Positions 1-64,000 of a stretch of DNA of 64,000 nucleotides are shown piece by piece; position 1 is the first letter of the stretch, and each line of letters opens with the position of its first letter. The DNA comes from Acidimicrobiales bacterium (GTDB lineage Bacteria; Actinomycetota; Acidimicrobiia; Acidimicrobiales; JAVJTC01). The translations under genes were made by a program, and so were the position numbers. The notes below the pieces were generated by a model. That model had not been told where the DNA came from and did no database searches. It saw only the letters and a program-made list of their open reading frames with translations. The stretch spans positions 21,668-85,667 of the forward strand of contig JAVJTC010000011.1 of assembly GCA_040219085.1 (NCBI GenBank), given 5' to 3'.

Positions 1-280
1 GGATGCCGGCGAGGAACTTGTTGCCGAGACCCTCGCCCTTGCTCGCACCCTCGACGAGACCCCCGATGTCGGTGAACTGCACGCTCGCCGGCACGACGTT
101 GCGCGACCCGCTCATCTCGGCCAGTTGATCCAGGCGACCGTCGGGCACCTTGGCCACCCCGACGTTGGGGTCGGTGGTCGCGAAGGCGTAGGGCGCCGCG
201 AGGGCGCCGCCTCCCGCCAGGGCGTTGTACAGGGACGACTTCCCGGCATTGGGAAGACCGACGAATCCGAAGCGCTCCAC
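1..280 (-). CDS. ychF: Ribosome-binding ATPase YchF (5' part, cut by window edge)
   Basis: This is the N-terminal part (93 codons) of the Obg-family GTPase-fold ATPase YchF, which binds ribosomes. Reading from a GTG at 280, the protein begins VERFGFVGLPNAGKSSLYNA, whose GLPNAGKSS is the P-loop. The switch/G3 region follows as QFTDIGGLVEGASKGEGLGN, typical of YchF. The C-terminal coiled-coil and TGS domains lie outside the window. A TACCCT box ends nine bases before the GTG. The gene diverges from the PHP-domain gene. The family is clear; GTG is the only suitable start I see. Confidence 0.93.
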   Translation of the reverse strand, partial: MERFGFVGLPNAGKSSLYNALAGGGALAAPYAFATTDPNVGVAKVPDGRLDQLAEMSGSRNVVPASVQFTDIGGLVEGASKGEGLGNKFLAGI

Positions 281-289
281 GAGGCGCGC

Positions 290-295
290 AGGGTA
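290..295 (-). promoter_or_regulatory. Putative -10 box of ychF
   Basis: TACCCT on the minus strand ends nine bases before the GTG start at 280. It fits the actinobacterial TAnnnT -10 consensus and implies a leaderless or nearly leaderless transcript. Confidence 0.4.
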
Positions 296-320
296 CCGGC
301 GTGCGAACCCGGGTCGTCGT

Positions 321-326
321 TAGGCT
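321..326 (+). promoter_or_regulatory. Putative -10 box of the PHP-domain gene
   Basis: TAGGCT ends six bases before the GTG at 333, so transcription would start at or next to the start codon (leaderless). Confidence 0.5.
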
Positions 327-332
327 CGGATC

Positions 333-1379
333 GTGTCCCCCGACGTGAGCGCAGTGCCCGGACCCGTGGCGGCGGCGCTGGGCGCGCTCGGGCGCTGCGT
401 GTACCTGCTCGACCGCTCCCTGGCACCGTCGGCGAAGGTGCGGGCCTTCCAGCGCGCCGCTCAGATCGTCACCGACCTCGGCGACGCCGCGCTGACGGCG
501 AGGGTGACGGCCGCCACGCTCACGGACGTCGACGGGATCGGTCCGAGCACCGGTTCGGTCATCGCCGACGCCGTGCTCGGTCGACCCGGCACGTACCTCG
601 CGGACCTCGAGGAGCGCTCGACGGTGACCGCCGAGGTGGGCGGGGAACTACTCGCCCGGCTCCGCGGGGACTGCCACACGCACTCGGTGTGGTCCGACGG
701 CGGCGCGCCGATCGACGCGATGGCCGACGCGGCAACCTCCCTCGGCCGCGACTACATCGTCGTCACCGACCACTCGGCGCGCCTGACGATCGCCCACGGC
801 CTCGACGAGGAACGTCTCGCGGCGCAACTCGACGAGATCGAGTCGCTCAACTCCCGGCTGGCACCGTTCCGCATCCTCACGGGAATGGAGGTCGACATCC
901 TCGCCGATGGCACGCTGGACCTCTCGGGGGAGATGTTGGCGCGCCTGGACCTGGTCGTCGCCAGCGTCCACTCGAAGCTCTCGATGCCGCCCGCCGAGAT
1001 GACCCGACGCCTCGTCTCGGCCGTGGCGAGTCCCCACACCGACGTGCTGGGACATCCGACGAACCGCAAGGTGGTCGGGCGCGGCCGCCCGCCGAGTGAC
1101 TTCGACGCCGACGTCGTCTTCGCCGCGTGCGCCCGCTTCGACACCGCGGTCGAGATCAACTGCCGCCCCGAGCGACTGGACCCTCCCGACGACATGATCC
1201 GGACGGCAGCGCAGTGGGGGTGCCGCTTCGCAATCGACACCGACGCCCACGCCCCCGGTCAGCTCGAATGGCTCGCGTACGGCGCCGACAAGGCCACCCG
1301 GGCCGGGGTCGAACCTGCAGCCGTCGTGAACACGATGGACGCCGATGAACTCCTCGCCTGGACGGCATCGCACGGCTGA
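333..1379 (+). CDS. PHP-domain metal-dependent phosphoesterase (PolX-type)
   Basis: The 348-residue protein resembles the C-terminal half of family X DNA polymerases (PolX) without the nucleotidyltransferase. Residues 60-80 form a helix-hairpin-helix (GIGPSTG) that could contact DNA. From about residue 112 a PHP domain begins, with the metal motif DCHTHS (113-118), VTDHS (144-148), a SVHSK segment, GHPTNR and a final DTDAH. PHP domains are trinuclear-metal phosphoesterases or nucleases. The exact substrate is unknown; a DNA 3'-end or phosphatase role is inferred from the HhH-PHP pairing. The start is a GTG six bases after a -10 box, so no leader is expected. Confidence 0.8.
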   Translation: MSPDVSAVPGPVAAALGALGRCVYLLDRSLAPSAKVRAFQRAAQIVTDLGDAALTARVTAATLTDVDGIGPSTGSVIADAVLGRPGTYLADLEERSTVTAEVGGELLARLRGDCHTHSVWSDGGAPIDAMADAATSLGRDYIVVTDHSARLTIAHGLDEERLAAQLDEIESLNSRLAPFRILTGMEVDILADGTLDLSGEMLARLDLVVASVHSKLSMPPAEMTRRLVSAVASPHTDVLGHPTNRKVVGRGRPPSDFDADVVFAACARFDTAVEINCRPERLDPPDDMIRTAAQWGCRFAIDTDAHAPGQLEWLAYGADKATRAGVEPAAVVNTMDADELLAWTASHG

Positions 1380-1384
1380 GTCGC

Positions 1385-1390
1385 TACCCT
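1385..1390 (+). promoter_or_regulatory. Putative -10 box of the bL37 gene
   Basis: TACCCT lies eight bases before the ATG at 1399 and would give the tiny ribosomal gene its own nearly leaderless promoter. Confidence 0.4.
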
Positions 1391-1398
1391 CCGCACCC

Positions 1399-1488
1399 AT
1401 GTCGAAGAAGACGCAGAAGAGAAGGGCGAAGGCCCGCCGCTCCAAGGCCAACCACGGCCGCAAGCCGAACGCGGGTCGTAACTCCTGA
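1399..1488 (+). CDS. Small ribosomal protein bL37 (actinobacterial)
   Basis: A 29-residue, extremely basic protein begins MSKKTQKRRAKARR and ends SKANHGRKPNAGRNS. The segment KANHGRKPNA corresponds to the (K/A)ANHGKRPNA signature of the actinobacterial 50S mini-protein bL37, known from mycobacterial ribosomes. It should bind 23S rRNA. The gene lies 20 bases after the PHP gene, has its own TACCCT box and is followed by a stable hairpin. It is too short for ordinary gene finders. The match is from remembered family sequences and was not searched. Confidence 0.75.
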   Translation: MSKKTQKRRAKARRSKANHGRKPNAGRNS

Positions 1489-1495
1489 CCCTCCC

Positions 1496-1522
1496 GCCGT
1501 CGGGTGCCATCACCCCGACGGC
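1496..1522. terminator. Hairpin between convergent genes
   Basis: GCCGTCGGGTG pairs with CACCCCGACGGC around a CCAT loop with one bulge. It lies eight bases after the bL37 stop and 13 bases before the stop of the convergent phosphoesterase gene, so it could end transcription from both sides. There is no T-tract, as is common in high-GC actinobacteria. Confidence 0.6.
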
Positions 1523-1535
1523 AGGCGACCCCGGC

Positions 1536-2336
1536 TCAGATGTCGCCGAGGTCGAAGGTCTTGACGTCGTCGATGGGTGCGAGGTGCGTGGTGAGCGCCT
1601 CCCCGTCGTACCAGTGGAGGTGGAACCCGGGCTGTTCCGCGCTCAGCCAGGCGCCCAGCCCGTCCAGCCCGAGGCCGATGTGGTGCGCGGTGGAGGGGCA
1701 CACGCTGACCGGCACCCCGCCGAGCGATGTGTGGATGGACCGGTGGATGTGACCAGACGCCAGCCGTAGCACGTTGGGATGGGCCTCGAGGACCATCCGC
1801 AGCAGGCGGCGCGACTCGTGGGTCATGCCGAAGCGGTCCATGAACTCGATGCCCGTGGCGAAGGGCGGATGGTGGGTGAACACGATCACCGGTCGGCCGG
1901 CCAGATCCGTCAGTCGTTCGTCGAGCCATGCCACGTGGGACTCGTCGAACACGGCGGCCTGGGTGCTCACGTGACTCGTGTCGATTGCGAGGACGACCAG
2001 TTCGCCGAGGTCCACCTGCTGGTGCAGCGGGGCCTGCGTCCCGGCCAGTCGGTAGCGGGGCGGGGCGAGGCTTGCGAGGAGTCGGGCGTCGTCGTGGTTC
2101 CCCGGCATGAGGGTCGCATCGATCTCGAGGGGATCGAGCAGATCGAAGAGGATCTCGTACTCCTGTGCCGTCGCGTCCTCCACCAGATCCCCTGAGATCA
2201 CCACGTGGTCGATCCGGGGGGCGAAACGGTTCAGCGCGCCGACGGCCGCCTCGAGACACACGTTGGTGTCCATGAACCGCCGCACCAGGGACCCGTCGGT
2301 CGATACGTGGAGATCACTGATCTGCGCGACGAGCAT
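1536..2336 (-). CDS. Calcineurin-like phosphodiesterase (CpdA/GpdQ type)
   Basis: The 266-residue protein has the complete class III phosphodiesterase metal set: ISDLH at the N-terminus (D8, H10), VISGD ending at D50, PGNHDD (N80, H81), FTHHPP and SGHIHRS near the C-terminus. This family hydrolyses cyclic nucleotides or glycerophosphodiesters with two metal ions. There is no signal peptide, so it is cytoplasmic. Adenosine-salvage genes elsewhere in the window make a cyclic AMP role conceivable, but the substrate cannot be told from sequence. The ATG at 2336 places the first metal motif at the normal distance from the N-terminus. Confidence 0.82.
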   Translation of the reverse strand: MLVAQISDLHVSTDGSLVRRFMDTNVCLEAAVGALNRFAPRIDHVVISGDLVEDATAQEYEILFDLLDPLEIDATLMPGNHDDARLLASLAPPRYRLAGTQAPLHQQVDLGELVVLAIDTSHVSTQAAVFDESHVAWLDERLTDLAGRPVIVFTHHPPFATGIEFMDRFGMTHESRRLLRMVLEAHPNVLRLASGHIHRSIHTSLGGVPVSVCPSTAHHIGLGLDGLGAWLSAEQPGFHLHWYDGEALTTHLAPIDDVKTFDLGDI

Positions 2337-2476
2337 CGGATGGTCCGGGGGGTCGGCTTCGGCTGGTGCACCAGTACACCGGCAACCACCCGCGTTCGCA
2401 ATGTCGGGGCCGTGCCCTCACGATGCCCTCCCGACGGGTGATGCTGTTCCCCGCGGGTGATGTCGGTCCAGGCGGG

Positions 2477-2482
2477 TAGGGT
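2477..2482 (+). promoter_or_regulatory. Putative -10 box upstream of the 2490 gene
   Basis: TAGGGT ends seven bases before the ATG at 2490. This supports that ATG, rather than the upstream GTG at 2457, as the start of a leaderless message. Confidence 0.45.
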
Positions 2483-2489
2483 CGCAGAG

Positions 2490-3065
2490 ATGCTCGACCA
2501 CGTCTTCACCGACGCGATCGACGCGCTACGGGTGGCGATGGAAGAGGCCCGCCTCGAACGCCAGGCTCTCGAGGAGCGCTTCCAGGCCGACGTCCTCCTC
2601 GGCGACATCACGTGGGAGACCACCTACGGGCTGCCGGGCGAGGGCACACCTCCCCGGGCACGCGCCGACGTGCGCCTCGACTGGACGACCTGGTCACAGA
2701 CCGCGTACCGGGACTGGATCCTCGGGACCGAGATCGACGAACCCCCCAGGATCGACGTCGAGGTGACCTACCGTGTGCAGAGCCTCGACTCGCCACCGGA
2801 CCCTCAGCGCCTCCTGGCAGCCATGCCGGCCGTGAGCCCCATCCTCGGCACCGAGGAACTCGACCGGTCCGGCCCCACCATCGAGGCCTCCTACACGGAC
2901 GGACTCGACGCGGTCAGCCATGCCGTCGAGGTCACCTACGAGGGCAGCTACCCCCTCGACGAGGAGGCGCTCGGGGACGGCTCCACCCTGGACAAGCACT
3001 TCTCCGCGATGGGCGGATGGATCGCGTCGACGCTGGTGACGCTGAGCGACATCGTCCTCGACTGA
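2490..3065 (+). CDS. Hypothetical cytoplasmic protein
   Basis: I do not recognise this 191-residue acidic protein (MLDHVFTDAIDALRVAMEEA...). It has no signal peptide or membrane segment. The N-terminus is a likely amphipathic helix rich in Glu/Arg (residues 1-30), followed by alternating beta-like stretches such as VDVEVTYRVQSL. An upstream in-frame GTG at 2457 would add eleven residues, but a TAGGGT box seven bases before the ATG at 2490 favours the shorter form. It stands alone, convergent to the dienoyl-CoA isomerase gene. Codon use is like that of its neighbours. Confidence 0.65.
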   Translation: MLDHVFTDAIDALRVAMEEARLERQALEERFQADVLLGDITWETTYGLPGEGTPPRARADVRLDWTTWSQTAYRDWILGTEIDEPPRIDVEVTYRVQSLDSPPDPQRLLAAMPAVSPILGTEELDRSGPTIEASYTDGLDAVSHAVEVTYEGSYPLDEEALGDGSTLDKHFSAMGGWIASTLVTLSDIVLD

Positions 3066-3085
3066 GCGAGTTTCGGGCGATCCCC

Positions 3086-3949
3086 TCAGAAGACGGGGCG
3101 TTCGGGTGGGAGGTCGGCGAAGTCGCCGTCGCGTCCTTCGGCATGGGCGGTCATCGCCTCGGCCATCTCCTCGGGCGAGAGCATCCCCGCCTGCCACAGC
3201 GCCACATGGTCGAGGGCCTCGACCACCCCGTGGTCCCGCGCGTAGCGAACCGCGACCTTCGACCCGTGCACGACCGCCGGGGACTTCGTCGCTATCTCGG
3301 CGGCGATGGCGAGCACACCCTCGACGAGTCGGCGGTGGTCCTCGAACACGGCGTTGACGAGTCCGAGCCGCAGTGCCTCGTCGGCGCTGAGGCGTCGTCC
3401 CGTGTAGGCGAGCTCACGCGTCATGCCGTCACCGATCAGGCCGGGCAGTCGCTGCAGCGAACCGAGGTCGGCGACCAGGCCGATGTTCGTCTCCTGGACG
3501 GTGAAGAACGCGTCGGTCGTGCAGTAGCGCATGTCGCAGGCGGCCGCGAGATCCAACGCTCCGCCGACACACCCCCCCTGGATGGCGGCCAGGACCGGCA
3601 TCCGCGCGTGCTCGACCGTCGAGATCGCATGTTGGAGTTCACGAACCAGGTGCGCGAACGCGAGTCCCCGCGCCGCGCCACTCGCGGCAGTGGCCGGTTC
3701 GAACGGAGACGGCTCGTCGGAGGAACCTGTGAAGACCGCCAGGTCCATCCCCGAACAGAAGTGGCGCCCCTCGGCCGAGATGACCAGCGCCCGTGCCCGC
3801 CCCGACGCGGAGATGCGCTCCACGACGGCGGGGAGCTCACGCCACATCGCAGGCGTCATCGAGTTGAGCTCGTCGGGACGGTTCAGCACGAGGTGCGCGA
3901 CCTTCCCGTCCGCGCCGTGGCCCCTGATCTCGAAGGTCTCGTAGCTCAT
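3086..3949 (-). CDS. Delta(3,5)-delta(2,4)-dienoyl-CoA isomerase (ECH1-like crotonase)
   Basis: This 287-residue crotonase-fold enzyme moves double bonds during degradation of unsaturated fatty acyl-CoA. The CoA oxyanion segments are SAEGRHFCSGMDL (near 58-70) and IQGGCVGGALDLAAACDMRY (123-142). D133, E153 (VQETNIG) and D161 (VADLG) have the same 20- and 8-residue spacings as the three acidic residues of mammalian ECH1, and the stretch TDAFFTVQ...LQRLP is ECH1-like. These residues separate it from plain enoyl-CoA hydratase. It is the last gene of the TetR operon; its ATG overlaps the preceding stop (ATGA). Fatty acid or steroid side-chain catabolism is the likely pathway. Confidence 0.85.
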   Translation of the reverse strand: MSYETFEIRGHGADGKVAHLVLNRPDELNSMTPAMWRELPAVVERISASGRARALVISAEGRHFCSGMDLAVFTGSSDEPSPFEPATAASGAARGLAFAHLVRELQHAISTVEHARMPVLAAIQGGCVGGALDLAAACDMRYCTTDAFFTVQETNIGLVADLGSLQRLPGLIGDGMTRELAYTGRRLSADEALRLGLVNAVFEDHRRLVEGVLAIAAEIATKSPAVVHGSKVAVRYARDHGVVEALDHVALWQAGMLSPEEMAEAMTAHAEGRDGDFADLPPERPVF

Positions 3950-5088
3950 CGAGGACTCATCGGCGGTCGGGGGCCGACACTGAACGCATCGAGTTCCGCC
4001 TCGGTGTCGGGCCAGTCCTCGAACTCGAGCACGCCGATCTCACCGAACTTCGTACGTAGCCAGCCGTCGCCGGCGTCGAGGAGGCCGAGCTTGGAGCAGT
4101 TGGGGACGATCTTCGAGAACAGCATCCGCTGGAACGCCTGGCGCTCCGGCGGCAGGGCGAGCATCCGCTCCACCATCGGACGCACGGGGACCCCCATGCG
4201 TTCGTAGACCTCCTGTTGGAGGAAGCGGTCCCTCATCCGTACGGCCGCCTCGAAGGCGAACTCCTGGCGCTCGCGGATCTCGGCGGCGCTCAGCTGCTCG
4301 TAGACCTCCGACAGCGACAGGACACCGAAGGCGACGTGGCGGGCCTCGTCGCGCATGACCAGTCGGAGCAGCTCACGCAGCAGCGGCTCGGCGGTGACCT
4401 CCCGCATGAAGCCGAAGGCGGCCAGGGCAAGTCCCTCGACCATGATCTGCATGCCGAGGTAGGTCATGTCCCAACGGCTGTCGGAGAGAATCTCGTCGAG
4501 GAGCGATCCGAGGTGCGGCGAAATCGGGTAACGGTCACCGAGCTTGGTTTCGAGATACCGGCCGAAGACCTCGACGTGGCGGGCCTCGTCCACGACCTGG
4601 GTGGCGGCATAGAACTTCGCGTCGATCCACGGCACGGTCTCGACGATCTTGGCTGTACACAACAACGCGCCCTGCTCGCCGTGGAGGAACTGGCTCATCC
4701 GCCACACGACGGACTCGACACCGAAGCGCTCCCACTCGGCGTCTCCCCAGTTGTGCAACGGCGAGGACCGGTCACCTGCGATGTCGTCGCGCGTGGGAGG
4801 CAGCTCCTCTTCCATCTGACCGAGGATGGTGGTCGGGTCGACCTCGATGGACCAGTCGAGATCGGTCGACGCGTTCCACTGCGAGACCTTCGCCTTCTCG
4901 TAGAGCCGGTCGAGCCGGGGCCTCGCACCCTTGTCGTAGTCCCAGGTGAATGTCGCGGGCGCCGGATCCGCAACAGCGTGCAGACCGGCCCCGTCGCCGG
5001 CGGCGGTCTCGCATGCGGCGACGATCGCGTCGACGTCGTCGACGCAGGCACGGCCGAGGATCTCGGCGTCGCTACGTCGCATCGTCAC
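3946..5088 (-). CDS. Diiron ferritin-like domain protein
   Basis: The 380-residue protein has a four-helix diiron site: E138 (HGEQG), E168 and H171 (DEARHVE), E218 (VEGLAL), E248 and H251 (RDEARHVAFG). This complete 4-Glu/2-His set resembles R2-like oxidases and AurF-type N-oxygenases. The reaction is probably an oxygen-dependent oxidation or desaturation of a lipid or CoA-linked substrate, given the dienoyl-CoA isomerase encoded next to it. It lacks membrane segments. The start at 5088 overlaps the TetR gene by 17 bases; an ATG two codons further in is also possible. The family is clear, the substrate is not. Confidence 0.75.
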   Translation of the reverse strand: MTMRRSDAEILGRACVDDVDAIVAACETAAGDGAGLHAVADPAPATFTWDYDKGARPRLDRLYEKAKVSQWNASTDLDWSIEVDPTTILGQMEEELPPTRDDIAGDRSSPLHNWGDAEWERFGVESVVWRMSQFLHGEQGALLCTAKIVETVPWIDAKFYAATQVVDEARHVEVFGRYLETKLGDRYPISPHLGSLLDEILSDSRWDMTYLGMQIMVEGLALAAFGFMREVTAEPLLRELLRLVMRDEARHVAFGVLSLSEVYEQLSAAEIRERQEFAFEAAVRMRDRFLQQEVYERMGVPVRPMVERMLALPPERQAFQRMLFSKIVPNCSKLGLLDAGDGWLRTKFGEIGVLEFEDWPDTEAELDAFSVGPRPPMSPR

Positions 5089-5716
5089 CCCCGGCCGCAG
5101 CGGTGGCCGCGACGAGCCGGCCGATCAGCTGGTCCCACCCGTCGTGGGAGGGGGTGGCGACGCCGACACTGGCGATGAGTGCCGACCCGAAGGCGAGTGA
5201 CAGCGAGAACGCCACGACCGCCGCCGTGTCGACCGTGACGTCGACCGTGCCGGCGAGCTTCGCCCGCTCGACGAGGTCGCCCAGGCGTCGGCCCGCCTCA
5301 TCGACGTGTTGGCGCAGGAGGTCGGCGAACGCAGGTTCACGCCGGGCCAGGGCGAAGGCCTCCAGCAGGAGGGAGTTGGCCCCCACGTCGCCGCTGACGA
5401 GTCCCTCGCCGAGACGGGTGAGGATCTCGGTGGGCTCGAGGTCGAGGCGTACCAGTTCAGCGAGGTCTCGGGTGAGGTTGGCGTCCACCGCTGCCGCGAG
5501 CAGCGCCGCCTTCCCGTCGAATCGCGAGTAGATGGCGCCCGTGGTGACGCCCGCGCGGGCGGCGATGTCGGCCACGCCGGCCCGCTCGTAGCCGCGTTCC
5601 GCGAAAAGCTGCGCGGCCGCTGCAACCAGGGAGACACCGAGGTCGTCGCCGGGCCCGTCCGGCGACGTGGCCGTCTGGTCGATCATGACAGAAGACCCTG
5701 GACCCGGGGCGCTCAC
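5072..5716 (-). CDS. TetR-family transcriptional repressor
   Basis: The 214-residue regulator has the classic TetR helix-turn-helix at about residues 48-68 (VADIAARAGVTTGAIYSRF) and a helical ligand-binding C-terminus. It is the first gene of a three-gene operon with the diiron protein and the dienoyl-CoA isomerase, so it probably represses its own operon until a fatty acyl or CoA ligand binds. A GTG at 5716 lies seven bases after a possible -10 (TTATCG) inside a perfect palindrome, which supports a leaderless start there. An ATG at 5686 is the alternative. Confidence 0.85.
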   Translation of the reverse strand: MSAPGPGSSVMIDQTATSPDGPGDDLGVSLVAAAAQLFAERGYERAGVADIAARAGVTTGAIYSRFDGKAALLAAAVDANLTRDLAELVRLDLEPTEILTRLGEGLVSGDVGANSLLLEAFALARREPAFADLLRQHVDEAGRRLGDLVERAKLAGTVDVTVDTAAVVAFSLSLAFGSALIASVGVATPSHDGWDQLIGRLVAATAAAGGDDAT

Positions 5717-5724
5717 ATGGCGAC

Positions 5725-5740
5725 GATAACGCTCGTTATC
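5725..5740. promoter_or_regulatory. TetR operator palindrome
   Basis: GATAACG and CGTTATC form a perfect inverted repeat with a two-base centre, eight bases before the TetR GTG start. Size and shape match operators of autoregulating TetR repressors, and the site overlaps the probable -10 region. Confidence 0.75.
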
Positions 5741-5797
5741 CCACCGGTCCAGCGTCCGTGGCCGCTACCGCCCTCTCCACCATCGCCCACACGTGCC

Positions 5798-5824
5798 GTG
5801 ACAGGCGTGTGACGACCATGTGAC
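5798..5824 (+). promoter_or_regulatory. Triple GTGAC direct repeat, 11-bp period
   Basis: GTGAC occurs at 5798, 5809 and 5820, separated each time by exactly six bases. Direct repeats of 11 bp are the binding pattern of OmpR-type regulators such as GlnR and PhoP in actinobacteria (GlnR: gTnAc-n6-GaAAc). The site is 110 bases upstream of the nucleoside transporter operon and about 80 bases upstream of the TetR start on the other strand. Nitrogen or phosphate control of nucleoside uptake is inferred. Confidence 0.5.
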
Positions 5825-5933
5825 AGGGGCGACTGCGACCGACGAACTGCTCGTTCGGCGACTACGGTCACCCAACTACACATATTGACGTCCACGCGGC
5901 TGTACCGCCGCCGTGTGGAAGGAGAGAGAACGA

Positions 5934-7148
5934 ATGCGCAAGCGATTGATGATGTTGCTCGGGCTGTTGTTGGCGTTCAGTCTCATCGCCGCGGCCTGCG
6001 GCGACGACGACGACGACACCTCGGCCGGCGGTGACGACGGCACCACGGAACCATCCGACGACGGCACCGAAGAGCCCTCCGACGACGGCACCGAAGAACC
6101 CTCCGACGACGGCACCGCTGAACCCACCGACGACGGCACCGAAGAGCCCTCCGACGACGGCACCGAAGAGCCCTCCGACGACGGCGACGAGCCGATGATG
6201 GACGGCAGCGACACCACGATCGGTCTCGTCTTCGACACCACCGGCCGTGGCGACCAGTCGTTCAACGACTCGGCCGCCTCCGGCGTGGACCGCGCCGTCG
6301 AGGACTTCGGCATCTCGTTCAACGAGGCCACCCCGAACCCTGACGGCTCGAACCGCCCTGAGCTGCTTCAGCTCGCCGCGGAGAACTCCAACCTCGTCTT
6401 CGGCGTGGGCTTCCTGTTCGCCGAGTCCATCGGCACCGTGGCGGAGAACAACCCCGACACGAACTTCGCCGGTATCGACGTGTTCGTGCCCGATGCCCCG
6501 GACAACCTGGCCCAGATCTCCTTCGCCGAGGAGCAGGGCTCGTTCCTGGTCGGCGTGGCCGCCGCGCTCAAGTCCGAGACCGGCAACGTCGGGTTCATCG
6601 GTGGCGTCAACATCGGCCTGATCCAGAAGTTCCAGGCCGGCTTCGAGGCCGGCGTGGCCGCGGTCGACCCGTCCATCACGGTGCAGGTCCAGTACATCTC
6701 CGAGCCGCCGGACGACTCCGGCTTCGGCGATCCCGCTTCGGCCCGCGTCATCGCCACGTCCATGTACGAGAGCGGCGCTGACGTCATCTACCACGCCGCC
6801 GGTGGTTCCGGTGGTGGCCTCTTCGAGGCCGCCCGTGAGTACTCCGAGGCCGAGGGTTCGAAGGTCTGGGCGATCGGTGTGGACTCCGATCAGTACCTGA
6901 CGGCTGACCCCGAGGTCCAGGAGTACATCCTGACGTCGATGCTCAAGCGGGTCGACAACGCCGTCTACGCGACGATCGAGGCGCAGGTGGCCGGCGAGTT
7001 CGTCGGAGGCTTCACCGCATTCGACCTCGAGAGCGGTGGTATCGATGTCAGCACCTCCGGTGGCTTCATCGACGACATCCTCCCGCAGATCGAGGACTAC
7101 AAGGCCCAGATCATCGCGGGCGACATCGTGGTCCCAGCCGAACTCTGA
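5934..7148 (+). CDS. BMP-family nucleoside-binding lipoprotein (PnrA/Med)
   Basis: The 404-residue receptor feeds the ABC importer encoded just downstream. The ATG at 5934 follows a strong AAGGAGAGAG ribosome site and gives a lipoprotein signal peptide with the lipobox IAAAC (Cys22). An acidic linker of repeated DDGTEEPS-like units (about 23-88) precedes the binding domain. That domain starts IGLVFDTTGRGDQSFND, the BMP/PnrA nucleoside-binding signature, and ends with an IIAGDIVVPAEL tail. PnrA-type proteins bind purine nucleosides, which suits the neighbouring cdd, deoA, add and psuG genes. It is anchored outside the membrane. Confidence 0.92.
   Translation: MRKRLMMLLGLLLAFSLIAAACGDDDDDTSAGGDDGTTEPSDDGTEEPSDDGTEEPSDDGTAEPTDDGTEEPSDDGTEEPSDDGDEPMMDGSDTTIGLVFDTTGRGDQSFNDSAASGVDRAVEDFGISFNEATPNPDGSNRPELLQLAAENSNLVFGVGFLFAESIGTVAENNPDTNFAGIDVFVPDAPDNLAQISFAEEQGSFLVGVAAALKSETGNVGFIGGVNIGLIQKFQAGFEAGVAAVDPSITVQVQYISEPPDDSGFGDPASARVIATSMYESGADVIYHAAGGSGGGLFEAAREYSEAEGSKVWAIGVDSDQYLTADPEVQEYILTSMLKRVDNAVYATIEAQVAGEFVGGFTAFDLESGGIDVSTSGGFIDDILPQIEDYKAQIIAGDIVVPAEL
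6030..6185 (+). repeat. 24-bp in-frame tandem repeat
   Basis: Six 24-base units plus a partial one follow the pattern TCCGACGACGGCACCGAAGA + GCCC. They encode the eight-residue acidic unit SDDGTEEP between the lipid anchor and the binding domain of the BMP receptor. Near-identity of the units suggests recent slippage and possible length variation between strains. Confidence 0.85.
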
Positions 7149-7180
7149 TGACCTGAGTAGGGCTGAACCAGCATGACATC

Positions 7181-7208
7181 GTGGGGCCGGACTAATGTCC
7201 GGCCCCAC
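7181..7208 (+). terminator. Intra-operon hairpin after the receptor gene
   Basis: GTGGGGCCGGAC and GTCCGGCCCCAC form a perfect 12-bp stem with a TAAT loop, 33 bases after the receptor stop and 44 bases before the ATPase ATG. It probably ends part of the transcripts or protects the receptor mRNA 3' end, giving more receptor than transporter. Confidence 0.7.
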
Positions 7209-7251
7209 GTGCGTTTCGGTAGCAACCTGTGAGGAACCCGACGGGCCGGTG

Positions 7252-8775
7252 ATGACGGACAAGATCGTTCTCGAGAACATCACCAAGAGGTTCCCCGGCG
7301 TCATCGCCAACGATCACGTGAACCTGCGGGTCGCCCCCGGCGAGATCCACGCCATCTGCGGCGAGAACGGCGCCGGCAAGTCGACGCTGATGAAGATCCT
7401 CTACGGGATGCAACCGCCCGACGAGGGCAGGATGCTCATCGACGGCGCCGAGGTGCACTTCAAGAACCCCAAGGACGCCATCGCCGCCGGCATCGGCATG
7501 GTCCACCAGCACTTCATGCTCGCCGATCAGCTCACCGTGCTCGAGAACGTGATCCTCGGCGCAGAGCCGGGACGTCACGGGACGATCGACTTCGACGGGG
7601 CGCGCGCGAAGCTCGCGCAACTGTCGGAGAACTACGGGCTCGACGTCGCCCCCGACGATCTCGTCGAATCCCTCGAGGTGGGCGAACGTCAACGGGTCGA
7701 GATCATCAAGGTCCTGTTCCGCGGCGCGAAGATCCTCATCCTCGACGAGCCCACAGCCGTTCTGGTCCCCCAGGAGGTCGAGGAGCTCTTCCGCAACATG
7801 CGGGAGCTCAAAGCCGACGACCACACCATCTTGTTCATCGACCACAAACTCGACGAGGTCCTCGAGATATCCGACTCCATCACGGTCATCCGGAGGGGGA
7901 AGACCGTCGGGACCGTGAAGCCCGGTGACGTCACCGCCGGGGATCTGGCCGAGATGATGGTCGGCTCCGAGCTCCCCTCCCCCCAGACCCGCGAGTCGAC
8001 GGTCACCGATCAGGTCGTCTTGTCGGTGCATGACCTGACTGTTGCGAACGAGGACGGCCGCGCCGTCGTCCACGATGTCGAGATGACCATCCACGCGGGT
8101 GAGATCGTCGGCATCGCCGGTGTCGAGGGGAACGGCCAGGGCGAACTCGTCGATGCCCTTCTGGGCCTGCGCCCGGTCACCTCCGGGGTGATCGAGCTCG
8201 GCGGCGAGGACATGGCCGACTGGAACGTCCGGCGCCGTCGCGAAGCCGGGATCGGCTACATCCCCGAAGACCGCCACCGTCGGGGCCTTCTCCTCGAGGC
8301 GCCGCTGTGGGAGAACACGATGCTCGGGTACCAGGGCGCCGAGCCTTACGCCCGCCACGGCTTCTGGTTGGATCCGAAGGCCGCGCACGAGGCGACCGAC
8401 GAGGTCATCGCCAGCTACGACGTGCGCACACCCGGTGCCGACGTCCCGGCCCATGCGCTCTCGGGTGGCAACCAGCAGAAGCTGATCATCGGCCGCGAGA
8501 TGGTCCGCAAGCCCAAACTCCTGATCGCGGCACACCCGACCCGGGGCATCGATGTCGGAGCCCAGGCCACGGTGTGGGAGTTGCTCCGGGACGCCCGGGC
8601 CGAGGGACTGGCGACGCTGCTCGTCTCGGCGGACCTCGACGAGCTCATCGGGCTCTCGGACAGACTCCTGGTCATCCTGCGTGGGAGTCTCGTCGCCGAA
8701 CTGGACCCGGACACGGTGACGCCGCGGGACCTCGGCGCTCACATGACCGGCGCGACCGTGGAGGGGGCGGCATGA
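7252..8775 (+). CDS. Nucleoside ABC transporter, duplicated ATPase subunit
   Basis: The 507-residue protein contains two ABC domains in tandem, as in RbsA/NupO-type ATPases. The first has GENGAGKS (37-44), signature-like LEVGERQRVEIIK and LILDEPTA. The second has a degenerate P-loop (GVEGNGQGELV), signature LSGGNQQK and a Walker B in which IAAHPTRG replaces the usual DEPTRG, so the second site is probably catalytically weak, as usual for this family. The ATG at 7252 starts right before the ABC domain; an upstream in-frame start at 7195 would run through the hairpin loop and is unlikely. It overlaps the next gene by ATGA. Confidence 0.92.
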   Translation: MTDKIVLENITKRFPGVIANDHVNLRVAPGEIHAICGENGAGKSTLMKILYGMQPPDEGRMLIDGAEVHFKNPKDAIAAGIGMVHQHFMLADQLTVLENVILGAEPGRHGTIDFDGARAKLAQLSENYGLDVAPDDLVESLEVGERQRVEIIKVLFRGAKILILDEPTAVLVPQEVEELFRNMRELKADDHTILFIDHKLDEVLEISDSITVIRRGKTVGTVKPGDVTAGDLAEMMVGSELPSPQTRESTVTDQVVLSVHDLTVANEDGRAVVHDVEMTIHAGEIVGIAGVEGNGQGELVDALLGLRPVTSGVIELGGEDMADWNVRRRREAGIGYIPEDRHRRGLLLEAPLWENTMLGYQGAEPYARHGFWLDPKAAHEATDEVIASYDVRTPGADVPAHALSGGNQQKLIIGREMVRKPKLLIAAHPTRGIDVGAQATVWELLRDARAEGLATLLVSADLDELIGLSDRLLVILRGSLVAELDPDTVTPRDLGAHMTGATVEGAA

Positions 8776-9902
8776 TCCTGCGACGGATCGGCTACACCGC
8801 CGCGGCGCCGGCCGCGTCGCTCGTGATCGGCTTCGGGATCGCAGCGGTCATCCTCGCCGTCTCGGGCAACAACCCCTGGACCGCCTACTCGACGATGTTC
8901 GAGGCCGCCACGCGCCTCGAGGTCATGGTCGACATCGTCAACCGGGCCACGCCGCTGTACATCGCCGGGGTCGCCGCCGCCATCGGCTTCCGGATGAACA
9001 TCTTCAACATCGGCGTCGAGGGCCAGTACATCGTCGCCGGGCTACTGGCTGCCAAGACCGGCGCCGAGATCGACCTTCCGGCTCCCCTCCATCTCCTCGT
9101 GATCATCCTCGTCGCAATGGCCTCGGGCGCCGTGTGGGCGCTCATCCCGGCGATCCTCGCCGTCACCCGCAACGTCCACATCGTGATCTCCACGATCATG
9201 TTGAACGCCATCGGCGTCGGCTTCGTCGTGGCCTACCTACTCCCGCGGTGGGACGAACCCGACGCGTCGCTCAACACCGAGACCAAGACCATCCCCGAGT
9301 CGGGTCGTTTCCCCGAGCTCAACAGGTTCGTCGAGTGGTTCACCCGTGACATCGGCGCAGGACGCAGTGTCCTCGGCTTCGTGATCGTCGCGGCGATCGT
9401 CGGCGTCCTCTTCCACCTCTACGTCAACCGGACCACCGCCGGGTACGACCTGAGGGCCTCGGGTATGAATCCGCTCGCCGCCGAGGTCAGTGGGGCCGCC
9501 GAATCCCGGATGGTCATCCAGGCGATGGTGCTGTCGGGCGCCGTCGCCGGCCTCATCGGCCTCCCCGAGATCCTGGGCGTCGACTACGCCTACGGACTCC
9601 AGTTCACGAAGGGCCTCGGCTTCCTCGGACTGGGCGTCGCACTGCTGGGACGCAACCACCCCGGCGGAATCATGGTCGCGGCGCTCATCTTCGCCTTTCT
9701 CGACTCGACCGGCGCGTCGCTGCAGTTCGAGGCAGGGGCGCCACCGGAGATCATCGCGATCATGCAGGGGATCATCGTTCTCGCCGCCGTCATCGTCTAC
9801 GAGGTCGTGAGGCGTCGCCGGGAGGCGGACGAAACCCGTCGAGCGGCCATTGCACTCGCAAAGAAGCAGGGCGAGCCGATTCCCGAGGGGCTGGGAGCAT
9901 GA
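8772..9902 (+). CDS. Nucleoside ABC transporter permease (NupP-like)
   Basis: The 376-residue membrane protein has eight to ten hydrophobic segments. It has the BPD_transp_2 hallmarks: FRMNIFNIGVEGQ near residue 75, TIMLNAIG and GLGFLGLGVALLGRNHP. With the next gene it forms the channel of the BMP-type importer. Its ATG overlaps the ATPase stop (ATGA) and its stop overlaps the next ATG, implying translational coupling. The C-terminus carries a charged cytoplasmic tail (RRRREADETRR). Confidence 0.92.
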   Translation: MILRRIGYTAAAPAASLVIGFGIAAVILAVSGNNPWTAYSTMFEAATRLEVMVDIVNRATPLYIAGVAAAIGFRMNIFNIGVEGQYIVAGLLAAKTGAEIDLPAPLHLLVIILVAMASGAVWALIPAILAVTRNVHIVISTIMLNAIGVGFVVAYLLPRWDEPDASLNTETKTIPESGRFPELNRFVEWFTRDIGAGRSVLGFVIVAAIVGVLFHLYVNRTTAGYDLRASGMNPLAAEVSGAAESRMVIQAMVLSGAVAGLIGLPEILGVDYAYGLQFTKGLGFLGLGVALLGRNHPGGIMVAALIFAFLDSTGASLQFEAGAPPEIIAIMQGIIVLAAVIVYEVVRRRREADETRRAAIALAKKQGEPIPEGLGA

Positions 9903-11206
9903 CCATCACCAGTCCCCCGCCACCGACCGACTCCGTTCCCGCATCGCCCGAGGAGCCGACGCCGCCCGGCCGTGGCCTCACGCTGTCGAAGCCGATGACG
10001 TGGATGCTCTTCGCCGGTCTCGGCGTCCTGCTCATCGCGATCACCGAAGAGATCGCCTCCCCGACCACCAGCGAACTCGCGTCCAGCGGCACGTGGTCCA
10101 CGGCGCTCGGCTACTCCGTGCCGATCCTCATGGCCGGCCTCGGTGGGGTGTGGGCGGAGCGTTCGGGAACCATCAACATCGGTCTCGAGGGGATGCTCGT
10201 CATCGGGACGTGGTGCGGGGCCTACGGCGCACTCGAGTTCGGCCCCTGGTGGGGAGCTGTGCTGGGCGCCTTCGGCGGCGCCGTGTTCGGCCTCATCCAC
10301 GGCGTCGCCACCGTCGGCTTCGGCGTGAATCACATCATCTCCGGCGTCGCGATCAACCTGATGGCCCCCGGCGTCACGCGCTTCCTCGCCGGCGAGATCT
10401 TCTCGGACTACGACGGTGGCTCGATCAGCCAGTCCCCGAGCGTCGACGCCGCGCGCAGGATCGACATCCCACTCCTCTCGGGAGGTCTCGACGGACCTGA
10501 CATCCTCGGGCGCATCGAGAGCTGGGACTGGTTCTTCGTGTCGACGGCTGCCGGAATCGCACGCGGTTTCACAGCCAACCTCTCGCTGCTCACGATCGTG
10601 GCGTTCGCCCTGGTACCGCTCACCGTGTTCATCTTGTGGCGGACCGCCTTCGGTCTGCGGCTCCGCAGCGCTGGTGAGCACCCGATCGCTGCGGACTCAC
10701 TGGGCGTGAACGTGTACAAGTACAAGTACTACAGCTGCGTCATCTCGGGCGCTCTGGCGGGTTTCGGCGGTGCCTACCTCGTCACCGAGCTGACGGGTAT
10801 CTACAAGGAGAACCAGGTCAACGGGCGCGGCTTCATCGGCCTGGCGACGATGATCTTCGGCAACTGGCGCCCCGTGGGAACCATGCTGGGAGGCGTCCTG
10901 TTCGGCTTCACCGACGTCCTCCAGTTGCGTGACCGCCCCGCCCAGCACGCTCTGCTGCTGGTCCTGTGCCTCGGCCTGGCGGCCGGGATGCTGTGGATGC
11001 TGTGGCGCCGACGCCACCGGCCGGCGATGATGCTGGCAGTCGCGTCAGTCGGCTTCCTGATCTGGTACCTCTCGACCGACAGCGTCCCGAAGCAGCTCGC
11101 ACCGGTGATCCCCAACATCGCCGTGTTGGTGGTGCTCGTCTTCTACGCCAAACGCCTACGGATGCCTGCCGCGAACGGCCTGGAGTACCGCAAGGGCGAC
11201 CAGTGA
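9899..11206 (+). CDS. Nucleoside ABC transporter permease (NupQ-like)
   Basis: This second permease (435 residues) has the family motif ERSGTINIGLEGMLVIG near residue 85, INLMAPGVTRF, the EAA-like region SAGEHPIAADSLGVNV and GRGFIGLATMIFGNWRP. About ten membrane segments are visible. Compared with usual NupQ-type subunits (about 310-330 residues) it has an extra proline-rich N-terminus of roughly 30 residues and extra C-terminal hydrophobic segments after FTDVLQL. It overlaps its neighbours by four bases on both sides. Confidence 0.9.
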   Translation: MTITSPPPPTDSVPASPEEPTPPGRGLTLSKPMTWMLFAGLGVLLIAITEEIASPTTSELASSGTWSTALGYSVPILMAGLGGVWAERSGTINIGLEGMLVIGTWCGAYGALEFGPWWGAVLGAFGGAVFGLIHGVATVGFGVNHIISGVAINLMAPGVTRFLAGEIFSDYDGGSISQSPSVDAARRIDIPLLSGGLDGPDILGRIESWDWFFVSTAAGIARGFTANLSLLTIVAFALVPLTVFILWRTAFGLRLRSAGEHPIAADSLGVNVYKYKYYSCVISGALAGFGGAYLVTELTGIYKENQVNGRGFIGLATMIFGNWRPVGTMLGGVLFGFTDVLQLRDRPAQHALLLVLCLGLAAGMLWMLWRRRHRPAMMLAVASVGFLIWYLSTDSVPKQLAPVIPNIAVLVVLVFYAKRLRMPAANGLEYRKGDQ

Positions 11207-11601
11207 CCGAGCGCGCCGTCCCCGGTATCGACTGGCCCGCTCTGACAGCGAAGGCGGACGCCGCGGCGGCCCGCGCCTACGCCGGCTACTCGGGCCTCAC
11301 GGTCGGCGCGGCCGCGGTGGTCGACGACGGACGCATCATCACAGGCTGCAACGTCGAGAACGCGTCGTTCGGCCTGACGCTGTGCGCCGAGTGCGGCATC
11401 GTCTCCCAACTCCACGCCACCGGGGGCGGACGTCTGGTGGCGCTGGCCGTCACCGACGGTGACGGCCAGCCCCTGACGCCGTGTGGCCGGTGCCGCCAGC
11501 TCCTGTTCGAACACGGCGGCGCCGAACTCGTCGTCAACGAGACGGACACGGTCGGCCAACTACTTCCCGGTGCGTTCGGCCCGGACGACCTGCCCGAGTA
11601 G
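11203..11601 (+). CDS. cdd: Cytidine deaminase
   Basis: The 132-residue enzyme deaminates (deoxy)cytidine to (deoxy)uridine. The zinc and catalytic motifs are complete: CNVENASFGLTLCAEC (with the catalytic Glu in CAE) and TPCGRCRQLL. It is the small homotetrameric type. The GTG start at 11203 overlaps the permease stop (GTGA). Its place directly after the permeases and before thymidine phosphorylase shows that imported pyrimidine nucleosides are processed at once. Confidence 0.95.
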   Translation: MTERAVPGIDWPALTAKADAAAARAYAGYSGLTVGAAAVVDDGRIITGCNVENASFGLTLCAECGIVSQLHATGGGRLVALAVTDGDGQPLTPCGRCRQLLFEHGGAELVVNETDTVGQLLPGAFGPDDLPE

Positions 11602-11652
11602 TCCCGCCGGGCGTATCCTCCGGAGACCAGCCGCCCGACCGGGAGCCCGCCG

Positions 11653-12939
11653 ATGACACACGCGATGGTCGACCTCATCGTCGCCAAGCGCGACGGCGGG
11701 CGCCTGACCGATGACCAGATCGACTGGTTCATCGAGGGTTTCACCGACGAGACCCTCCCCGACGAGCAGGCCTCCGCGCTGTTGATGGCGATCCTGTTCA
11801 ACGGCATGGAGCCCGACGAGCTCGCCCGTTGGACGGCCCGCATGATCGACTCCGGCGAACGGCTGGACCTCTCCTCGCTCGACCGACCCACGGTCGACAA
11901 GCACTCCACCGGCGGCGTCGGCGACAAGGTGTCGCTCGTCCTCGCCCCGCTCGTCGCGGCATGCGGCGCAGCGGTCCCCCAGCTTTCGGGGCGCGGTCTC
12001 GGTCACACCGGCGGAACCCTCGACAAGCTCGAGGCGATCCCCGGCTGGAAGGCCGCTCTGTCCAACGACGAGATGATCCGTGTCCTGCGCGATGTGGGCG
12101 CGGTCATCTGCGCGGCCGGGTCGGGTCTCGCGCCCGCCGATCGCCGGATGTACGCCCTGCGCGACGTCACCGGGACCGTGGAATCCATCCCGCTCATCGC
12201 GAGTTCGATCATGTCGAAGAAGATCGCCGAGGGGACCGAGTCACTCGTGCTCGATGTCAAGGTCGGTACCGGCGCGTTCATGAAGACCCTCGAGGACGCC
12301 ACCGAGTTGGCCGAGACCATGGTGGCACTCGGCTGGAACTCCGGCGTGCGCACGACCGCCCTGCTCACCGACATGTCGACGCCGCTGGGACGCAGCGCCG
12401 GCAACGCCGTCGAAGTGGCCGAATCCGTCGAGACGCTCGCCGGTGGCGGCCCCGCCGACCTCGTGGAGATCACCCTCGCCCTGGCGCGTGAGATGTTGTC
12501 GCTCGCTGGGATCGACGACGTCGACCCGGCTGATGCCCTCGCAGACGGTCGGGCCATGGACGCCTGGCACACCATGATCACCGCCCAGGGCGGCGACTCC
12601 GACGCGCCGCTCCCCGAGCCGCGTGAGACCGAGACGATCGTCGCTCCCCACACCGGGACCCTGACCCGCCTGGACGCGCTCGACGTCGGGCTCGCCGCAT
12701 GGCGACTCGGTGCCGGCCGCGCCCGCAAGGAGGATCCGGTCGCGGCCGCCGCCGGGGTCCTCTGGCACGCCGTGCCAGGCGACACGGTCGAGGCCGGGCA
12801 ACCCCTGTTCACCCTGCACGCCGACGACGAGAGCCGAATCCCCGTCGCCGTTGACACCCTCGACGAGGCCTACGACATCGACACGACGAACGGCGACGGC
12901 GGCAGCCGCAAGCTCGTACTCGGGCGGATAGGCCGATGA
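11653..12939 (+). CDS. deoA: Thymidine/pyrimidine-nucleoside phosphorylase
   Basis: The 428-residue enzyme cleaves thymidine, deoxyuridine or uridine with phosphate to base and (deoxy)ribose-1-phosphate. The family signature SGRGLGHTGGTLDKLE is intact, as are the phosphate-site KHSTGGVGDK and the C-terminal domain ending in TLHADDESR. The length is normal. A TATCCT box at 11614 and a GGGAG ribosome site suggest an additional promoter. The stop overlaps the next ATG. Whether it prefers thymidine (deoA) or all pyrimidine nucleosides (pdp) cannot be told. Confidence 0.93.
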   Translation: MTHAMVDLIVAKRDGGRLTDDQIDWFIEGFTDETLPDEQASALLMAILFNGMEPDELARWTARMIDSGERLDLSSLDRPTVDKHSTGGVGDKVSLVLAPLVAACGAAVPQLSGRGLGHTGGTLDKLEAIPGWKAALSNDEMIRVLRDVGAVICAAGSGLAPADRRMYALRDVTGTVESIPLIASSIMSKKIAEGTESLVLDVKVGTGAFMKTLEDATELAETMVALGWNSGVRTTALLTDMSTPLGRSAGNAVEVAESVETLAGGGPADLVEITLALAREMLSLAGIDDVDPADALADGRAMDAWHTMITAQGGDSDAPLPEPRETETIVAPHTGTLTRLDALDVGLAAWRLGAGRARKEDPVAAAAGVLWHAVPGDTVEAGQPLFTLHADDESRIPVAVDTLDEAYDIDTTNGDGGSRKLVLGRIGR

Positions 12940-13790
12940 GCGGCCTCGACGCCACCCGGCTCGCCGACTACGAGCGCGACGGCTTCGTCGTGCTCCCGGA
13001 CTTCGTGTCAGCCGAGAGGTGCGAGACACTGCGGCATCGGGCCCTCGAGATCATCGACGCCTTCGATCCGACGACCGTTCCGGCGGCCGTGTTCTCCACG
13101 ACCGATCAGACCCACGCCCAGGAGCAGTACTTTCTCACCTCCGGCGGTGAGATCCGCTGCTTCCTCGAAGACGGGGTATTCGCCGACGGCCGCCTCAGCG
13201 TTCCCAAGGACCGGGCGGTCAACAAGATCGGCCACGCGATGCACGACCGGGATCCGGTGTTCGAGGCCTTCTCCTACACGCCCGACCTCGCCGATGTGCT
13301 CGCGTCGCTCGGCTTCACCGAACCCACCGCCCTGCAGTCCATGTACATCTGCAAGGCGGCCGGCACCGGCGGAGAGGTCATCGCTCACTGTGATCACACG
13401 TTCCTGTGGACCGAACCGCAGTCCGTCGTGGGCCTGTGGTTCGCGATCGACGACGCGACGGTCGACAACGGCTGCCTGTGGGCCCTCCCTGGCGGCCACC
13501 GCCTCGGAGCCCGCACCCGGTTCCGTCGTGTCGGCAACGGCACCACGACCGAGGTCCTGGACCCCGAGCCGTACCCGACCGAGGGCTTCGTCCCGCTGGA
13601 GGCGCCCCGGGGCACGCTGGTGGTCCTCGACGGCACCCTCCCCCACCGCAGCGAGCCGAACCGCTCCGAACGGTCCCGCCACGCCTACACGCTGCACGTG
13701 ATCGACGCGACCGCCGAGTACCCCGCGGACAACTGGCTCCGGCGGGACGACACCCTGCCCCTACGGCCGTACTTCACGGTGGCGGCATGA
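12936..13790 (+). CDS. PhyH-family Fe(II)/2-oxoglutarate oxygenase
   Basis: The 284-residue protein belongs to the phytanoyl-CoA dioxygenase family. The metal triad is visible: H151-x-D153 (VIAHCDHTF) and a distal His in [12 protein letters not shown], followed by an Arg that would bind 2-oxoglutarate. The family hydroxylates many small molecules besides phytanoyl-CoA. It is locked between deoA and add by four-base overlaps, so a role on a modified nucleoside, base or sugar is an attractive inference. The start ATG overlaps the deoA stop. Confidence 0.8.
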
Positions 13791-14863
13791 CCACACCCAC
13801 ACTGACCGAGATCCGCTCTGCGCCGAAGGTACTGCTCCACGACCACCTCGACGGTGGCGTGCGGCCGGCCACCGTCATCGAACTCGCCGACCAGACCGGC
13901 TACCGGGGTCTGCCTACGGCCGACGTGGACGAACTCGCCGCCTGGATGGTGCGCGGCGCACATCGCCTGGACCTCACCCTGTACCTCGAGACCTTCGCCC
14001 ACACCGTCGGGGTCATGCAGAGCCCCGAGGCGCTCGCCCGGGTGGCTCGCGAGTGCGCCGAGGATCTCGCCGCCGACGGCGTCGTCTACGCCGAGGTCCG
14101 CTTCGCCCCGGAGCTCCATGTGGAGGCCGGGCTGTCCCTCGACGCCGTCGTGGAGGCCGTCACCGCCGGGTTCGCCGAAGGCTCCGCCGGCCGGGGAATC
14201 CGCATCGGCACCCTCCTGACAGCCATGCGGACGGCGGCCCGTTCACTCGAGATCGCCGAGCTCGCGGTCCGCTGGCGTGACCGTGGCGTCGTCGGTTTCG
14301 ACATCGCCGGCGCCGAGGCGGGCAACCCGCCCACCCGTCACCTCGACGCCTTCCAGTACATCCACCGCGAGAACTTCCACATCACCATCCACGCCGGAGA
14401 GGCCTACGGCCCACCGTCGATCTGGGAAGCCGTCCAGTACTGCGGCGCGGAGCGCCTCGGCCACGGTGTACGCATCGTCGACGACATCACCACCGGCGAC
14501 GACGGGGAACCGGTCCTCGGACCACTGGCCGCCTACATCCGTGACCTCCGCATCCCCCTGGAGCTGTGTCCCACCTCCAACGTGCACACCGGGGCCGCGG
14601 CGTCGATCGCCGAGCATCCCATCAAGATGCTCACCGACCTCCGATTCCGCGTGACCATGAACACCGACAACCGCCTGATGAGCGCCACGACGATGTCTCA
14701 GGAGTTCGCGACGTGCGCCGAGGCGTTCGGCTGGGACTGGTCCCGCCTTCGGTGGATGACGATCAACGCGATGAAGAGCGCCTTCATCCCCTTCGACGAA
14801 CGCCTCGCTCTCATCGACGACGTCATCAAGCCCGGCTACGCCGAACTGCTCGCCGCACGGTGA
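13787..14863 (+). CDS. add: Adenosine deaminase
   Basis: The 358-residue amidohydrolase converts (deoxy)adenosine to (deoxy)inosine. Metal ligands appear in LHDHLDG (H18, H20) and IHAGEAYG, which also holds the catalytic Glu. [10 protein letters not shown] and the C-terminal MNTDNRLMS follow; many adenosine deaminases have NTDDP here, and NTDNR is the actinobacterial form I remember. The ATG at 13787 overlaps the oxygenase stop and its own stop overlaps the next GTG. Confidence 0.93.
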
Positions 14864-15582
14864 CCGCCGTCGATGTGGTGGCGCTCGACGCCGATGACAC
14901 CCTCTGGGAGAACGAGGTCATGTTCGCCGCGGTACACGACCGGTTGCGTGAGCTCGTGACCAGGTACTGCGGACCGGACCTCGACGTCGATGCCGCTCTC
15001 GCCGACGTGGAGCGCTCCAACCTCGAGATCTTCGGCTACGGCGTGAAGGCCTTCACGCTGTCGATGATCGAGACCGCCATCACTCTCACCGACAGCCGCG
15101 TCCCGGCGAGGGAGATCCACGAGATCGTCGAATGGGGCAAATGGATCCTCAACCACCCCGTCGAGCTGCTGCCGGGGGTGGCCGAGACCGTGCCCACACT
15201 CGCCTCGGAGTACCGGCTCGTGCTCATCACCAAGGGCGACCTGTTGAACCAGGAGGCCAAGTTCGCCGGTTCAGGACTCGCTGACCACTTCGACGTGGTC
15301 GAGATCGTCGCTGAGAAGAACACCGACACCTACAGGCGAGTTCTGGACGCGCATGACATCGATCCGGCCACCTTCGTCATGGTCGGCAACTCGATGCGCT
15401 CCGACATCGTGCCGGTGGTTGCCATCGGCGGCCGCGCGATCCACGTCGCCGCGCAGTACACGTGGGAGCTCGAGACGGTCGATGCGCAGACCCGGGCGGC
15501 CCACGCGAACGGCTACGTGGAGCTGGACGATTTCGCCGCACTCCCGACCGTGCTCGCACAGATGGCCGACGGGGCGCTGTGA
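14860..15582 (+). CDS. HAD-superfamily phosphatase
   Basis: The 240-residue protein has HAD motif [11 protein letters not shown] (both catalytic Asp), motif II LITKGD, a Lys in AEKNTD and motif [13 protein letters not shown]. The cap is of helical type between motifs I and II. It sits between add and the pseudouridine genes with a GTGA overlap, so a nucleotide or sugar phosphate such as a nucleoside monophosphate is a likely substrate. The actual substrate is unknown. Confidence 0.83.
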
Positions 15583-15606
15583 GCTGCGCTCGATGACACC
15601 GACGCG

Positions 15607-16473
15607 ATGACCCCCACGGTGGTCGCCGTCGGGGACCTGATGACCGACATCGTCGTCGAGCTGGGCGGCCCGATCGCGCTCGGGACCGACACCCGAGCCC
15701 GCATCACACACCGTCGCGGTGGAGCGGCCGCCAACTTCGCGGTCGCCGCGGCAGGCCTCGGTGCCCACGTCCGCTTCGTCGCAAACGTCGGTGACGACGC
15801 CGACGGACGCGCGCTCGAAGACGCTCTCCGTGCCGCGGATGTCGAGCCGAGACTCAGCCGGGGCGGACGGACGGGCACGATCGTCGTGCTGGTCGACGAC
15901 AGCGGTGAGCGGACGATGCTCAACGACCGTGCCTCCGCCTCCGAGTTGGCGGAGCTGCCCGCCGGCCTCCTCGACGAAGCCGACGCCCTCGCCCTGACGG
16001 GCTACTCGTTCCTCGCCGACCCGGAACGCGAGACGGTCACCGCACTTGCAGCGAGCGCTCTGGCCGCGGGTATCCCCGTGATCGTCGACATCGCCTCCGC
16101 AGGCGCCGTCGCCACGCTCGGCGTGGACGAGTTCCTCACCCGCCTCGCCGCCGTCGCACCGACGGTCGTCCACTGCAACGAGGACGAGGCTCAGCTGGTT
16201 GCGACGGTCCAACCGGTCCGCGAACTCGCGGGCACGGTGGTCGTACACCGCGGCGACGCCCCGGCGATGGTGCACAGGGGCGTCGACTCGACCGGCGTGC
16301 CGCCGCTCGTCGTCGAGCACGTCACGGACTCCACGGGAGCCGGCGACGCCTTCGTCGCGGGTTGGTCCGTGGCCTTTCTCAACGGCGCGGACGCCCTCGA
16401 CGCCACACGATCGGGGCACGCCGCCGCCGCCGCCCACCTCCACCGACAGGAGACATCCCGTGCGCCACGGTGA
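15607..16473 (+). CDS. psuK: PfkB-family kinase, probable pseudouridine kinase
   Basis: The 288-residue ribokinase-fold enzyme has GDLMTDIVVE at the start, the PfkB1-like GGAAANFAVAAAGLGA, and the PfkB2 signature DSTGAGDAF with its catalytic Asp. The next gene is psuG, overlapping by 14 bases, which strongly suggests phosphorylation of pseudouridine to its 5'-phosphate. The family itself includes ribokinase, fructokinase and adenosine kinase, so the substrate assignment rests on context. The ATG at 15607 is used because an upstream ATG at 15592 runs into a stop. Confidence 0.8.
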   Translation: MTPTVVAVGDLMTDIVVELGGPIALGTDTRARITHRRGGAAANFAVAAAGLGAHVRFVANVGDDADGRALEDALRAADVEPRLSRGGRTGTIVVLVDDSGERTMLNDRASASELAELPAGLLDEADALALTGYSFLADPERETVTALAASALAAGIPVIVDIASAGAVATLGVDEFLTRLAAVAPTVVHCNEDEAQLVATVQPVRELAGTVVVHRGDAPAMVHRGVDSTGVPPLVVEHVTDSTGAGDAFVAGWSVAFLNGADALDATRSGHAAAAAHLHRQETSRAPR

Positions 16474-17371
16474 CCTGGACGCAGTGCGCTTCTCCGAAGA
16501 AGTCGCCGACGCGCTCGCGGAGCGCCGCCCCGTCGTCGCTCTCGAGTCGACGGTCTACTCGCTGCTAGGTCTGCCGGCGCCGCACAACGCCGAGGCGCTG
16601 GACCGGTCCCTGTCGGTGATCCGTGCCAGCGGGGCGACCCCCGCTGTCACTGCCGTCGTGGACGGGACCGTCCGGGTGGGAGTCGAAGTGGCCGACCACG
16701 AGCGGATCCTCGCCGCCGACGCCAAGGTCGCCGAACGCGACCTTCCCGTGGCCGTCGGACTCGACTGGCCTGTGGGTGTCACCACGGTCTCCGCGTCGCT
16801 CGCGATCGCCGCCCGGGCCGGAATCAGGGTCTTCGCCACCGGCGGGATCGGCGGGGTGCACCGCGATGTCGACGACACCGGCGACGTGAGCGCAGACCTC
16901 GGCGCCCTTGCCCGACACCGCGTCTGTTGCGTGTCGGCGGGCGCCAAGTCGTTCCTCGACCTGCCCCGCACGCTCGAAGTGCTCGAGACCCTCGGCGTGC
17001 CCGTCATCGGATTCGGCACCGACCACTTCCCTGCGTTCTGGGTGCGATCCTCGGGCGTCCCCCTCTCGCACCGCGTGGACGATCCCGCGGCCGCAGCGGC
17101 CATCGCCGCGCACGCGACCACAGGGGTTCTCGTCGCCAACCCTTGTCCGGAGGCCGACGCGCTGACCGCAGAGGTCGTCGACGCGGCCATCGCCGAAGCC
17201 CTCGCCGAGGCCGAAGAGGAAGGGGTCAGGGGAGGCGCCGTGACACCTCTGGTGCTCGCCCGGGTGGCCGCGGCGACCGGCGGAGCGACGCTGCCCGCGA
17301 ACGTCGCTCTCGTCGAGTCGAACGCCCGCCTCGCGACCCTGATCGCGACTGCGCCGCCCCTCACCGACTGA
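16460..17371 (+). CDS. psuG: Pseudouridine-5'-phosphate glycosidase
   Basis: The 303-residue enzyme breaks the C-C glycosidic bond of pseudouridine 5'-phosphate into uracil and ribose 5-phosphate. Family segments are VALESTVYSLLGLP, VGLDWPVGVTTVSASL (the usual psuG has GATTVAAT here), FATGGIGGVHR, CVSAGAKSFLDL and LETLGVPVIGFGTDHFPAFW. Length is typical. The GTG at 16460 follows CAGGAGACATCCC, a strong ribosome site inside the end of psuK. Uracil released here could be recovered by Upp, encoded at 22296. It is the last gene of the operon, convergent to ogt. Confidence 0.93.
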   Translation: MRHGDLDAVRFSEEVADALAERRPVVALESTVYSLLGLPAPHNAEALDRSLSVIRASGATPAVTAVVDGTVRVGVEVADHERILAADAKVAERDLPVAVGLDWPVGVTTVSASLAIAARAGIRVFATGGIGGVHRDVDDTGDVSADLGALARHRVCCVSAGAKSFLDLPRTLEVLETLGVPVIGFGTDHFPAFWVRSSGVPLSHRVDDPAAAAAIAAHATTGVLVANPCPEADALTAEVVDAAIAEALAEAEEEGVRGGAVTPLVLARVAAATGGATLPANVALVESNARLATLIATAPPLTD

Positions 17372-17376
17372 CGTCG

Positions 17377-17904
17377 TCAGCCAGCGGTGGCCTCGACGCC
17401 CAGGAGCACCTCTTTCACGTCGAGCCCCCAGCCGTACCCGCCGAGAGTTCCGTCCGAGCGGACGACCCGGTGACAGGGCACGAAGAGGGCGACATGGTTC
17501 GATCCACACGCCGAACCCACCGCACGGGCGGCGCGGGGACGACCGATGGCACGGGCCACGTCGCCGTAGCTCATGACGGTCCCCGGTGCGATGGAGCGCA
17601 ACGCCCGCCAGACCTCCTCCTGCACGGGGGTCCCCCGCTGAGACACGGGCACCTCGTCCATGGCGGTCACGTCACCCGCGAAGTAGCGGCCGACCGCGTC
17701 CAGGACGGTGTCCGGTACGGGTTCGGTCGGCCCGTCCGGGACGTCGAGGCGGTCGAGGTCCGTCGTGAACCCCGCCGCGACGACGGCCTCCCCGTCCCAT
17801 GCGATGCTCAGCGGTCCCGCAGGCGTCCGGACGGTCGTGACATCGCCGCCACGGATCAGAGGTGGGGTTCGCACGGCCACGCGGGTGCCTACTGCATCGT
17901 CCAT
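17377..17904 (-). CDS. ogt: Methylated-DNA--cysteine methyltransferase
   Basis: The 175-residue suicide repair protein removes O6-alkyl groups from guanine. The acceptor motif VPCHRVV is intact; the DNA-binding helix-turn-helix lies in TPVQEEVWRALRSI...SYGDVARAIGRPRAARAVG. In many homologues the segment before PCHRV is N-P-x-x-x-x-x-PCHRV; here it is NHVALFVPCHRV. The ATG at 17904 lies six bases after a TAGCGT box, which supports this start. It is a single-gene unit. Confidence 0.92.
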   Translation of the reverse strand: MDDAVGTRVAVRTPPLIRGGDVTTVRTPAGPLSIAWDGEAVVAAGFTTDLDRLDVPDGPTEPVPDTVLDAVGRYFAGDVTAMDEVPVSQRGTPVQEEVWRALRSIAPGTVMSYGDVARAIGRPRAARAVGSACGSNHVALFVPCHRVVRSDGTLGGYGWGLDVKEVLLGVEATAG

Positions 17905-17910
17905 CCCGCC

Positions 17911-17916
17911 ACGCTA
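17911..17916 (-). promoter_or_regulatory. Putative -10 box of ogt
   Basis: TAGCGT on the minus strand ends six bases before the ATG at 17904, giving a leaderless message. Confidence 0.5.
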
Positions 17917-17977
17917 GTTCGGGCCTGGCCGGCGCACCGGCGGAATCCGACACGACAGCGGGCCCGGGACGCGCAAC

Positions 17978-18007
17978 GGGGCGGGTCCCCCGCAGGGAAC
18001 CCGCCCC
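17978..18007 (-). terminator. Terminator hairpin after the 18035 gene
   Basis: GGGGCGGGT pairs with ACCCGCCCC, continued inward by TCCC/GGGA, around a short loop. It starts 28 bases after the stop of the minus-strand membrane protein gene and lies upstream of ogt, so it should separate the two units. Confidence 0.7.
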
Positions 18008-18034
18008 GACCACCGGGGAACGACCCGGGGAGGC

Positions 18035-19423
18035 TCAGGTGCCGATCGTCGTGATCATCACCTGCTGGGAGCCACCGAACCACTCGATGGTGACGGTGCG
18101 CATCTGGATCACTCCCGGAGGCAGATCCTGCGCCGGGAAGTGGACGACGAGGACGCCGCCGCCTGCGGGAACCAACTGGGTCGCCGGGCCCCAGGTGCCG
18201 GGACCGTAGGTGACGTCCACCTCGACGGGTCCACCCTCTGCGTTGCCGATCGGGATGACGGCCGTGCCGGACTCGACCGGAGCCTGGACGAAGGCTGCGG
18301 GCTCGACGTCCAGGTCGATCGGGATGATGATGAACTCCTTGACCCCGACGAGGTCGACCTGGAGGTTCTCGCCGTTGTTCGGGATGGTCAGGCTCCTGGT
18401 CCACTCGCCGAACTCGAAGTCCGACCGGTCGACCTTGACCGTGAAGTCGTAGGTCTCACCGGGGGCGATGGAGGCCGGCGCACCCAGAACGGTGACGGGA
18501 TTGCCCGGCAGTGGGAACAGGACCGGCACCTGCACGGTCTCCGTGCCGATGTTCTCCACGGTCAGCGTCGCCTGACCCGAGTTGCCGAAGTCGAGGACCT
18601 CGGGGCCGGTCAGAACAGGCCCGAGCGGAACGAGGACGAACTTGGTCCCGGTCACGTCGACGTTCGCGTCACCGCCGTTGGTGAGGACGTCGAAGCCGAT
18701 GCTCCACGGTCCGGGCCCGAAGCCCGAGGTGTCGACCGAAACGTCGAAGCTCCGGGTGGCGCCGCCGGGCAGCGCCGTGGCCGTGTCACCGGTGATCTCG
18801 AGTTCGGGGTCGACGACACCGAATCCGATGGTGAGGTCCGCCTCGCCGGCGTTGGTGATGTCGAAGCTGCCGGTGGTGAGCGCTCCCAGGGGAACCGTCG
18901 GAGCGACCACGAGCTCAGCCGGAGCCACAACCGGCGGCACCGGGGTGGGATCGGGCGTCGGCGCAGGCGTCGGATCGGGCGCAGGGGCCGGCGGCACGGC
19001 TGCACCACCAGATGAGGAGTCCCCACCGTCGGCCGTGTCATCGGTGCCGTCGTCGGTGCCAGCGGCGGAGTCCTCGTCGTCCACGTCGCCGGCATCGGGG
19101 CCGTCCTCGTCGTCGGCGTCGGTCTCGTCGTCCCCCGCTGCGGGACCGTCGTCGTCGTCGGTGTCGTCGCCATCGGAGGTGCCGACCTCGAGGGTCCCCG
19201 GGTCACCGCCGTCGGCCGAGCCGTCGGTCGAGGTCGTGTCGTCGGTTTCGTCCAACAGCGAGTCCGCCCCGCCTGCCGACAGTGCGAAACCGACGACGGC
19301 GCCGAGAACGGCCAGCACGGCGACGACAGCGGCGGCCGCCATGTAGCGCCGGCGGGTGACGGCCGCGTCCATCTCTGCGAAGGCGTCGGCCGGGTGGGGC
19401 ATCTGGATCGTGGGGTTCGTCAT
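18035..19423 (-). CDS. Membrane-anchored protein with three extracellular beta-sandwich domains
   Basis: The 462-residue protein has a short cytoplasmic N-terminus, one membrane segment (about 28-50), an Asp/Gly/Thr-rich acidic linker, a Pro-rich linker (about 145-170) and three repeats of about 90 residues. The repeats look like ASH/choice-of-anchor-D sandwiches (DITNAGEADLTIGF, LTVENIGTETVQVPV, IPIGNAEGGPVEVDV). No enzyme motif is visible. The ATG at 19423 has a GAGGTAAGTGAG ribosome site; an upstream start at 19477 is less likely. It diverges from the sigma/anti-sigma fusion, which carries a similar outer domain, and the two promoters share an element. A role as partner or target of that sigma system is inferred. 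Confidence 0.75.
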   Translation of the reverse strand: MTNPTIQMPHPADAFAEMDAAVTRRRYMAAAAVVAVLAVLGAVVGFALSAGGADSLLDETDDTTSTDGSADGGDPGTLEVGTSDGDDTDDDDGPAAGDDETDADDEDGPDAGDVDDEDSAAGTDDGTDDTADGGDSSSGGAAVPPAPAPDPTPAPTPDPTPVPPVVAPAELVVAPTVPLGALTTGSFDITNAGEADLTIGFGVVDPELEITGDTATALPGGATRSFDVSVDTSGFGPGPWSIGFDVLTNGGDANVDVTGTKFVLVPLGPVLTGPEVLDFGNSGQATLTVENIGTETVQVPVLFPLPGNPVTVLGAPASIAPGETYDFTVKVDRSDFEFGEWTRSLTIPNNGENLQVDLVGVKEFIIIPIDLDVEPAAFVQAPVESGTAVIPIGNAEGGPVEVDVTYGPGTWGPATQLVPAGGGVLVVHFPAQDLPPGVIQMRTVTIEWFGGSQQVMITTIGT

Positions 19424-19501
19424 CTCACTTACCTCTTCGTGTGGTTTCCGGTGGTCGTTCGTCCGTTCGGACACCACTGAGACGGGCTCCCCCGACGGTC
19501 C

Positions 19502-19593
19502 TTACACCCCACATCCGGAAATTTCCCGATCTCCCCTTCGCCGTCCGCCCGAGAAGGTCCTGCCTGGGAGAACTCCCCTCCGTTGGGGTGTAA
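19502..19593. promoter_or_regulatory. Shared element in the divergent sigma-system promoters
   Basis: TTACACCCCA (19502-19511) and its exact reverse complement TGGGGTGTAA (19584-19593) point outward toward the two divergent genes. Each is preceded in its own direction by a GGGA-rich box: GGGAAATTTCC on the minus strand and GGGAGAACTCCC on the plus strand, 17-19 bases before GGGGTGTAA. This is the layout expected of two promoters read by the same ECF sigma factor. Confidence 0.5.
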
Positions 19594-19638
19594 TGGGTGC
19601 GCCGCTACGCCGTCTCACTGGCATGCGGGAGGACCTCG

Positions 19639-21570
19639 ATGAGCAACGACGCAGCGCTGGTGGACCGGGTACGCGCCGGGGACGCCGACGCGTTCGGCGA
19701 GCTCTACGACACCTACGCCGACCGCATCCACTCGTATTGCATGCAGTCCCTGCGAAGCGATGCGGACGCAGCCGACGCCACCCAGGACACGTTCCTCAAG
19801 GCGTTCGACAGGCTCGGACAGCTCAGAGATCCCGAGCGGCTGCGGCCCTGGCTGTACTCGATCGCGCGCAACGAGATCACCAATCGGGGCCGTGCCCGGT
19901 CGCGGGTCGTGCTCGACGACGACCTCCTTGCGTCCGAAGAGGCCGACGTGGCTGATCCGTCGACCGGAATCGCACGCCACGAACTCCGCGAGATCGTCTG
20001 GGCCGCGGCGGAATCGCTCACGGACCGGGACCGCGAACTGCTCGATCTGCAGTTGCGCGAGAACATGGACACCGACGAGATGGCCGAGGTCCTCGAGGTC
20101 GAGCCGTCGCACCTGCACGTCCTCACGTCGCGGATGCGGGACCGGATGGGCAAGGCCCTCGGCACCCTCCTCGTCGCACGGCTCGGCCGCGACGACTGCG
20201 ACGATCTGGCCGCCCTGCTCGCAGACTGGGACGGCCGTTTCGACGTCGACACGCGTTCGCGGGTCACCCGCCACGTCAACGGCTGCGAGATCTGTGAGAA
20301 CACCCGCGGCACGGTGGCCCTCCCGTGGCAGCTCATGCCCGCCGTTCTCGTCGTCCCGGCCCCCGCATTCCTTCGGGACCGGGTGCTGGCCGGCGCCCTG
20401 TCCGCCGCCGGTGGCGGGAGCAGCGCCGGCACCGGGACGTCCGGTGGCCTGGCAGCGGGCGGCGGAGAGCCGATGTCGGACCTCGAGATCGCAGCTGCGC
20501 TGCTGGCTCAGTCCGGTGGCGGTGGCCGGGCCCGTCGCCCGCGCAAGCGCTCCGGGTCGGCACTTCCGGGCCGGCCGGTGCACTGGCTGGCCATCGCCGC
20601 CAGCATCGTCGTCATCGTGGTCGGGTTCCTGCTGTTGACGGCCGGCGACGACGGCGGCGACGACACCACGGTCTCCGGAGCGCCCACTCCGACACCGACG
20701 GAGGTGGCCCCGACCACACCGACTCCGACGGCGACGCCGACACCCACCGACGAGCCGACGCCGACCCCCACACCCACCCCGACGACCACACCCACCGAGG
20801 AACCGACCGAAGAGCCCACCGAGGAGCCCACGGTCGCGGCGACTCCGACAGCGACCACGACACCCGCGCCGACTGCGGCACCCACCCCGACGGCCACCCC
20901 CACGCCCACCGCGGCACCCACGCCCACCCCCACGCCCACCCCCACGCCGCGCCCGACCGCCACGGCGACCCCGACGGCCACCCCCGGCGGCGCCGTTCTG
21001 AACCTGTCGACTGCGACGGTGACCTTCAACCCGATCTCGACGACGCCGAGGACCGTCACCCTCTTCAACGACGGGACCGCCGTGGCGACATGGGCAGCCG
21101 GAATCGATGGCCTCTCGGCCGGGGCGTACAACGTGGCACCGACATCGGGCGTGCTCCCCCCCGGCCAGACGGCCACGCTGAGCATCTCCGGGAATCCCGC
21201 CGGGCTGGCCGAGGGCACCCATGCGGCGGTGCTCGCGGTGGTCGCCCAGGGCACCACCGCCACGGCGAACGTCGTCGGCACGCTGGAGGAGCCACCGATC
21301 GTGACCGCCGGCGTGAACCCCGTGACGTCGACCATCTGTGCCAGCGCTCCGGCTGCCATCGTCGCCACGGTGAGCGACGAGAACCCCGGACCACTTCCGC
21401 CGGGGATCTTCGTCAACGGCGTGTTGGCGGGACCCATGTCGGGCACCTATCCGAACTACTCCGGCACGGTCACGCCGGGCGTCGCCGGTTCAACGATCTC
21501 GGTCCGGGCGGTCGACGCCCGCAGCAACGTCGGCACGGCGAGCGTCCCGGTGGTGGTACTCCCCTGCTGA
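19639..21570 (+). CDS. Single-chain ECF sigma factor / ZAS anti-sigma / membrane receptor
   Basis: The 643-residue protein joins parts normally found in separate proteins. Residues 10-85 are sigma region 2 (DAADATQDTFLKAFDRL, RPWLYSIARNEI) and 118-175 are region 4 with its helix-turn-helix. Residues 205-222 contain HVNGCEIC (H212, C216, C219), the Hx3Cx2C zinc motif of ZAS anti-sigma domains. One membrane segment spans 315-336, followed by a Thr-Pro-rich linker (349-450), a beta-sandwich (about 451-555) and a second small domain with a possible disulfide pair. The ATG at 19639 follows GGAGGACCTCG. Membrane tethering implies that proteolysis or an external signal releases the sigma part. Confidence 0.82.
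   Translation: MSNDAALVDRVRAGDADAFGELYDTYADRIHSYCMQSLRSDADAADATQDTFLKAFDRLGQLRDPERLRPWLYSIARNEITNRGRARSRVVLDDDLLASEEADVADPSTGIARHELREIVWAAAESLTDRDRELLDLQLRENMDTDEMAEVLEVEPSHLHVLTSRMRDRMGKALGTLLVARLGRDDCDDLAALLADWDGRFDVDTRSRVTRHVNGCEICENTRGTVALPWQLMPAVLVVPAPAFLRDRVLAGALSAAGGGSSAGTGTSGGLAAGGGEPMSDLEIAAALLAQSGGGGRARRPRKRSGSALPGRPVHWLAIAASIVVIVVGFLLLTAGDDGGDDTTVSGAPTPTPTEVAPTTPTPTATPTPTDEPTPTPTPTPTTTPTEEPTEEPTEEPTVAATPTATTTPAPTAAPTPTATPTPTAAPTPTPTPTPTPRPTATATPTATPGGAVLNLSTATVTFNPISTTPRTVTLFNDGTAVATWAAGIDGLSAGAYNVAPTSGVLPPGQTATLSISGNPAGLAEGTHAAVLAVVAQGTTATANVVGTLEEPPIVTAGVNPVTSTICASAPAAIVATVSDENPGPLPPGIFVNGVLAGPMSGTYPNYSGTVTPGVAGSTISVRAVDARSNVGTASVPVVVLPC
20682..20990 (+). repeat. Thr-Pro repeat linker (low complexity)
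   Basis: About 300 bases of CCGACA/CCCACC-type units encode PTPTPT-like sequence between the membrane segment and the outer domain of the sigma fusion. It would form a stiff extended cell-wall spacer. Units are in frame and imperfect. Confidence 0.8.
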
Positions 21571-21579
21571 GGTGGGGGC

Positions 21580-22272
21580 TCAACCCTGCCCGAGACGACG
21601 GTCGAGGCGATCGGCCCCGGCGTCGATGCCCGGGAGCTGGGTCTGCACCCCACCGTTGTGGGCAGCGACGAGCTCGGTGACCATCTCGGAGACCTCCGCC
21701 CAGTTCCGTGCCCGGGGTCCGGGCAGTTCACGGTTGTAGGGCTGATCGAAGACGATGACTGTGCGCCCCTGGGCCCTGATCGCCGCGACGTTGTGGGGAG
21801 CGTCCTCGATGTACGCATCGGCATCGACGGCCGTCTTGCCGCCGACGAAGCACAGGTCGCGGTAGGGGATGCGTGCCTGGTCGAGCCAGTGGGCGGTGTC
21901 ACCGGCAGCGGTCGCGTGGCCCCAGTTGGAATAGAGGCGGTGGGTGATGATCCGGATCCAGACGCCTGCGTCGGACAGGCGCCACAGGACGTCGGACGCC
22001 CCTTCCATCACCGGCGCGTCGCGCAACATCCGGTGCTCGACGACAGCCAGTCGGTTCAGCTCCGTGAAGGTCTCGTCGTCGAGACCCCACTCCTCGAATC
22101 CCCACGACCGCTCGAGCGGGAGCGAGGCCTCCGGCACACCACGTTCGAGCGCCACGATCCGTCGGAAGGCCACCGTGTGGTCACAGCACACGCCGTCCAG
22201 GTCGACGCCGAGGACGAAGGGGCGGGCGCGGGACTCATCACGGGGAGCCGGGCCGGCCGGGGCGTCACTCAC
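21580..22272 (-). CDS. 5'-nucleotidase, NT5C type (HAD)
   Basis: The 230-residue protein has HAD motif I VDLDGVCCDHT, motif II IITHR and motif III/IV CFVGGKTAVDADAYIEDAP, as in 5'(3')-deoxyribonucleotidases of the NT5C group. It dephosphorylates (deoxy)nucleoside monophosphates. Neighbouring nucleotide salvage genes fit. The GTG at 22272 lies six bases after a TACTGT box that shares two bases with the -10 of the divergent upp gene, so the two are probably transcribed from one bidirectional promoter. Confidence 0.82.
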   Translation of the reverse strand: MSDAPAGPAPRDESRARPFVLGVDLDGVCCDHTVAFRRIVALERGVPEASLPLERSWGFEEWGLDDETFTELNRLAVVEHRMLRDAPVMEGASDVLWRLSDAGVWIRIITHRLYSNWGHATAAGDTAHWLDQARIPYRDLCFVGGKTAVDADAYIEDAPHNVAAIRAQGRTVIVFDQPYNRELPGPRARNWAEVSEMVTELVAAHNGGVQTQLPGIDAGADRLDRRLGQG

Positions 22273-22278
22273 GGTCGG

Positions 22279-22288
22279 ACAGTAGCCT
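22279..22288. promoter_or_regulatory. Overlapping divergent -10 boxes
   Basis: ACAGTAGCCT holds TACTGT on the minus strand (22284-22279, six bases before the nucleotidase GTG) and TAGCCT on the plus strand (22283-22288, seven bases before the upp ATG). The two hexamers share the central TA, so one DNA opening could serve both genes. Confidence 0.55.
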
Positions 22289-22295
22289 CGGGCCC

Positions 22296-22919
22296 ATGGA
22301 TGTGAACGTGATCGACCATCCGCTCGTGCGCGAACGCCTCACGCGCCTGCGCAAGAAGGACACCAAGCGACCCGAGTTCCGGCGCAACCTCGACGAACTG
22401 TCGGCGTTCCTCGTCTACGAGGCGGTCCGCTCGATGCCGGTGGCGACCATCGAGATCGACACACCGCTCGCCCCGGCCAAGGGCGTCCAGGTCAACGAGC
22501 CGCCGATCATCGTGCCGATCCTGCGGGCGGGCCTCGGCATGCTCGACGGCGCGCTGTCGTGCCTTCCCAACGCCCGAGTCGGCTTCATCGGCCAGAAGCG
22601 CGACGAGATCACCCACATGCCCCACGCGTACGTGAACACCGTCCCGCACGATCTCGAGGGTCGGCGCGTGCTGGTTCTCGATCCGATGCTGGCCACCGGA
22701 GGGTCCCTGCTCCACACCTGTCACCTCCTCGACGACTCCAACTGCGGAGCGATCACCGTGGTGTGCTGTCTCGTCGCGCCCGAAGGACTCGACGCGGTAC
22801 GTGACGACGGCCTGGCGATGTCCATCTTCACGGCGTCGATCGACAGTCACCTGAACGACAAGGCCTTCATCGTCCCCGGCCTCGGCGACGCCGGCGACCG
22901 CCAATTCGGCCTGAACTGA
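22296..22919 (+). CDS. upp: Uracil phosphoribosyltransferase
   Basis: The 207-residue enzyme makes UMP from uracil and PRPP. The PRPP loop is LVLDPMLATGGS, and the C-terminal uracil-site motif VPGLGDAGDRQFG is intact. PILRAGLGM near residue 70 is also typical. The ATG at 22296 is preceded by a -10 box seven bases upstream, suggesting a leaderless transcript. It can reuse uracil freed by PsuG and by thymidine/uridine phosphorolysis. Confidence 0.95.
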   Translation: MDVNVIDHPLVRERLTRLRKKDTKRPEFRRNLDELSAFLVYEAVRSMPVATIEIDTPLAPAKGVQVNEPPIIVPILRAGLGMLDGALSCLPNARVGFIGQKRDEITHMPHAYVNTVPHDLEGRRVLVLDPMLATGGSLLHTCHLLDDSNCGAITVVCCLVAPEGLDAVRDDGLAMSIFTASIDSHLNDKAFIVPGLGDAGDRQFGLN

Positions 22920-22944
22920 GCCGGCGGCGCCCGCGATCTTCTTG

Positions 22945-23127
22945 TCAGAGGCGGTGTTCTGTGCGCCTGGGCAGGAAGTAGCGGAAGAACGCGAAGAAGG
23001 AGAAGAAGGCGAAGAACCAGGGGCTCGTCGTGAAACCCGTGACGCCGAGAAACCCCAGGAAGCCGAGCCAACCCAGCGACCGGGGTTCGCCGGAGCCGGG
23101 TCTGAGGTGATCCACGATCCGAGCCAT
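22945..23127 (-). CDS. Small hydrophobic membrane protein (FLGFLG type)
   Basis: The 60-residue protein has a short charged start, then LGWLGFLGFLGVTGF and WFFAFFSFFAFFRYF, two membrane segments rich in Phe and Gly, and a basic end (LPRRTEHRL). The pattern GFLGFLG...PWFF.FF.FF recalls small uncharacterised membrane proteins of other Gram-positive bacteria (DUF3796-like). An ATG six bases after a TAGGGT box supports a real leaderless gene. Function is unknown. Confidence 0.6.
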   Translation of the reverse strand: MARIVDHLRPGSGEPRSLGWLGFLGFLGVTGFTTSPWFFAFFSFFAFFRYFLPRRTEHRL

Positions 23128-23133
23128 GCTTCC

Positions 23134-23139
23134 ACCCTA
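23134..23139 (-). promoter_or_regulatory. Putative -10 box of the small membrane protein
   Basis: TAGGGT on the minus strand ends six bases before the ATG at 23127. Confidence 0.45.
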
Positions 23140-23240
23140 GAAGTCCCGGCATCCGCCGAGCAGGGCCCGAAGTCGTGAAACCGCACAGTTCCCGAACCGA
23201 CCGTCGGCCGTGAGCCCACGCCGGGAGCCGGCGGCGCTAC

Positions 23241-23924
23241 TCAGGCGCGACGCAGGACGCGTACGTGGTTCTCCATCTCGAACGCCCATCCGTCGTCGAC
23301 CGGGCGCCCGTACTCGACGAACCGGCGATCGAACTCGTCGCGATGCTCGGCCAACCGCTCGGCCCGGTTCGGGCTGACGCCCACCACGACGTGGGCGAAC
23401 GCCGCGGCATCGGCCATACGGGTCTCACTCGTGTAGCGGAAGTCCGCAACGGCCTCGAACCCGCTGTCGACCGCTCGGTCGAGCGCCGCCTGGGCGAGGC
23501 TGCGGACCTCGGTCTCGTCGTCGATGATCTTCACGACTTCGTGAAGGGGACCGGCGGCTACGGGTTCGACCACATAGAGCGTGCCGCCCGGTCTCAGCAC
23601 GCGCCGAACCTCGGCGAGGGCAGCGTCCATGTCCTGCGCCGGGACGTGGTGCAGCGAATACGAGTAGATGACGACGTCACAGGAGTCGTCCCCGAGGGGT
23701 AGGTCCTGGCCGACGCCGTCGACGTAGTCGTCGCGGTGATCGGGGTCGGCCTCGAGCGCCCGCCCCCGCATGATCTCTCCGCACTCCACCCCGACGACGT
23801 CCGCTCCGCGCTCCCGGAGCCACCGGACGAGCTCGCCGGCACCGCAGCCGACGTCCGCGACGCGCCTGCCGGCGAACTCGACGGTCTCGGCGAGGACATC
23901 GGCGTGGGTCCGTGGTTGTGTCAC
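23241..23924 (-). CDS. Class I SAM-dependent methyltransferase
   Basis: The 227-residue protein has the Rossmann-fold SAM motif VADVGCGAGELVRWL near residue 25, VVGVECGE, the post-I LPLGDDSCDVVIYSYSLHHV segment and LRPGGTLYVVEP. It resembles the UbiE/COQ5-like small-molecule methyltransferases; the substrate is not evident. It follows the mutase gene end but has its own -10 box (TAGCCT, seven bases before the GTG at 23924), inside the 10-base gap and the stop region of the upstream gene. Confidence 0.82.
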   Translation of the reverse strand: MTQPRTHADVLAETVEFAGRRVADVGCGAGELVRWLRERGADVVGVECGEIMRGRALEADPDHRDDYVDGVGQDLPLGDDSCDVVIYSYSLHHVPAQDMDAALAEVRRVLRPGGTLYVVEPVAAGPLHEVVKIIDDETEVRSLAQAALDRAVDSGFEAVADFRYTSETRMADAAAFAHVVVGVSPNRAERLAEHRDEFDRRFVEYGRPVDDGWAFEMENHVRVLRRA

Positions 23925-23931
23925 GGCGACG

Positions 23932-23937
23932 AGGCTA
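23932..23937 (-). promoter_or_regulatory. Putative -10 box of the methyltransferase gene
   Basis: TAGCCT on the minus strand ends seven bases before the GTG at 23924 and overlaps the 3' end of the mutase gene. Confidence 0.45.
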
Positions 23938-25596
23938 GTGACCGCCGAAGCGCTGCTTCATCGCAGCCGCCACGGCATCGAGTCGCGACTGTGCCACCGA
24001 GTGCGCGGCCGCCAGGTCACCGTCGGCGACCGCGACGACGACTTCGATGTAGGTCTTGAGCTTCGGCTCGGTGCCCGACGGTCGCACCGCCACCCTCGTT
24101 CCATCGGCGAGCCACACGACGATGGCGTCCGCGGGGATCATCCCCTCCGGTGGATCGCTGAGGTGGTCGACGCGACGATCAACAGCGACGCCGGCGATCT
24201 CTGCCGGCGGATCGGCCCTGTAACCCGCGATCTTGTCCCGGGCGATGTCGATGTCGGCGAACCGCAGCGTCGCCTGACCGGTCAGGTGGACGCCGTGATC
24301 CCGGTAGATGTCGTCGAGCAGGTCGAGCGGGGAGCGTCCCTCTGCGTGCAGCGCCGCAGCGAGGCGCACGAAGACGACCGCTGCCGATATCCCGTCCTTG
24401 TCCCTAACGACGTCGGACACGGCGTACCCGAGCGCCTCCTCGTAGCCGAACAGGAGACGACGGCCCGAGGCGTCACCGGCGCGGGCGATCCACTTGAACC
24501 CCGTCAGGGTCTCGACATAGGTCACCCCGGCCGCAGCGGCCAGCTTCGACAGCAGCGACGAGGAGACCAGGGTGGTGGCCACCGCCCACCGGTCACGGTC
24601 GAGGGCGGAGAGTCCCGACAACAGGTGGTGGGCGAGCAGGGTGCCGATCTCGTCACCCCGCAGAGCCCGCCAACCATCGGGGGTCTGCACTGCGACCGCC
24701 AGCCGGTCGGCATCGGGATCGTTCGCCACGACGAGGTGCGCGCCCGCCTCGTCAGCGGCGGCCATCACGGCGTCCATCGCCCCGGGCTCCTCAGGATTCG
24801 GAAACGAGACCGTCGGGAAGTCGGGGTCCGGCCGGGCCTGGCTCGGAGTCGGACGGGGGTCGTCCAGTCCGGTCGCGACGAACACCCTTCGCAGCGTGGC
24901 CTCGCCCACGCCGTGCAGCGGCGTGTAGGCGACGACCAGGTCCTCGACCGCCGGACCGGGGAGAGCTCCGGCGATGGCCTCCACATAGCCGGCAATCGCC
25001 TGGTCACCGACGCGCTCGATCCCACCACCGTCGGCAGGAGGGCCCGTCTCGAGCGGTGGAAGACCTCCGGCGAGGATCTCCGCCTCGATCTCGGCGTCGA
25101 CGGGCGGGACTATCTGAGCGCCGTCGCCCCAGTAGACCTTGTAGCCGTTGTCGGCGGGCGGGTTGTGACTCGCCGTCACCATCACGCCGGCCGCCGCGCC
25201 ACAGGCGAGCACCGCGTGGGCGAGGACGGGTGTGGGCAGCGGTCCGGGCAGAATCTGCGCACGGTGCCCCTGGGCGGCGAGGACCTCGGCGGTGTCCGTG
25301 GCGAAGACGTCGGACTTGTGCCGGGCGTCGAACCCGATCACCACCAGCGACGCGGCGGGCAGGCGGCGTCCGAGCGCCCCCGCCGCCTGGCGGACCACCA
25401 CCCGGTTCATCCGGTTCGGTCCTGCGGCGACCTCGCCACGCAGCCCGGCCGTTCCGAAGGTCAGCCGGTCGCCGAAGCGGTCGGCGAGCCCCGCTTCGTC
25501 CCCGGCGGCGATGAGCGCCTCCACCTCGGCACGGGTGTCGGGATCCGGGTCGACCGCCATCCAGTCCCCGGCGGCGGCGAACAGTTCCCGATCCAC
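23935..25596 (-). CDS. PGM2-type phosphohexo/pentomutase
   Basis: The 553-residue alpha-D-phosphohexomutase has the phosphoserine loop VMVTASHNPPADNGYKVYW, the early FGTAGLRGEV, metal loop DPDADR and the sugar-binding GYEEALGY. The ASHNP..DNGYKVYW.DGAQI form is that of PGM2, whose human member is mainly a phosphopentomutase. The gene sits five bases after purine nucleoside phosphorylase, which makes ribose-1-phosphate, so conversion to ribose-5-phosphate is the likely job. Phosphoglucomutase activity remains possible. Confidence 0.85.
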   Translation of the reverse strand: MDRELFAAAGDWMAVDPDPDTRAEVEALIAAGDEAGLADRFGDRLTFGTAGLRGEVAAGPNRMNRVVVRQAAGALGRRLPAASLVVIGFDARHKSDVFATDTAEVLAAQGHRAQILPGPLPTPVLAHAVLACGAAAGVMVTASHNPPADNGYKVYWGDGAQIVPPVDAEIEAEILAGGLPPLETGPPADGGGIERVGDQAIAGYVEAIAGALPGPAVEDLVVAYTPLHGVGEATLRRVFVATGLDDPRPTPSQARPDPDFPTVSFPNPEEPGAMDAVMAAADEAGAHLVVANDPDADRLAVAVQTPDGWRALRGDEIGTLLAHHLLSGLSALDRDRWAVATTLVSSSLLSKLAAAAGVTYVETLTGFKWIARAGDASGRRLLFGYEEALGYAVSDVVRDKDGISAAVVFVRLAAALHAEGRSPLDLLDDIYRDHGVHLTGQATLRFADIDIARDKIAGYRADPPAEIAGVAVDRRVDHLSDPPEGMIPADAIVVWLADGTRVAVRPSGTEPKLKTYIEVVVAVADGDLAAAHSVAQSRLDAVAAAMKQRFGGH

Positions 25597-25600
25597 CGGT

Positions 25601-26413
25601 CTAGAGCCCGTCGATCACGGCCCGCAGGATGGCCCCGACCCGGCCACCGGCGGCCTGTCCCGCGGCGAGGACCTCCTCGTGGTCGAGGGAGTCGGACAGT
25701 CCGGCGGCGAGATTGGTCACCAGGGACATGCCCATCACCTCGAGGCCGACGTGACGGGCGGCGATGCACTCGAGAACCGTCGACATGCCGACGAGGTCGG
25801 CGCCCATGGTCCGCAACATCGCGATCTCCGCCGGCGTCTCGAAGTTCGGCCCGAGCAGACCCGCGTAGACACCTTCGCCCACGCCGGGGTCCGCCGCCGT
25901 GGCGAGCGCCCGCAGCCGCGGGGAGTAGGCGTCGATGAGATCGACGAACCGGAAATCGTGCGGTGCGGGCGGCATCGGCCCGACGAGCGGTGAGGTGCCG
26001 GTCAGGTTGATGTGGTCCGAGAGGACGACGGGTGTGCCCACGCCGAAGTCCGGGTTGATCGAACCGGCCGCGTTGGTGAGCACGACCGTGCTGATCCCGG
26101 CGGCGGCCATGGTCCGCACGCCGTGCACGGCGACGGCCGGCGCATGCCCCTCGTACAGGTGCACCCGACCCTGGAGCACGTACACCCGGCGATCGCCGGC
26201 CGACGCCGAGACGATCCGGCCGTGGTGGCCGGGGACGGTCGGCGCGGGGAAGCCCGGCAGATCGGTGGTGGCCAACTCGTCGACGACGGTACCGATCTCG
26301 TCGAGCGCGTCACCCCAGCCCGAACCCAGGACGATGCCTGCGACGTGGCCGGGGCCGAGGCGGTCGACGAGGACGTCGGCTGCCTCGGAGGCGAGCTGGA
26401 ACGGTTCGGTCAT
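25601..26413 (-). CDS. punA: Purine nucleoside phosphorylase (trimeric type)
   Basis: The 270-residue enzyme cleaves inosine and guanosine with phosphate. Typical segments are IVLGSGWGD (phosphate loop), GRVHLYEGH, LTNAAGSINP, GLLGPNFETPAEI and LRTMGADLVGMSTV. It works between adenosine deaminase, which gives inosine, and the mutase, which recovers the ribose. The start ATG at 26413 overlaps the stop of the adenosine kinase gene by four bases. Confidence 0.94.
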   Translation of the reverse strand: MTEPFQLASEAADVLVDRLGPGHVAGIVLGSGWGDALDEIGTVVDELATTDLPGFPAPTVPGHHGRIVSASAGDRRVYVLQGRVHLYEGHAPAVAVHGVRTMAAAGISTVVLTNAAGSINPDFGVGTPVVLSDHINLTGTSPLVGPMPPAPHDFRFVDLIDAYSPRLRALATAADPGVGEGVYAGLLGPNFETPAEIAMLRTMGADLVGMSTVLECIAARHVGLEVMGMSLVTNLAAGLSDSLDHEEVLAAGQAAGGRVGAILRAVIDGL

Positions 26414-27429
26414 CGGGTCCTCCCCACCGCCACGGCCACACCGAGGTGATCACGGGCGAGTTGATCGAGTGGCGTCGCGGGACGGGCACCGAGGTGTCCG
26501 ATCACCTCGGCGGCGGCGAGCGACGCGAGTTCGCCGCAGCGCTTCAGCGGCTCACCGGCAGTCCAACCGGCGAGGAAGCCGGCCGCGTACATGTCCCCGG
26601 CACCGGTCGTGTCGACGACGCCGTCGATCTCCGCCGCCTCGATGTCGATGGTCTCGTCGGTCGTGATGATCACCGAGCCGCGCGCGCCGCGGGTCATCGC
26701 CACGATGTCGCAGCGGCCGCGCACCTTCTCGAGGGCCTCGGCCGGGTCGTCGGTTCCCGTCAGGACGCAGAACTCGGCCTCGTTGCCGAACAGGATGTCG
26801 ATCGGCCCGTCGAGGAGTTCGTGCCACTCGGGCAGATGCCGCTCGACGCAGAAGGTGTCCGAGAGGGTGAAGGACACGGCGTTGCCCTCACCGTGGGCGA
26901 CATCGATCGCGTGACGGATCGCCTCTTTCGTGCGTGGGATGTCCCAGATGTAGCCCTCGCAGTACAGGACCTTCGACGTGGCGACGAGTTCCTCGTCGAT
27001 GTCTGTGGGGTCGAGGTGCTGGGAGATACCGAGGTGGGTGTTCATCGTGCGGGCCGCGTCCGGGGTGACGACGATGAGACAGCGGGCCGTCGGCAGCCCT
27101 TCGGTGCCCGCCGCCACATCGAAGGCGACGCCGGTGGCGCGGATGTCGTGACGGAACACCGCGCCGAGCTGGTCGTCGCGCACCTTGCCGATGTAGGCCG
27201 CCCGACGGCCGAAGCTGGCGATGCCGGCCATCGTGTTGGCGGCGGACCCACCGGACGTCTCGATGGCGGGAGCCATGTGACTGTAGAGCTCGGCCGAGCG
27301 GTCCGCGTCGACGAGGGTCATCGCCCCCTTCGTCAGGCCCCAGGTGGTGATGAAGTCCTCGGACTCCCTGCTGATCACGTCGACGATCGCATTGCCGATG
27401 CCGACGACGTCGTAGCGGTGTCCGGTCAC
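26410..27429 (-). CDS. PfkB-family adenosine kinase
   Basis: The 339-residue kinase has VVGIGNAIVDVI at the start, GGSAANTMAGIASFGRRAAY (PfkB1) and DTTGAGDMYAAGFL (PfkB2, with the catalytic Asp). Overall it resembles the eukaryote-like adenosine kinases found in alphaproteobacteria and actinobacteria. It would make AMP from adenosine and competes with the deaminase-phosphorylase route. A TAGGTT box eight bases upstream supports the GTG at 27429 as start; a GTG at 27435 and an ATG at 27480 are alternatives. It heads the operon with punA and the mutase. Confidence 0.83.
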   Translation of the reverse strand: MTGHRYDVVGIGNAIVDVISRESEDFITTWGLTKGAMTLVDADRSAELYSHMAPAIETSGGSAANTMAGIASFGRRAAYIGKVRDDQLGAVFRHDIRATGVAFDVAAGTEGLPTARCLIVVTPDAARTMNTHLGISQHLDPTDIDEELVATSKVLYCEGYIWDIPRTKEAIRHAIDVAHGEGNAVSFTLSDTFCVERHLPEWHELLDGPIDILFGNEAEFCVLTGTDDPAEALEKVRGRCDIVAMTRGARGSVIITTDETIDIEAAEIDGVVDTTGAGDMYAAGFLAGWTAGEPLKRCGELASLAAAEVIGHLGARPATPLDQLARDHLGVAVAVGRTR

Positions 27430-27437
27430 GGCCACCG

Positions 27438-27443
27438 AACCTA
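27438..27443 (-). promoter_or_regulatory. Putative -10 box of the adenosine kinase operon
   Basis: TAGGTT on the minus strand ends eight bases before the GTG at 27429. Confidence 0.45.
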
Positions 27444-27490
27444 CCGTTTCGGCCGCCGCAGCGCCGACCTCGGCGACCACACCGCACCGG

Positions 27491-27496
27491 TAACCT
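27491..27496 (+). promoter_or_regulatory. Putative -10 box of pepN
   Basis: TAACCT ends seven bases before the GTG at 27504 (leaderless). Confidence 0.5.
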
Positions 27497-27503
27497 GCCG
27501 TCC

Positions 27504-30026
27504 GTGACAGCCGACTCGCCCCACCGCCTGCCCCGGACCGTGACGCCGTCGCACTACGCGCTGCGCCTCGAACCGGATCTCTCCGCCGCCACGTTCGTCG
27601 GTTCGGCCGTCATCGACGTCGAGATCCTCGACGACACCGACCTCATCGTCGTCAACGCGGCGGAGCTGGAGATCGACGGCGTGGAGCTCGAGAACGACGA
27701 CGGGACGAGGGCGTCGGCTGTCGTGGAGCTCGACGCTGAGACCGAGCGGGCTACGTTCGTGTTCCCGGAGTTGTTGGCCGCGGGCCATGCGATCGTCCAT
27801 GTTTCGTTCCGTGGTGTGCTCAACGACAAGCTCCGGGGCTTCTACCGGTCCACCTTCACCGACGAATCCGGCGCCGAACGCGTTCTCGCCACCACCCAGT
27901 TCGAGTCGACGAGCGCCCGCCGCTCCTTCCCGTGCTGGGACGAACCGGACCTCAAGGCCACTTTCGACGTGACGCTCGTCGCCGACGCGGACCTGCTCGC
28001 CGTCAGCTGCATGGGCGAGACGGGGCGTCGCATCCTCGACGACGGAAGGGCCGAGACCACCTTCGCCACCACGCCGCTGCTGTCCACCTACCTGCTCGCC
28101 TGGGTGGTCGGTCCGCTCGAGGTCACCGCTCCCGTCGACGTCGACGGCATCCCCCTGCGCGTGGTGCACCCGCCGGGCAAGGCCCACCTGACGGGTTTCG
28201 CCCTCGACGCCGGCGCGTTCGCGCTGCGCTGGCTCACCGAATACTTCGACATCGTCTATCCCGGCGACAAGATCGACCTCCTCGCCATCCCCGACTTCGC
28301 CTTCGGAGCGATGGAGAACTTCGGCTGCGTCACGTTCCGTGAACGGCTGCTGCTCGTGGACCCCGACGTTGCGACCCAGCCCGAACAGGAGCGGGCCGTC
28401 GACGTCATCGCCCACGAGCTCGCCCACATGTGGTTCGGCGACCTCGTGACGATGCGCTGGTGGAACGGCGTATGGCTCAAGGAGGCGTTCGCGACGTTCA
28501 TGGAGACCTCGACCACCGACGCGTACCGGCCGGAGTGGCTCAAGTGGGTCACCTTCGGCCACGACCGCGCGGCCGCGTTCGACGTCGACGCGCTGACCAC
28601 GACCCGTGCGATCGAGTTCGAGGTGGGCAGCCCGGCCGAGGCCGAGGGCATGTACGACATCTTGACCTACGAGAAGGGCGCGTCGGTCGTGCGGATGCTC
28701 GAGCAGTACCTCGGCGCCGGGCGCTTCCGCACCGGCATCCGCCACTACCTCACGAAGCACTCCTACGGGAACACCGAGAACACCGACCTGTGGGACGCCC
28801 TCGAGGAGACCACCGGCGAGCCGGTGCGTCGCATCATGGACAACTGGATCTTCCAGGGCGGCCACCCCGTGATCTCGCTGTCCCGCCCGGACGCCTCGAC
28901 CGTCTCACTGAGCCAGCGCAGGTTCCTCTACCGCGGCACCGACGAGACCCGCTGGCCGGTCCCGGTGACGATGACCGTGGGCCGGGGGGCCGCCCGCGAG
29001 ACGGTCCGGGTCCTGTTGGAGGACGACACGACGGTGGACGTCGGCGACGCCGACTGGGTGGTCGGCAACCGTCAGGGCGACGGCTTCTACCGGGTCGCCT
29101 ACGACGACACCGCGTACACGGCCCTTCTGGGGGCGCTCGCGGATCTCCATCCGCTGGAGCGCTACGGCCTCGTGGACGACGGCTGGGCGTCGGTCGTCGC
29201 CGGGGACCGCGAGGCCACCTGGTTCTGCGACCTGGTGGGCTCCTTCGCGGCCGAGGACGACGTGTCGGTGTGGCAGCGGCTGACCGGGGGACTCGGCGCG
29301 ATCCACCACGTCGCTCCCGACGAGGCCCTGCCGGGCTTCTCCAGGCGTGTGCGCGAACTCGTCGGCCCCGCCCTCGAGCGGATCGGCCGCAGCGGCGCGG
29401 CCGATGACAGCGCACGACGCCACGAGCTGCGCGCCTCACTGATCCGCACGCTCGGCACGGTCGGCGCCGACGGGACGCTCGTCGAATGGGCCGTCGGGGC
29501 CGTCGACGACCCTGACGTCCACCCGAGCCTCGCGGCTGCGGCCACGACGATCGCCGCCGACCACGGTGACCTGGCGACCTTCGAGCGGTTCGTGCAGCGT
29601 TGGCGGAGCGCGCCGACCCCTCAGGAGGAGAACCGCTTCCTGTTCTCACTCGGGCTGTTCGGTGATCCCGCTGCATTCGACCGCGCTCTCACGATGGCGA
29701 CGGACGGCACGGTCCGCACCCAGGACGCCCCGTACCTGCTGGGCCGCATGCTCGGCCATCGCGAGCTCGGCGAGGTGGCCTGGCGTCATGTGGTCGCCCA
29801 TTGGGACACGATCACCACCGCCTTCCCGGACAACTCGATACCCCGGATGCTCGAGGGCATCCGCAGCCTGTCCGCACCGGACCTGGCCGCCGAGGTCGAC
29901 GCGTTCGTCGAGTCCCATCCGGTCTCCTCCGGCGCCCTGACGGTCGCCCAGCACCGCGAGAAGCTGGCCATCAACGTCGAGCTGCGCCGCCGCGAGACAC
30001 CGCGGCTGATCGCGGCCTTCGGCTGA
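27504..30026 (+). CDS. pepN: Aminopeptidase N (M1 family)
   Basis: The 840-residue cytoplasmic zinc aminopeptidase has the exopeptidase motif GAMEN (268-272) and HELAHMWFGDLVTMRWW (zinc His304 and His308, catalytic Glu305), with the third ligand Glu in WLKEAFATF. The C-terminal half is the helical ERAP1-like domain. The length is normal for actinobacterial PepN. The GTG start is set by the -10 box seven bases upstream. It frees N-terminal residues from peptides; the Opp-type uptake genes further on could supply substrates. Confidence 0.95.
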   Translation: MTADSPHRLPRTVTPSHYALRLEPDLSAATFVGSAVIDVEILDDTDLIVVNAAELEIDGVELENDDGTRASAVVELDAETERATFVFPELLAAGHAIVHVSFRGVLNDKLRGFYRSTFTDESGAERVLATTQFESTSARRSFPCWDEPDLKATFDVTLVADADLLAVSCMGETGRRILDDGRAETTFATTPLLSTYLLAWVVGPLEVTAPVDVDGIPLRVVHPPGKAHLTGFALDAGAFALRWLTEYFDIVYPGDKIDLLAIPDFAFGAMENFGCVTFRERLLLVDPDVATQPEQERAVDVIAHELAHMWFGDLVTMRWWNGVWLKEAFATFMETSTTDAYRPEWLKWVTFGHDRAAAFDVDALTTTRAIEFEVGSPAEAEGMYDILTYEKGASVVRMLEQYLGAGRFRTGIRHYLTKHSYGNTENTDLWDALEETTGEPVRRIMDNWIFQGGHPVISLSRPDASTVSLSQRRFLYRGTDETRWPVPVTMTVGRGAARETVRVLLEDDTTVDVGDADWVVGNRQGDGFYRVAYDDTAYTALLGALADLHPLERYGLVDDGWASVVAGDREATWFCDLVGSFAAEDDVSVWQRLTGGLGAIHHVAPDEALPGFSRRVRELVGPALERIGRSGAADDSARRHELRASLIRTLGTVGADGTLVEWAVGAVDDPDVHPSLAAAATTIAADHGDLATFERFVQRWRSAPTPQEENRFLFSLGLFGDPAAFDRALTMATDGTVRTQDAPYLLGRMLGHRELGEVAWRHVVAHWDTITTAFPDNSIPRMLEGIRSLSAPDLAAEVDAFVESHPVSSGALTVAQHREKLAINVELRRRETPRLIAAFG

Positions 30027-30034
30027 GCTGTCCC

Positions 30035-31177
30035 GTGCGGCGCGGCGATCGGCGCGGCCGGCGACCTGCTCCGATCGGCGTCTTCGCAGTCGAGTCGACG
30101 ACGGCGCAGGTCTGCTGGGCGTCACTCGACGCCGGGGAGATCGTCGTTGCGGTGGGCGAGCGCTGCAGCGAAGTCGACTGGGACGGCGGCCCCGGCGGCG
30201 TCGTCCTCGAGGGGCTCCCGGCGGGTCGGCGCCTGCCCGTGTCGGTCCGCCATGGCGGCACTGAGATCTACGCGGGCACGACCGCCACGCTGCCGTCGCT
30301 TCCCGGCGAACCGCTGACGCGGTTCGCGACCCTCAACGACGTCCACCTCGGCTGTTCCTGGTTCTCCGCCGCGGGGATCATGCGCGAGCGGGTCCCGGCG
30401 GGTGCCGAGGTCTCCGCCAACCGGTGTGCCCGTTCGGCGGTGGCTGCGGCGCTGGAGTGGGGCGCCGAGCGGCTGGTCATCAAGGGGGACCTCGTCCAAA
30501 GGGGCCTGCACGAGGAGTGGGATGCCGCCGAGCGGATCTTCGGTGACCTGCCGGTTCCGCTCGACGTGTGCCTCGGGAACCACGAGGTCCTGTCCAAGCC
30601 ATCGGTGCTCCCGACCCCCGAGGGCCTCGCACGGCTCGGCGTTGAGCTGGAGGCGCCGGTGCGGATCCGGGACCTGGATGGCCTCCGGCTCGTGATGGCC
30701 GACACCGCTGTACACGGCCGCCACGACGGCAGCGTCGCCCACCTGCACGCTGATCTCGTCGCCGCGGCCGACGTGGACGTGCCCGTGATGGTCTTCGTGC
30801 ACCACGACCTCGAGCCGTCCCCGACGACGATCCCGTTCCCCCGCGGCGTGCGGGCCCGCGAGGCTGTCCCGCTTCTCGACGACCTCGCCCGGGTCAACCC
30901 CGCGGTCTTCGTCACGACGGGGCACACCCACCGCCACCGCCGTCACATGCGCGGGGCGATCCCCGTCGTGGAGGTGGGCTCCCCCAAGGACTACCCGGGC
31001 GTGTGGTGCGGCTATGAGGTCACGACGGCCGGGGTCCGCCAGGTGGTGCGGCGTGTGACGGGCCGGGACTGCATGGAGTGGACCGAACGCACCGGTCGTG
31101 CCCTGGGAGGGTTCTGGCGCCGGTGGTCACCGGGGCTGCTGGAGGACCGCTGCTTCATCCACCGCTGGCCGGTCTGA
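30035..31177 (+). CDS. Metallophosphoesterase with N-terminal beta domain
   Basis: The 380-residue protein begins with an approximately 95-residue beta-rich domain (VFAVESTTAQVCWASLDAGE) that resembles a purple-acid-phosphatase/fibronectin-like domain. The calcineurin-type core follows: LNDVHLG, VIKGDLVQRG, LGNHEVL, VFVHHDLEP and TTGHTHRHR. The metal set is complete. The GTG at 30035 starts nine bases after the pepN stop, so the two are probably cotranscribed. The substrate is unknown. Confidence 0.78.
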   Translation: MRRGDRRGRRPAPIGVFAVESTTAQVCWASLDAGEIVVAVGERCSEVDWDGGPGGVVLEGLPAGRRLPVSVRHGGTEIYAGTTATLPSLPGEPLTRFATLNDVHLGCSWFSAAGIMRERVPAGAEVSANRCARSAVAAALEWGAERLVIKGDLVQRGLHEEWDAAERIFGDLPVPLDVCLGNHEVLSKPSVLPTPEGLARLGVELEAPVRIRDLDGLRLVMADTAVHGRHDGSVAHLHADLVAAADVDVPVMVFVHHDLEPSPTTIPFPRGVRAREAVPLLDDLARVNPAVFVTTGHTHRHRRHMRGAIPVVEVGSPKDYPGVWCGYEVTTAGVRQVVRRVTGRDCMEWTERTGRALGGFWRRWSPGLLEDRCFIHRWPV

Positions 31178-31178
31178 G

Positions 31179-31202
31179 GGTCGAAGGGTCGAAGGGTCGA
31201 AG
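31179..31202 (+). repeat. Three tandem GGTCGAAG units
   Basis: Three perfect 8-base copies start two bases after the TGA of the phosphoesterase gene and precede the DUF222-HNH gene. They are non-coding. Confidence 0.8.
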
Positions 31203-31254
31203 GGCGACGTGGCGCGACGACTCGTGGACCATCGTGGCTGTCACTGCGGCTGGT

Positions 31255-31260
31255 TAGTGT
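31255..31260 (+). promoter_or_regulatory. Putative -10 box of the DUF222-HNH gene
   Basis: TAGTGT ends six bases before the ATG at 31267; the same hexamer and spacing occur before the gene at 38771. Confidence 0.5.
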
Positions 31261-31266
31261 GGATTC

Positions 31267-32721
31267 ATGGTCGAACACCTGTTCGAGTCTCTGGGTGGAA
31301 CGGATTCAGAGGCGTCGCCTGAGGACGACGGGCGGCGGCTGCGAGGGACCGCGTTCGTCGGCGAGGTCGAACGCGCTAACGCGGTGATCGACAACCTGTT
31401 CGAGCACCTGGGCGCCATGGAGGGCGCGGCGGTCGTCGAATCGATCGCAACGGTGGAGCGGCTGCGCCGGCGGGTGGACGCACTGGCAGTCGAGGTCACC
31501 GCCCGGGTGGACCGGGACCGGCTGTTCCGTCTCGACGGACAGGCGACAGCCACGACGATGATCGCCCACCGTGCCCGGGTCTCGGTGGGCGAGGCGCGCG
31601 CACGGCGCCGCACCGCCCGCATGACCCGGGACCTGCCCGACGTCGCGGCCGGATTCCGTACCGGAGAGATCGGGTCGTGTCATGCCCGCCGCCTCGGGGT
31701 CGCCCACGCCAACCGCCGCGTCCGGGATCAGATGGGCCATTGCGAGGACGTCTTCGTGGCCGCGGCCAAGGACATGACCTCCTTCGAGGACTTCGACGCC
31801 TTCATCTCCCAGTGGGTACGTCTCGTCGACGAGGACGGCACCTGCGACACCAACGAAGTGAACCACGAACGCCGCAACGTCACCCTGGTCCGCAACCAGG
31901 ACGGTTCCTGGCACCTCGAGGGTGGCTTCGCGGCTCTACAGGGCGCCGCGGTGGACGAGGTCCTCGAGAACTTCATCCGCCTCGAGTACCTCGCAGACTG
32001 GGACGCCGCCCGGGCCGAACACGGGGACGAGACGTGCGAGGACCATCTCCCCCGCACCGCTGCCCAGCGCCGCTGTGACGCCTTCGTCGCCATGTGCCGT
32101 GCCGCCGCCAACTCCCCCGAGGCACCTCCGGGCACGCCAACCGAGACCACCATCGTCTTCGATGCGGCTGCGTACGAACGTGCACTCCATTGGCTCGACA
32201 CCGGCGAGCGCGAACCGATCGACGCCCGCGATGCCGCCGAGATCGCCTACGGGGACCATCACCGCGGCGGCCGGCCGAGGGGCGGCGCACCAGACGATGG
32301 TGCACGAGACCAAAGCGCACCGCCGGCCAAGATGCGCTGCCAGACCACCGACGGCGTCGCCCTCGAACCACGCGAAGCCGCAGCAGCGTCGCTCACCGGG
32401 ACCATCCGCAGGCTCCTCGTCGACGCCCGGGGCGTACCCCTGGACCGCAGCCACCCCGTGAGACTGTTCACCGGCGCAGTGCGGGAAGCCATCAAGGCAA
32501 CCCAGATCGGCTGTACCTGGCCGGGCTGTCACCGGCGGGGCTCACACTGCGAGATCGACCACCTCACACCCCACAGCCACGGCGGCCAGACCCACCCCGA
32601 CAACGCAGGCCCGCTGTGCGGCTTCCACAACCGCCTGAAGAACCACGGATACCGCACCTGGCGGGACGCCGGCGGCAACTGGCACACCACCAGACCCGAC
32701 GGCACCGAGATACCCCCGTGA
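31267..32721 (+). CDS. DUF222 / HNH endonuclease family protein (13E12-like)
   Basis: The 484-residue protein has the helical DUF222 region (about 30-330, with AERVNAVIDNL-like start and DMTSFEDFDAF) and a C-terminal HNH domain. The HNH contains CTWPGCHRRGSHCEIDH, then HGGQTHPDNAGPLCGFHNR, with the Cys pairs that hold zinc. This family (REP13E12-like) is amplified in actinobacteria; its function is uncertain, although a homing or mobile-DNA role is often supposed. The ATG is six bases after a -10 box. GGTCGAAG repeats lie upstream and a 17-base tandem repeat lies downstream. Confidence 0.9.
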   Translation: MVEHLFESLGGTDSEASPEDDGRRLRGTAFVGEVERANAVIDNLFEHLGAMEGAAVVESIATVERLRRRVDALAVEVTARVDRDRLFRLDGQATATTMIAHRARVSVGEARARRRTARMTRDLPDVAAGFRTGEIGSCHARRLGVAHANRRVRDQMGHCEDVFVAAAKDMTSFEDFDAFISQWVRLVDEDGTCDTNEVNHERRNVTLVRNQDGSWHLEGGFAALQGAAVDEVLENFIRLEYLADWDAARAEHGDETCEDHLPRTAAQRRCDAFVAMCRAAANSPEAPPGTPTETTIVFDAAAYERALHWLDTGEREPIDARDAAEIAYGDHHRGGRPRGGAPDDGARDQSAPPAKMRCQTTDGVALEPREAAAASLTGTIRRLLVDARGVPLDRSHPVRLFTGAVREAIKATQIGCTWPGCHRRGSHCEIDHLTPHSHGGQTHPDNAGPLCGFHNRLKNHGYRTWRDAGGNWHTTRPDGTEIPP

Positions 32722-32736
32722 GGCGCTACCCGACGT

Positions 32737-32770
32737 TGAGCCCTATCGGAGCGTGAGCCCTACCGGAGTG
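32737..32770. repeat. Two tandem 17-bp units at a gene end
   Basis: TGAGCCCTATCGGAGCG is followed directly by TGAGCCCTACCGGAGTG (15 of 17 identical). The second copy contains the stop codon and last codons of the minus-strand lipoprotein gene, so the first looks like a duplicated 3' end. Confidence 0.75.
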
Positions 32771-33254
32771 TCAGGTCGAGTTCGCCGTCCTCGCCCACGG
32801 CCACGTCGAAGACGCGCTCGATGCCGCGCGGGTCGGTGGCCGTGCACTCCAGGGTTTCGCCGTCGGTGAGTACCGCCCAGGGCGGACCGCAGTCCACGGT
32901 GGTTTCCAGTCCGAGCTCGTCGGTGAACCGCGTGGCGATGAGCCGGGCGGCGGCGTCGGCATCCACGAGGGGCGGGGCCGCCTCGATCACGACGGACCCC
33001 TCGGCCTCACCTGTCCGCACGGTGACATCCACACTGACCCCGTCGAGGACGGCCACGCAGGTGAACGACGCCTCGGTCTCGTCGACGGGGATGTCGGGAC
33101 AGCTGATGTTGCCGACCAGGTTCGGCGCGCCGGGCACGAGCTCCTGGGCGATCGCCGTCTCGAGGGAGTTCCCGTCGATGCGCGTCTCGGAGCCGCACGC
33201 GACGAGCCAGAGGGCCGCCGTGGCCACTGCGGCGAGGGAGCGCAGGCCGCTCAA
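32760..33254 (-). CDS. DUF4333 lipoprotein
   Basis: The 164-residue protein starts at a TTG that overlaps the reductase stop (TTGA). The signal peptide ends with the lipobox LVAC (Cys20). Two DUF4333-like repeats follow: LETAIAQELV...ISCPDIPVDETEASFTCV, and DADAAARLIATRF...VDCGPPWAVLTDGETLECT. Each has a conserved Cys pair that probably forms a disulfide. It is likely exported and lipid-anchored. The function of DUF4333 is not known; coupling to a ferredoxin reductase gene is unusual. Confidence 0.78.
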   Translation of the reverse strand: MSGLRSLAAVATAALWLVACGSETRIDGNSLETAIAQELVPGAPNLVGNISCPDIPVDETEASFTCVAVLDGVSVDVTVRTGEAEGSVVIEAAPPLVDADAAARLIATRFTDELGLETTVDCGPPWAVLTDGETLECTATDPRGIERVFDVAVGEDGELDLTLR

Positions 33255-34462
33255 CCCATCTCTCGAGCCAGTTCCAAGGCCTGGTCCCACGAACCCTTCG
33301 CGGCGATGAGCTGGCGGAACTTCATGACATGGCGGGGACGGTTGAACCCGAGCACGGCGGTGATCCGGCCCTCGCGCCCGTAGATGAGCGCGAAGCGTCG
33401 TTCCTCGAAGGACCCGGTGACGAGTTCGGTGACGTCGTCGGGACGGCAGCGACCGGCGAGTTGGATCTTGCGGTCGTACTGGTCGCTCCAGAACCACGGA
33501 ACGGGAGCGAACGGCTCGCCGGGATCTTCGGCCAGGAGTCGCCGGGCGGCGTGGGTGCCCTGTTCGACGGCGTTGTCCCAGTGCTCGACGCGCATCATCT
33601 CGTCGAACAGCGGGTTCGGCCAACGGGCGACATCGCCGGCGGCTGTCACGCCGGGGGCGGCCAGACACGTCTCGTCACAGACCACGCCGTTGTCGATCGT
33701 CAGGCCCGAGCCCTCGAGCCATTCGGTGTTGGGCTGCACGCCCACCCCGACGACGACCACGTCGGCTTCGAGCACGGTCCCGTCGTCGAGCGTCACCCGC
33801 TCGACCCGACCGTCGCCCTCGATGGCCGACACACCGACGCCGAGCCGCACGTCGACGCCGTGGTCGCGGTGGACGTCGGCGACGACCTCACCTGCGGCCG
33901 CGCCGATGGCCCGCTCGAGGGGCACCTCGGCCATCTCGACGATGCTGACATCCAGGCCCCGCTCGCGCGCCGTGGCTGCGACCTCCGCCCCGATGAAACC
34001 GGCGCCGACCACGACGACGCGGCGCGGCGCGGCCTCCAGGTCGGCGCGGATGGCGAGGCTGTCGTCGAGGGTGCGCAGCGTGTGAACGCCGGCCAGACCG
34101 TCGGTTCCGGGGATCGTGCGGGTGCGCGCCCCGGTGGCGATCATCACCCCGTCCGCGGAGAGAGACGAACCGTCGGCGAGCGTGACGGTCCGGCTGGCGG
34201 CGTCGAAGGCGGTCGCTGCCACACCGGAGCGGAACGTCACGTCGAGTTCGGTCAGGCGGTCGTCGTCGGCGAGGCCGGTCTTGTCGGCGTCCCAGTCACC
34301 CGACAGGACCTGCTTGGACAACGGCGGCCGGTCATAGGGCGTGTGGGGCTCGTCGCCGATGAGCGTGATCGCGCCGTCGAAACCGTCGCGCCGGACGGCC
34401 TCGACACCTCGCAGGCCGGCGAGCGACGCGCCGACGACGATGAGGGACTGCACGGAGCTCAC
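33251..34462 (-). CDS. Ferredoxin reductase (FAD/NAD-dependent)
   Basis: The 403-residue flavoprotein has the FAD fold VVGASLAGLRGVEAVR at the N-terminus, a PYDRPPLSK segment, the NAD-binding VVVVGAGFIGAEVA (about 150-163) and GVTAAGDVARW. It is of the rhodocoxin/putidaredoxin reductase class. It passes electrons from NAD(P)H to the ferredoxin encoded 36 bases upstream, usually for a cytochrome P450 or Rieske oxygenase. No P450 is encoded in the window. It overlaps the lipoprotein gene by four bases. Confidence 0.9.
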   Translation of the reverse strand: MSSVQSLIVVGASLAGLRGVEAVRRDGFDGAITLIGDEPHTPYDRPPLSKQVLSGDWDADKTGLADDDRLTELDVTFRSGVAATAFDAASRTVTLADGSSLSADGVMIATGARTRTIPGTDGLAGVHTLRTLDDSLAIRADLEAAPRRVVVVGAGFIGAEVAATARERGLDVSIVEMAEVPLERAIGAAAGEVVADVHRDHGVDVRLGVGVSAIEGDGRVERVTLDDGTVLEADVVVVGVGVQPNTEWLEGSGLTIDNGVVCDETCLAAPGVTAAGDVARWPNPLFDEMMRVEHWDNAVEQGTHAARRLLAEDPGEPFAPVPWFWSDQYDRKIQLAGRCRPDDVTELVTGSFEERRFALIYGREGRITAVLGFNRPRHVMKFRQLIAAKGSWDQALELAREMG

Positions 34463-34498
34463 AGAAGTGTTGGGACGGCTCGTCGCGTCAGCGACGGC

Positions 34499-34699
34499 TC
34501 AGTCCTCGGAGATCGAGATCGCCTGCTTCGGACAGCGGGCCACCGCGTCGTCCACCTTGCCGCGCAGGTCAGGGCCGGGCGTCTCGTCGAGGACGTAGAG
34601 GAAGTCGTCGTCTCGCACCTCGAACACCTCCGGTGCCACCTGCATGCACACGGCATTGCTCTCACAGAGGTCGAAATCTACGACGACGCGGTATCCCAT
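34499..34699 (-). CDS. [3Fe-4S]-type ferredoxin
   Basis: The 66-residue ferredoxin has only three cysteines suited to a cluster: C12 and C18 (CESNAVC) and C56 (RCPKQA). The CxxNxxC form, with Asn where [4Fe-4S] proteins have Cys, is typical of single-cluster ferredoxins serving P450s. The start ATG has the ribosome site AGGAGAACAGC upstream. It is the first gene of the ferredoxin-reductase-lipoprotein operon. Confidence 0.9.
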   Translation of the reverse strand: MGYRVVVDFDLCESNAVCMQVAPEVFEVRDDDFLYVLDETPGPDLRGKVDDAVARCPKQAISISED

Positions 34700-34768
34700 T
34701 GCTGTTCTCCTGATCGGGTCTCACGGAGAGCGGTCCCGGCCCCCCTTACGGGCACGACTCTACCGGAC

Positions 34769-35425
34769 CTACGGAGCCCGGCAGTCGGCGTCACGGCCGA
34801 ACCGGCTGACGACTGTCTCGCCGTCGAACATCACGTCGACGGTGCCCGACCCGCCCTGGATCTCGTAGAGGTACACCGACAGGCCCCGACATGCCTCGAA
34901 CGCCGGCTCGAGGTCGAAGAGCCTCTTCGAGAGTTCGGCGGTGATCGCTTCGAGTTGACCCTCCACCACGTCCAGTTCGATGTCCACGAGGTCCACCCAT
35001 TCGGCGCCGGCGTAGTTCGTCTCCATGAACATCGCGAGATCGGTCTGGATCGCCTCTACGTCGATCTCGAGGTCGCATTCGACCACCGCCCACCGGTCGA
35101 GCTCACGGCGGGCGTCGCGCGCCTCGGGGTCGAAGGCCCGGGCGAACAGCTCGGCCAGGGTCGCCGTCTCCGCGATCTCGGCGAGGTCGACAGCGGCGTT
35201 GCGCAGATCGTCGACCGCACCGGAGATCTCGGCGGGCGCCACCTCCGCGAGACGGTCGAACTCGCCGGTGGACACATCGCCGTCAGCCCGACCGACGCCG
35301 TCGGCAAGAAGATCGCAGAAGGCGACCGGGTCCTCGGAGGACTCCCCCGAACACGCTGCCGCCGTCAACAACACGACGATCACCACGGCGATGATGCGGC
35401 GCGGTCGGCTGGTCACGGGCCCCAT
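34769..35425 (-). CDS. Hypothetical lipoprotein
   Basis: The 218-residue protein has a basic start (SRPRR), a hydrophobic core and the lipobox LTAAAC, then a helical, acidic domain (DLLADGVGRADGDV...). Cys residues in AFCDLL, VECDLEI, EACRGL and ADCRAP could form two disulfides. I recognise no family; similar helical lipoproteins with four Cys are frequent in Acidimicrobiia as far as I recall. The ATG at 35425 is the one that gives a good signal peptide. Confidence 0.7.
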   Translation of the reverse strand: MGPVTSRPRRIIAVVIVVLLTAAACSGESSEDPVAFCDLLADGVGRADGDVSTGEFDRLAEVAPAEISGAVDDLRNAAVDLAEIAETATLAELFARAFDPEARDARRELDRWAVVECDLEIDVEAIQTDLAMFMETNYAGAEWVDLVDIELDVVEGQLEAITAELSKRLFDLEPAFEACRGLSVYLYEIQGGSGTVDVMFDGETVVSRFGRDADCRAP

Positions 35426-35468
35426 GTTGCCCCGTCGGGAGACCAGCGGCGTGCCACCCTCGGCGGGT

Positions 35469-37121
35469 TCAGGTGATCCACACGGCCGTATCGGGCGGCA
35501 ACTCACCGTCGACGAGAGGGCCACTCGCCGCCACGACGGCGCCACCGGGCGGCAGCGCACACGATGCCGGGCCCATGTTGACGAGGCATCGGACACGGCG
35601 CCGTTCGAAGTCGAGGACCGTTGCGTCCGGCTCTGAACGCCACTCGAACGACTCGTCATCGGCCATGAGCTCGCGCCGCAGCGCGAGCGTGGAGCGGTAC
35701 AGCTCGAGTACCGAATCGAGGTCTCCGGTCTGCGCCTCGACGCTCAGCGCGGCCCACTCCGCGGGCTGGGGCAGCCACGGCGCTCCGGACCCGAAGCCGA
35801 GCGAGGATCCCGTCGATTTCCACGGGATGGGCACCCGGCATCCGTCGCGGCCCTTCATCGTCCGACCCGACCGTTCGTAGACGGGATCGTCGAGGATCTC
35901 GAGCGGCAGGTCGATCACCTCCGGCAGGCCGAGTTCCTCCCCCTGGTACAGGTAGACGGAGCCGGGCAGCGCGAGCATCAGCAGGGCCGCGGCACGGGCC
36001 CGCCGCACGCCGGCCTCGGCGTCGAGGAGGGACCGGTCGCCGCCGAGGAGCCAGCGACGCCAGTCGGTGTCGGGCGGGAGGCCGTAGCGGGTCGTGTGAC
36101 GGACGACGTCGTGGTTCGACAACGTCCAGGTGGGCAGGGTCCCGGCGCGACCCAGGGCATCGATCGTCGAGCCGATCGCCTGACGCAGGTCCGGCGCCCT
36201 CCACGGTGCCTCGACGACGTCGAAGGCGAAGGCCTGGTGCAGCACGTCACCGGCGACGTAGCGGGCGAGACGTTCGGGTGAGGGTGCCCACGCCTCCGCG
36301 ACGAAGAACCGGTCGCCGTAAGCATCGGTGAGCTGCCGCCACTCCCGGAAGATGTCGAGGACCTCGTCGCGGTCCCAGTGCGGGTGGTCGTCGAGTTTCG
36401 TGTGACCGAGGATCTGCTGGACCTCCGTCTCGGCGAGATCGGGTAGGCCGCTGTGCTTGGCGAGCCCGTGGGCCACGTCGATGCGGATCCCGTCGATCCC
36501 GCGGTCGAACCAGAACCGCAGGATGGCCAGGAACTCCGCGCGCACCTCCGGATTGTCCCAGTCGAGGTCGGGCTGCTCGGGCGTGAACAGGTGCAGGTAC
36601 CAGTCTTCGGGCGTCCCGTCAGGGCGGTGTAGGCGCGTCCATGCCGGACCGCCGAAAACCGACAGCCAGTTGTTGGGCGGCTGGTCCCCATGGGGACCGC
36701 GACCCGGCCGGATCAGGTAGCGGTCCCGGACCGGGTCACCGGGCTCGGCCGCGACGGCCTCGCGGAACCACCGGTGCTGGTCCGACGTGTGGTTCGGGAC
36801 GATGTCGCCGACGACGCGGATCCCGCGGTCGTGGGCCTCGGCGATCAGGTGGTCGACGTCGTCGAGGGTGCCGAAACGCTCGTCGATCGCGCGGTAGTCC
36901 GTCACGTCGTAACCGCCGTCGGCGAGCGGCGACTCGTACCACGGATTCACCCATATCGCATCGACACCGAGTGCAACGAGGTGGTCCAGGCGCGACCGGA
37001 TGCCGCCGATGTCGCCCGTTCCATCACCGTCGGAGTCCGCGAAGGACCGGATGTAGATCTGATAGACGACGCCCTGGCGCCACCACGGTGTCTGTTCTCG
37101 TCCACTCACGACGTCCATCAT
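35469..37121 (-). CDS. GH13 alpha-glucosidase / oligo-1,6-glucosidase
   Basis: The 550-residue alpha-amylase-family enzyme has all four conserved regions: DIVPNHTS, GIRIDVAHG (nucleophile Asp), FVAEAW (acid/base Glu) and LSNHDVVR. The start WWRQGVVYQIYIRSFAD is that of the oligo-1,6-glucosidase/alpha-glucosidase subgroup. It has no signal peptide, so it acts on short alpha-glucans inside the cell. The start is uncertain: ATGs at 37139, 37121 and 37118 are in frame, and the first would overlap the divergent DprA-like gene. Confidence 0.88.
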   Translation of the reverse strand: MMDVVSGREQTPWWRQGVVYQIYIRSFADSDGDGTGDIGGIRSRLDHLVALGVDAIWVNPWYESPLADGGYDVTDYRAIDERFGTLDDVDHLIAEAHDRGIRVVGDIVPNHTSDQHRWFREAVAAEPGDPVRDRYLIRPGRGPHGDQPPNNWLSVFGGPAWTRLHRPDGTPEDWYLHLFTPEQPDLDWDNPEVRAEFLAILRFWFDRGIDGIRIDVAHGLAKHSGLPDLAETEVQQILGHTKLDDHPHWDRDEVLDIFREWRQLTDAYGDRFFVAEAWAPSPERLARYVAGDVLHQAFAFDVVEAPWRAPDLRQAIGSTIDALGRAGTLPTWTLSNHDVVRHTTRYGLPPDTDWRRWLLGGDRSLLDAEAGVRRARAAALLMLALPGSVYLYQGEELGLPEVIDLPLEILDDPVYERSGRTMKGRDGCRVPIPWKSTGSSLGFGSGAPWLPQPAEWAALSVEAQTGDLDSVLELYRSTLALRRELMADDESFEWRSEPDATVLDFERRRVRCLVNMGPASCALPPGGAVVAASGPLVDGELPPDTAVWIT

Positions 37122-37129
37122 GGCTGGCC

Positions 37130-37806
37130 GTGAGCGCATCTGTATTCGATGAGGCCGAGACTTTCAGGATCCGCGGCCGCTGGCCTTCGCATCGAAGCGT
37201 CGCAATCGTCGGCACGCGCACACCGTCGCGGTGGGGTGCGAAACTGGCCGCCGCGGTGGCCGGGGCCGCCGTGCGGGACGGCTGGTGCGTCGTGTCGGGC
37301 CTGGCACCGGGCATCGACACCGCCGCTCACCGCGGGGCACTCGGAGCCGGCGGATCGACGGTCGCTTTCGTGGGCACCGGCCTCGATGCCCTCGAAGACC
37401 CCGAACTCGGCCGAGCGATCGTCGCCGGTGGCGGCGGTGTCGTGTCGGTACTGCGCGACGACGACGCCGGCGACGACGCGACCCGCGCCCCCGGGACAGG
37501 CATCAGGTCCTCGCGGCGCGCGTGGTGGTCGTGGTGGAGGCCTCCCGGCCGTGCGGGACGTTCGCGACCGTGGCCCACGCCCGTGCCCTGGGTCGACCAG
37601 TCGTCGTGGCCACGCCACCGCCGGGGCCGGAGACGGCGACGAGCGCGGCGGGCAACCGGCGGCTGCTCGATGGAGACGGGGCCGGACACCCGGTCATCGC
37701 GGTCCGCGAGGGAGCGGGCGGCGACGAGCTCTGGGCGACCGTCGAAGCGGTCGCCCAGCGTCAACCGGCGCCGGGATCGTCGTCCACGAGCAGCCCGAAG
37801 AAGTAG
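37130..37806 (+). pseudogene. dprA: Frameshifted DprA/Smf-like gene
   Basis: Two frames together encode a DprA Rossmann fold. The first, from a GTG at 37130, gives VAIVGTRTPSRWG, VVSGLAPGIDTAAHRGAL and VAFVGTGLDALEDPEL. The second, from about 37495 to the stop at 37804-37806, gives HQVLAARVVVVVEASRPCGT, RALGRPVVVATP and a closing region. The change of frame (-1) is near the C-run at 37488-37492. The joined product would be about 225 residues, lacking the N-terminal SAM-like and C-terminal winged-helix parts of full DprA. It may be a pseudogene, a sequencing error, or a programmed slip on the C-run. Confidence 0.7.
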
Positions 37807-38267
37807 GTGTCGACGTCACCGCCGTCATGTGACCGGAGGCGACCCTCGCGGACGAATCCGGCCCTCACGAGCACGGCGACGGACGCCACGTTGTCCACCG
37901 CTGTCAGAGCGAAGACGCGCCGCAGACCGACCACGTCGAACGCGAATCTGCACAGGAGCCCGACCGCCTCGGTGGCGATACCGTCACGTCGGTGTCCGGC
38001 AACGATGGCATAGCCGATCTCGCCCCGGGACTCGTCAGCCTCGACCACGAGCGAGACGAGCCCGACGACATCGCCCTCGTGCTCCACGGCGAGGGCGTAG
38101 CGCGTGCGGGGACTGCTCTCCGCGGCGATCATCGCCTCGGTCATCCAGTCGAGCGGGCCGAGTGTTCCACGCGAGACATGATCCGACAGTTCCTGAGCGA
38201 CGAGCAGGTCCCCGTGTTCGACCTCGCGCAAGGTGATTCGTCTCCCCTCGACGAAGACGGGGAACAT
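37761..38267 (-). CDS. GNAT-family N-acetyltransferase (RimJ/RimL-like)
   Basis: The 168-residue protein has the GNAT acetyl-CoA motif VAGHRRDGIATEAVGLLCRFAF with RRxG-like RRDG, and the RimJ/RimL-type ITLREVEHGD start and NVASVAVLVRAGFVREG segment. It acetylates an N-terminus or small amine; the substrate is unknown. Its 3' end overlaps the DprA-like gene by 46 bases on the opposite strand. The ATG at 38267 is chosen; a GTG at 38279 would add four residues. Confidence 0.83.
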   Translation of the reverse strand: MFPVFVEGRRITLREVEHGDLLVAQELSDHVSRGTLGPLDWMTEAMIAAESSPRTRYALAVEHEGDVVGLVSLVVEADESRGEIGYAIVAGHRRDGIATEAVGLLCRFAFDVVGLRRVFALTAVDNVASVAVLVRAGFVREGRLRSHDGGDVDTYFFGLLVDDDPGAG

Positions 38268-38290
38268 GTCGGCGATCACGAGAGTCGCAC

Positions 38291-38725
38291 GTGACGCCGA
38301 GCCGCGACGACCCGCTGGCGATGGATCCACCGCCGACCACCCCACCCGTCCACACGATGCTGGTGCGTGGCGCCGTCGCGCACTGTCCCGTGTGCGGCTC
38401 CGGGCACCTGTTCCGCCGCGGCGTCGTCATGGTCGAACGCTGCCCGCGCTGTGGGCTGGTGTTCGAGCGGGTGGAGGGTCACTGGGTCGGTGCGATCGGA
38501 GTGAACACCATCATCTCGTTCGTCGCGCTGTTCTTCACCGTCGTCTTCAGCTTCGTCGTGCTCTCACCCGAGCGACCCGTCGTTCCGCTGCTCGTCGCAC
38601 CGCTCGTCGTCGGTCTGCTCGTGCCGCCGGTGACCTATCCACTGTCCAAGACCCTCTGGACGGCGATCGACCTCGCGATGCGACCGCTCGCGGCCGGCGA
38701 GGCCGACCCCGACGCGCCCCGGTGA
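38291..38725 (+). CDS. DUF983 membrane protein with zinc-ribbon motif
   Basis: The 144-residue protein has two Cys pairs (HCPVCGSGHLF and RCPRCGLVFER), then EGHWVGAIGVN and two membrane segments (about 72-95 and 99-118). This is the standard DUF983 layout; function is unknown. The GTG at 38291 or an ATG at 38321 could be the start. Confidence 0.83.
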   Translation: MTPSRDDPLAMDPPPTTPPVHTMLVRGAVAHCPVCGSGHLFRRGVVMVERCPRCGLVFERVEGHWVGAIGVNTIISFVALFFTVVFSFVVLSPERPVVPLLVAPLVVGLLVPPVTYPLSKTLWTAIDLAMRPLAAGEADPDAPR

Positions 38726-38758
38726 GCAGCCTCCTGGGAGCGCCCACACGACAGTAGC

Positions 38759-38764
38759 TAGTGT
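38759..38764 (+). promoter_or_regulatory. Putative -10 box of the SMP-30 gene
   Basis: TAGTGT ends six bases before the ATG at 38771. Confidence 0.5.
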
Positions 38765-38770
38765 CGGCGC

Positions 38771-39700
38771 ATGTCACAGAGCCTGCCCCACAGCGTCATC
38801 GCGACGGACCTCGCCTTTCCCGAGGGACCGGTCGCGCTCTCCGACGGCGACGTCCTCATCGTGGAAGTCCGCGGTCCACGCATCACCCGGGTCTCGCCCG
38901 ACGGCTCCACGTCGGTCGTCGTGGACTACGGGGACGCCGAGACGGCAGGGCCCAACGGGCTGGCCATCGGCCCCGACGGTGCCCTCTACGTCTGCAACAA
39001 CGGCGGTTTCATCTGGAGCCTCGTGCGTGACAGCTTCTGGCTGCCGTCGGAGAAGGGCACCGGCGCCAACCAGTCGCCCCGGTACGTGACCGGATCGATC
39101 GACCGGGTGGACCTCGACACCGGCGAGGTGACCACCCTCTACGACAGCTGGGAGGGGAACCGCCTGACCGGCCCGAACGACCTCGTGTTCGACGCGCAAG
39201 GCGGTATCTGGTTCACGGACCACGGCAAGACCCGCCCCCTCGACCAGGACCGGGTGGGCGTGTACTGGGCACGTGCGGACGGCTCGGAGATCCGCCGGCC
39301 GATCTTCCCCCTCGACCATCCCAACGGCATCGGCCTGTCGCCGGACGGCTCCACCCTCTACGTCGCCGAGACGTCGACCGGGCGACTGTGGGCGTGGGAT
39401 GTCACGGGCCCCGGCGAGATCGACCGCAAGTCGAAGCGCAACGTGGTCAACAGCCTCGGTCACTTCGACTCGCTCGGCGTGGAGGAGGACGGCACCGTCG
39501 TGGTCGCGGCTCTGCCCGACGGGCTGTGCGTCGCGCGCCCCGACGGCGAGATCAGCTACGTCGAGGGACCGGGGATGTTGACGAACGTGTGCTGGGGCGG
39601 CCCGGACATGATGACCGCCTACGCGACCGACTCGCTCGGCGGGCAACTGCTCGCGTACGACTGGCCGCGGCCGGGTCTGCGCCTGAACTACAACGCCTAG
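38771..39700 (+). CDS. SMP-30/gluconolactonase family hydrolase
   Basis: The 309-residue six-bladed propeller has the metal Glu in the FPEGPVAL segment, GPNGLAIGPDGALYVCNNGG, TGPNDLVFDAQGGIWFTDHG and PNGIGLSPDGSTLYVAETS. These carry the Asn/Asp ligands of SMP-30-type lactonases. It hydrolyses a sugar or similar lactone; the substrate is unknown. There is no signal peptide. Its stop overlaps that of the convergent PII gene by four bases. Confidence 0.87.
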   Translation: MSQSLPHSVIATDLAFPEGPVALSDGDVLIVEVRGPRITRVSPDGSTSVVVDYGDAETAGPNGLAIGPDGALYVCNNGGFIWSLVRDSFWLPSEKGTGANQSPRYVTGSIDRVDLDTGEVTTLYDSWEGNRLTGPNDLVFDAQGGIWFTDHGKTRPLDQDRVGVYWARADGSEIRRPIFPLDHPNGIGLSPDGSTLYVAETSTGRLWAWDVTGPGEIDRKSKRNVVNSLGHFDSLGVEEDGTVVVAALPDGLCVARPDGEISYVEGPGMLTNVCWGGPDMMTAYATDSLGGQLLAYDWPRPGLRLNYNA

Positions 39701-40035
39701 AGCGCGTCGTCGCCCTCTTCGCCGGTGCGGATGCGCACGGCACGACCCACGTCGAGAACCCAAAGCTTGCCATCACCGATCGAGTCGGTACGGGCCTCGG
39801 TCACGATCGTGTCGACCACCGTGTCGACGACGTCGTCGGTGACGAGGATCTCGAGGCGCGTCTTCGGGTTGAACGAGACCTTGTACTCGGTGCCGCGGTA
39901 GGTCTCGCTGTGCCCGTGCTGGCGGCCGAAGCCCTGGACCTCCGAGACGGTCAGACCCCTGACCCCGATCCGTTCCAGCGCCTTCTTCACCGGCTCGAGC
40001 CTGTGCGGCTTGATGACGGCGCAGACGAGCTTCAT
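39697..40035 (-). CDS. glnB: PII nitrogen regulatory protein
   Basis: The 112-residue protein starts MKLVCAVIKPHRLEPVKKAL and has a complete T-loop with Tyr51 (RGTEYKVSF), the residue uridylylated or adenylylated in PII proteins. The B-loop GDGKLWVLDVGRAVRIRTGE is intact. It senses 2-oxoglutarate and ATP/ADP and controls ammonium uptake or glutamine synthetase. No amtB or glnD is adjacent, which is less common. The ATG has GGAGGTCGGGGGA upstream. Confidence 0.93.
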   Translation of the reverse strand: MKLVCAVIKPHRLEPVKKALERIGVRGLTVSEVQGFGRQHGHSETYRGTEYKVSFNPKTRLEILVTDDVVDTVVDTIVTEARTDSIGDGKLWVLDVGRAVRIRTGEEGDDAL

Positions 40036-40130
40036 TCCCCCGACCTCCTCGGCCTCGACTCGGGCCCACGCTAGTACCCGCGACGACGCGGACCTCACCA
40101 TCCGGGGGCCGTTCGACCCGCCGGGCGGGT

Positions 40131-41285
40131 TCATCTGACCGAGGCGAAGAACCCCCGCAGGTCGGCGACGAGCAGGTCGGGCTGTTCGAGCGACGCGAAC
40201 CGGCCGCCGGCGGGCATGCGGGTCCACCACCGGACATCGAAGAGCCGCTCCACCCATGCCCGGGGAGGGCGGATGACCTCACCCGGGAACCGGGCGTGAC
40301 CCATGGGGACGCGCACGCGCTCCGACGGCATCACCTCGCCCCGCTGCGCGCGGCGGGCCTCCAGGTGCAGACGGTTCGCCGACGCGATGGTCCCGGTCAC
40401 CCACCACGTGGTGATGTCGTCGAGGAGGTCACCGCGGTCGAAGGCGTTGTCGAGGTCGTCGCCGCAGTCACTCCAGGCCCGGAACCTGTCGAGGATCCAT
40501 GCCGCCAGGCCGACCGGCGAGTCGTTCAGGGCCAGCGAGATGGTCTGGGGGCGCACAGCCTGGATCTCGCGAACCCCGCGATCGAGACGGTTGCGCCGCC
40601 GACCGGACTCGAGGTCCTCGAGCTCGGTGGAGGTGACACCCCCGGCGGCCTCCGCCCGCGGCGGCCGTTCCACCGCGACGGTGGTCATGTGGATGCCGAC
40701 GACCCGGTCGGGGACCAGCGAGCCCATCTGGGCGGCGACGAAGGAGCCCCAGTGCCCGCCGTGGACCCCATAGTCGGGGTAGTCGAGGCGGTGCATCAGC
40801 GCGACCATCGCCCGTGCGATCTGACGCGGCGTCCAACCCGGGGTCGAGATCGGTCCGCTGAATCCGAAGCCCGGCAGCGACGGGATCACGACGTGATAGG
40901 CGTCGGCCGCCGTCCCACCGTGGCTCTCGGGCCGGGTGAGGGTGTCGATGAGGCCGGCGAACTCGAAGACCGAACTCGGCCAGCCGTGCAGCAACAGCAG
41001 CGGCATCGCACCCGCGTGGGGAGACGGCACGTGGATGAAGTGGATCTGCTCGTCCTCGAAGCGGGTGACGAACTGCGGGTAGTGGTTCAGCCGGTCCGCG
41101 GACGCAGCCCACTCGTACCCGTGGCTCCAGTAGTCACAGAGGCCGCGCAGGTACGCTACGTCGATGCCTTCGTCCCATCCCGCCGCGACGACCGACGGCC
41201 AGCGCGCCGCCGCGAGCCGCTGACGGAGATCGGCGATCTCGGCTCGGGCCGGACCGACCGTGTACGGCTCCATCTGCGCCAGCAT
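40131..41285 (-). CDS. Epoxide-hydrolase-like alpha/beta hydrolase lacking catalytic residues
   Basis: The 384-residue protein has the EHN cap and alpha/beta fold of microsomal-type epoxide hydrolases: LLLHGWPSSVFEF, VVIPSLPGFGFSG and a final GGRFASLEQPDLLVADLRGF. The nucleophile elbow reads GGHWGS with His178 in place of the catalytic Asp (normally GGDWGS), and the general-base His of GGHF is Arg362. Normal turnover by the family mechanism should therefore be impossible. It may bind ligands or use different chemistry. A TAGCCT box seven bases upstream supports the ATG at 41285. Confidence 0.82.
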   Translation of the reverse strand: MLAQMEPYTVGPARAEIADLRQRLAAARWPSVVAAGWDEGIDVAYLRGLCDYWSHGYEWAASADRLNHYPQFVTRFEDEQIHFIHVPSPHAGAMPLLLLHGWPSSVFEFAGLIDTLTRPESHGGTAADAYHVVIPSLPGFGFSGPISTPGWTPRQIARAMVALMHRLDYPDYGVHGGHWGSFVAAQMGSLVPDRVVGIHMTTVAVERPPRAEAAGGVTSTELEDLESGRRRNRLDRGVREIQAVRPQTISLALNDSPVGLAAWILDRFRAWSDCGDDLDNAFDRGDLLDDITTWWVTGTIASANRLHLEARRAQRGEVMPSERVRVPMGHARFPGEVIRPPRAWVERLFDVRWWTRMPAGGRFASLEQPDLLVADLRGFFASVR

Positions 41286-41292
41286 CGCGACG

Positions 41293-41298
41293 AGGCTA
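41293..41298 (-). promoter_or_regulatory. Putative -10 box of the epoxide-hydrolase-like gene
   Basis: TAGCCT on the minus strand ends seven bases before the ATG at 41285. Confidence 0.5.
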
Positions 41299-41343
41299 CG
41301 CCAGTGCGACCGACACCCGGACGCGGCCGGAACTGACTGACCG

Positions 41344-42843
41344 ATGCTCTTCCCCACATTCGTCTTCGCGACGTTCTTCCTGATCGTCCTGCCGGTCGGC
41401 TGGTTGCTGCACTCGCGCCCGACGGCGTGGAAGGTGTTCATGCTCGCGGCGAGCTACGTCTTCTACGGCTGGTGGGACGTGCGCTTCGTCGCGCTGATCG
41501 TGGCATCCACGATCGGCAACCAGATCCTCGCCGACCTCGTCCACCGGTCGGCGGGACGCACCCGCAGCCGGATCGTCACTGTGGGCGTCGCGTTCAACCT
41601 CGTGACCCTCGGCTTCTTCAAGTACGCCGGGTTCTTCGTCGACTCGGCCAACGACACTCTCGAATCTCTGGGGGTCGGAGGTGACCTGCCCCTGCTGTCG
41701 ATCGTGTTGCCCGTCGGCATCTCGTTCTTCACCTTCCAGGCGCTGAGCTACGTCCTCGACGTGCATCGCGGGACCATCGAGCCCGCCCGGCCGCTGGACT
41801 TCGCCGTGTACCTGGCCTTCTTCCCCCAGTTGGTCGCCGGCCCGATCGTGCGGGCGTCGGAGTTCCTCCCCCAACTCGAAAAGCGCCTCAACCCACGCGA
41901 CATCGACCTCACCCGGGCGCTCGTACTCATCGGCGCCGGACTCTTCAAGAAGGTCGTCATCGCGAGCTACCTGGCCGACGCCATCGTCGACGACGTGTTC
42001 GCCTTTCCGGAGCGCTTCTCGTCGCTCGAGGTCCTCGTCGGGGTCTACGCGTACGCCATCCAGATCTACGCCGACTTCAGCGGATACACCGACATCGCGA
42101 TCGGCATCGCCCTGCTGCTGGGCTTCCGGTTCCCCCCGAACTTCGACCGCCCCTACCAGGCGGTGTCGATCCGCGACTTCTGGCGACGCTGGCACATGAC
42201 GCTGTCGCGGTGGCTGCGCGACTACCTCTACATCTCACTGGGCGGCAACCGGGGCGGTGCGCACCGGCGGGACCGGAACCTGCTGCTCACGATGGTGCTC
42301 GGTGGCCTCTGGCACGGCGCCGCGTGGACATTCGTGATCTGGGGAGCACTGCACGGCTTCTACATGATCGCCGAGCGTCACGCCGAGAAGGCCCGCATGG
42401 CACTCGGCGACAGGCGGCCGGGCGGCTCGGACCACGGGGGCGACTCCGGCGGCGCGGTGCGCACGGTGGCCGAGACCCGCGCCGACGGCATCGTCGCGCC
42501 GGGTCTCAGGACGCGGATCCTCGGGCGCATCCGGACGTTCCACCTCGTGTGTCTCGGCTGGATCTTCTTCCGCGCCGGGTCCTTCGACGCGGCGCTGAAC
42601 GTCATCGAGCGTCTCTTCGTCGCCTGGGGAGACGCCTCCCCCGCCGTCACCGGGATCCTCGTGTGGACGATCGCTGCGTCCCTCGCGGCGCAGTACCTCC
42701 CCCGCGTCGGCCTCACCAACCTCCAGTCCGACCTGTCACGCCTGCCGGTGTGGGTGCAGGCGGTCGGCTTCGCACTGTGGCTGCTCGTCATAGACCGTCT
42801 CGGCCCCGAAGGCGTGGCCCCGTTCATCTACTTTCAGTTCTGA
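41344..42843 (+). CDS. MBOAT-family O-acyltransferase (AlgI-like)
   Basis: The 499-residue polytopic protein starts with a hydrophobic MLFPTFVFATFFLIVLPV and has FFPQLVAGPIVR, WRRWHMTLSRWLRDYLYI and the catalytic-His segment LGGLWHGAAWTFVIWGALHG. AlgI-like MBOAT proteins pass acyl groups across the membrane to extracellular polymers. An extra hydrophilic loop (about 355-390) is present. The stop overlaps the ATG of the SGNH gene, so the pair probably acts together on a cell-surface glycan or lipid. Confidence 0.92.
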   Translation: MLFPTFVFATFFLIVLPVGWLLHSRPTAWKVFMLAASYVFYGWWDVRFVALIVASTIGNQILADLVHRSAGRTRSRIVTVGVAFNLVTLGFFKYAGFFVDSANDTLESLGVGGDLPLLSIVLPVGISFFTFQALSYVLDVHRGTIEPARPLDFAVYLAFFPQLVAGPIVRASEFLPQLEKRLNPRDIDLTRALVLIGAGLFKKVVIASYLADAIVDDVFAFPERFSSLEVLVGVYAYAIQIYADFSGYTDIAIGIALLLGFRFPPNFDRPYQAVSIRDFWRRWHMTLSRWLRDYLYISLGGNRGGAHRRDRNLLLTMVLGGLWHGAAWTFVIWGALHGFYMIAERHAEKARMALGDRRPGGSDHGGDSGGAVRTVAETRADGIVAPGLRTRILGRIRTFHLVCLGWIFFRAGSFDAALNVIERLFVAWGDASPAVTGILVWTIAASLAAQYLPRVGLTNLQSDLSRLPVWVQAVGFALWLLVIDRLGPEGVAPFIYFQF

Positions 42844-44003
42844 TGCGCACCGACCGACGCCAACCCGCGGTGACCCGCCCCTCCCCGGGCGGCGACGAGG
42901 ACTGGGAGAGCCTCGGCCGTCGGCCCCGGGCGCGCACCAACGCCGCCACCACGATCGCGGTCACGTTCGCAGCGATGGCCCTCACCGCGCTGTTGAGCTC
43001 GGGAAGCCTCGTCGGGCTCGCGCAACGCCAGGAGATCGGATGGCAGCGCGACATCGCGCTCGAGGCCGCGGAAGGACTCGACCGCGTCGCGTCCGCATTC
43101 GGCTTCGACCGCCCGGCCCGCTGGATCGACCAACTGGCTGGCCGCGACGAGCCCGAGACGTTCGACCTCGACCTGATCGCCGGGGGCGGGCGCCCCGACG
43201 GCGACACCCCGGCACCCACGCCGACGCCGGACGCGGACCCGACGCCCGACGGAACAACCTCGCCGACGCCCACGGTGGGCCCGACGCCCGACGAGACGAC
43301 CTCCCCGACACCCACGCCGACCGCCACACCCACGCCCCAACCCACCCCCGACGCCTCCGACCAGCTTCCGGTCATCACCGCGGATCGCCCGCTCGTGCTC
43401 TACGTCGGGGGCGACTCGATGACCCGCGAGGTGGGCAACGGCGTGGCCCGCGCCACCCCGATCGACCTCGTCACACCGATTCTCGACCCCCAGGTGTCCT
43501 CGGGCCTGTCGCGCCCCGACTTCCTCGACTGGCCCCAGCGTCTCGCCGGGGTGATCGTCAACGACGAACCCGACGCGTTCGTCATCATGTTCGGAGCGAA
43601 CGACTGGCAGGACTTCGAGGCCGACGGCGAGATCTACCAACGAGGAACCCCCGGCTGGCTGGCCATCTACCGCGAACGGGTCGCCACCACCATGGACCTC
43701 CTCGACCAGCCCGCCACCGCGGTGTTCTGGATCGGCCAGCCCGCCATGCGCAGCGCCGGCCTCTCCGACGGGATGATGGCACTCAACGAGATCTACCGGT
43801 CCGAGGCGGCCACCAGACCCTGGATCACCTTCATCGACATCGCCCCCGCATTCGCCGGACCCGACGGCAACTACAGCGACGACATCGACGGCCAGCGGGT
43901 CCGCCAGGACGACGGCATCCACTTCACCACCACCGGCGCCGACCGCGTCGGCCGAATCGTCTGGGACGTGGTCGCGACCACCTTCGCCGTCGCCGGAGGC
44001 TGA
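42843..44003 (+). CDS. Membrane-anchored SGNH/GDSL-type protein, MBOAT partner
   Basis: The 386-residue protein has one N-terminal membrane segment (about 38-60), a Pro/Thr/Asp-rich linker (about 120-178) and an extracellular SGNH hydrolase domain. Block I is VGGDSMTREVG, block III MFGANDW and block V DDGIHFTTTGADRVG, giving Ser, Asn, Asp and His. With the MBOAT neighbour it resembles the AlgI/AlgJ- or PatA/PatB-type O-acetylation pairs, in which the SGNH protein places the acetyl group on a polymer. The polymer is unknown. The TGATG overlap suggests coupling. Confidence 0.85.
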   Translation: MRTDRRQPAVTRPSPGGDEDWESLGRRPRARTNAATTIAVTFAAMALTALLSSGSLVGLAQRQEIGWQRDIALEAAEGLDRVASAFGFDRPARWIDQLAGRDEPETFDLDLIAGGGRPDGDTPAPTPTPDADPTPDGTTSPTPTVGPTPDETTSPTPTPTATPTPQPTPDASDQLPVITADRPLVLYVGGDSMTREVGNGVARATPIDLVTPILDPQVSSGLSRPDFLDWPQRLAGVIVNDEPDAFVIMFGANDWQDFEADGEIYQRGTPGWLAIYRERVATTMDLLDQPATAVFWIGQPAMRSAGLSDGMMALNEIYRSEAATRPWITFIDIAPAFAGPDGNYSDDIDGQRVRQDDGIHFTTTGADRVGRIVWDVVATTFAVAGG

Positions 44004-44041
44004 CCACCCCGTCGGCCGCCGTCACCTACGATTGCGACGGC

Positions 44042-45049
44042 GTGAGCGCGACGACCTCCACCCCGACGAGCGGACCACTGCTCGAGGTCCGCGAGATGCG
44101 GACGGGCCTCCGCACCGGCCGTGCGGTCGTCCAGGCCGTCGACGGAGTGTCGTTCACCCTCGAACGCGGCCGGACGCTGGGGATCGTCGGCGAGTCCGGG
44201 TCGGGAAAGTCCGTCACGGTCCGCTCGATCATGGGCATCCTGCCCGACCAGATCACCGTGACGACCGGCCAGGTCCTCTTCGAGGGGACCGACGTCACGG
44301 CACTCCCCCGTGAACGTGCCCGCCACTTCTGGGGCGTCGACGTGGCCATGGTCTTCCAGGATCCGATGACCTCGTTGAACCCGGTGGTCCGCATCGGCCG
44401 CCAGATCACCGAGTCGCTGCGTTATCACCTGTCGATGTCGAAGGCCGAGGCCCGCGCCCGGGCGCTCGAGCTCCTCGACCTGGTCGGCATCGGCGATCCG
44501 GGTCGCCGCTTCGACCAGTACCCGCACGAACTGTCCGGCGGTATGCGCCAACGGGTGACGATCGCGATCGCACTCGCGTGCGAGCCGAAGCTGCTGATCG
44601 CCGACGAGCCGACCACCGCGCTCGACGTCACGGTCCAGAAGCAGATCCTCGACCTCCTGGCCCACCTGGCCGACACGACCGACATGGCGATGATCCTCAT
44701 CACCCACGACCTCGGTGTCGTGGCCGGACGGGCAGATGAGATCGCCGTCATGTACGCGGGGCGCTTCGTCGAGGTGGCGGACACGGCGACGCTGTTCTCG
44801 CAGATGCGTCATCCCTACACCCGTGCCCTGTTCGACTCGATCCCGAAGATCGAACAGCCGAGTCACACGCCGCTGCGGGCCATCTCGGGCCGGCCGCCGG
44901 ACCTCAGCAGGCCGCGGGTCGGCTGCTCGTTCGCGCCGCGTTGCGCCAATGCACAGCCCGACTGCCGCGAGAACGAACCGGCCCTGCTCGGCGATGCGGC
45001 GAACGCACCCGGCCATCTCGTCGCGTGCTTCCATCCGGTCGGTGGCTGA
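44042..45049 (+). CDS. oppD: Oligopeptide ABC transporter ATPase (OppD-like)
   Basis: The 335-residue ATPase has the Walker A GESGSGKS (50-57), Q-loop VFQDPMTSLNP, signature LSGGMRQR, Walker B LLIADEPTTALDV and the C-terminal oligopeptide-transporter extension CSFAPRCANAQPDC, whose four Cys are typical of [4Fe-4S] or zinc-type OppD/F tails. The GTG at 44042 is nine bases after a TACGAT box. It pairs with OppF, but no oppB/oppC permease genes are next to it. Confidence 0.92.
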   Translation: MSATTSTPTSGPLLEVREMRTGLRTGRAVVQAVDGVSFTLERGRTLGIVGESGSGKSVTVRSIMGILPDQITVTTGQVLFEGTDVTALPRERARHFWGVDVAMVFQDPMTSLNPVVRIGRQITESLRYHLSMSKAEARARALELLDLVGIGDPGRRFDQYPHELSGGMRQRVTIAIALACEPKLLIADEPTTALDVTVQKQILDLLAHLADTTDMAMILITHDLGVVAGRADEIAVMYAGRFVEVADTATLFSQMRHPYTRALFDSIPKIEQPSHTPLRAISGRPPDLSRPRVGCSFAPRCANAQPDCRENEPALLGDAANAPGHLVACFHPVGG

Positions 45050-46116
45050 TGGCCGGCAGCGGCACCGCACACCTGCGCCCCTCCGAGGAGCCCCTCCTCA
45101 GCGTGCGGAACCTCGTGGTGGAGTTCGACGCGCCCCACGGCCGCAAGGTCCACGCCGTGTCCGGAATCAGTTTCGACGTGAAGGCCGGCGAAACGCTGGG
45201 AATCGTCGGCGAGTCCGGCTGCGGCAAGACCACGAGCGGGCGTGCGGTGATGCAGATCCACCAGGCGACGTCGGGATCGATCGTCTTCGACGGCGCCGAG
45301 CTGACCGAACTCGACGGCGAGGAGCTGCGCCGCACCCGCCCTCAGCTCCAGATGATCTTCCAGGACCCGATCTCGTCGCTGAACCCGCGCCGCAAGGTCC
45401 GCGACATCGTGCGTGAAGGGCTGTCCATATGGGGGCACCGGACCGGGGAGTTCTCCGAGAGCAGGGTCGACGAGATCCTCGAGGCCGTCGGACTCGACGC
45501 CGCCACCGTCGGGGACCGCCGGCCCCACGAGTTCTCCGGCGGGCAGTGCCAACGGATCTGCATCGCCCGTGCGCTCGTACTCGACCCCAAGCTGATCGTG
45601 TGCGACGAACCGGTGTCCGCCCTCGACGTGTCGGTCCAGGCACAGATCCTCAACCTCCTGGAGGAGACGAAGCGCCGGTTCGGGCTGACACTCGTGTTCA
45701 TCGCCCACGACCTCGCCGTCGTAAAGAGCATCAGCGACCGCGTGCTGGTCATGTACCTGGGAAAGGCGTGCGAGGCGGGCTCGGCGGACTCGATCTACGC
45801 GTCACCGCGTCACCCGTACACGAACGCCCTGCTGACGTCGATCCCACAGCCGGACCCCGCCGTCCCCGTGGTACCCGGGGGGCTCACCGGCGAGTTGCCG
45901 TCGGCGCTGGACCCACCGTCGGGCTGCCGGTTCCGGACGCGCTGTCCACGCGCCACCGACCTGTGCGCCGAGACCGAACCGACGATGGCCTCGGTCGACG
46001 ACGACCACTTCGTCGCATGCCACCACCCCTTCGAACCCGACGAGGTGCAGGTCACCTGGCTCCCGCGTGCTCAGTCTTCGGAGGGCCCGACCACGTCAAG
46101 CGCGGCCACCGAGTAG
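45049..46116 (+). CDS. oppF: Oligopeptide ABC transporter ATPase (OppF-like)
   Basis: The 355-residue partner ATPase has GESGCGKT (54-61), MIFQDPISSLNPR, FSGGQCQR (a C where most have Q-R-Q), LIVCDEPVSALDVSVQ and the tail CRFRTRCPRATDLC with four Cys. The ATG overlaps the OppD stop (TGATG). The last 46 bases overlap the end of the convergent substrate-binding protein gene. Expected partners OppB/OppC are absent from the window, so the two ATPases must serve a permease encoded elsewhere. Confidence 0.92.
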   Translation: MAGSGTAHLRPSEEPLLSVRNLVVEFDAPHGRKVHAVSGISFDVKAGETLGIVGESGCGKTTSGRAVMQIHQATSGSIVFDGAELTELDGEELRRTRPQLQMIFQDPISSLNPRRKVRDIVREGLSIWGHRTGEFSESRVDEILEAVGLDAATVGDRRPHEFSGGQCQRICIARALVLDPKLIVCDEPVSALDVSVQAQILNLLEETKRRFGLTLVFIAHDLAVVKSISDRVLVMYLGKACEAGSADSIYASPRHPYTNALLTSIPQPDPAVPVVPGGLTGELPSALDPPSGCRFRTRCPRATDLCAETEPTMASVDDDHFVACHHPFEPDEVQVTWLPRAQSSEGPTTSSAATE

Positions 46117-47801
46117 ACGCCGGCCGACACCGGCACGATCCCCGACACGGGGTCCGCCCACACGAGCGCGTCCTGACGCGCCGCCAGGGGCACCCAGGGG
46201 ATCCGGTCGGCGACGATCGCTCCGATCTCGGCCACGACGCCGCGGCGCTCGTCGACGTCGCGGGTTGCGTCGAGGGTGTCGAGCAGGTCGTCGAGAGCTC
46301 CGATGCCGATCCCCGACCTGTTCGCTCCCGAGGCAGAGGACAGGTCCGCCCGCAGTTGGGTGCCGAGGGCCGGGTCCGCGAGCGACAGATCCCAGCACGC
46401 GAGGTCGTAGTCCGCGGCGACGACCGCGTCGACCACCCCGATGACGCTGGCCACGATCTCCAGATCGACCTCGAAGCCGACCGCGCTGAGCGCATCTGCG
46501 ACGGTCTCCGCCTCGGCCCGGCGGTCGTTGGGGCACACGAGGCGGATCGGCACCACGTCGGGGTCTGCGTCTGCGGCCTCGGCGAGGACCTCAGCGACCA
46601 GATCGGCCGCCTCCACCGCGGGGTCTTCGAGTCCGGCCCGCGGGCCTGCGTCGGCGAGGGCCTGCGACCACAGCTGCTGATCGGGGTGCAGGACGACGTC
46701 GGTGGCGACGAGCGCCGGGTCGTCGGCGGCAGCGACGACGGCCTCGGGATCCACTGCCAACGCGATGGCCCTGCGGAGACGCTGGTCCGCGGTGGCCGGG
46801 GTGGACCCGCGTGCTCCATGATTGACGAGCAGGACCGACGCCGATCCCAACAGCTCGGTCCACTCACCAGTGGCGGCCTCCCGGGCGATGTCGACGCCCG
46901 AGTCCGGCCCGCGCAGGTAGGCCACGTCGAGTGTCCCCTCGGCGAACACCTCAGCCGTCGCACCCGGCCCCGGCACGAAGACGAACCGCAGGGTCTCGAC
47001 GCAGACCGGCCCGGCCCAGTAATCGTCGCGGGCCCGAAGGACGAGTTCGCGCCCCGGGGTCCAGGTCTCGAAGCGGTAGGGGCCGACTCCGCCGCCGACC
47101 GGTTGGGATCCGTACCGTTCGCCGAGGGCGTCGATCACCGCGGTGTCGACGATCATCCCGGGCTCGTCGGCGAGAAGCGACGGGAAGTCCCACCACGGGC
47201 GAACCAGATCGAAGCGCACCGTGCGGCTGTCGACCACGGTGACCGTGTCGACGACGGTCACCGTCGCGCGGGCCGGGTTGCGGATGTCGGAATCAGCGAA
47301 GCGCCCGAAGGAGGCGACGACGGCTTCGGCGTCGAGAGCCGCGCCGCTGTCGAAGGTGATCCCGTCGCGCAGCACGAGCGTCCACGACGTCGCGGTCTCA
47401 TCGGGTGTCAGCGACTCGGCGAGCTGGGGCACCCAATCCCCCGTCGCCGGATCCCGGCGCATGAGCACGTCGTAGAGTGCCGCCATCTCGGTCCCACCGA
47501 GGAAAGCCCCCGACGAACGCGTCGGGTCGAGACTCGCCGTCTCTCCGAACGTCGCCCACGTGACGCGACTGTCGGGCCGGGGGGCCGTGCAGGGGATCTC
47601 CGGTGCGGGCGGCGTCGGCTCGGGCGTCGCCTCCGGCGTGGCCGTCGGCGTGGTGTCCGCCTCGGCGGTGGGAGTCTGTTCCGGCGTCGCTGGTGGAATC
47701 GTGTCGTCGCTCAACTCCGGGCCGGAGCCACCCGAACACGAGGTGGCGATCAACATCGTCACCATCGCAGCGAGTAGTCCCCGCACCGCCCGTGCCTTCA
47801 C
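46071..47801 (-). CDS. Oligopeptide-binding lipoprotein (SBP family 5)
   Basis: The 576-residue receptor has a lipoprotein signal ending LIATSC, a Thr/Pro/Glu-rich linker (about 30-68) and an SBP_bac_5 domain with WTLVLRDGITFDSGA and VGPYRFETWTPGRELVLRARDDYW. It captures peptides or similar ligands outside the membrane for an Opp/Dpp-type importer, presumably with the convergently encoded OppD/F. The start GTG overlaps the sulfotransferase stop. Its 3' end overlaps oppF by 46 bases. Confidence 0.88.
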   Translation of the reverse strand: MKARAVRGLLAAMVTMLIATSCSGGSGPELSDDTIPPATPEQTPTAEADTTPTATPEATPEPTPPAPEIPCTAPRPDSRVTWATFGETASLDPTRSSGAFLGGTEMAALYDVLMRRDPATGDWVPQLAESLTPDETATSWTLVLRDGITFDSGAALDAEAVVASFGRFADSDIRNPARATVTVVDTVTVVDSRTVRFDLVRPWWDFPSLLADEPGMIVDTAVIDALGERYGSQPVGGGVGPYRFETWTPGRELVLRARDDYWAGPVCVETLRFVFVPGPGATAEVFAEGTLDVAYLRGPDSGVDIAREAATGEWTELLGSASVLLVNHGARGSTPATADQRLRRAIALAVDPEAVVAAADDPALVATDVVLHPDQQLWSQALADAGPRAGLEDPAVEAADLVAEVLAEAADADPDVVPIRLVCPNDRRAEAETVADALSAVGFEVDLEIVASVIGVVDAVVAADYDLACWDLSLADPALGTQLRADLSSASGANRSGIGIGALDDLLDTLDATRDVDERRGVVAEIGAIVADRIPWVPLAARQDALVWADPVSGIVPVSAGVYSVAALDVVGPSED

Positions 47802-49063
47802 CGCCCCTCACCCGGGACCTCGTAGTCGCGGCTGTACCCGGCGGTGCGTTCGCGCACGTCGTCGCGATCGACGCCGGGGGCGGGACCGGCGGCGGCCGGT
47901 CGGTCCCACGAGGCGACGGCGTCGGCGCGTGTGTAGAGCCAGGACTCCATCCGGTGCCGGGCGAGGTCCGACAGTGACAGCCCGAAGAAGCGGTAGATCC
48001 GCTCGACCGCGCCGACCGGATCGTCGACGAGCTCGGGATGGGGCAGATGGAAGACGTCCTCGACACCACCGAGACGGGTGGAGGCTGCGGACAGGACCGC
48101 GGGGATCTCCTCGCTCCAGCGCCGACCGACCGCCTCGCCCGAGGCTGCATCGCTGTTGACGCGCAGCCGGGCGAGAGTCGATCGGGTCACTGCCGATGCC
48201 ACGGCGGCCGGGTCGCGGTGTAGCCAGACGATCCTTGCGTCGGGGTAGGTCTCCATCAGCAGGGACACGTGCCAGATATGGGAGACACCGTGCAGCGCCC
48301 ACCGTTCCGTCGGGAACGTGGACTGGAGGAGCTGGAGCTGGATGCGGTGGAGGTCGTAGGCGCCCGAGACGTCGGCGTTGCGCCACCAGTCGAGATACCC
48401 GGGCACCCACGCCGCGGTGGCGAATCGCACGCCGGCGAACGCCGGGGCCAGCAGCCGGTCGCACTCCGCGGGCACCGTCGCGGTCGCGCGGCCTGGCGCG
48501 GCCACGGCGAGGGGCGAACCGTTGCGCGCCGCGCGACGGGCGCTGGCCCCTATCCGGGGATCCTCCCAGTAGCCGTCGAGCTCGGGCGGCGGGCACAGGT
48601 CCTCCACCTCCCATACGAGCGGCGAACGGTTCACCGGGTCGTGGTCCAGGAGTCGACCGAGCAGCGTCGTGCCCGTGTGGGGTAGGCCGATGACCACGAG
48701 AGGGGCGACGACCGCCTCGTGGTCGACGAAGGGGTGCTTCTTCTCGAAGTCCCGGATCCGCAGGCGGGCGACGAGCAGGTCGAGGATCGCCCGACGCCAG
48801 GCGGTGCGCCCGACGGCGCTGAGTTCGGCCTCGTCCTCGAGCGCCGCGACCAGTCGATCGAAGCCGAGACGGAACGACGGCGACCCGAAGTCGCCGAGCA
48901 GAGCCCGGCCCTTCGCGTCGGACAGGAGTATCTCGCCGTCGAGGACCCGCGAGCCGGGACGAATGTTCTCGAGCGCGGCACCGACGCGACCCACGAGGCC
49001 GAGGCCGCGCGGGCCCGGCGGCGTGAGCGACTCCTCGTCGTGGTCCGGTGGGGGTGGATTCAT
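47798..49063 (-). CDS. PAPS-dependent sulfotransferase
   Basis: The 421-residue protein has the 5'-phosphosulfate loop VVIGLPHTGTTLLGRLL and the 3'-phosphate segment ARIVWLHRDPAAVASAV with its Arg and Ser positions, as in the Sulfotransfer_3 family. A cap region SGEAVGRRWSEE follows. It transfers sulfate from PAPS to an alcohol or carbohydrate; the acceptor is unknown. It is upstream of and overlaps the peptide-binding lipoprotein gene. The ATG at 49063 is the first good start after an upstream TAGCGT box. Confidence 0.85.
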   Translation of the reverse strand: MNPPPPDHDEESLTPPGPRGLGLVGRVGAALENIRPGSRVLDGEILLSDAKGRALLGDFGSPSFRLGFDRLVAALEDEAELSAVGRTAWRRAILDLLVARLRIRDFEKKHPFVDHEAVVAPLVVIGLPHTGTTLLGRLLDHDPVNRSPLVWEVEDLCPPPELDGYWEDPRIGASARRAARNGSPLAVAAPGRATATVPAECDRLLAPAFAGVRFATAAWVPGYLDWWRNADVSGAYDLHRIQLQLLQSTFPTERWALHGVSHIWHVSLLMETYPDARIVWLHRDPAAVASAVTRSTLARLRVNSDAASGEAVGRRWSEEIPAVLSAASTRLGGVEDVFHLPHPELVDDPVGAVERIYRFFGLSLSDLARHRMESWLYTRADAVASWDRPAAAGPAPGVDRDDVRERTAGYSRDYEVPGEGR

Positions 49064-49161
49064 GGTCTCTGCCGGTGCGCCATCACCATCAACGCTACGG
49101 CCCCACCGGCGGTGACTACGATGACCCACCGCAGGGGCGTCTCACACGCGGGGAGAACACG

Positions 49162-49914
49162 ATGACCGACACACCACCGGGACCGGGTTGGTGGAAAGCC
49201 TCGGACGGGCAGTGGTACCCACCCGAACAGCACCAGGATCCCGCCCACCGGGCGCGCTACGCCGCGCCGACCGGGCAGCCGATGCCGCCACAGGGGCCGC
49301 CGCCGGGCGTCGGCTACGCATCGAGCACCCCGGCCGCCGATGCACCCTCGTTCATCGTCGACTCCCCCTACGAGGTCGCGAACTGGCGCCCGCTCGTCAA
49401 CTGGATCCTGGCCATCCCACATCTGATCATCGCCGGGGTTCTGCGCTACGCCGTCGGCGTCGTCGGCGTGATCGTCTGGTTCGCAGTGCTCTTCACCGGC
49501 CGGATCCCCCCGGGGCTCTACGGATTCCTCGCGATGCACATGCGCTATGAGACCCGCGCCAACGCGTTCCTCTACGGGTTCACGGAGCAGTACCCCCCGT
49601 TCGAGTTCCCGAGCGGACCGACCGACGACAGGGGCTTCGCCCCCGTCCGTGTCGAACTGCCGGCAGCCCCGGAACAGACCCCGCGATCGGCCCTGTTCAA
49701 CTTCATCCTCGCTATCCCCCACTACATCGTGTTCTTCGTGATCGCGATCGGGGCCGCCGCCGTGGCCCTCATCGGGTGGTTCGCGGTCCTCTTCACCGGT
49801 CGCTGGCCCGAAGGCATGCGCGACTTCCTGGTCCGGTTCGGCAACTACTGGTTCCGTATCTGGGTCTACACCGTGATGGTGGAGACGAAGTACCCCGAGT
49901 TCGGCCTGAAGTAG
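49162..49914 (+). CDS. DUF4389 membrane protein
   Basis: The 250-residue protein begins with a W-rich motif (GPGWWKASDGQWYPPE), common at N- or C-termini of membrane proteins in this group. Two similar halves follow, each with NxILAIPH, a membrane segment and WFAVLFTGR. Three to four membrane segments are visible. DUF4389 is of unknown function. The ATG has GGGGAGAACACG upstream. Confidence 0.87.
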   Translation: MTDTPPGPGWWKASDGQWYPPEQHQDPAHRARYAAPTGQPMPPQGPPPGVGYASSTPAADAPSFIVDSPYEVANWRPLVNWILAIPHLIIAGVLRYAVGVVGVIVWFAVLFTGRIPPGLYGFLAMHMRYETRANAFLYGFTEQYPPFEFPSGPTDDRGFAPVRVELPAAPEQTPRSALFNFILAIPHYIVFFVIAIGAAAVALIGWFAVLFTGRWPEGMRDFLVRFGNYWFRIWVYTVMVETKYPEFGLK

Positions 49915-49957
49915 CCCCGCAGCCGCTATCGCCGTTGCGGCTGCCAGACTCTGCGGC

Positions 49958-50887
49958 GTGGCGATCCCGACCCCCAGCCGCGTACGCACCCTCGCGACGG
50001 GCGTCGCGGTCGTGGTGCTCCTCGGCGCATGCGGGGGGGCGGACCGGCCGACCCTGTCGACGCTCGACGAACTCACGACGCCATCGCCGACGCCAGCACT
50101 CACAGGGACCCCGACACCTGAGCCGAACGCCGGCGATGCGCCCGCCCCCACCCCGGAGTCGACCAGGGTCCCCGCCGTGGGTGACGCCCCCGAGATGCTG
50201 ACCGCGCAGGTCCTCGACGTCCGACCCCACGACCCGGAGGCGTTCACCCAGGGCCTGGTCCTCGAGGATGGACGGATGTTCGAGAGCACGGGCGACGTGG
50301 CACCGCTCGGGACGGTCGTTCGCGAGGTCGACCCGCTCACAGGCGAGGTTCTCGACGAGACATCGGTGCCTGGCGTGTTCGGCGAGGGCCTCGAGTGGAT
50401 AGGCGACCGGCTCCTCCAGCTCACGTGGAAGGACGAGCGCCTGATCGTGTTCGACGTCGAATCGCTCGAACCCCTCGGCCAGGTGCCCTACGAGGGCGAA
50501 GGCTGGGGACTGTGCCTGCTCGACGAGCGGCTGGCGATGTCGGACGGGTCCGACACGATCGCGTTCCGCAGTCCGCAGGACTTCTCGGTGCTCTCGACGG
50601 TCTCGGTCACCCTGTCCGGAGAGCCGCTTCTCCTGCTGAACGAGTTGGAGTGCGTCGACGGGCAAATCTGGGCGAACGTCTTCAGGAGCGACTCGATCGT
50701 CCGGATAGACCCCGGGACCGGAGTGGTGACGGCGGTGGTCGACACGTCTGCGCTCGACCGCACCGGAGTCCCCGACGAAGGCGGAGCCGTCCTCAACGGC
50801 ATCGCCTATGACGAGGCGGCGGGGACGTTTCTCATCACCGGAAAGCTCTGGCCGTCGCTGTTCGAGGTGGTCTTCGTCCCGGCATGA
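49958..50887 (+). CDS. Secreted glutaminyl-peptide cyclotransferase (plant/bacterial type)
   Basis: The 309-residue lipoprotein has a signal ending LLGAC, a Pro/Thr linker and a five-bladed propeller with the family motifs PEAFTQGLVLEDG, FESTGD, GEGLEW, LTWKD, NELECV and VLNGIAYD...TGKLWP. The catalytic Glu of NELE is present. It turns N-terminal Gln into pyroglutamate. It overlaps the next gene by ATGA. No neighbour explains its substrate. Confidence 0.9.
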   Translation: MAIPTPSRVRTLATGVAVVVLLGACGGADRPTLSTLDELTTPSPTPALTGTPTPEPNAGDAPAPTPESTRVPAVGDAPEMLTAQVLDVRPHDPEAFTQGLVLEDGRMFESTGDVAPLGTVVREVDPLTGEVLDETSVPGVFGEGLEWIGDRLLQLTWKDERLIVFDVESLEPLGQVPYEGEGWGLCLLDERLAMSDGSDTIAFRSPQDFSVLSTVSVTLSGEPLLLLNELECVDGQIWANVFRSDSIVRIDPGTGVVTAVVDTSALDRTGVPDEGGAVLNGIAYDEAAGTFLITGKLWPSLFEVVFVPA

Positions 50888-51597
50888 CCTTGGCGACGGT
50901 GGTCGGTGTCGACGGATGTCGCGACGGCTGGGTGGCGGTGACGCTCACCGGTGATCGCGTGAGCACAGTCGTGACGCACACCCACATCGTCGGGGTGTTC
51001 GAGGCCGCCGTGGCTGCCGGGGCGGTCGTGGTCGGGATCGACATGCCGATCGGTCTCGCTTTCGACGGTGACCGTCCCGGCGACAACGAGGCACGCCGCA
51101 TGCTCGGCCCCAGGTCGTCGTCGCTTTTCCCGACGCCCGTGCGCGCGGTGCTCGACGCGGTGGACTACCCGGACGCGTGCGCCCGGTCCCGTGCGGCGAG
51201 CGGAAAGGCGCCGTCGAAGCAGGCCTGGAATCTCGTACCCCGGATCCGCGAGGTCCGGGCGGCTCTGCGCAGCGGCCGGTTCGGGGCGCTGGCGGTGCAC
51301 GAGGTCCATCCGGAGACCTCCTTCGTCGCGATGGCCGGCCGGCCGATGGCGGCGTCGAAGAAGACCGCCCCGGGGATCGCCGCCCGCCTCGACGCCATCG
51401 AGGCCGAGATGTCGGGGCTGTTGGAGGCGACGGCCCGCCTCGCGGACGCTGGACCCGGTGAACCCGGCGCGGCCCTCGACGATGTGTGCGACGCGGCGGC
51501 GGCTGCGTGGACCGCGCGGCGGATCGCTACGGGAACGGCGCTGAGTCTCGGTGACGGGGTGGACGACGCCGGCTTCACCCTGGGGTTGTCGGTGTGA
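50884..51597 (+). CDS. DUF429 protein (RNase H-like fold)
   Basis: The 237-residue protein has the DUF429 start VVGVDGCRDGWVAV, GIDMPIGL, SSLFPTPVRAVL, EVHPETSF and a closing DVCDAAAAAWTA segment. The spaced Asp/Glu residues recall RNase H-like nucleases, but no activity is established for this domain. Its ATG overlaps the glutaminyl cyclase stop. Confidence 0.85.
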   Translation: MTLATVVGVDGCRDGWVAVTLTGDRVSTVVTHTHIVGVFEAAVAAGAVVVGIDMPIGLAFDGDRPGDNEARRMLGPRSSSLFPTPVRAVLDAVDYPDACARSRAASGKAPSKQAWNLVPRIREVRAALRSGRFGALAVHEVHPETSFVAMAGRPMAASKKTAPGIAARLDAIEAEMSGLLEATARLADAGPGEPGAALDDVCDAAAAAWTARRIATGTALSLGDGVDDAGFTLGLSV

Positions 51598-51612
51598 GCT
51601 GAGCCGCCGGGT

Positions 51613-52044
51613 TCAGGCGGCCTCGTAGGCCGCGCGCAGGTCGGCGGCGACCGAGGCCGCGTGGGCATCGGAGTCGTAGCGGGTCCGCGGCCAGAAGAAC
51701 CCCTTGAGGCCGTCGCCCCGACGGCGGGGGACGACGTGGGTGTGCAGGTGCGGGACCGACTGCGAGACCAGGTTGTTCATGGCCACGAAGGTGCCGGTGG
51801 CCGCGGTCACCTCCGGGAGAAGCGCCGCCACCCGCTGCACGCGGGTGAAGTAGGGCCCGACGAGGTCTGCCGGCAGGTCGGCGAGCGTGACGTGGTGGTC
51901 ACGTGGCATCACGAGGACGTGGCCGACGAAGAGCGGCGCGTGGTCCAAGATGGCGAAGACGACCTCATCGTCGGCGACGACGTGAGCGGACTCTTCGCTT
52001 GCGATCATGCGGCAGAACAGACACCGCGGGTCCGACACGGTCAC
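51613..52044 (-). CDS. HIT-family hydrolase
   Basis: The 143-residue protein has the histidine triad SVPHLHTHVVPR and the N-terminal zinc-type CLFC motif. HIT proteins cleave nucleotidyl-phosphoramidates or dinucleoside polyphosphates. The GTG at 52044 has AGGAG eight bases upstream and overlaps the stop of the 337-residue protein gene (GTGA), so it may belong to the methyltransferase cluster. Confidence 0.9.
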   Translation of the reverse strand: MTVSDPRCLFCRMIASEESAHVVADDEVVFAILDHAPLFVGHVLVMPRDHHVTLADLPADLVGPYFTRVQRVAALLPEVTAATGTFVAMNNLVSQSVPHLHTHVVPRRRGDGLKGFFWPRTRYDSDAHAASVAADLRAAYEAA

Positions 52045-53054
52045 GGCTGATCTCCTGTGAGTGGGAAGTACCCGGCGACGTCGTGGTGGGCCGTGTCGAG
52101 GTAGACCTTGGCCTCGGGCACGTTGGCGAAGCGGCCGTGGCTCCAGCGGACCTCCACGTGACCCTCGACGCGGCGGCGGCTGCCCCGGACCTTGTCGGTG
52201 ATGTCCGCCCGCCAACGCACGAGCGGCTGTCCCACGGCGTCACCCCATGCGTCGAAACTGCGGACGGCGAAGCGCTCGTCGAAGTCCCACGGCGTACCGA
52301 GGCGGTAGTGCAGCGGCGTCCCGTCGGCCGCGGCGCCGAGCACGAAGTAGGGCGCCGCCTCGAGGCGCAGGAGCCGCCACAGCATCTCGCGACGTCTCGC
52401 GGGTGTGTCGAGACCTTCGAGCCAGCGACGCGCGGACATCGTGCCCACCGTGGCGGCGAGCCAGCGGTAGGCCTCCGAGGCCGCCTCGGAGAGCCCGGAG
52501 CGCAGGCCGGCCTTGAGCGTGGCCCGGTGCCCGGCGTCGAGGTCGCTGACCCGACCGGGGAGGTCTCCGCCGAGATCGGTACGGCAGACGTCGTAGAACG
52601 CCTGGTAGGCCTCGGGCGCGACCTCGGCGAACCAGTCGGCGCCGGATCCGCCCCGCTCGGCGAGACGGCGGTCGAAGAGGTTGGCGGGTGAGGTGTTGTG
52701 GAGGATGTTCGAGCCGTACTTGCAGCTGATGAGGTACACGTGGTCCACCCGCAGGTCCGCCGGCAGTTGTTCGTAGCCGGGCGGTCTGTGCGGGCCCTTC
52801 CATTCGAGACGCCATGGGGGACGGCCACGCAGGCCGTCATCGGCGGCGGCGAAGGTGAAGCCGTTGGTCCAGGCGAGCCGGAACTCGTCGTCGAAGTCGC
52901 CGGAGCGCCGGGCGGCGCTGAGCCGGGCGAAGTGGTCGTCGGTGACGTTGTGGACGACGTGGGGCCGCACGGACAGGGCGTGGTCGAGGTCGCTGTAGCC
53001 GAGCATCGCGAGCCCGGTGACGATCTCGGTTATCTCGGTTCGCAGCGCCGGCAC
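52041..53054 (-). CDS. Uncharacterised protein, possible nuclease of the methyltransferase cluster
   Basis: I do not recognise this 337-residue soluble protein. Around residues 95-140 are ADDGL...RLEWKG and DHVYLISCKYGSN, segments that could provide the Asp and (E/S)xK of a PD-(D/E)xK nuclease; the ISCK spelling occurs in HaeIII-like enzymes as I recall them. The rest is helical and has no known motif. It lies downstream of a DNA methyltransferase and a 107-residue protein on the same strand. A restriction or DNA-processing role is a hypothesis only. The GTG at 53054 is the start. Confidence 0.55.
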   Translation of the reverse strand: MPALRTEITEIVTGLAMLGYSDLDHALSVRPHVVHNVTDDHFARLSAARRSGDFDDEFRLAWTNGFTFAAADDGLRGRPPWRLEWKGPHRPPGYEQLPADLRVDHVYLISCKYGSNILHNTSPANLFDRRLAERGGSGADWFAEVAPEAYQAFYDVCRTDLGGDLPGRVSDLDAGHRATLKAGLRSGLSEAASEAYRWLAATVGTMSARRWLEGLDTPARRREMLWRLLRLEAAPYFVLGAAADGTPLHYRLGTPWDFDERFAVRSFDAWGDAVGQPLVRWRADITDKVRGSRRRVEGHVEVRWSHGRFANVPEAKVYLDTAHHDVAGYFPLTGDQP

Positions 53055-53066
53055 GGTCCGATTAGA

Positions 53067-53390
53067 TCAGGGTGAGCCGCGGAAGATGGGCGCGAACTGG
53101 AGTTGCGCGCCGATGAGTTCGGCCGGGAACTCGTCGGCGGAGTGCACCGGCAGGTGCGTATAGACGTCGACGGCGACCTCGAAGTGGTCCATCCATGTGA
53201 GCACGGCGTCGGCCCAGCGCTCGTCGAGCAGGGCCGCCCGCAGGTCCTCCACCACTCCCTGCGAGACTCCGGCCGGGTCGAGCCGACCGACGAGTTCGAA
53301 GGCGAGGACACGCTGGAGTACCTCGACGTCGGTGGCGAGGAAGACACGCGGCGGGTCCTCGCGCACGACGGCGTAGGCGACGCCCTCCAT
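53067..53390 (-). CDS. Small hypothetical protein in the methyltransferase cluster
   Basis: The 107-residue acidic protein (MEGVAYAVVREDPPRVF...) has an alpha/beta look with AFELVGRLDP and LDERWADAVLTWMDHFEVAV. No family is recognised. It lies 20 bases after the methyltransferase stop and 12 bases before the next GTG, so cotranscription is likely. No ribosome site is obvious. Confidence 0.6.
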   Translation of the reverse strand: MEGVAYAVVREDPPRVFLATDVEVLQRVLAFELVGRLDPAGVSQGVVEDLRAALLDERWADAVLTWMDHFEVAVDVYTHLPVHSADEFPAELIGAQLQFAPIFRGSP

Positions 53391-53410
53391 CTCAGAGCCG
53401 ACGGACCATG

Positions 53411-54967
53411 TCAGAGCCGGTCGAGGTCCGCGGCGTCCCAGAACCCCTCGAGGGATTCACGCACGCCTTCGGTCCCGTAGGCGACGAGGCGGTCCAGAGC
53501 AGTCGGGTCGAACATCTCGATGGCGTCGAAGACAGCGGCGGGACCGACCGCCCGCATCGCCTTGTCCCCCTCCGAGCCACGGCGGGGCAGATTCGACGTG
53601 AGTACGAGCACGCGGGCGTCGGGGTCCACCCCGTGCAGCGCGTGGATCCGCCCGAGGGTCTTCCACAGCGTGTCGGTGCGCATGAGGCCGGGCCGCACGG
53701 TGGTGAACGCGCCGGAGACGTCCACGTAGAACTCGTTGCCGCCGTCGGAGGAGGTGACCCGGAAGTTGAACTGGACGCCGGCGGCACTCACCTTCGCCTT
53801 GACGGCGTCCACCACGAAGCCTGCCTCGGTGAGGATGCGTTCGGCGATGTCGTGGGCCTTCTTGCCCTCCTTGACCGCCCGCGCCTGGAAGTGATCCTGG
53901 CGCTCGTCGTCGTCCAGTTCGGACAGGTCGAGCTCGCCGAGGTCGAACGAACCCTGCTCGCCGCGCACGGCACGCAGCCGGGTGCCCCGTTCGCGCTCGC
54001 GGGCGAGGCGCGTCTCGGCGAGTGCCACGAACTCCGGATCCAGGTCGAAACCAACCCCGGCGCGCCGGGTGCGCTCCGCGGCGACCAGCGTGGTGCCCGA
54101 ACCCATGAACGGATCCAGGACGACATCGTCCACGTAGGTGTAGAGCTCGATGAGGCGCCGGGGCAGCTCAACGGGGAACGGCGCCGGGTGTCCGATGCGT
54201 GTGGCCGACTCCGCCTGCATCTTCCAGACGTCGAGCGTGGTCTCGACGAACTCGTCGTTGGGCAGGGTGGCCTCGTTCGGAAGGCCGGCCTTGCGGCGTG
54301 AGGGGGCCGACAGGGCCCGGTCGAAACGGCCCTTGGACGCGACGATCACCCGCTCCGTCAGGTCACGCAGCACCGGGTTGGCGGGCGAACGGAACGAACC
54401 CCATGCGACGGAACCACTCGCACCCTCCGCCTTCTGCCAGATGATCTCGCCCCGCAGGAGCAGGCCGAGGTCGTCCTGGAGGATCTTGATGACGTCCGCC
54501 GAGAGGCTGCGGTACGGCTTGCGCCCGAGGTTCGCGACATTGACGGCGATGCGCCCGCCTGGCTCGAGCACTCGGACGCACTCGGCGAAGACGTCGTGGA
54601 GCATCTGGAGGTACTCGAGGTACGAGGTGGGGATGGCGTCGTCGCCACCGGTGACGATCTGCTCGTAGTCCTTGCCCACGAAGTACGGCGGCGAGGTGAC
54701 CACGAGGGCGACCGACCCGTCGGGCAGATCGGCCATGTCACGGGCGTCCCCGTGGCGGCACGGCGACCCGAGCACGGCCGCCGGGACGTCGTGGCGACGC
54801 ACGTCGTCGTCGTCGGAGATGACGGGTGGGGTGAAGCGCTCGTAGAACGCGGTGGCGTCATGGCTCTCACGCCGGCCCGCCCCGAAGCTCTGGGTGGCCG
54901 TCGACCTCGAACGCGACGGGCGACCGCCCGCCTCGCTCACCTCGCCCGCGTCGGCCGCGTCGCTCAC
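53411..54967 (-). CDS. DNA methyltransferase (beta class) with extra C-terminal domain
   Basis: The 518-residue enzyme has the catalytic motif TSPPYF (91-96) before the SAM motif DPFMGSGTT (285-293), the order of beta-class amino-methyltransferases; SPPY favours N4-cytosine over N6-adenine. Residues 365-518 form a separate domain (EGKKAHDIAERILTEAGF, NEFYVDVSGAFTTVRPG) that may be a nuclease-like or DNA-recognition fold. The GTG at 54967 follows AAGGGGAACCGAG and is preferred over an ATG at 54994. It heads a same-strand cluster with two unknown genes and HIT. Confidence 0.85.
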   Translation of the reverse strand: MSDAADAGEVSEAGGRPSRSRSTATQSFGAGRRESHDATAFYERFTPPVISDDDDVRRHDVPAAVLGSPCRHGDARDMADLPDGSVALVVTSPPYFVGKDYEQIVTGGDDAIPTSYLEYLQMLHDVFAECVRVLEPGGRIAVNVANLGRKPYRSLSADVIKILQDDLGLLLRGEIIWQKAEGASGSVAWGSFRSPANPVLRDLTERVIVASKGRFDRALSAPSRRKAGLPNEATLPNDEFVETTLDVWKMQAESATRIGHPAPFPVELPRRLIELYTYVDDVVLDPFMGSGTTLVAAERTRRAGVGFDLDPEFVALAETRLARERERGTRLRAVRGEQGSFDLGELDLSELDDDERQDHFQARAVKEGKKAHDIAERILTEAGFVVDAVKAKVSAAGVQFNFRVTSSDGGNEFYVDVSGAFTTVRPGLMRTDTLWKTLGRIHALHGVDPDARVLVLTSNLPRRGSEGDKAMRAVGPAAVFDAIEMFDPTALDRLVAYGTEGVRESLEGFWDAADLDRL

Positions 54968-55038
54968 CTCGGTTCCCCTTCTGTGATCGTCCAATCGTAG
55001 GAGTGGTGACTCCCCACGACGGCGATCCTAGGGAGGGG

Positions 55039-55086
55039 GTGTGACAGCGGGCGCGGCCACCGCACGGCACCGGGCCGCTGTCACAC
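55039..55086. repeat. 12-bp inverted repeat between divergent genes
   Basis: GTGTGACAGCGG and CCGCTGTCACAC are perfect inverted copies 24 bases apart, between the divergent methyltransferase and the gene at 55165. Neither gene ends here, so a regulator binding pair or a cruciform is more likely than a terminator. Confidence 0.65.
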
Positions 55087-55164
55087 ATCCCGTGAATACT
55101 GCTGGTCGCCGGTTCGCGGTCCCCGTCAGCGGTCGCCTCCAACTCTTCACAACGGAGGCAACCC

Positions 55165-56064
55165 ATGCGCCGCACGATTCCCGAGGACGCGCTCGTATCG
55201 CTCACCACCCGCTTCGCCGCTGCACCGACCGACATGGGCGACGTCGTCGTCGGCGTCCACCCCCACGACGATGGACCCATCGACGTCGAGGTTCTCGGCG
55301 CGACGGTGGACGACATGTTGGGGGCCACGGCCCCCCGCCGTTGGCAGGGGATCATCGTCGCCACCACCCGGCCGGACCCGGCCCTTCCCGATGGTGACCC
55401 TGTGCGCATGGCGCTGGGCGTCGGACGGGCTGGCGCGGCGAGCGTGCAGATCGGACGTGGCGCCGTGGTGTCCACGGTCGGCGAGGCGGCCGCGGGCACC
55501 GCGCTGGACCTCGCGCGCCGCGTGCTGGGTCTACCCACCCCACCGGCACGGGTGTCGGTGGACGAGGTGGTCCTCGCGCTGTGGCTCGACAACGTGGTGG
55601 CGATGGCCCTGGAGGACGGGACGGGGCTGCGGCGGTCGGAGATCCTCGCCGCCCACCCGCTCGCCTCCGAGGTCGGACCCGAGCCCCGCGCTCTGGTGAC
55701 GGCCCGAGACCAGATGCCGGTGACATGGGAGAACGTCCGCACCGAGGTCGTGGCCGGCCGCCACCGCTGGCTGGACGTCGCGCCGGCGGTGGCCGCGTGG
55801 TTCGACGCCGGTTCCTTCGCCCGCTGGGTCGCGTCGTTCGTTCCGGAACCGGCGGAGTTGGCGGAAGCCGTACGCGCCCTGTTGCCGGCCGACTCCCAGG
55901 CCGTGCTCGCAGACCCGGCGCTGTGCGGTGGAACGCTCTCAGCCGGCGCCGAGGCCGGCTGCGATCCCGTCCGAGAACAGCGTGTCGAGGGTCTCACGTG
56001 CAAGGGGGTCCAGGGTCCGCCAGTCATAGATGGAGCCACCGATCGAAGCGGTGTCCACGAGTGA
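55165..56064 (+). CDS. Hypothetical protein
   Basis: The 299-residue soluble protein (MRRTIPEDALVSLTTRF...) has an Asp/His-rich start, an alpha/beta centre (GIIVATTRPDP...) and a helical C-terminal half rich in Trp and Ala. I recognise no family. The ATG has a clean GGAGG ribosome site. The final 40 residues are encoded across the end of the convergent gene (126-base overlap) and look less protein-like than the rest, so the conserved part may end near residue 255. Confidence 0.65.
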   Translation: MRRTIPEDALVSLTTRFAAAPTDMGDVVVGVHPHDDGPIDVEVLGATVDDMLGATAPRRWQGIIVATTRPDPALPDGDPVRMALGVGRAGAASVQIGRGAVVSTVGEAAAGTALDLARRVLGLPTPPARVSVDEVVLALWLDNVVAMALEDGTGLRRSEILAAHPLASEVGPEPRALVTARDQMPVTWENVRTEVVAGRHRWLDVAPAVAAWFDAGSFARWVASFVPEPAELAEAVRALLPADSQAVLADPALCGGTLSAGAEAGCDPVREQRVEGLTCKGVQGPPVIDGATDRSGVHE

Positions 56065-57099
56065 CTGTGCGAACAGGACCAGGTCCTCGACCTCAGCGAG
56101 CGGCTCCGGCCCCGACAGGGTTGCGGCGTTGTCGGCCACGCCACCGATGCCGCCGATGCCGTGCACCAGAGCCTCGGGGTCACCGAGGTTGTTGCGCAGC
56201 CGCCGGGTGCTCTCCTCGTTGTACGCGTAGCCGTCGCCGTAGCCGGACTCGTCGGACCGGAACGACCAGTAGCTCATCGGCATCCACACGTCGTAGAGCG
56301 GTTCGAGCCGGGCCCAGGGGAACTCGGGCCAGAAGTCCTCGTTGATGACCTCGAGCAGCACCGGCGGCATGGTGATCGCACCCAGGGCCGTGTCAGGACC
56401 GACATGGTCGCGCAGCTGCTGGGACAACCTCACGAGGCGATCACTGCGCTCCGCCGGTTCGAGACCGTCGGCGTTCCACTCGATGTCGACGGCGATCCCG
56501 TCGAATCGCAACCCCATGAACGTGAAGTCTGCGATCGCCTTCAGGTGAGCCAGGTCCTCCCCGTCGTCGCCCCAGAACGGGAGGTACCAGCCGACGAGGT
56601 CGATGTCGGCTGCATCGGCGCGCATGAGCATCTCGGCGAGCACCCAGCGGTCCTCGAGGACGTCAGGCGACCGTTCCTCGAGACGCGCCGCCTGGATGAA
56701 GACGGTCCGGACACCCTGCGCCGCCATCTCATCGAGGACGATCGGGTCGAGAGCAGCCTCTCCCCCCGGGCCGTACGGCGGCGAGAAGTCGAAGACGTCG
56801 AGCCAGGTGCCGAGACCCTCGTAGGGCTCGGTCGTGCGGACGGCAGGGACCCCCATCGCCGCTACCGACTCGGGCACCGTCACCTCGACATCTGCCGAGA
56901 CGACCCGCGCGGGCACCAGGGTGACATCCGGTTCGGCGACGAGGACCGCCGACAGCACCGCGGCGGCACCGGCCACAGCGGCGGCGGCGATCCACGCCAG
57001 CGGGCGACGCCGACGTGTCACGGCGCCGCCTGCCGCTGCGTCAGGCGTCACGGCGTCCGCGGGTGCCGCTGCGTCAGGCGTCATGGCGTCGTCGCTCAC
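55939..57099 (-). CDS. Membrane-anchored TIM-barrel glycoside-hydrolase-like protein
   Basis: The 386-residue protein has a cytoplasmic tail with Ala/Pro/Asp repeats (TPDAAAPADAVTPDAAA), a membrane segment (about 33-55) and an outer domain resembling a TIM barrel. Segments such as GVRTVFIQAAR, DLVGWYLPFWGDD, FDGIAVDIEWN, YDVWMPMSYWSF and LVHGIGGIGG match the strand ends of putative glycoside hydrolases, with D/E pairs that could be catalytic. No named family is assigned. The GTG at 57099 is seven bases after a TACCGT box. Confidence 0.65.
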   Translation of the reverse strand: MSDDAMTPDAAAPADAVTPDAAAGGAVTRRRRPLAWIAAAAVAGAAAVLSAVLVAEPDVTLVPARVVSADVEVTVPESVAAMGVPAVRTTEPYEGLGTWLDVFDFSPPYGPGGEAALDPIVLDEMAAQGVRTVFIQAARLEERSPDVLEDRWVLAEMLMRADAADIDLVGWYLPFWGDDGEDLAHLKAIADFTFMGLRFDGIAVDIEWNADGLEPAERSDRLVRLSQQLRDHVGPDTALGAITMPPVLLEVINEDFWPEFPWARLEPLYDVWMPMSYWSFRSDESGYGDGYAYNEESTRRLRNNLGDPEALVHGIGGIGGVADNAATLSGPEPLAEVEDLVLFAQSLVDTASIGGSIYDWRTLDPLARETLDTLFSDGIAAGLGAG

Positions 57100-57106
57100 G
57101 GCCCCT

Positions 57107-57112
57107 ACGGTA
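57107..57112 (-). promoter_or_regulatory. Putative -10 box of the glycoside-hydrolase-like gene
   Basis: TACCGT on the minus strand ends seven bases before the GTG at 57099. Confidence 0.45.
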
Positions 57113-57226
57113 CAGACCGACCGACGACGTGACCGGGCGCAGCCGTCGGGGATCCGGGGGGTGCAACCGGCCCGTGGTGCTGGCATGCTGGAACGCCCCT
57201 GTCGAGGCCGCATCAGCGGGAGAACG

Positions 57227-57706
57227 ATGACCTTCAACGTCGGTGACCGAGTCGTCTACCCCCACCACGGCGCGGCCGTGGTGGAGCGCAAGGAGAAGAA
57301 GGAGGTGTTCGGCGAGAAGACCGAATACCTCGTTCTGCGGATGGCCCACGGCGAGATGATGCTGTCGGTCCCGGTGGACAAGGCCGAAGAGGTCGGCATG
57401 CGCTGGCCGATCAGCGAGGAAGACGTCGAGGACCTCTTCGAGGTGCTGCGCAAACGCGACATCCGCGAGCCCTCCAACTGGAGCCGGCGTTTCAAGAACC
57501 ACCAGGAGAAACTGAAGTCGGGCGACGTCTACCAGGTGGCCGAGGTGGTTCGGAACCTCGCTCTGCGGGACCAGGAGAAGGGCCTGTCCGCCGGTGAGAA
57601 GACGCTGTTCACCAAGGCCAAGAGCGTTCTCGTGTCCGAGCTCAGCTTCGCGCTCGACGTGACCGAGGACGAGGCCCTCGAAAAGGTCGAGGGCACCCTC
57701 ACCTGA
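57227..57706 (+). CDS. carD: CarD-family RNA polymerase-binding regulator
   Basis: The 159-residue protein begins MTFNVGDRVVYPHHGAAVVE, the RNA-polymerase-binding Tudor-like domain, and has a helical DNA-binding C-terminus with the Trp in PSNWSRRFK that wedges promoter DNA. CarD stabilises open complexes, mainly at rRNA promoters. The length is typical. The ATG follows GGGAGAACG. In many actinobacteria ispD/ispF follow; here a convergent CBS gene does. Confidence 0.95.
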   Translation: MTFNVGDRVVYPHHGAAVVERKEKKEVFGEKTEYLVLRMAHGEMMLSVPVDKAEEVGMRWPISEEDVEDLFEVLRKRDIREPSNWSRRFKNHQEKLKSGDVYQVAEVVRNLALRDQEKGLSAGEKTLFTKAKSVLVSELSFALDVTEDEALEKVEGTLT

Positions 57707-57715
57707 CCGGGCGGG

Positions 57716-58174
57716 TCATTCCTCGCCGTCGTCCTCGGATTCCTCGTCGTCGTCCAGATCATCGTCGTCGAGATCCGCATCGTCGATGCTCTCGACGAGC
57801 GGCTCGAGCAGATCACGCACCGAAACCACGCCGATCCGCTCGTTCTCGGTGTCCTCGACGATGAGGTGACGCACGCCGCCTTCGATCATCAGCTCGGCGG
57901 CGTCGATGATGTCGTCGTCGGGGTCGACGACGAGCACCGGATGCGACATGGCATCGACCGCCCAGGCGTCGTCGGAGTCCTGTCCTGACGCCAGGCACAT
58001 CACGATGTCGCGCTCGGTGACGATCGCCACCTGACCGTCGCGCATCGTGACGACGATCGCACCACAGTTGTTCTCAGCCATCAACTGAGCGAGGTCGCGC
58101 ACCGTGTGGTGGGTCGTCGCCGACACGACGTCGAACGCGGCGACGGACCGCACAGGGTCATAGGCGTCGGGCAT
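57716..58174 (-). CDS. CBS-domain pair protein with acidic tail
   Basis: The 152-residue protein has two CBS motifs (VRDLAQLMAENNCGAIVV...AIVTERDIVM and IDAAELMIEGGVRHLIVED...GVVSVRDLLEPL). This Bateman module probably binds an adenine nucleotide. The last 25 residues are nearly all Asp and Glu. The ATG at 58174 follows GAGGAGAGCG, a strong ribosome site; an upstream start at 58204 is unlikely. Confidence 0.9.
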   Translation of the reverse strand: MPDAYDPVRSVAAFDVVSATTHHTVRDLAQLMAENNCGAIVVTMRDGQVAIVTERDIVMCLASGQDSDDAWAVDAMSHPVLVVDPDDDIIDAAELMIEGGVRHLIVEDTENERIGVVSVRDLLEPLVESIDDADLDDDDLDDDEESEDDGEE

Positions 58175-58333
58175 GTCGCTCTCCTCTGTCACAGCAACCG
58201 GCATCTGCCAGCCCCATCACAATGCCCCGCGAACACCGCCGGTGCCAATGACCGGCTTCGCCAGCGGCCGTCGGTGGTCACTACGATCAGCGGTCGTCCG
58301 GATCGACCGGACGAGATGACAGGGGGACGAACG

Positions 58334-58756
58334 ATGGCCGAACGCGGTCCACTCTCACAGATGCAGATCATCAACGTCGACGCGCAGCCGTGGGAAGAGG
58401 TGGTGGACGAGACGGGATTCATCCCGCCCGGTGCCTCGACGAAGACGCTCGTGGACCCGGAGTCGGGGAACACCTTCCTCTTGACGAAGTTCGCACCCAA
58501 CTCGAAGTTCCCGGGGCACTGGCACCCCTCGGACACGATCTACATCATCACCCAGGGTGAGTTCGGCGTGGAGGGCGAGGGCACCTACGTCCCCGGCGAC
58601 ATCCGCTGGGTCCGCGGTGGTACCGCCTATGGCTCCGAGAGCGCCGGCCCGGACGGCTGCGAGTTCTACATCGTCAGCGTCGGTCCCTTCGACGTCTGTG
58701 ATCCCGAGACGCAGCCGCCGCCCAACGGCACCTGGCGCGACGTCCTCGGAGAGTGA
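58334..58756 (+). CDS. Cupin-domain protein
   Basis: The 140-residue protein has the cupin metal motif PGHWHPSDTIYIITQGEFGV and a later G-D-I-RWVRGGTAYGSE segment, forming a single-domain beta barrel. Metal ligands are the two His of HWH plus a further residue; the usual second-motif His is not obvious. No enzyme role can be given. The ATG follows AGGGGGACGAACG, with a TACGAT box further upstream. Confidence 0.83.
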   Translation: MAERGPLSQMQIINVDAQPWEEVVDETGFIPPGASTKTLVDPESGNTFLLTKFAPNSKFPGHWHPSDTIYIITQGEFGVEGEGTYVPGDIRWVRGGTAYGSESAGPDGCEFYIVSVGPFDVCDPETQPPPNGTWRDVLGE

Positions 58757-58762
58757 CCCCGG

Positions 58763-58789
58763 GGCCGTCGGCGTCAGGCGCCGGCGGCC
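58763..58789. terminator. Hairpin between convergent cupin and ltrA genes
   Basis: GGCCGTCGGCG pairs with CGCCGGCGGCC (one G-T pair) around a five-base loop. It covers the ltrA stop codon and lies seven bases after the cupin stop, so it could end both transcripts. Confidence 0.6.
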
Positions 58790-59937
58790 TCACGAGGTCG
58801 CTCGATCCGCACGTGCTCGGCGATCAGCATCACCAGAAGGATCGCGTCGACCACGATCAACACGACGATGCCATCCCAGGATCCGGCGACCGCCAGGACC
58901 ACGGCGATGAGTGCCGTCGCAGCGAGCCGTTCCATCGCCACGGCACGGAAGGCCCGCCACACTCCGATCGCGACGCCGAAGGCGAAGAGCGCGAGGCCCC
59001 CGAAGAACATCAGTCTGAAAGAGTCGGGAACCGCGTCACGGGGATGCAGGGTGATCTCCTCGAGCGCGGCGGCCGACAGGATCACGCCGGCGACGACGGG
59101 AGCGTGGGCCCACGAGTAGACGTCGCGGGCGTAGCGCCCCCGGTCCCGGTCGGTTTCGAGCCCCTCGCCCCGGTGTTCGAGCGCGGGGCCCGGCCGGTCG
59201 AAGTACGACCACCACAGGAGCGCGGCGAACGCCCCCGAGGCGACCAGAGCCGTGACGCTCACACCGGAGAGGCCTTCGCCCTCCTCGAGGAGGTCGGCGA
59301 CGGGCTTGGCGATCGCGACGATGACCTCGCCCAGAGCGATGATCAAGATGAGGCCATGGCGCTCGGCGAAGTGTCCGGTGCGCACGATCCACTCGCTGCG
59401 CCCGGCGCGGATCATGTTGATCGTCACCAGTGCGAGTGCGGCCACCCAGAACCCGACGCGGGCCGACCCGTCGACGAAGGCCCCCACCAACAACACGCCC
59501 AGGGCGAGCGTCTGGGGAACGGCCCAGGTGAGCACCGCGACGTGGTAGGCGCTCCCCCGCTCGGCGGCGAGGAACTGCGTGCCCTGGGCCAGGGCGTAGA
59601 TCAGACACAGGCTGATCGCGAAGACGGGGCCGCCGTCGTCGAAGGCCGTCGTCACCGACGCCGCCATCGGGATGCTCACGGCCGTACCGACGAGGAACAG
59701 AAGCCGCACCAGGCGACCGTTCCCGGAGACAGCGTTGGCCGCCCAGGTGAACTGTGACCACGGAAGCCACAGCAACAGGAAGATCAGCCCGGCCTCTCCG
59801 ACCCCGGTCCAGTCGTGATTCCCGATCAGATGGCCGACCAGTTGGGCGAACGCGAAGACGAACGCCAGGTCGAAGAACAGTTCGACCGGATCGGCGGTGA
59901 AGTCCTCTTCGCGCTCGGGAACCTCGATGCCCTTCAT
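58774..59937 (-). CDS. ltrA: Low-temperature-requirement A family membrane protein
   Basis: The 387-residue protein has about ten membrane segments. It begins VELFFDLAFVFAFAQLVGHL, the LtrA signature, followed by the family motif ERHGLILIIALGEVIVAIA. LtrA was named from Listeria growth in the cold; its molecular function is unknown. A TACACT box eight bases before the ATG at 59937 supports that start over an upstream reading frame extension to 60504. Confidence 0.9.
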   Translation of the reverse strand: MKGIEVPEREEDFTADPVELFFDLAFVFAFAQLVGHLIGNHDWTGVGEAGLIFLLLWLPWSQFTWAANAVSGNGRLVRLLFLVGTAVSIPMAASVTTAFDDGGPVFAISLCLIYALAQGTQFLAAERGSAYHVAVLTWAVPQTLALGVLLVGAFVDGSARVGFWVAALALVTINMIRAGRSEWIVRTGHFAERHGLILIIALGEVIVAIAKPVADLLEEGEGLSGVSVTALVASGAFAALLWWSYFDRPGPALEHRGEGLETDRDRGRYARDVYSWAHAPVVAGVILSAAALEEITLHPRDAVPDSFRLMFFGGLALFAFGVAIGVWRAFRAVAMERLAATALIAVVLAVAGSWDGIVVLIVVDAILLVMLIAEHVRIERPREAAGA

Positions 59938-59945
59938 GGCGGCGG

Positions 59946-59951
59946 AGTGTA
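59946..59951 (-). promoter_or_regulatory. Putative -10 box of ltrA
   Basis: TACACT on the minus strand ends eight bases before the ATG at 59937. Confidence 0.45.
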
Positions 59952-60103
59952 GAAGGCGACCCTGTGGACCGCAGGATCCCGACACTTCCGACCTCTGTAA
60001 CGACGCGCCGGCACGCTGCCACACGCAGGTGTAGCGTGCGCGCCATGGGGCCGTAGCGACGTCATCTCGACCCACCGCCCGGTCCAATCGGGAGGAGTTG
60101 CCC

Positions 60104-61243
60104 ATGAGAACCTTCGCAGCACTGTTCGTGGCGGTTGCCGTCCTGGCCTCAGGTTTCGGTACCGCGAATGCCCTGCAGCTCGCGGGGCCTGGCCCGGGCC
60201 CGAGGCTGACCGTCGTCGCCGACGGGCTGAACAACCCCCGCGGTCTCACGCTGAGCCCGTGGAACACACTGTTCGTGGCCGAGTCCGGTCGCGGCGGCAC
60301 CGACTTCTGTTTCGTGACCGAGGGGCCGGAAGGCGGCGAGACCTGCTTCGGGCAGACCGGCTCGGTCGCTGAGGTGACCCTGTCGGGCGGTCTGGTCCGT
60401 CGCGTGGCGGATCGTCTGCCGTCCGCGGCGGCGCCCGACGGAAGCGAGGGCGGCGGCCCCTCGGACGTGGCGTTCGACGAACACGGACGCCTGCTCGTGA
60501 GCATGGGCCTCGGCGCCGGCGCAACTGAACGGGCGGAGGTCGCCGCCGGGCTCCCCTACGCAGCACGCTTCGGCACCGTCCTGATCCGCAAGGATCCGAT
60601 GCGCGGCGGATTCAGGGTCCTCGGTGACCCCGCCGCCTTCGAGGAGACGGACCCCGATGGAGCAGGCCCGGATTCGAACCCGAACTCGCTCGTGAGTGAG
60701 GCAGGCCGTGTGGTCGTGGCGGATGCCGGCGGGAACTCTCTCGTCAGGGTTCACAGCGACGGGCGGGTGGAAGCGATCGCGACGTTCCCCACCCAGATGC
60801 AACCGAACCCGTTCGGCCCGGGTCAGATTCCGGCGCAGGCGGTCCCGACGAGCGTCGTGCGCGGGCCGGACAACCGGTACTACGTGGGCCAGTTGACCGG
60901 CTTCCCATTCGCACCGGGCTCCGCGAACGTCTACCGGGTGGACCCGGGGACCGGCGCCATGGACGCGTACGCGACAGGCTTCACGAACATCATGGACCTC
61001 GCCTTCGGCCCGGACGGCAGTCTCTACGTGCTGGAACTCTCCACGGGTGGACTGCTCAGCGACACGTTGGGAGCGCTGTGGCGGCTCGCTCCAGGCGGCG
61101 GCGACAAGGGCGACGCGGAGCTCCTGATGGACGGCCTGTTCTTCCCCGGTGGCCTCTACGTTTCGCAGGGCGGACGGATCTTCATGACCGTCAACAGCAT
61201 CCTCACCGGCGCCGGCCAGGTGGTCGAGCTCACCGGCGTCTGA
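60104..61243 (+). CDS. Secreted ScyD/ScyE-like beta-propeller protein
   Basis: The 379-residue protein has a cleavable signal peptide (ending near ANALQ), then LTVVADGLNNPRGLTLSPWNT and repeated NHL-like blades such as PSDVAFDEHGRLLVSMG and IMDLAFGPDGSLYVLE. The ScyD/ScyE family was named from the cyanobacterial scytonemin cluster; related actinobacterial proteins have no known role. The ATG follows GGAGGAGTTGCCC. A strong hairpin lies 21 bases after the stop. Confidence 0.83.
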   Translation: MRTFAALFVAVAVLASGFGTANALQLAGPGPGPRLTVVADGLNNPRGLTLSPWNTLFVAESGRGGTDFCFVTEGPEGGETCFGQTGSVAEVTLSGGLVRRVADRLPSAAAPDGSEGGGPSDVAFDEHGRLLVSMGLGAGATERAEVAAGLPYAARFGTVLIRKDPMRGGFRVLGDPAAFEETDPDGAGPDSNPNSLVSEAGRVVVADAGGNSLVRVHSDGRVEAIATFPTQMQPNPFGPGQIPAQAVPTSVVRGPDNRYYVGQLTGFPFAPGSANVYRVDPGTGAMDAYATGFTNIMDLAFGPDGSLYVLELSTGGLLSDTLGALWRLAPGGGDKGDAELLMDGLFFPGGLYVSQGGRIFMTVNSILTGAGQVVELTGV

Positions 61244-61264
61244 CCCCGGGACTGATCAGGTGAA

Positions 61265-61309
61265 GGGCGGGTCCGCCGCCGCGGTTGACTCCGCGGCTCG
61301 GACCCGCCC
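61265..61309 (+). terminator. Terminator hairpin after the ScyD-like gene
   Basis: GGGCGGGTCCG pairs with CGGACCCGCCC, and inside it two CCGCGG copies pair again, making a long GC-rich stem. The remaining gap to 61454 holds no gene that I can support. Confidence 0.75.
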
Positions 61310-61454
61310 TGTGGCGGGCCCGTGCGGGCAGTTCGGCCCGCGCGTGCCGCTCCTCGACGGGTTCGTAATCCGCAACCTGTCAGGCTGGCCCATCCCGTCC
61401 GTGCCGTAGGGCGAGGCATCCGTCCAATCGACTCCTCGCTCGCTGAACCGAGGG

Positions 61455-61721
61455 CTAGCTATCTGCGACGGGCTCGACCTCGCCGGTGAAGGCATCGACG
61501 ACATCTCGCTCCCCCAGTGGGGCGCCAAGAACGACGCTGGCCGAGTTACCCACGTCGCACTCCTCCTTGCGGACAGGGACTCTGATGAGCACATCCTCCG
61601 AGCTCTCGTCGACATCGACGTCGTTCTCCGCTTTGCAGGAATCGACCCCGGCGAGTGGCACAACGATCAACAGGACGATCACGACGGCGAACAGGATGCC
61701 GACCGCGGCGACCTCCCTCAC
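61455..61721 (-). CDS. Small single-span membrane protein
   Basis: The 88-residue protein starts at a GTG that overlaps the upstream stop (GTGA). It has one membrane segment or uncleaved signal (VGILFAVVIVLLIVVPLAGV) and an acidic outer domain with two Cys (DSCKAEN, EECDVGN) that could pair. The family is not recognised. Tight coupling to the lipoprotein gene suggests that the two outer proteins act together. Confidence 0.65.
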   Translation of the reverse strand: MREVAAVGILFAVVIVLLIVVPLAGVDSCKAENDVDVDESSEDVLIRVPVRKEECDVGNSASVVLGAPLGERDVVDAFTGEVEPVADS

Positions 61722-62365
61722 CCGGGCACCGCCACGAGCATCGCTTCGGTGACCTCTGCGATCTTCATGGTCGTCGCGATGTCGGGCTGCAGGCCCGGGC
61801 ACGAGAGTTCGACGGTGTCACCGCGTTCACAGATGAGGGAACCGGCAAGAGCGATCCCGTAGAGGTCCGGCTCGTAGTCGAAGACCACGCTGGGTTGGAG
61901 GAAGAACACGAACGACCGGTCCTCCAGGTCCCTTCGGAACACCTGGGTCTCAGCAGCTGTGTCGACCGTGAGCCCCGCCACCACCTCGTCGCCCGCCGAT
62001 ACGGAGACGTCGGCCGCCGCTGCGACGACATGGTTCACCCGGAGCGTCAGGTGAACCGAGCGGACCTCGGCCTCCTCGTCGTCGAACGCGACGATGCGGC
62101 GCAGCTCGTTCTCTTCGTCGTCGAAGGTCCAGAACATGCCGACGCCGTTGGCCACCTCGGCGACGGTCGCTTCGACAATCACCCGGCCGGGCTGCTGGGG
62201 CTCGGTGAGGATCTCGACCAGTGTCCCGTCGACATCGAGGACGTCGAGCTTGTCCTGGCGATCGCGGATCAGACCGAACGCCGTGTCGTCGGTTGCCGTC
62301 GGAGCCGCCGAACCACATGCCGCTGCTACGAAGGCGATGAGAATCACGATGGGCGACAATCTCAC
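61718..62365 (-). CDS. Hypothetical lipoprotein
   Basis: The 215-residue protein has a signal peptide with lipobox VAAAC and a beta-rich outer domain (LDVLDVDGTLVEILTE, VRSVHLTLRVNHVV, SFVFFLQPSVVFDYEPD) with a Cys pair (LICERG, ELSCPG). No family is recognised. The GTG at 62365 is chosen because it gives a standard lipoprotein signal and follows AAAGGGCG. It overlaps the next gene by four bases. Confidence 0.65.
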   Translation of the reverse strand: MRLSPIVILIAFVAAACGSAAPTATDDTAFGLIRDRQDKLDVLDVDGTLVEILTEPQQPGRVIVEATVAEVANGVGMFWTFDDEENELRRIVAFDDEEAEVRSVHLTLRVNHVVAAAADVSVSAGDEVVAGLTVDTAAETQVFRRDLEDRSFVFFLQPSVVFDYEPDLYGIALAGSLICERGDTVELSCPGLQPDIATTMKIAEVTEAMLVAVPG

Positions 62366-62488
62366 AGCGGCTCGCCCTTTCGTGAACCACTCGGCACCAT
62401 TGGCGCGATTGTCGCACCGAGCGGGCGCGGCCATTAGTCACAGAACCACTTCGCGCGTCAACTGCAACAGTCGTCAGACGAGTGACGG

Positions 62489-62968
62489 TCAGAGGTGCTG
62501 CGGGAGGATCTCGGCGATCTCCTCGGGGGTGACCTGTGGATCGAACCGGGCGATCACGTGCCCGTCACGGCCGACGAGGAACTTGGCGAAGTTCCAGGTG
62601 ATGTCGCCGTGGTCGTCGTCGCCGGGTGCGTCCGCCTTCAAGAAGTCGTACAGCGGGGCGGCGCCGTCTCCGTTGACCTCGATCTTGGAGAACATCGGGA
62701 ACGTGACATCGTAGTTGGAGGTCGCGAACTCGAGGACCTCGGCGTCGGTGCCCGGCTCCTGTGCGCCGAACTGGTTGCACGGGAAGGCGAGTACGGCGAA
62801 ACCGGCATCGGCGTTGTCTTCGTGGAGGGTACGCAGACCTGCGTACTGGGGGGTCAGACCTCAGCGGCTGGCGACGTTGACGACGAGGCACACGGTGCCC
62901 TCGTAGTCCGCCAGATCGACGTCGTCGCCGGTGATCGATGTCATGTGGAAGTCATGCATGGTCGTCAT
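62489..62968 (-). CDS. Selenocysteine-containing glutathione peroxidase (in-frame TGA)
   Basis: The 159-residue protein is a complete glutathione peroxidase if the TGA at 62863-62861 is read as selenocysteine (U36). The active site reads VNVASR-U-GLTPQY. Gln70 (FGAQEPG) and Trp125/Asn126 (WNFAKFLVGRDG) complete the catalytic tetrad, and LAFPCNQFG is intact. The resolving Cys of thioredoxin-type enzymes (near EFCSLNYGVTFP) is Ala82, as in selenium GPx. A SECIS-like hairpin starts 14 bases after the TGA. A TACGCT box seven bases before the ATG at 62968 supports this start. Ordinary gene calling would split it and keep only 62489-62695. It reduces peroxides; SelA/B/C must be encoded elsewhere. 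Confidence 0.93.
62829..62846 (-). promoter_or_regulatory. Bacterial SECIS element
   Basis: On the mRNA, GUACGCA-GGUC-UGCGUAC forms a perfect 7-bp stem with a GGUC loop; the loop begins 21 bases after the UGA. The apical part GCAGGUCUGC is the same as in the E. coli fdhF SECIS as I know it, which is bound by SelB. Distance and loop fit the bacterial rules. Confidence 0.88.
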
Positions 62969-62975
62969 GGATGAG

Positions 62976-62981
62976 AGCGTA
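62976..62981 (-). promoter_or_regulatory. Putative -10 box of the selenoprotein gene
   Basis: TACGCT on the minus strand ends seven bases before the ATG at 62968. Confidence 0.5.
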
Positions 62982-63030
62982 GGCGCTGGCCGGCACCGGA
63001 CTCGCCCCGTGAAGTGGGTTCGTTCTTGAT

Positions 63031-63612
63031 TCACTCGGACGGCAGGGCTTCCGAGGACAGCAGTCTGTTCAGGCGCCGAAGAGCCCGGGCCTGGAGCTCC
63101 TTGACGGCGCTGAGCGAACGGCCCGTGATGTCCGCCACCTCCCAGAGGCGGAGGTCGGCGACGAAGCGCAGAGCGAGGACCTCACGCTGGTCCTCGGTGA
63201 GTCGGCCGAGCGCCTCCACGAGGTCCGGGTCCGGCCCTGACGACGCCGGCAGACCTGGTGTGGAATCAACCATGTCGGCCCGTAGATCCTCACGGTCGGC
63301 CGGGCCACCTTCGGCTTCGGCGACCTTGCGGTGCGCGGTGGCGAATACCCACCGTCGCAACGCCACCCGGTCGCCTCTGAAGCCGTCGAGATCCCGGGCG
63401 ACCTCGTAGAAGACCTCGCCGAGAACGTTCTCGGGATCCGGCAACCGATGCGCCCGGATGTAGCCGAGGACGGCGGGCGAGAACAGTCTGTACAGGTCAC
63501 CTGCATCCTCCAGGGGAAGCTCGACGACCTCGGCATCGCCACTGTCCGGAGGCGGCGTGGCGTCACCGCTGGCTTCCGGGGTCGGGGTCGGCGTCGACCG
63601 TTGGTCGGTCAT
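63031..63612 (-). CDS. ECF-type sigma-70 factor
   Basis: The 193-residue protein has a Thr/Pro-rich start (about 35 residues), sigma region 2 (DLYRLFSPAVLGYIRAH...VLGEVFYEVARDLDGFRGD, LRRWVFATAHRKV) and region 4 (LGRLTEDQREVLALRFVADL, WEVADITGRSLSAVKELQARALRRL). It is a small ECF sigma. No ZAS anti-sigma lies downstream; the gene before it, overlapping by ATGA, encodes the collagen-like repeat protein. The -10 element would be upstream of that gene, beyond the window. Confidence 0.87.
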   Translation of the reverse strand: MTDQRSTPTPTPEASGDATPPPDSGDAEVVELPLEDAGDLYRLFSPAVLGYIRAHRLPDPENVLGEVFYEVARDLDGFRGDRVALRRWVFATAHRKVAEAEGGPADREDLRADMVDSTPGLPASSGPDPDLVEALGRLTEDQREVLALRFVADLRLWEVADITGRSLSAVKELQARALRRLNRLLSSEALPSE

Positions 63613-64000
63613 TTCGGGCCGCCCTTCCCGGCGGGCGGACCCGCATGATCCGGCGGCCCCGCACCCTCCGGCGGCCCAGCACCCTCCGGCGGACCAGCAC
63701 CCTCCGGCGGACCAGCATGATCCGGCGGACCAGCACCCTCAGGCGGCCCAGCATGATCCGGCGGACCAGCATGATCCGGCGGACCAGCACCCTCAGGCGG
63801 CCCAGCATGATCGGGAGGCCCCGCACCCTCCGGCGGACCAGCACCCTCAGGCGGACCAGCATGATCCGGCGGACCAGCACCCTCAGGCGGCCCAGCATGA
63901 TCGGGAGGCCCCGCACCCTCCGGCGGACCAGCACCCTCAGGCGGCCCAGCATGATCCGGCGGCCCAGCATGATCCGGCGGCCCCGCATGATCCGGCGGAC
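63609..64000 (-). CDS. Collagen-like Gly-Pro-Pro repeat protein (3' part, cut by window edge)
   Basis: The last 130 codons of a gene that continues beyond the window encode about 20 tandem hexapeptides, GPPDHA and GPPEGA, ending PPAGKGGPK. The Gly-Pro-Pro rhythm recalls collagen-like tails, though the six-residue unit has Gly only every sixth position, so a true triple helix is doubtful. The stop overlaps the sigma factor ATG (ATGA), so the two are translated together. The N-terminal domain is not visible and the function is unknown. Confidence 0.75.
   Translation of the reverse strand, partial: PPDHAGPPDHAGPPDHAGPPEGAGPPEGAGPPDHAGPPEGAGPPDHAGPPEGAGPPEGAGPPDHAGPPEGAGPPDHAGPPDHAGPPEGAGPPDHAGPPEGAGPPEGAGPPEGAGPPDHAGPPAGKGGPK
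63635..64000 (-). repeat. 18-bp tandem repeat array with 90-bp higher-order copy
   Basis: About 20 contiguous 18-base units of the type CCGGCGGACCAGCATGAT or CCGGCGGACCAGCACCCT fill the region. A block of five units is repeated with a 90-base period (63781 onward and 63871 onward, with one mismatch over about 90 bases). All units are in frame for the hexapeptide protein. Confidence 0.9.

What the first reader, a model, noticed from the sequence alone, without database searches (positions are those of the whole stretch)
62489..62968. Selenoprotein glutathione peroxidase hidden by an in-frame TGA
The frame is continuous on both sides of one TGA, which falls exactly at the catalytic position of glutathione peroxidase (NVASR-U-GLTPQY). 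All tetrad residues are present (U36, Q70, W125, N126), and the resolving Cys of the Cys-type, thioredoxin-dependent enzymes is absent (Ala82). Selenocysteine GPx enzymes are rare in bacteria, and this one would be reported as a truncated 68-residue protein by standard tools.
Basis: partly seen in the sequence, partly recalled or inferred. Interest (0 to 1): 0.95.

Follow-up and report, generated by a model that had tools for sequence, protein, structure and literature searches.

The report
Bacterial selenocysteine glutathione peroxidase
This gene reads on through one TGA codon that sits at the catalytic position of a glutathione peroxidase, is followed by a predicted hairpin with the same core as one E. 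coli uses to insert selenocysteine, and lies in a genome that carries the genes for selenocysteine insertion, so it is predicted to make a selenium-based peroxidase of a kind already listed in bacteria; a glutathione peroxidase gene with one TGA turned up in 54 of 397 genomes of its order.

Summary
Confirmed, on the minus strand: a 159-codon GPx frame broken only by TGA36, at the catalytic codon. The genome has tRNA-Sec, selA-selB and selD (itself with an in-frame TGA). 18 nt after TGA36 begins GCAGGTCTGC, the core of the E. coli fdhF SECIS, inside a seven-pair stem; 46 of 48 TGA-type loci, own included, have it exactly, over nearly fixed synonymous codons. In 397 genomes of the order (Acidimicrobiales by named kin), 54 show a GPx with one TGA; 51 of these have tRNA-Sec, against 61 of 157 other GPx genomes. 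All 47 Sec rows in the tree lack the resolving Cys; 80 of 82 Cys rows have it. The two exceptions lie inside the Sec clade, one with a damaged SECIS: likely Sec-to-Cys reversions. The clade spans Actinomycetota, Gammaproteobacteria and a deltaproteobacterial MAG. Bacterial Sec-GPx is a listed family, so this is a new member of a known kind. The reductant is open: no GshB was found; an MshA-like gene and an ambiguous MshC/CysS-like gene make mycothiol plausible. Sec insertion itself is predicted, not shown.

The parts
62489..62968 (-). Sec-type glutathione peroxidase gene, 159 codons plus stop TGA (62489-62491); one frame through TGA36
   Evidence: 'one TGA inside'
62861..62863 (-). in-frame TGA, predicted Sec36, at the catalytic Cys/Sec position
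   Evidence: TGA at this codon in all 32 same-order TGA loci whose codons were read
62829..62846 (-). SECIS-like hairpin GTACGCA-GGTC-TGCGTAC; the 10-nt core GCAGGTCTGC begins 18 nt after the TGA
   Evidence: same core as E. coli fdhF; codons nearly fixed
62723..62725 (-). Ala82 codon, where the order's Cys-type GPx enzymes have the resolving Cys
63031..63612 (-). neighbour: sigma-70 region 4 protein, upstream on the same strand; not found beside the other Sec-GPx loci examined
61718..62434 (-). neighbour: putative exported protein without a Pfam match, downstream on the same strand; not found beside the other Sec-GPx loci examined

Best explanation
The gene at 62489-62968 (minus strand) is a glutathione-peroxidase frame with one TGA at the catalytic codon and a predicted SECIS-like hairpin behind it, and that TGA is predicted to be read as selenocysteine by the host's own SelA, SelB, tRNA-Sec and SelD. 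Inferred steps: SelB carrying Sec-tRNA binds the GGUC-loop hairpin and inserts Sec36 instead of terminating; the selenolate, held by Gln70, Trp125 and Asn126, reduces hydroperoxides to alcohols or water; with no resolving Cys at the usual place, the selenenic acid would be reduced by two molecules of a low-molecular-weight thiol (perhaps mycothiol in this host) or by a redoxin, rather than through an internal disulfide. The enzyme belongs to one Sec-GPx clade that spans several phyla and keeps its SECIS almost letter for letter.
For: TGA at the catalytic codon within a full GPx domain. Sec machinery in the own genome: tRNA-Sec, selB (13), selA (16), selD (14), all over their cut-offs; selD also has an in-frame TGA (GUACKLG), followed 27 nt later by GCGCAGGTCCTGCGC. 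SECIS: 46 of 48 TGA-type loci (own included) have GCAGGTCTGC, 43 of 48 keep all seven pairs (G-T counted), L135 changes one pair on both sides (G-C to A-T) with the loop kept; the core equals that of E. coli fdhF. Codons +5 to +10 have majority-codon shares of 0.93-1.00, against a median of 0.67 at 41 other conserved codons, 3 of which reach 0.9 (47 rows; Mann-Whitney p 5e-5). 51 of 54 TGA-GPx genomes have tRNA-Sec versus 61 of the 157 other GPx genomes. 0 of 47 Sec rows and 80 of 82 Cys rows have the resolving Cys, and the two Cys exceptions fall inside the Sec clade. AlphaFold model pLDDT 83.9, with poplar GPx5 and human GPX4 as top fold matches.
Against: No direct evidence of expression or of Sec incorporation. 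3 of 54 TGA-GPx genomes show no tRNA-Sec (G169, G177, G391; listed at 83-88% complete). The 10-nt core alone is not rare: 26 sites in the own genome against 18 for the reversed control. The hairpin lacks the bulged U of the fdhF SECIS (the bulge is recalled, not tested). L089 has TGA but a changed core (GCCGGGTTGC); three loci have an A-C mismatch at pair 3 and one (L162) at pair 1. The computed fold of the selD stretch pairs only GCAG with CTGC there and puts a stronger stem nearer its TGA. The examined TGA loci do not share a neighbourhood, so context gives no support. The mycothiol step is weak: MshA-like is below its cut-off, and the best MshC-like protein is below the MshC cut-off but above that of CysS.
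Confidence: 0.94

Rival explanations
1. The TGA is a nonsense mutation or sequencing error in an ordinary Cys-GPx; the gene is a pseudogene.
For: Only that a TGA interrupts the frame and a mechanical lister truncates it.
Against: 54 of 397 genomes show a GPx with one TGA, single-contig genomes among them, at the catalytic codon in all 32 that were read; the rest of the frame is conserved; a hairpin with nearly fixed codons follows; resolving Cys absent in 47 of 47 Sec rows.
Confidence: 0.01
2. The TGA is read through with another residue (for example Trp by a near-cognate tRNA, or a general TGA reassignment).
For: None found.
Against: A Sec tRNA and SelA/B/D exist; the gene itself ends in TGA, so TGA still seems to stop; the TGA aligns to the catalytic Cys of GPx, where Trp would be expected to be useless; the hairpin carries the fdhF SECIS core.
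Confidence: 0.02
3. It is a Sec-GPx, but its reductant is glutathione taken up or made by an unrecognised route, as in animal GPX4.
For: Top fold matches include human GPX4; no resolving Cys, as in the aligned GPX4; Pfam and NCBIfam names say glutathione.
Against: The only GSH-S_ATP match in the own genome is a RimK-family protein. GshA-type and GshF-type genes and transporters were not searched.
Confidence: 0.25
4. It is a Sec-GPx reduced by thioredoxin or a mycoredoxin through the Sec itself, not by a low-molecular-weight thiol.
For: Cys-type GPx enzymes of this order keep the resolving Cys expected of redoxin-dependent enzymes, so redoxins probably serve these relatives.
Against: The resolving Cys is absent in all 47 Sec rows.
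Confidence: 0.33

Closest known systems
Bacterial Sec GPx-like selenoprotein (PF00255, UxxT; Treponema denticola and marine GOS sequences)
   Same: GPx domain with Sec at the catalytic position. The 2006 survey's tables give one bacterial Sec-GPx and list Gpx for T. denticola; the 2008 ocean survey's table gives 40 for GPx (read as selenoprotein sequences); 2022 and 2026 reviews list the family (passages only of PMC1794560, PMC2398784, PMC9312934, PMC13188914).
   Different: The passages seen name no actinobacterial Sec-GPx; here 54 of 397 genomes of an actinobacterial order show a TGA-GPx. The T. denticola sequence was not compared.
Human GPX4 (phospholipid hydroperoxide glutathione peroxidase)
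   Same: Fold (TM by query length 0.87-0.91, 44-47% identity in the listed structural alignments); the aligned Sec/Cys site, Gln and Trp-Asn, and no Cys at the resolving site.
   Different: Bacterial-type SECIS inside the coding sequence; host without a detected GshB.
Cys-type, redoxin-dependent GPx (poplar GPx5 2p5q; the order's own Cys GPx)
   Same: Best PDB sequence hit and top fold hit is poplar GPx5; same domain.
   Different: Those of the order have Cys in place of Sec and, where readable, a resolving Cys (19 of 20; the other is frame-broken); 18 of 19 in the tree lie in a separate clade, support 99.
E. coli fdhF SECIS
   Same: Identical 10-nt core GCAGGUCUGC, behind the Sec codon.
   Different: Core starts 18 rather than 15 nt after the UGA; seven-pair stem GUACGCA/UGCGUAC without the bulged U that I recall for fdhF.

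Membership tests
Selenocysteine-type glutathione peroxidase (bacterial selenoprotein) | GSHPx domain | tested here: met
   PF00255 E 2.2e-40, profile 1-108 of 108; model pLDDT 83.9, top fold matches GPx5 and GPX4
Selenocysteine-type glutathione peroxidase (bacterial selenoprotein) | in-frame TGA aligned to the catalytic Cys/Sec, with the Gln/Trp/Asn partners | tested here: met
   U36, Q70, W125, N126
Selenocysteine-type glutathione peroxidase (bacterial selenoprotein) | SECIS hairpin closely downstream of the TGA | tested here: met
   hairpin with core 18 nt after TGA, core identical to fdhF, conserved with nearly fixed codons and one two-sided pair change; function not tested
Selenocysteine-type glutathione peroxidase (bacterial selenoprotein) | selA, selB, selC, selD in the genome | tested here: met
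Selenocysteine-type glutathione peroxidase (bacterial selenoprotein) | Sec present in the protein | not testable with these tools
   needs mass spectrometry or 75Se labelling
Glutathione-dependent peroxidase (by substrate) | uses glutathione, and the host makes it | tested here: inconclusive
   no GshB (PF02955 hit is RimK-family); other glutathione genes not searched; activity not testable
Thioredoxin-dependent (Cys-type) GPx | resolving Cys in the FC..TYG block | tested here: not met
   Ala82; 0 of 47 Sec rows have Cys there
Mycothiol-using enzyme | host makes mycothiol | tested here: inconclusive
   MshA-like 385 bits (cut-off 462.5, next hit 105); MshC-like 421 bits (cut-off 485.1), but the same protein scores 352 for CysS, over that cut-off of 340; MshB, MshD and Mca not searched

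The most novel reading that the evidence does not exclude
A mobile selenoperoxidase: one Sec-GPx lineage with an almost invariant built-in SECIS has crossed between Actinomycetota, Gammaproteobacteria and deltaproteobacteria, and in glutathione-poor actinobacteria it has become a mycothiol-dependent selenoperoxidase, the actinobacterial counterpart of GPX4. When the SECIS decays the gene falls back to Cys without regaining the usual resolving Cys.
Probability: 0.32. Interest if true: 0.65.

Novelty: new member of a known kind. Interest (0 to 1): 0.45.

Why it matters
Standard gene calling would cut this enzyme at the Sec codon, so Sec-GPx is likely to be missed in actinobacterial genomes, where it is frequent in this order (54 of 397 genomes). 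The set gives a clean natural contrast, Sec without a resolving Cys versus Cys with one, and a transitional case (L083: Cys codon, no resolving Cys, damaged SECIS) on which to test what a protein must change when selenium is lost. If mycothiol proves to be the reductant, it would define a selenium-dependent mycothiol peroxidase.

Tried and rejected
Rejected: pseudogene or read error (conserved TGA, conserved hairpin, single-contig relatives); TGA reassignment (the gene ends in TGA; Sec machinery present). Rfam scan of 60000-64000 gave four matches, all far below their gathering scores (E 4 or more). The scan for GCAGGTCTGC in the own genome gave 26 sites (reversed control 18); with an upstream TGA in an open frame, five site-frame pairs passed a loose filter: the GPx, a second frame of the same site, L066, L072 and L077; judged by eye only, none but the GPx looked like a gene frame. 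This does not find SECIS with other cores, such as that of selD. The neighbouring sigma factor and putative exported protein were tested as partners: neither was found beside the other 48 Sec loci examined (one of these a duplicate; most flanks only 1.5-3 kb). Relatives on viral contigs: the best 80 of 291 are all Cys-type. Rows dropped: L046-L048 (fragments or weak) from the tree; L179 as a duplicate of L082; L090 (TGA type) missed by the motif filter of the tree but counted for the SECIS. Of 54 TGA genomes, codons were read in 32 (L179 among them); the other 22 are known only from the 'one TGA inside' column. The match list was cut at about 150 rows, so weaker TGA cases may be missing, and the 157 other GPx genomes include some whose rows were not shown. 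Literature searches were seen as listings; passages were read of six papers.

Full report
What is there. The window's minus strand carries, from 62968 down to 62489, a frame of 159 codons plus a stop that is broken only by TGA at codon 36 (62861-62863). Translated with TGA as Sec it is a complete glutathione peroxidase: Pfam GSHPx, E 2.2e-40, whole profile, best solved relatives poplar GPx5 (E 1.7e-42) and GPX4. Sec36, Gln70, Trp125 and Asn126 occupy the catalytic positions; position 82, where the order's Cys-type enzymes have their resolving Cys, is Ala. An AlphaFold model from seven sequences (pLDDT 83.9, pTM 0.83) matches poplar GPx5 (TM 0.90) and human GPX4 (0.87-0.91) best. A mechanical ORF lister reports only the 68-residue tail of this frame.

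The machinery. The window's assembly (3.77 Mb, 45 contigs, 96.4% complete) has tRNA-Sec (64.9 bits, gathering score 47; ARAGORN tRNA-SeC, anticodon tca), selB (283.8 bits, cut-off 242.25), selA directly upstream of selB (382.8 bits, cut-off 267.9) and selD (341.5 bits, cut-off 125). selD has one in-frame TGA, GUACKLG, so the organism probably has at least two selenoproteins.

The SECIS. The selD gene has GCGCAGGTCCTGCGC 27 nt behind its TGA; the computed fold there pairs GCAG with CTGC but also shows a stronger stem nearer the TGA. Among 48 distinct TGA-type loci (32 from genomes of the order, own included, and 17 named records, less one duplicate) 46 have the exact 10-nt core, 47 the loop GGTC, 43 all seven pairs with G-T allowed. 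L135 replaces one G-C pair by A-T on both sides with the loop kept; L089 has lost the core; three loci have an A-C mismatch at pair 3 and L162 one at pair 1. The codons under the hairpin (CAG TAC GCA GGT CTG CGT) are nearly fixed: majority shares 0.93-1.00, against a median of 0.67 at 41 other conserved codons, 3 of which reach 0.9 (47 rows, p 5e-5; a first test on seven loci gave 5 of 6 against 11 of 48, p 0.007). None of 82 Cys-type loci has the core within 60 nt of the catalytic codon. The 10-mer alone is not rare: 26 sites in the own genome, 18 for the reversed control.

Distribution. In 40 genomes, own included, each from a different family of the order, 25 had a GPx match; after the window's own gene the six best had one TGA inside. 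In a 397-genome draw from the order (own included), 211 have a GPx match and 54 show one TGA inside, single-contig genomes among them. tRNA-Sec over the cut-off is found in 240 of the same 397: in 51 of the 54 TGA genomes and in 61 of the 157 other GPx genomes (Fisher p 6e-14; against all 343 other genomes, 189 with tRNA-Sec, p 3e-9; relatedness of genomes is not corrected for). The three TGA genomes without tRNA-Sec are listed as 83-88% complete. One of the 17, L088, lies in a 4.3-Mb record titled as a chromosome that also has a tRNA-Sec (72.6 bits), which argues against a mis-binned contig there; the other MAG contigs were not checked.

Evolution. In a tree of 129 rows without the catalytic and resolving columns (quick method, SH-aLRT only), all 47 Sec rows and two Cys rows form one group (96); 19 Cys rows, 18 of them from the order, form another (99), and one Cys row of the order, L027, lies elsewhere. 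At the resolving position the Sec rows have Ala 36, Val 10, Ile 1; 80 of 82 Cys rows have Cys. The two exceptions are exactly the two Cys rows inside the Sec group. One, L083, has TGT and a stretch CAATACGCAGGTCTTTGTAC in which the loop and the 5' arm but for its first base are kept while the 3' arm has changed (predicted fold -2.1 kcal/mol, against -9.5 for the window's gene); the other, L092, has no recognisable core but a Cys three residues before the usual site. I read both as Sec-to-Cys reversions; direction is inferred, since the tree is not rooted. Transfer between phyla is likely, since the order's Sec enzymes and most of its Cys enzymes are far apart, but ancient duplication with losses is not excluded.

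How it likely works. Shown: sequence, predicted hairpin, machinery genes, conservation. Inferred: Sec insertion by SelB, and peroxide reduction through a selenenic acid. Without a resolving Cys at the usual place the oxidised Sec would be reduced from outside. The only GSH-S_ATP hit in the genome is a RimK-family protein, so no GshB was found. One MshA-like protein stands far above all others (385 bits, next 105) but below the cut-off of 462.5. The best MshC-like protein scores 421 bits for MshC (cut-off 485.1, not reached) and 352 for CysS (cut-off 340, reached), while a second, better CysS (474 bits) exists; so mycothiol synthesis is suggested, not established. A 2013 review says the mycothiol pathway is present in Acidimicrobium ferrooxidans (passages of PMC4255298).

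Known or new. Passages read: a 2006 survey's tables give one bacterial Sec-GPx and list Gpx for Treponema denticola (PMC1794560); a 2008 ocean survey's table gives 40 for GPx, which I read as selenoprotein sequences (PMC2398784); reviews of 2022 and 2026 list the GPX-like family, the latter as predicted with high confidence (PMC9312934, PMC13188914). The 2016 survey's main text holds neither 'GPx' nor 'glutathione peroxidase' (PMC5029168). A search for Acidimicrobi- with selenocysteine listed three papers, none about this by title; listings for resolving Cys with SECIS and for gene transfer of Sec-GPx showed nothing on this clade by title. So the kind is known; its frequency in this order, the near-identical SECIS across phyla and the reversion case were not met in these searches of an open-licence library.

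Noticed in passing
L018:1477-2577 (own genome, contig C17): selD is itself a predicted selenoprotein: in-frame TGA in GUACKLG, followed 27 nt later by GCGCAGGTCCTGCGC, which resembles the GPx hairpin.
   Followed up: partly
L083 (Gammaproteobacteria MAG, JAPOOX010000086.1): Cys-type GPx inside the Sec clade with no Cys at the usual resolving site and a stretch that keeps the SECIS loop and most of its 5' arm but not the 3' arm: a likely recent Sec-to-Cys reversion.
   Followed up: partly
window 63634-64000: Tandem array of an 18-base unit (GGCGGACCAGCACCATCC, about 20 copies, also seen as 36 and 54) running to the window end, just upstream of the sigma-70 region 4 gene.
   Followed up: no
order survey: tRNA-Sec is over its cut-off in 240 of 397 genomes of the order, far more than the 54 that show a TGA-GPx, so other selenoproteins are likely common in this group.
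   Followed up: no
L203-L282 (viral contig collection): 291 stretches of IMG/VR contigs encode GPx relatives; the best 80 all have Cys at the catalytic site. Some lie at contig ends and may be host DNA.
   Followed up: partly
L049 and L051 (own genome): Two MshC/CysS-like proteins besides a better CysS (L050); the role of the second (304 bits for MshC, 277 for CysS, below both cut-offs) is unclear.
   Followed up: no
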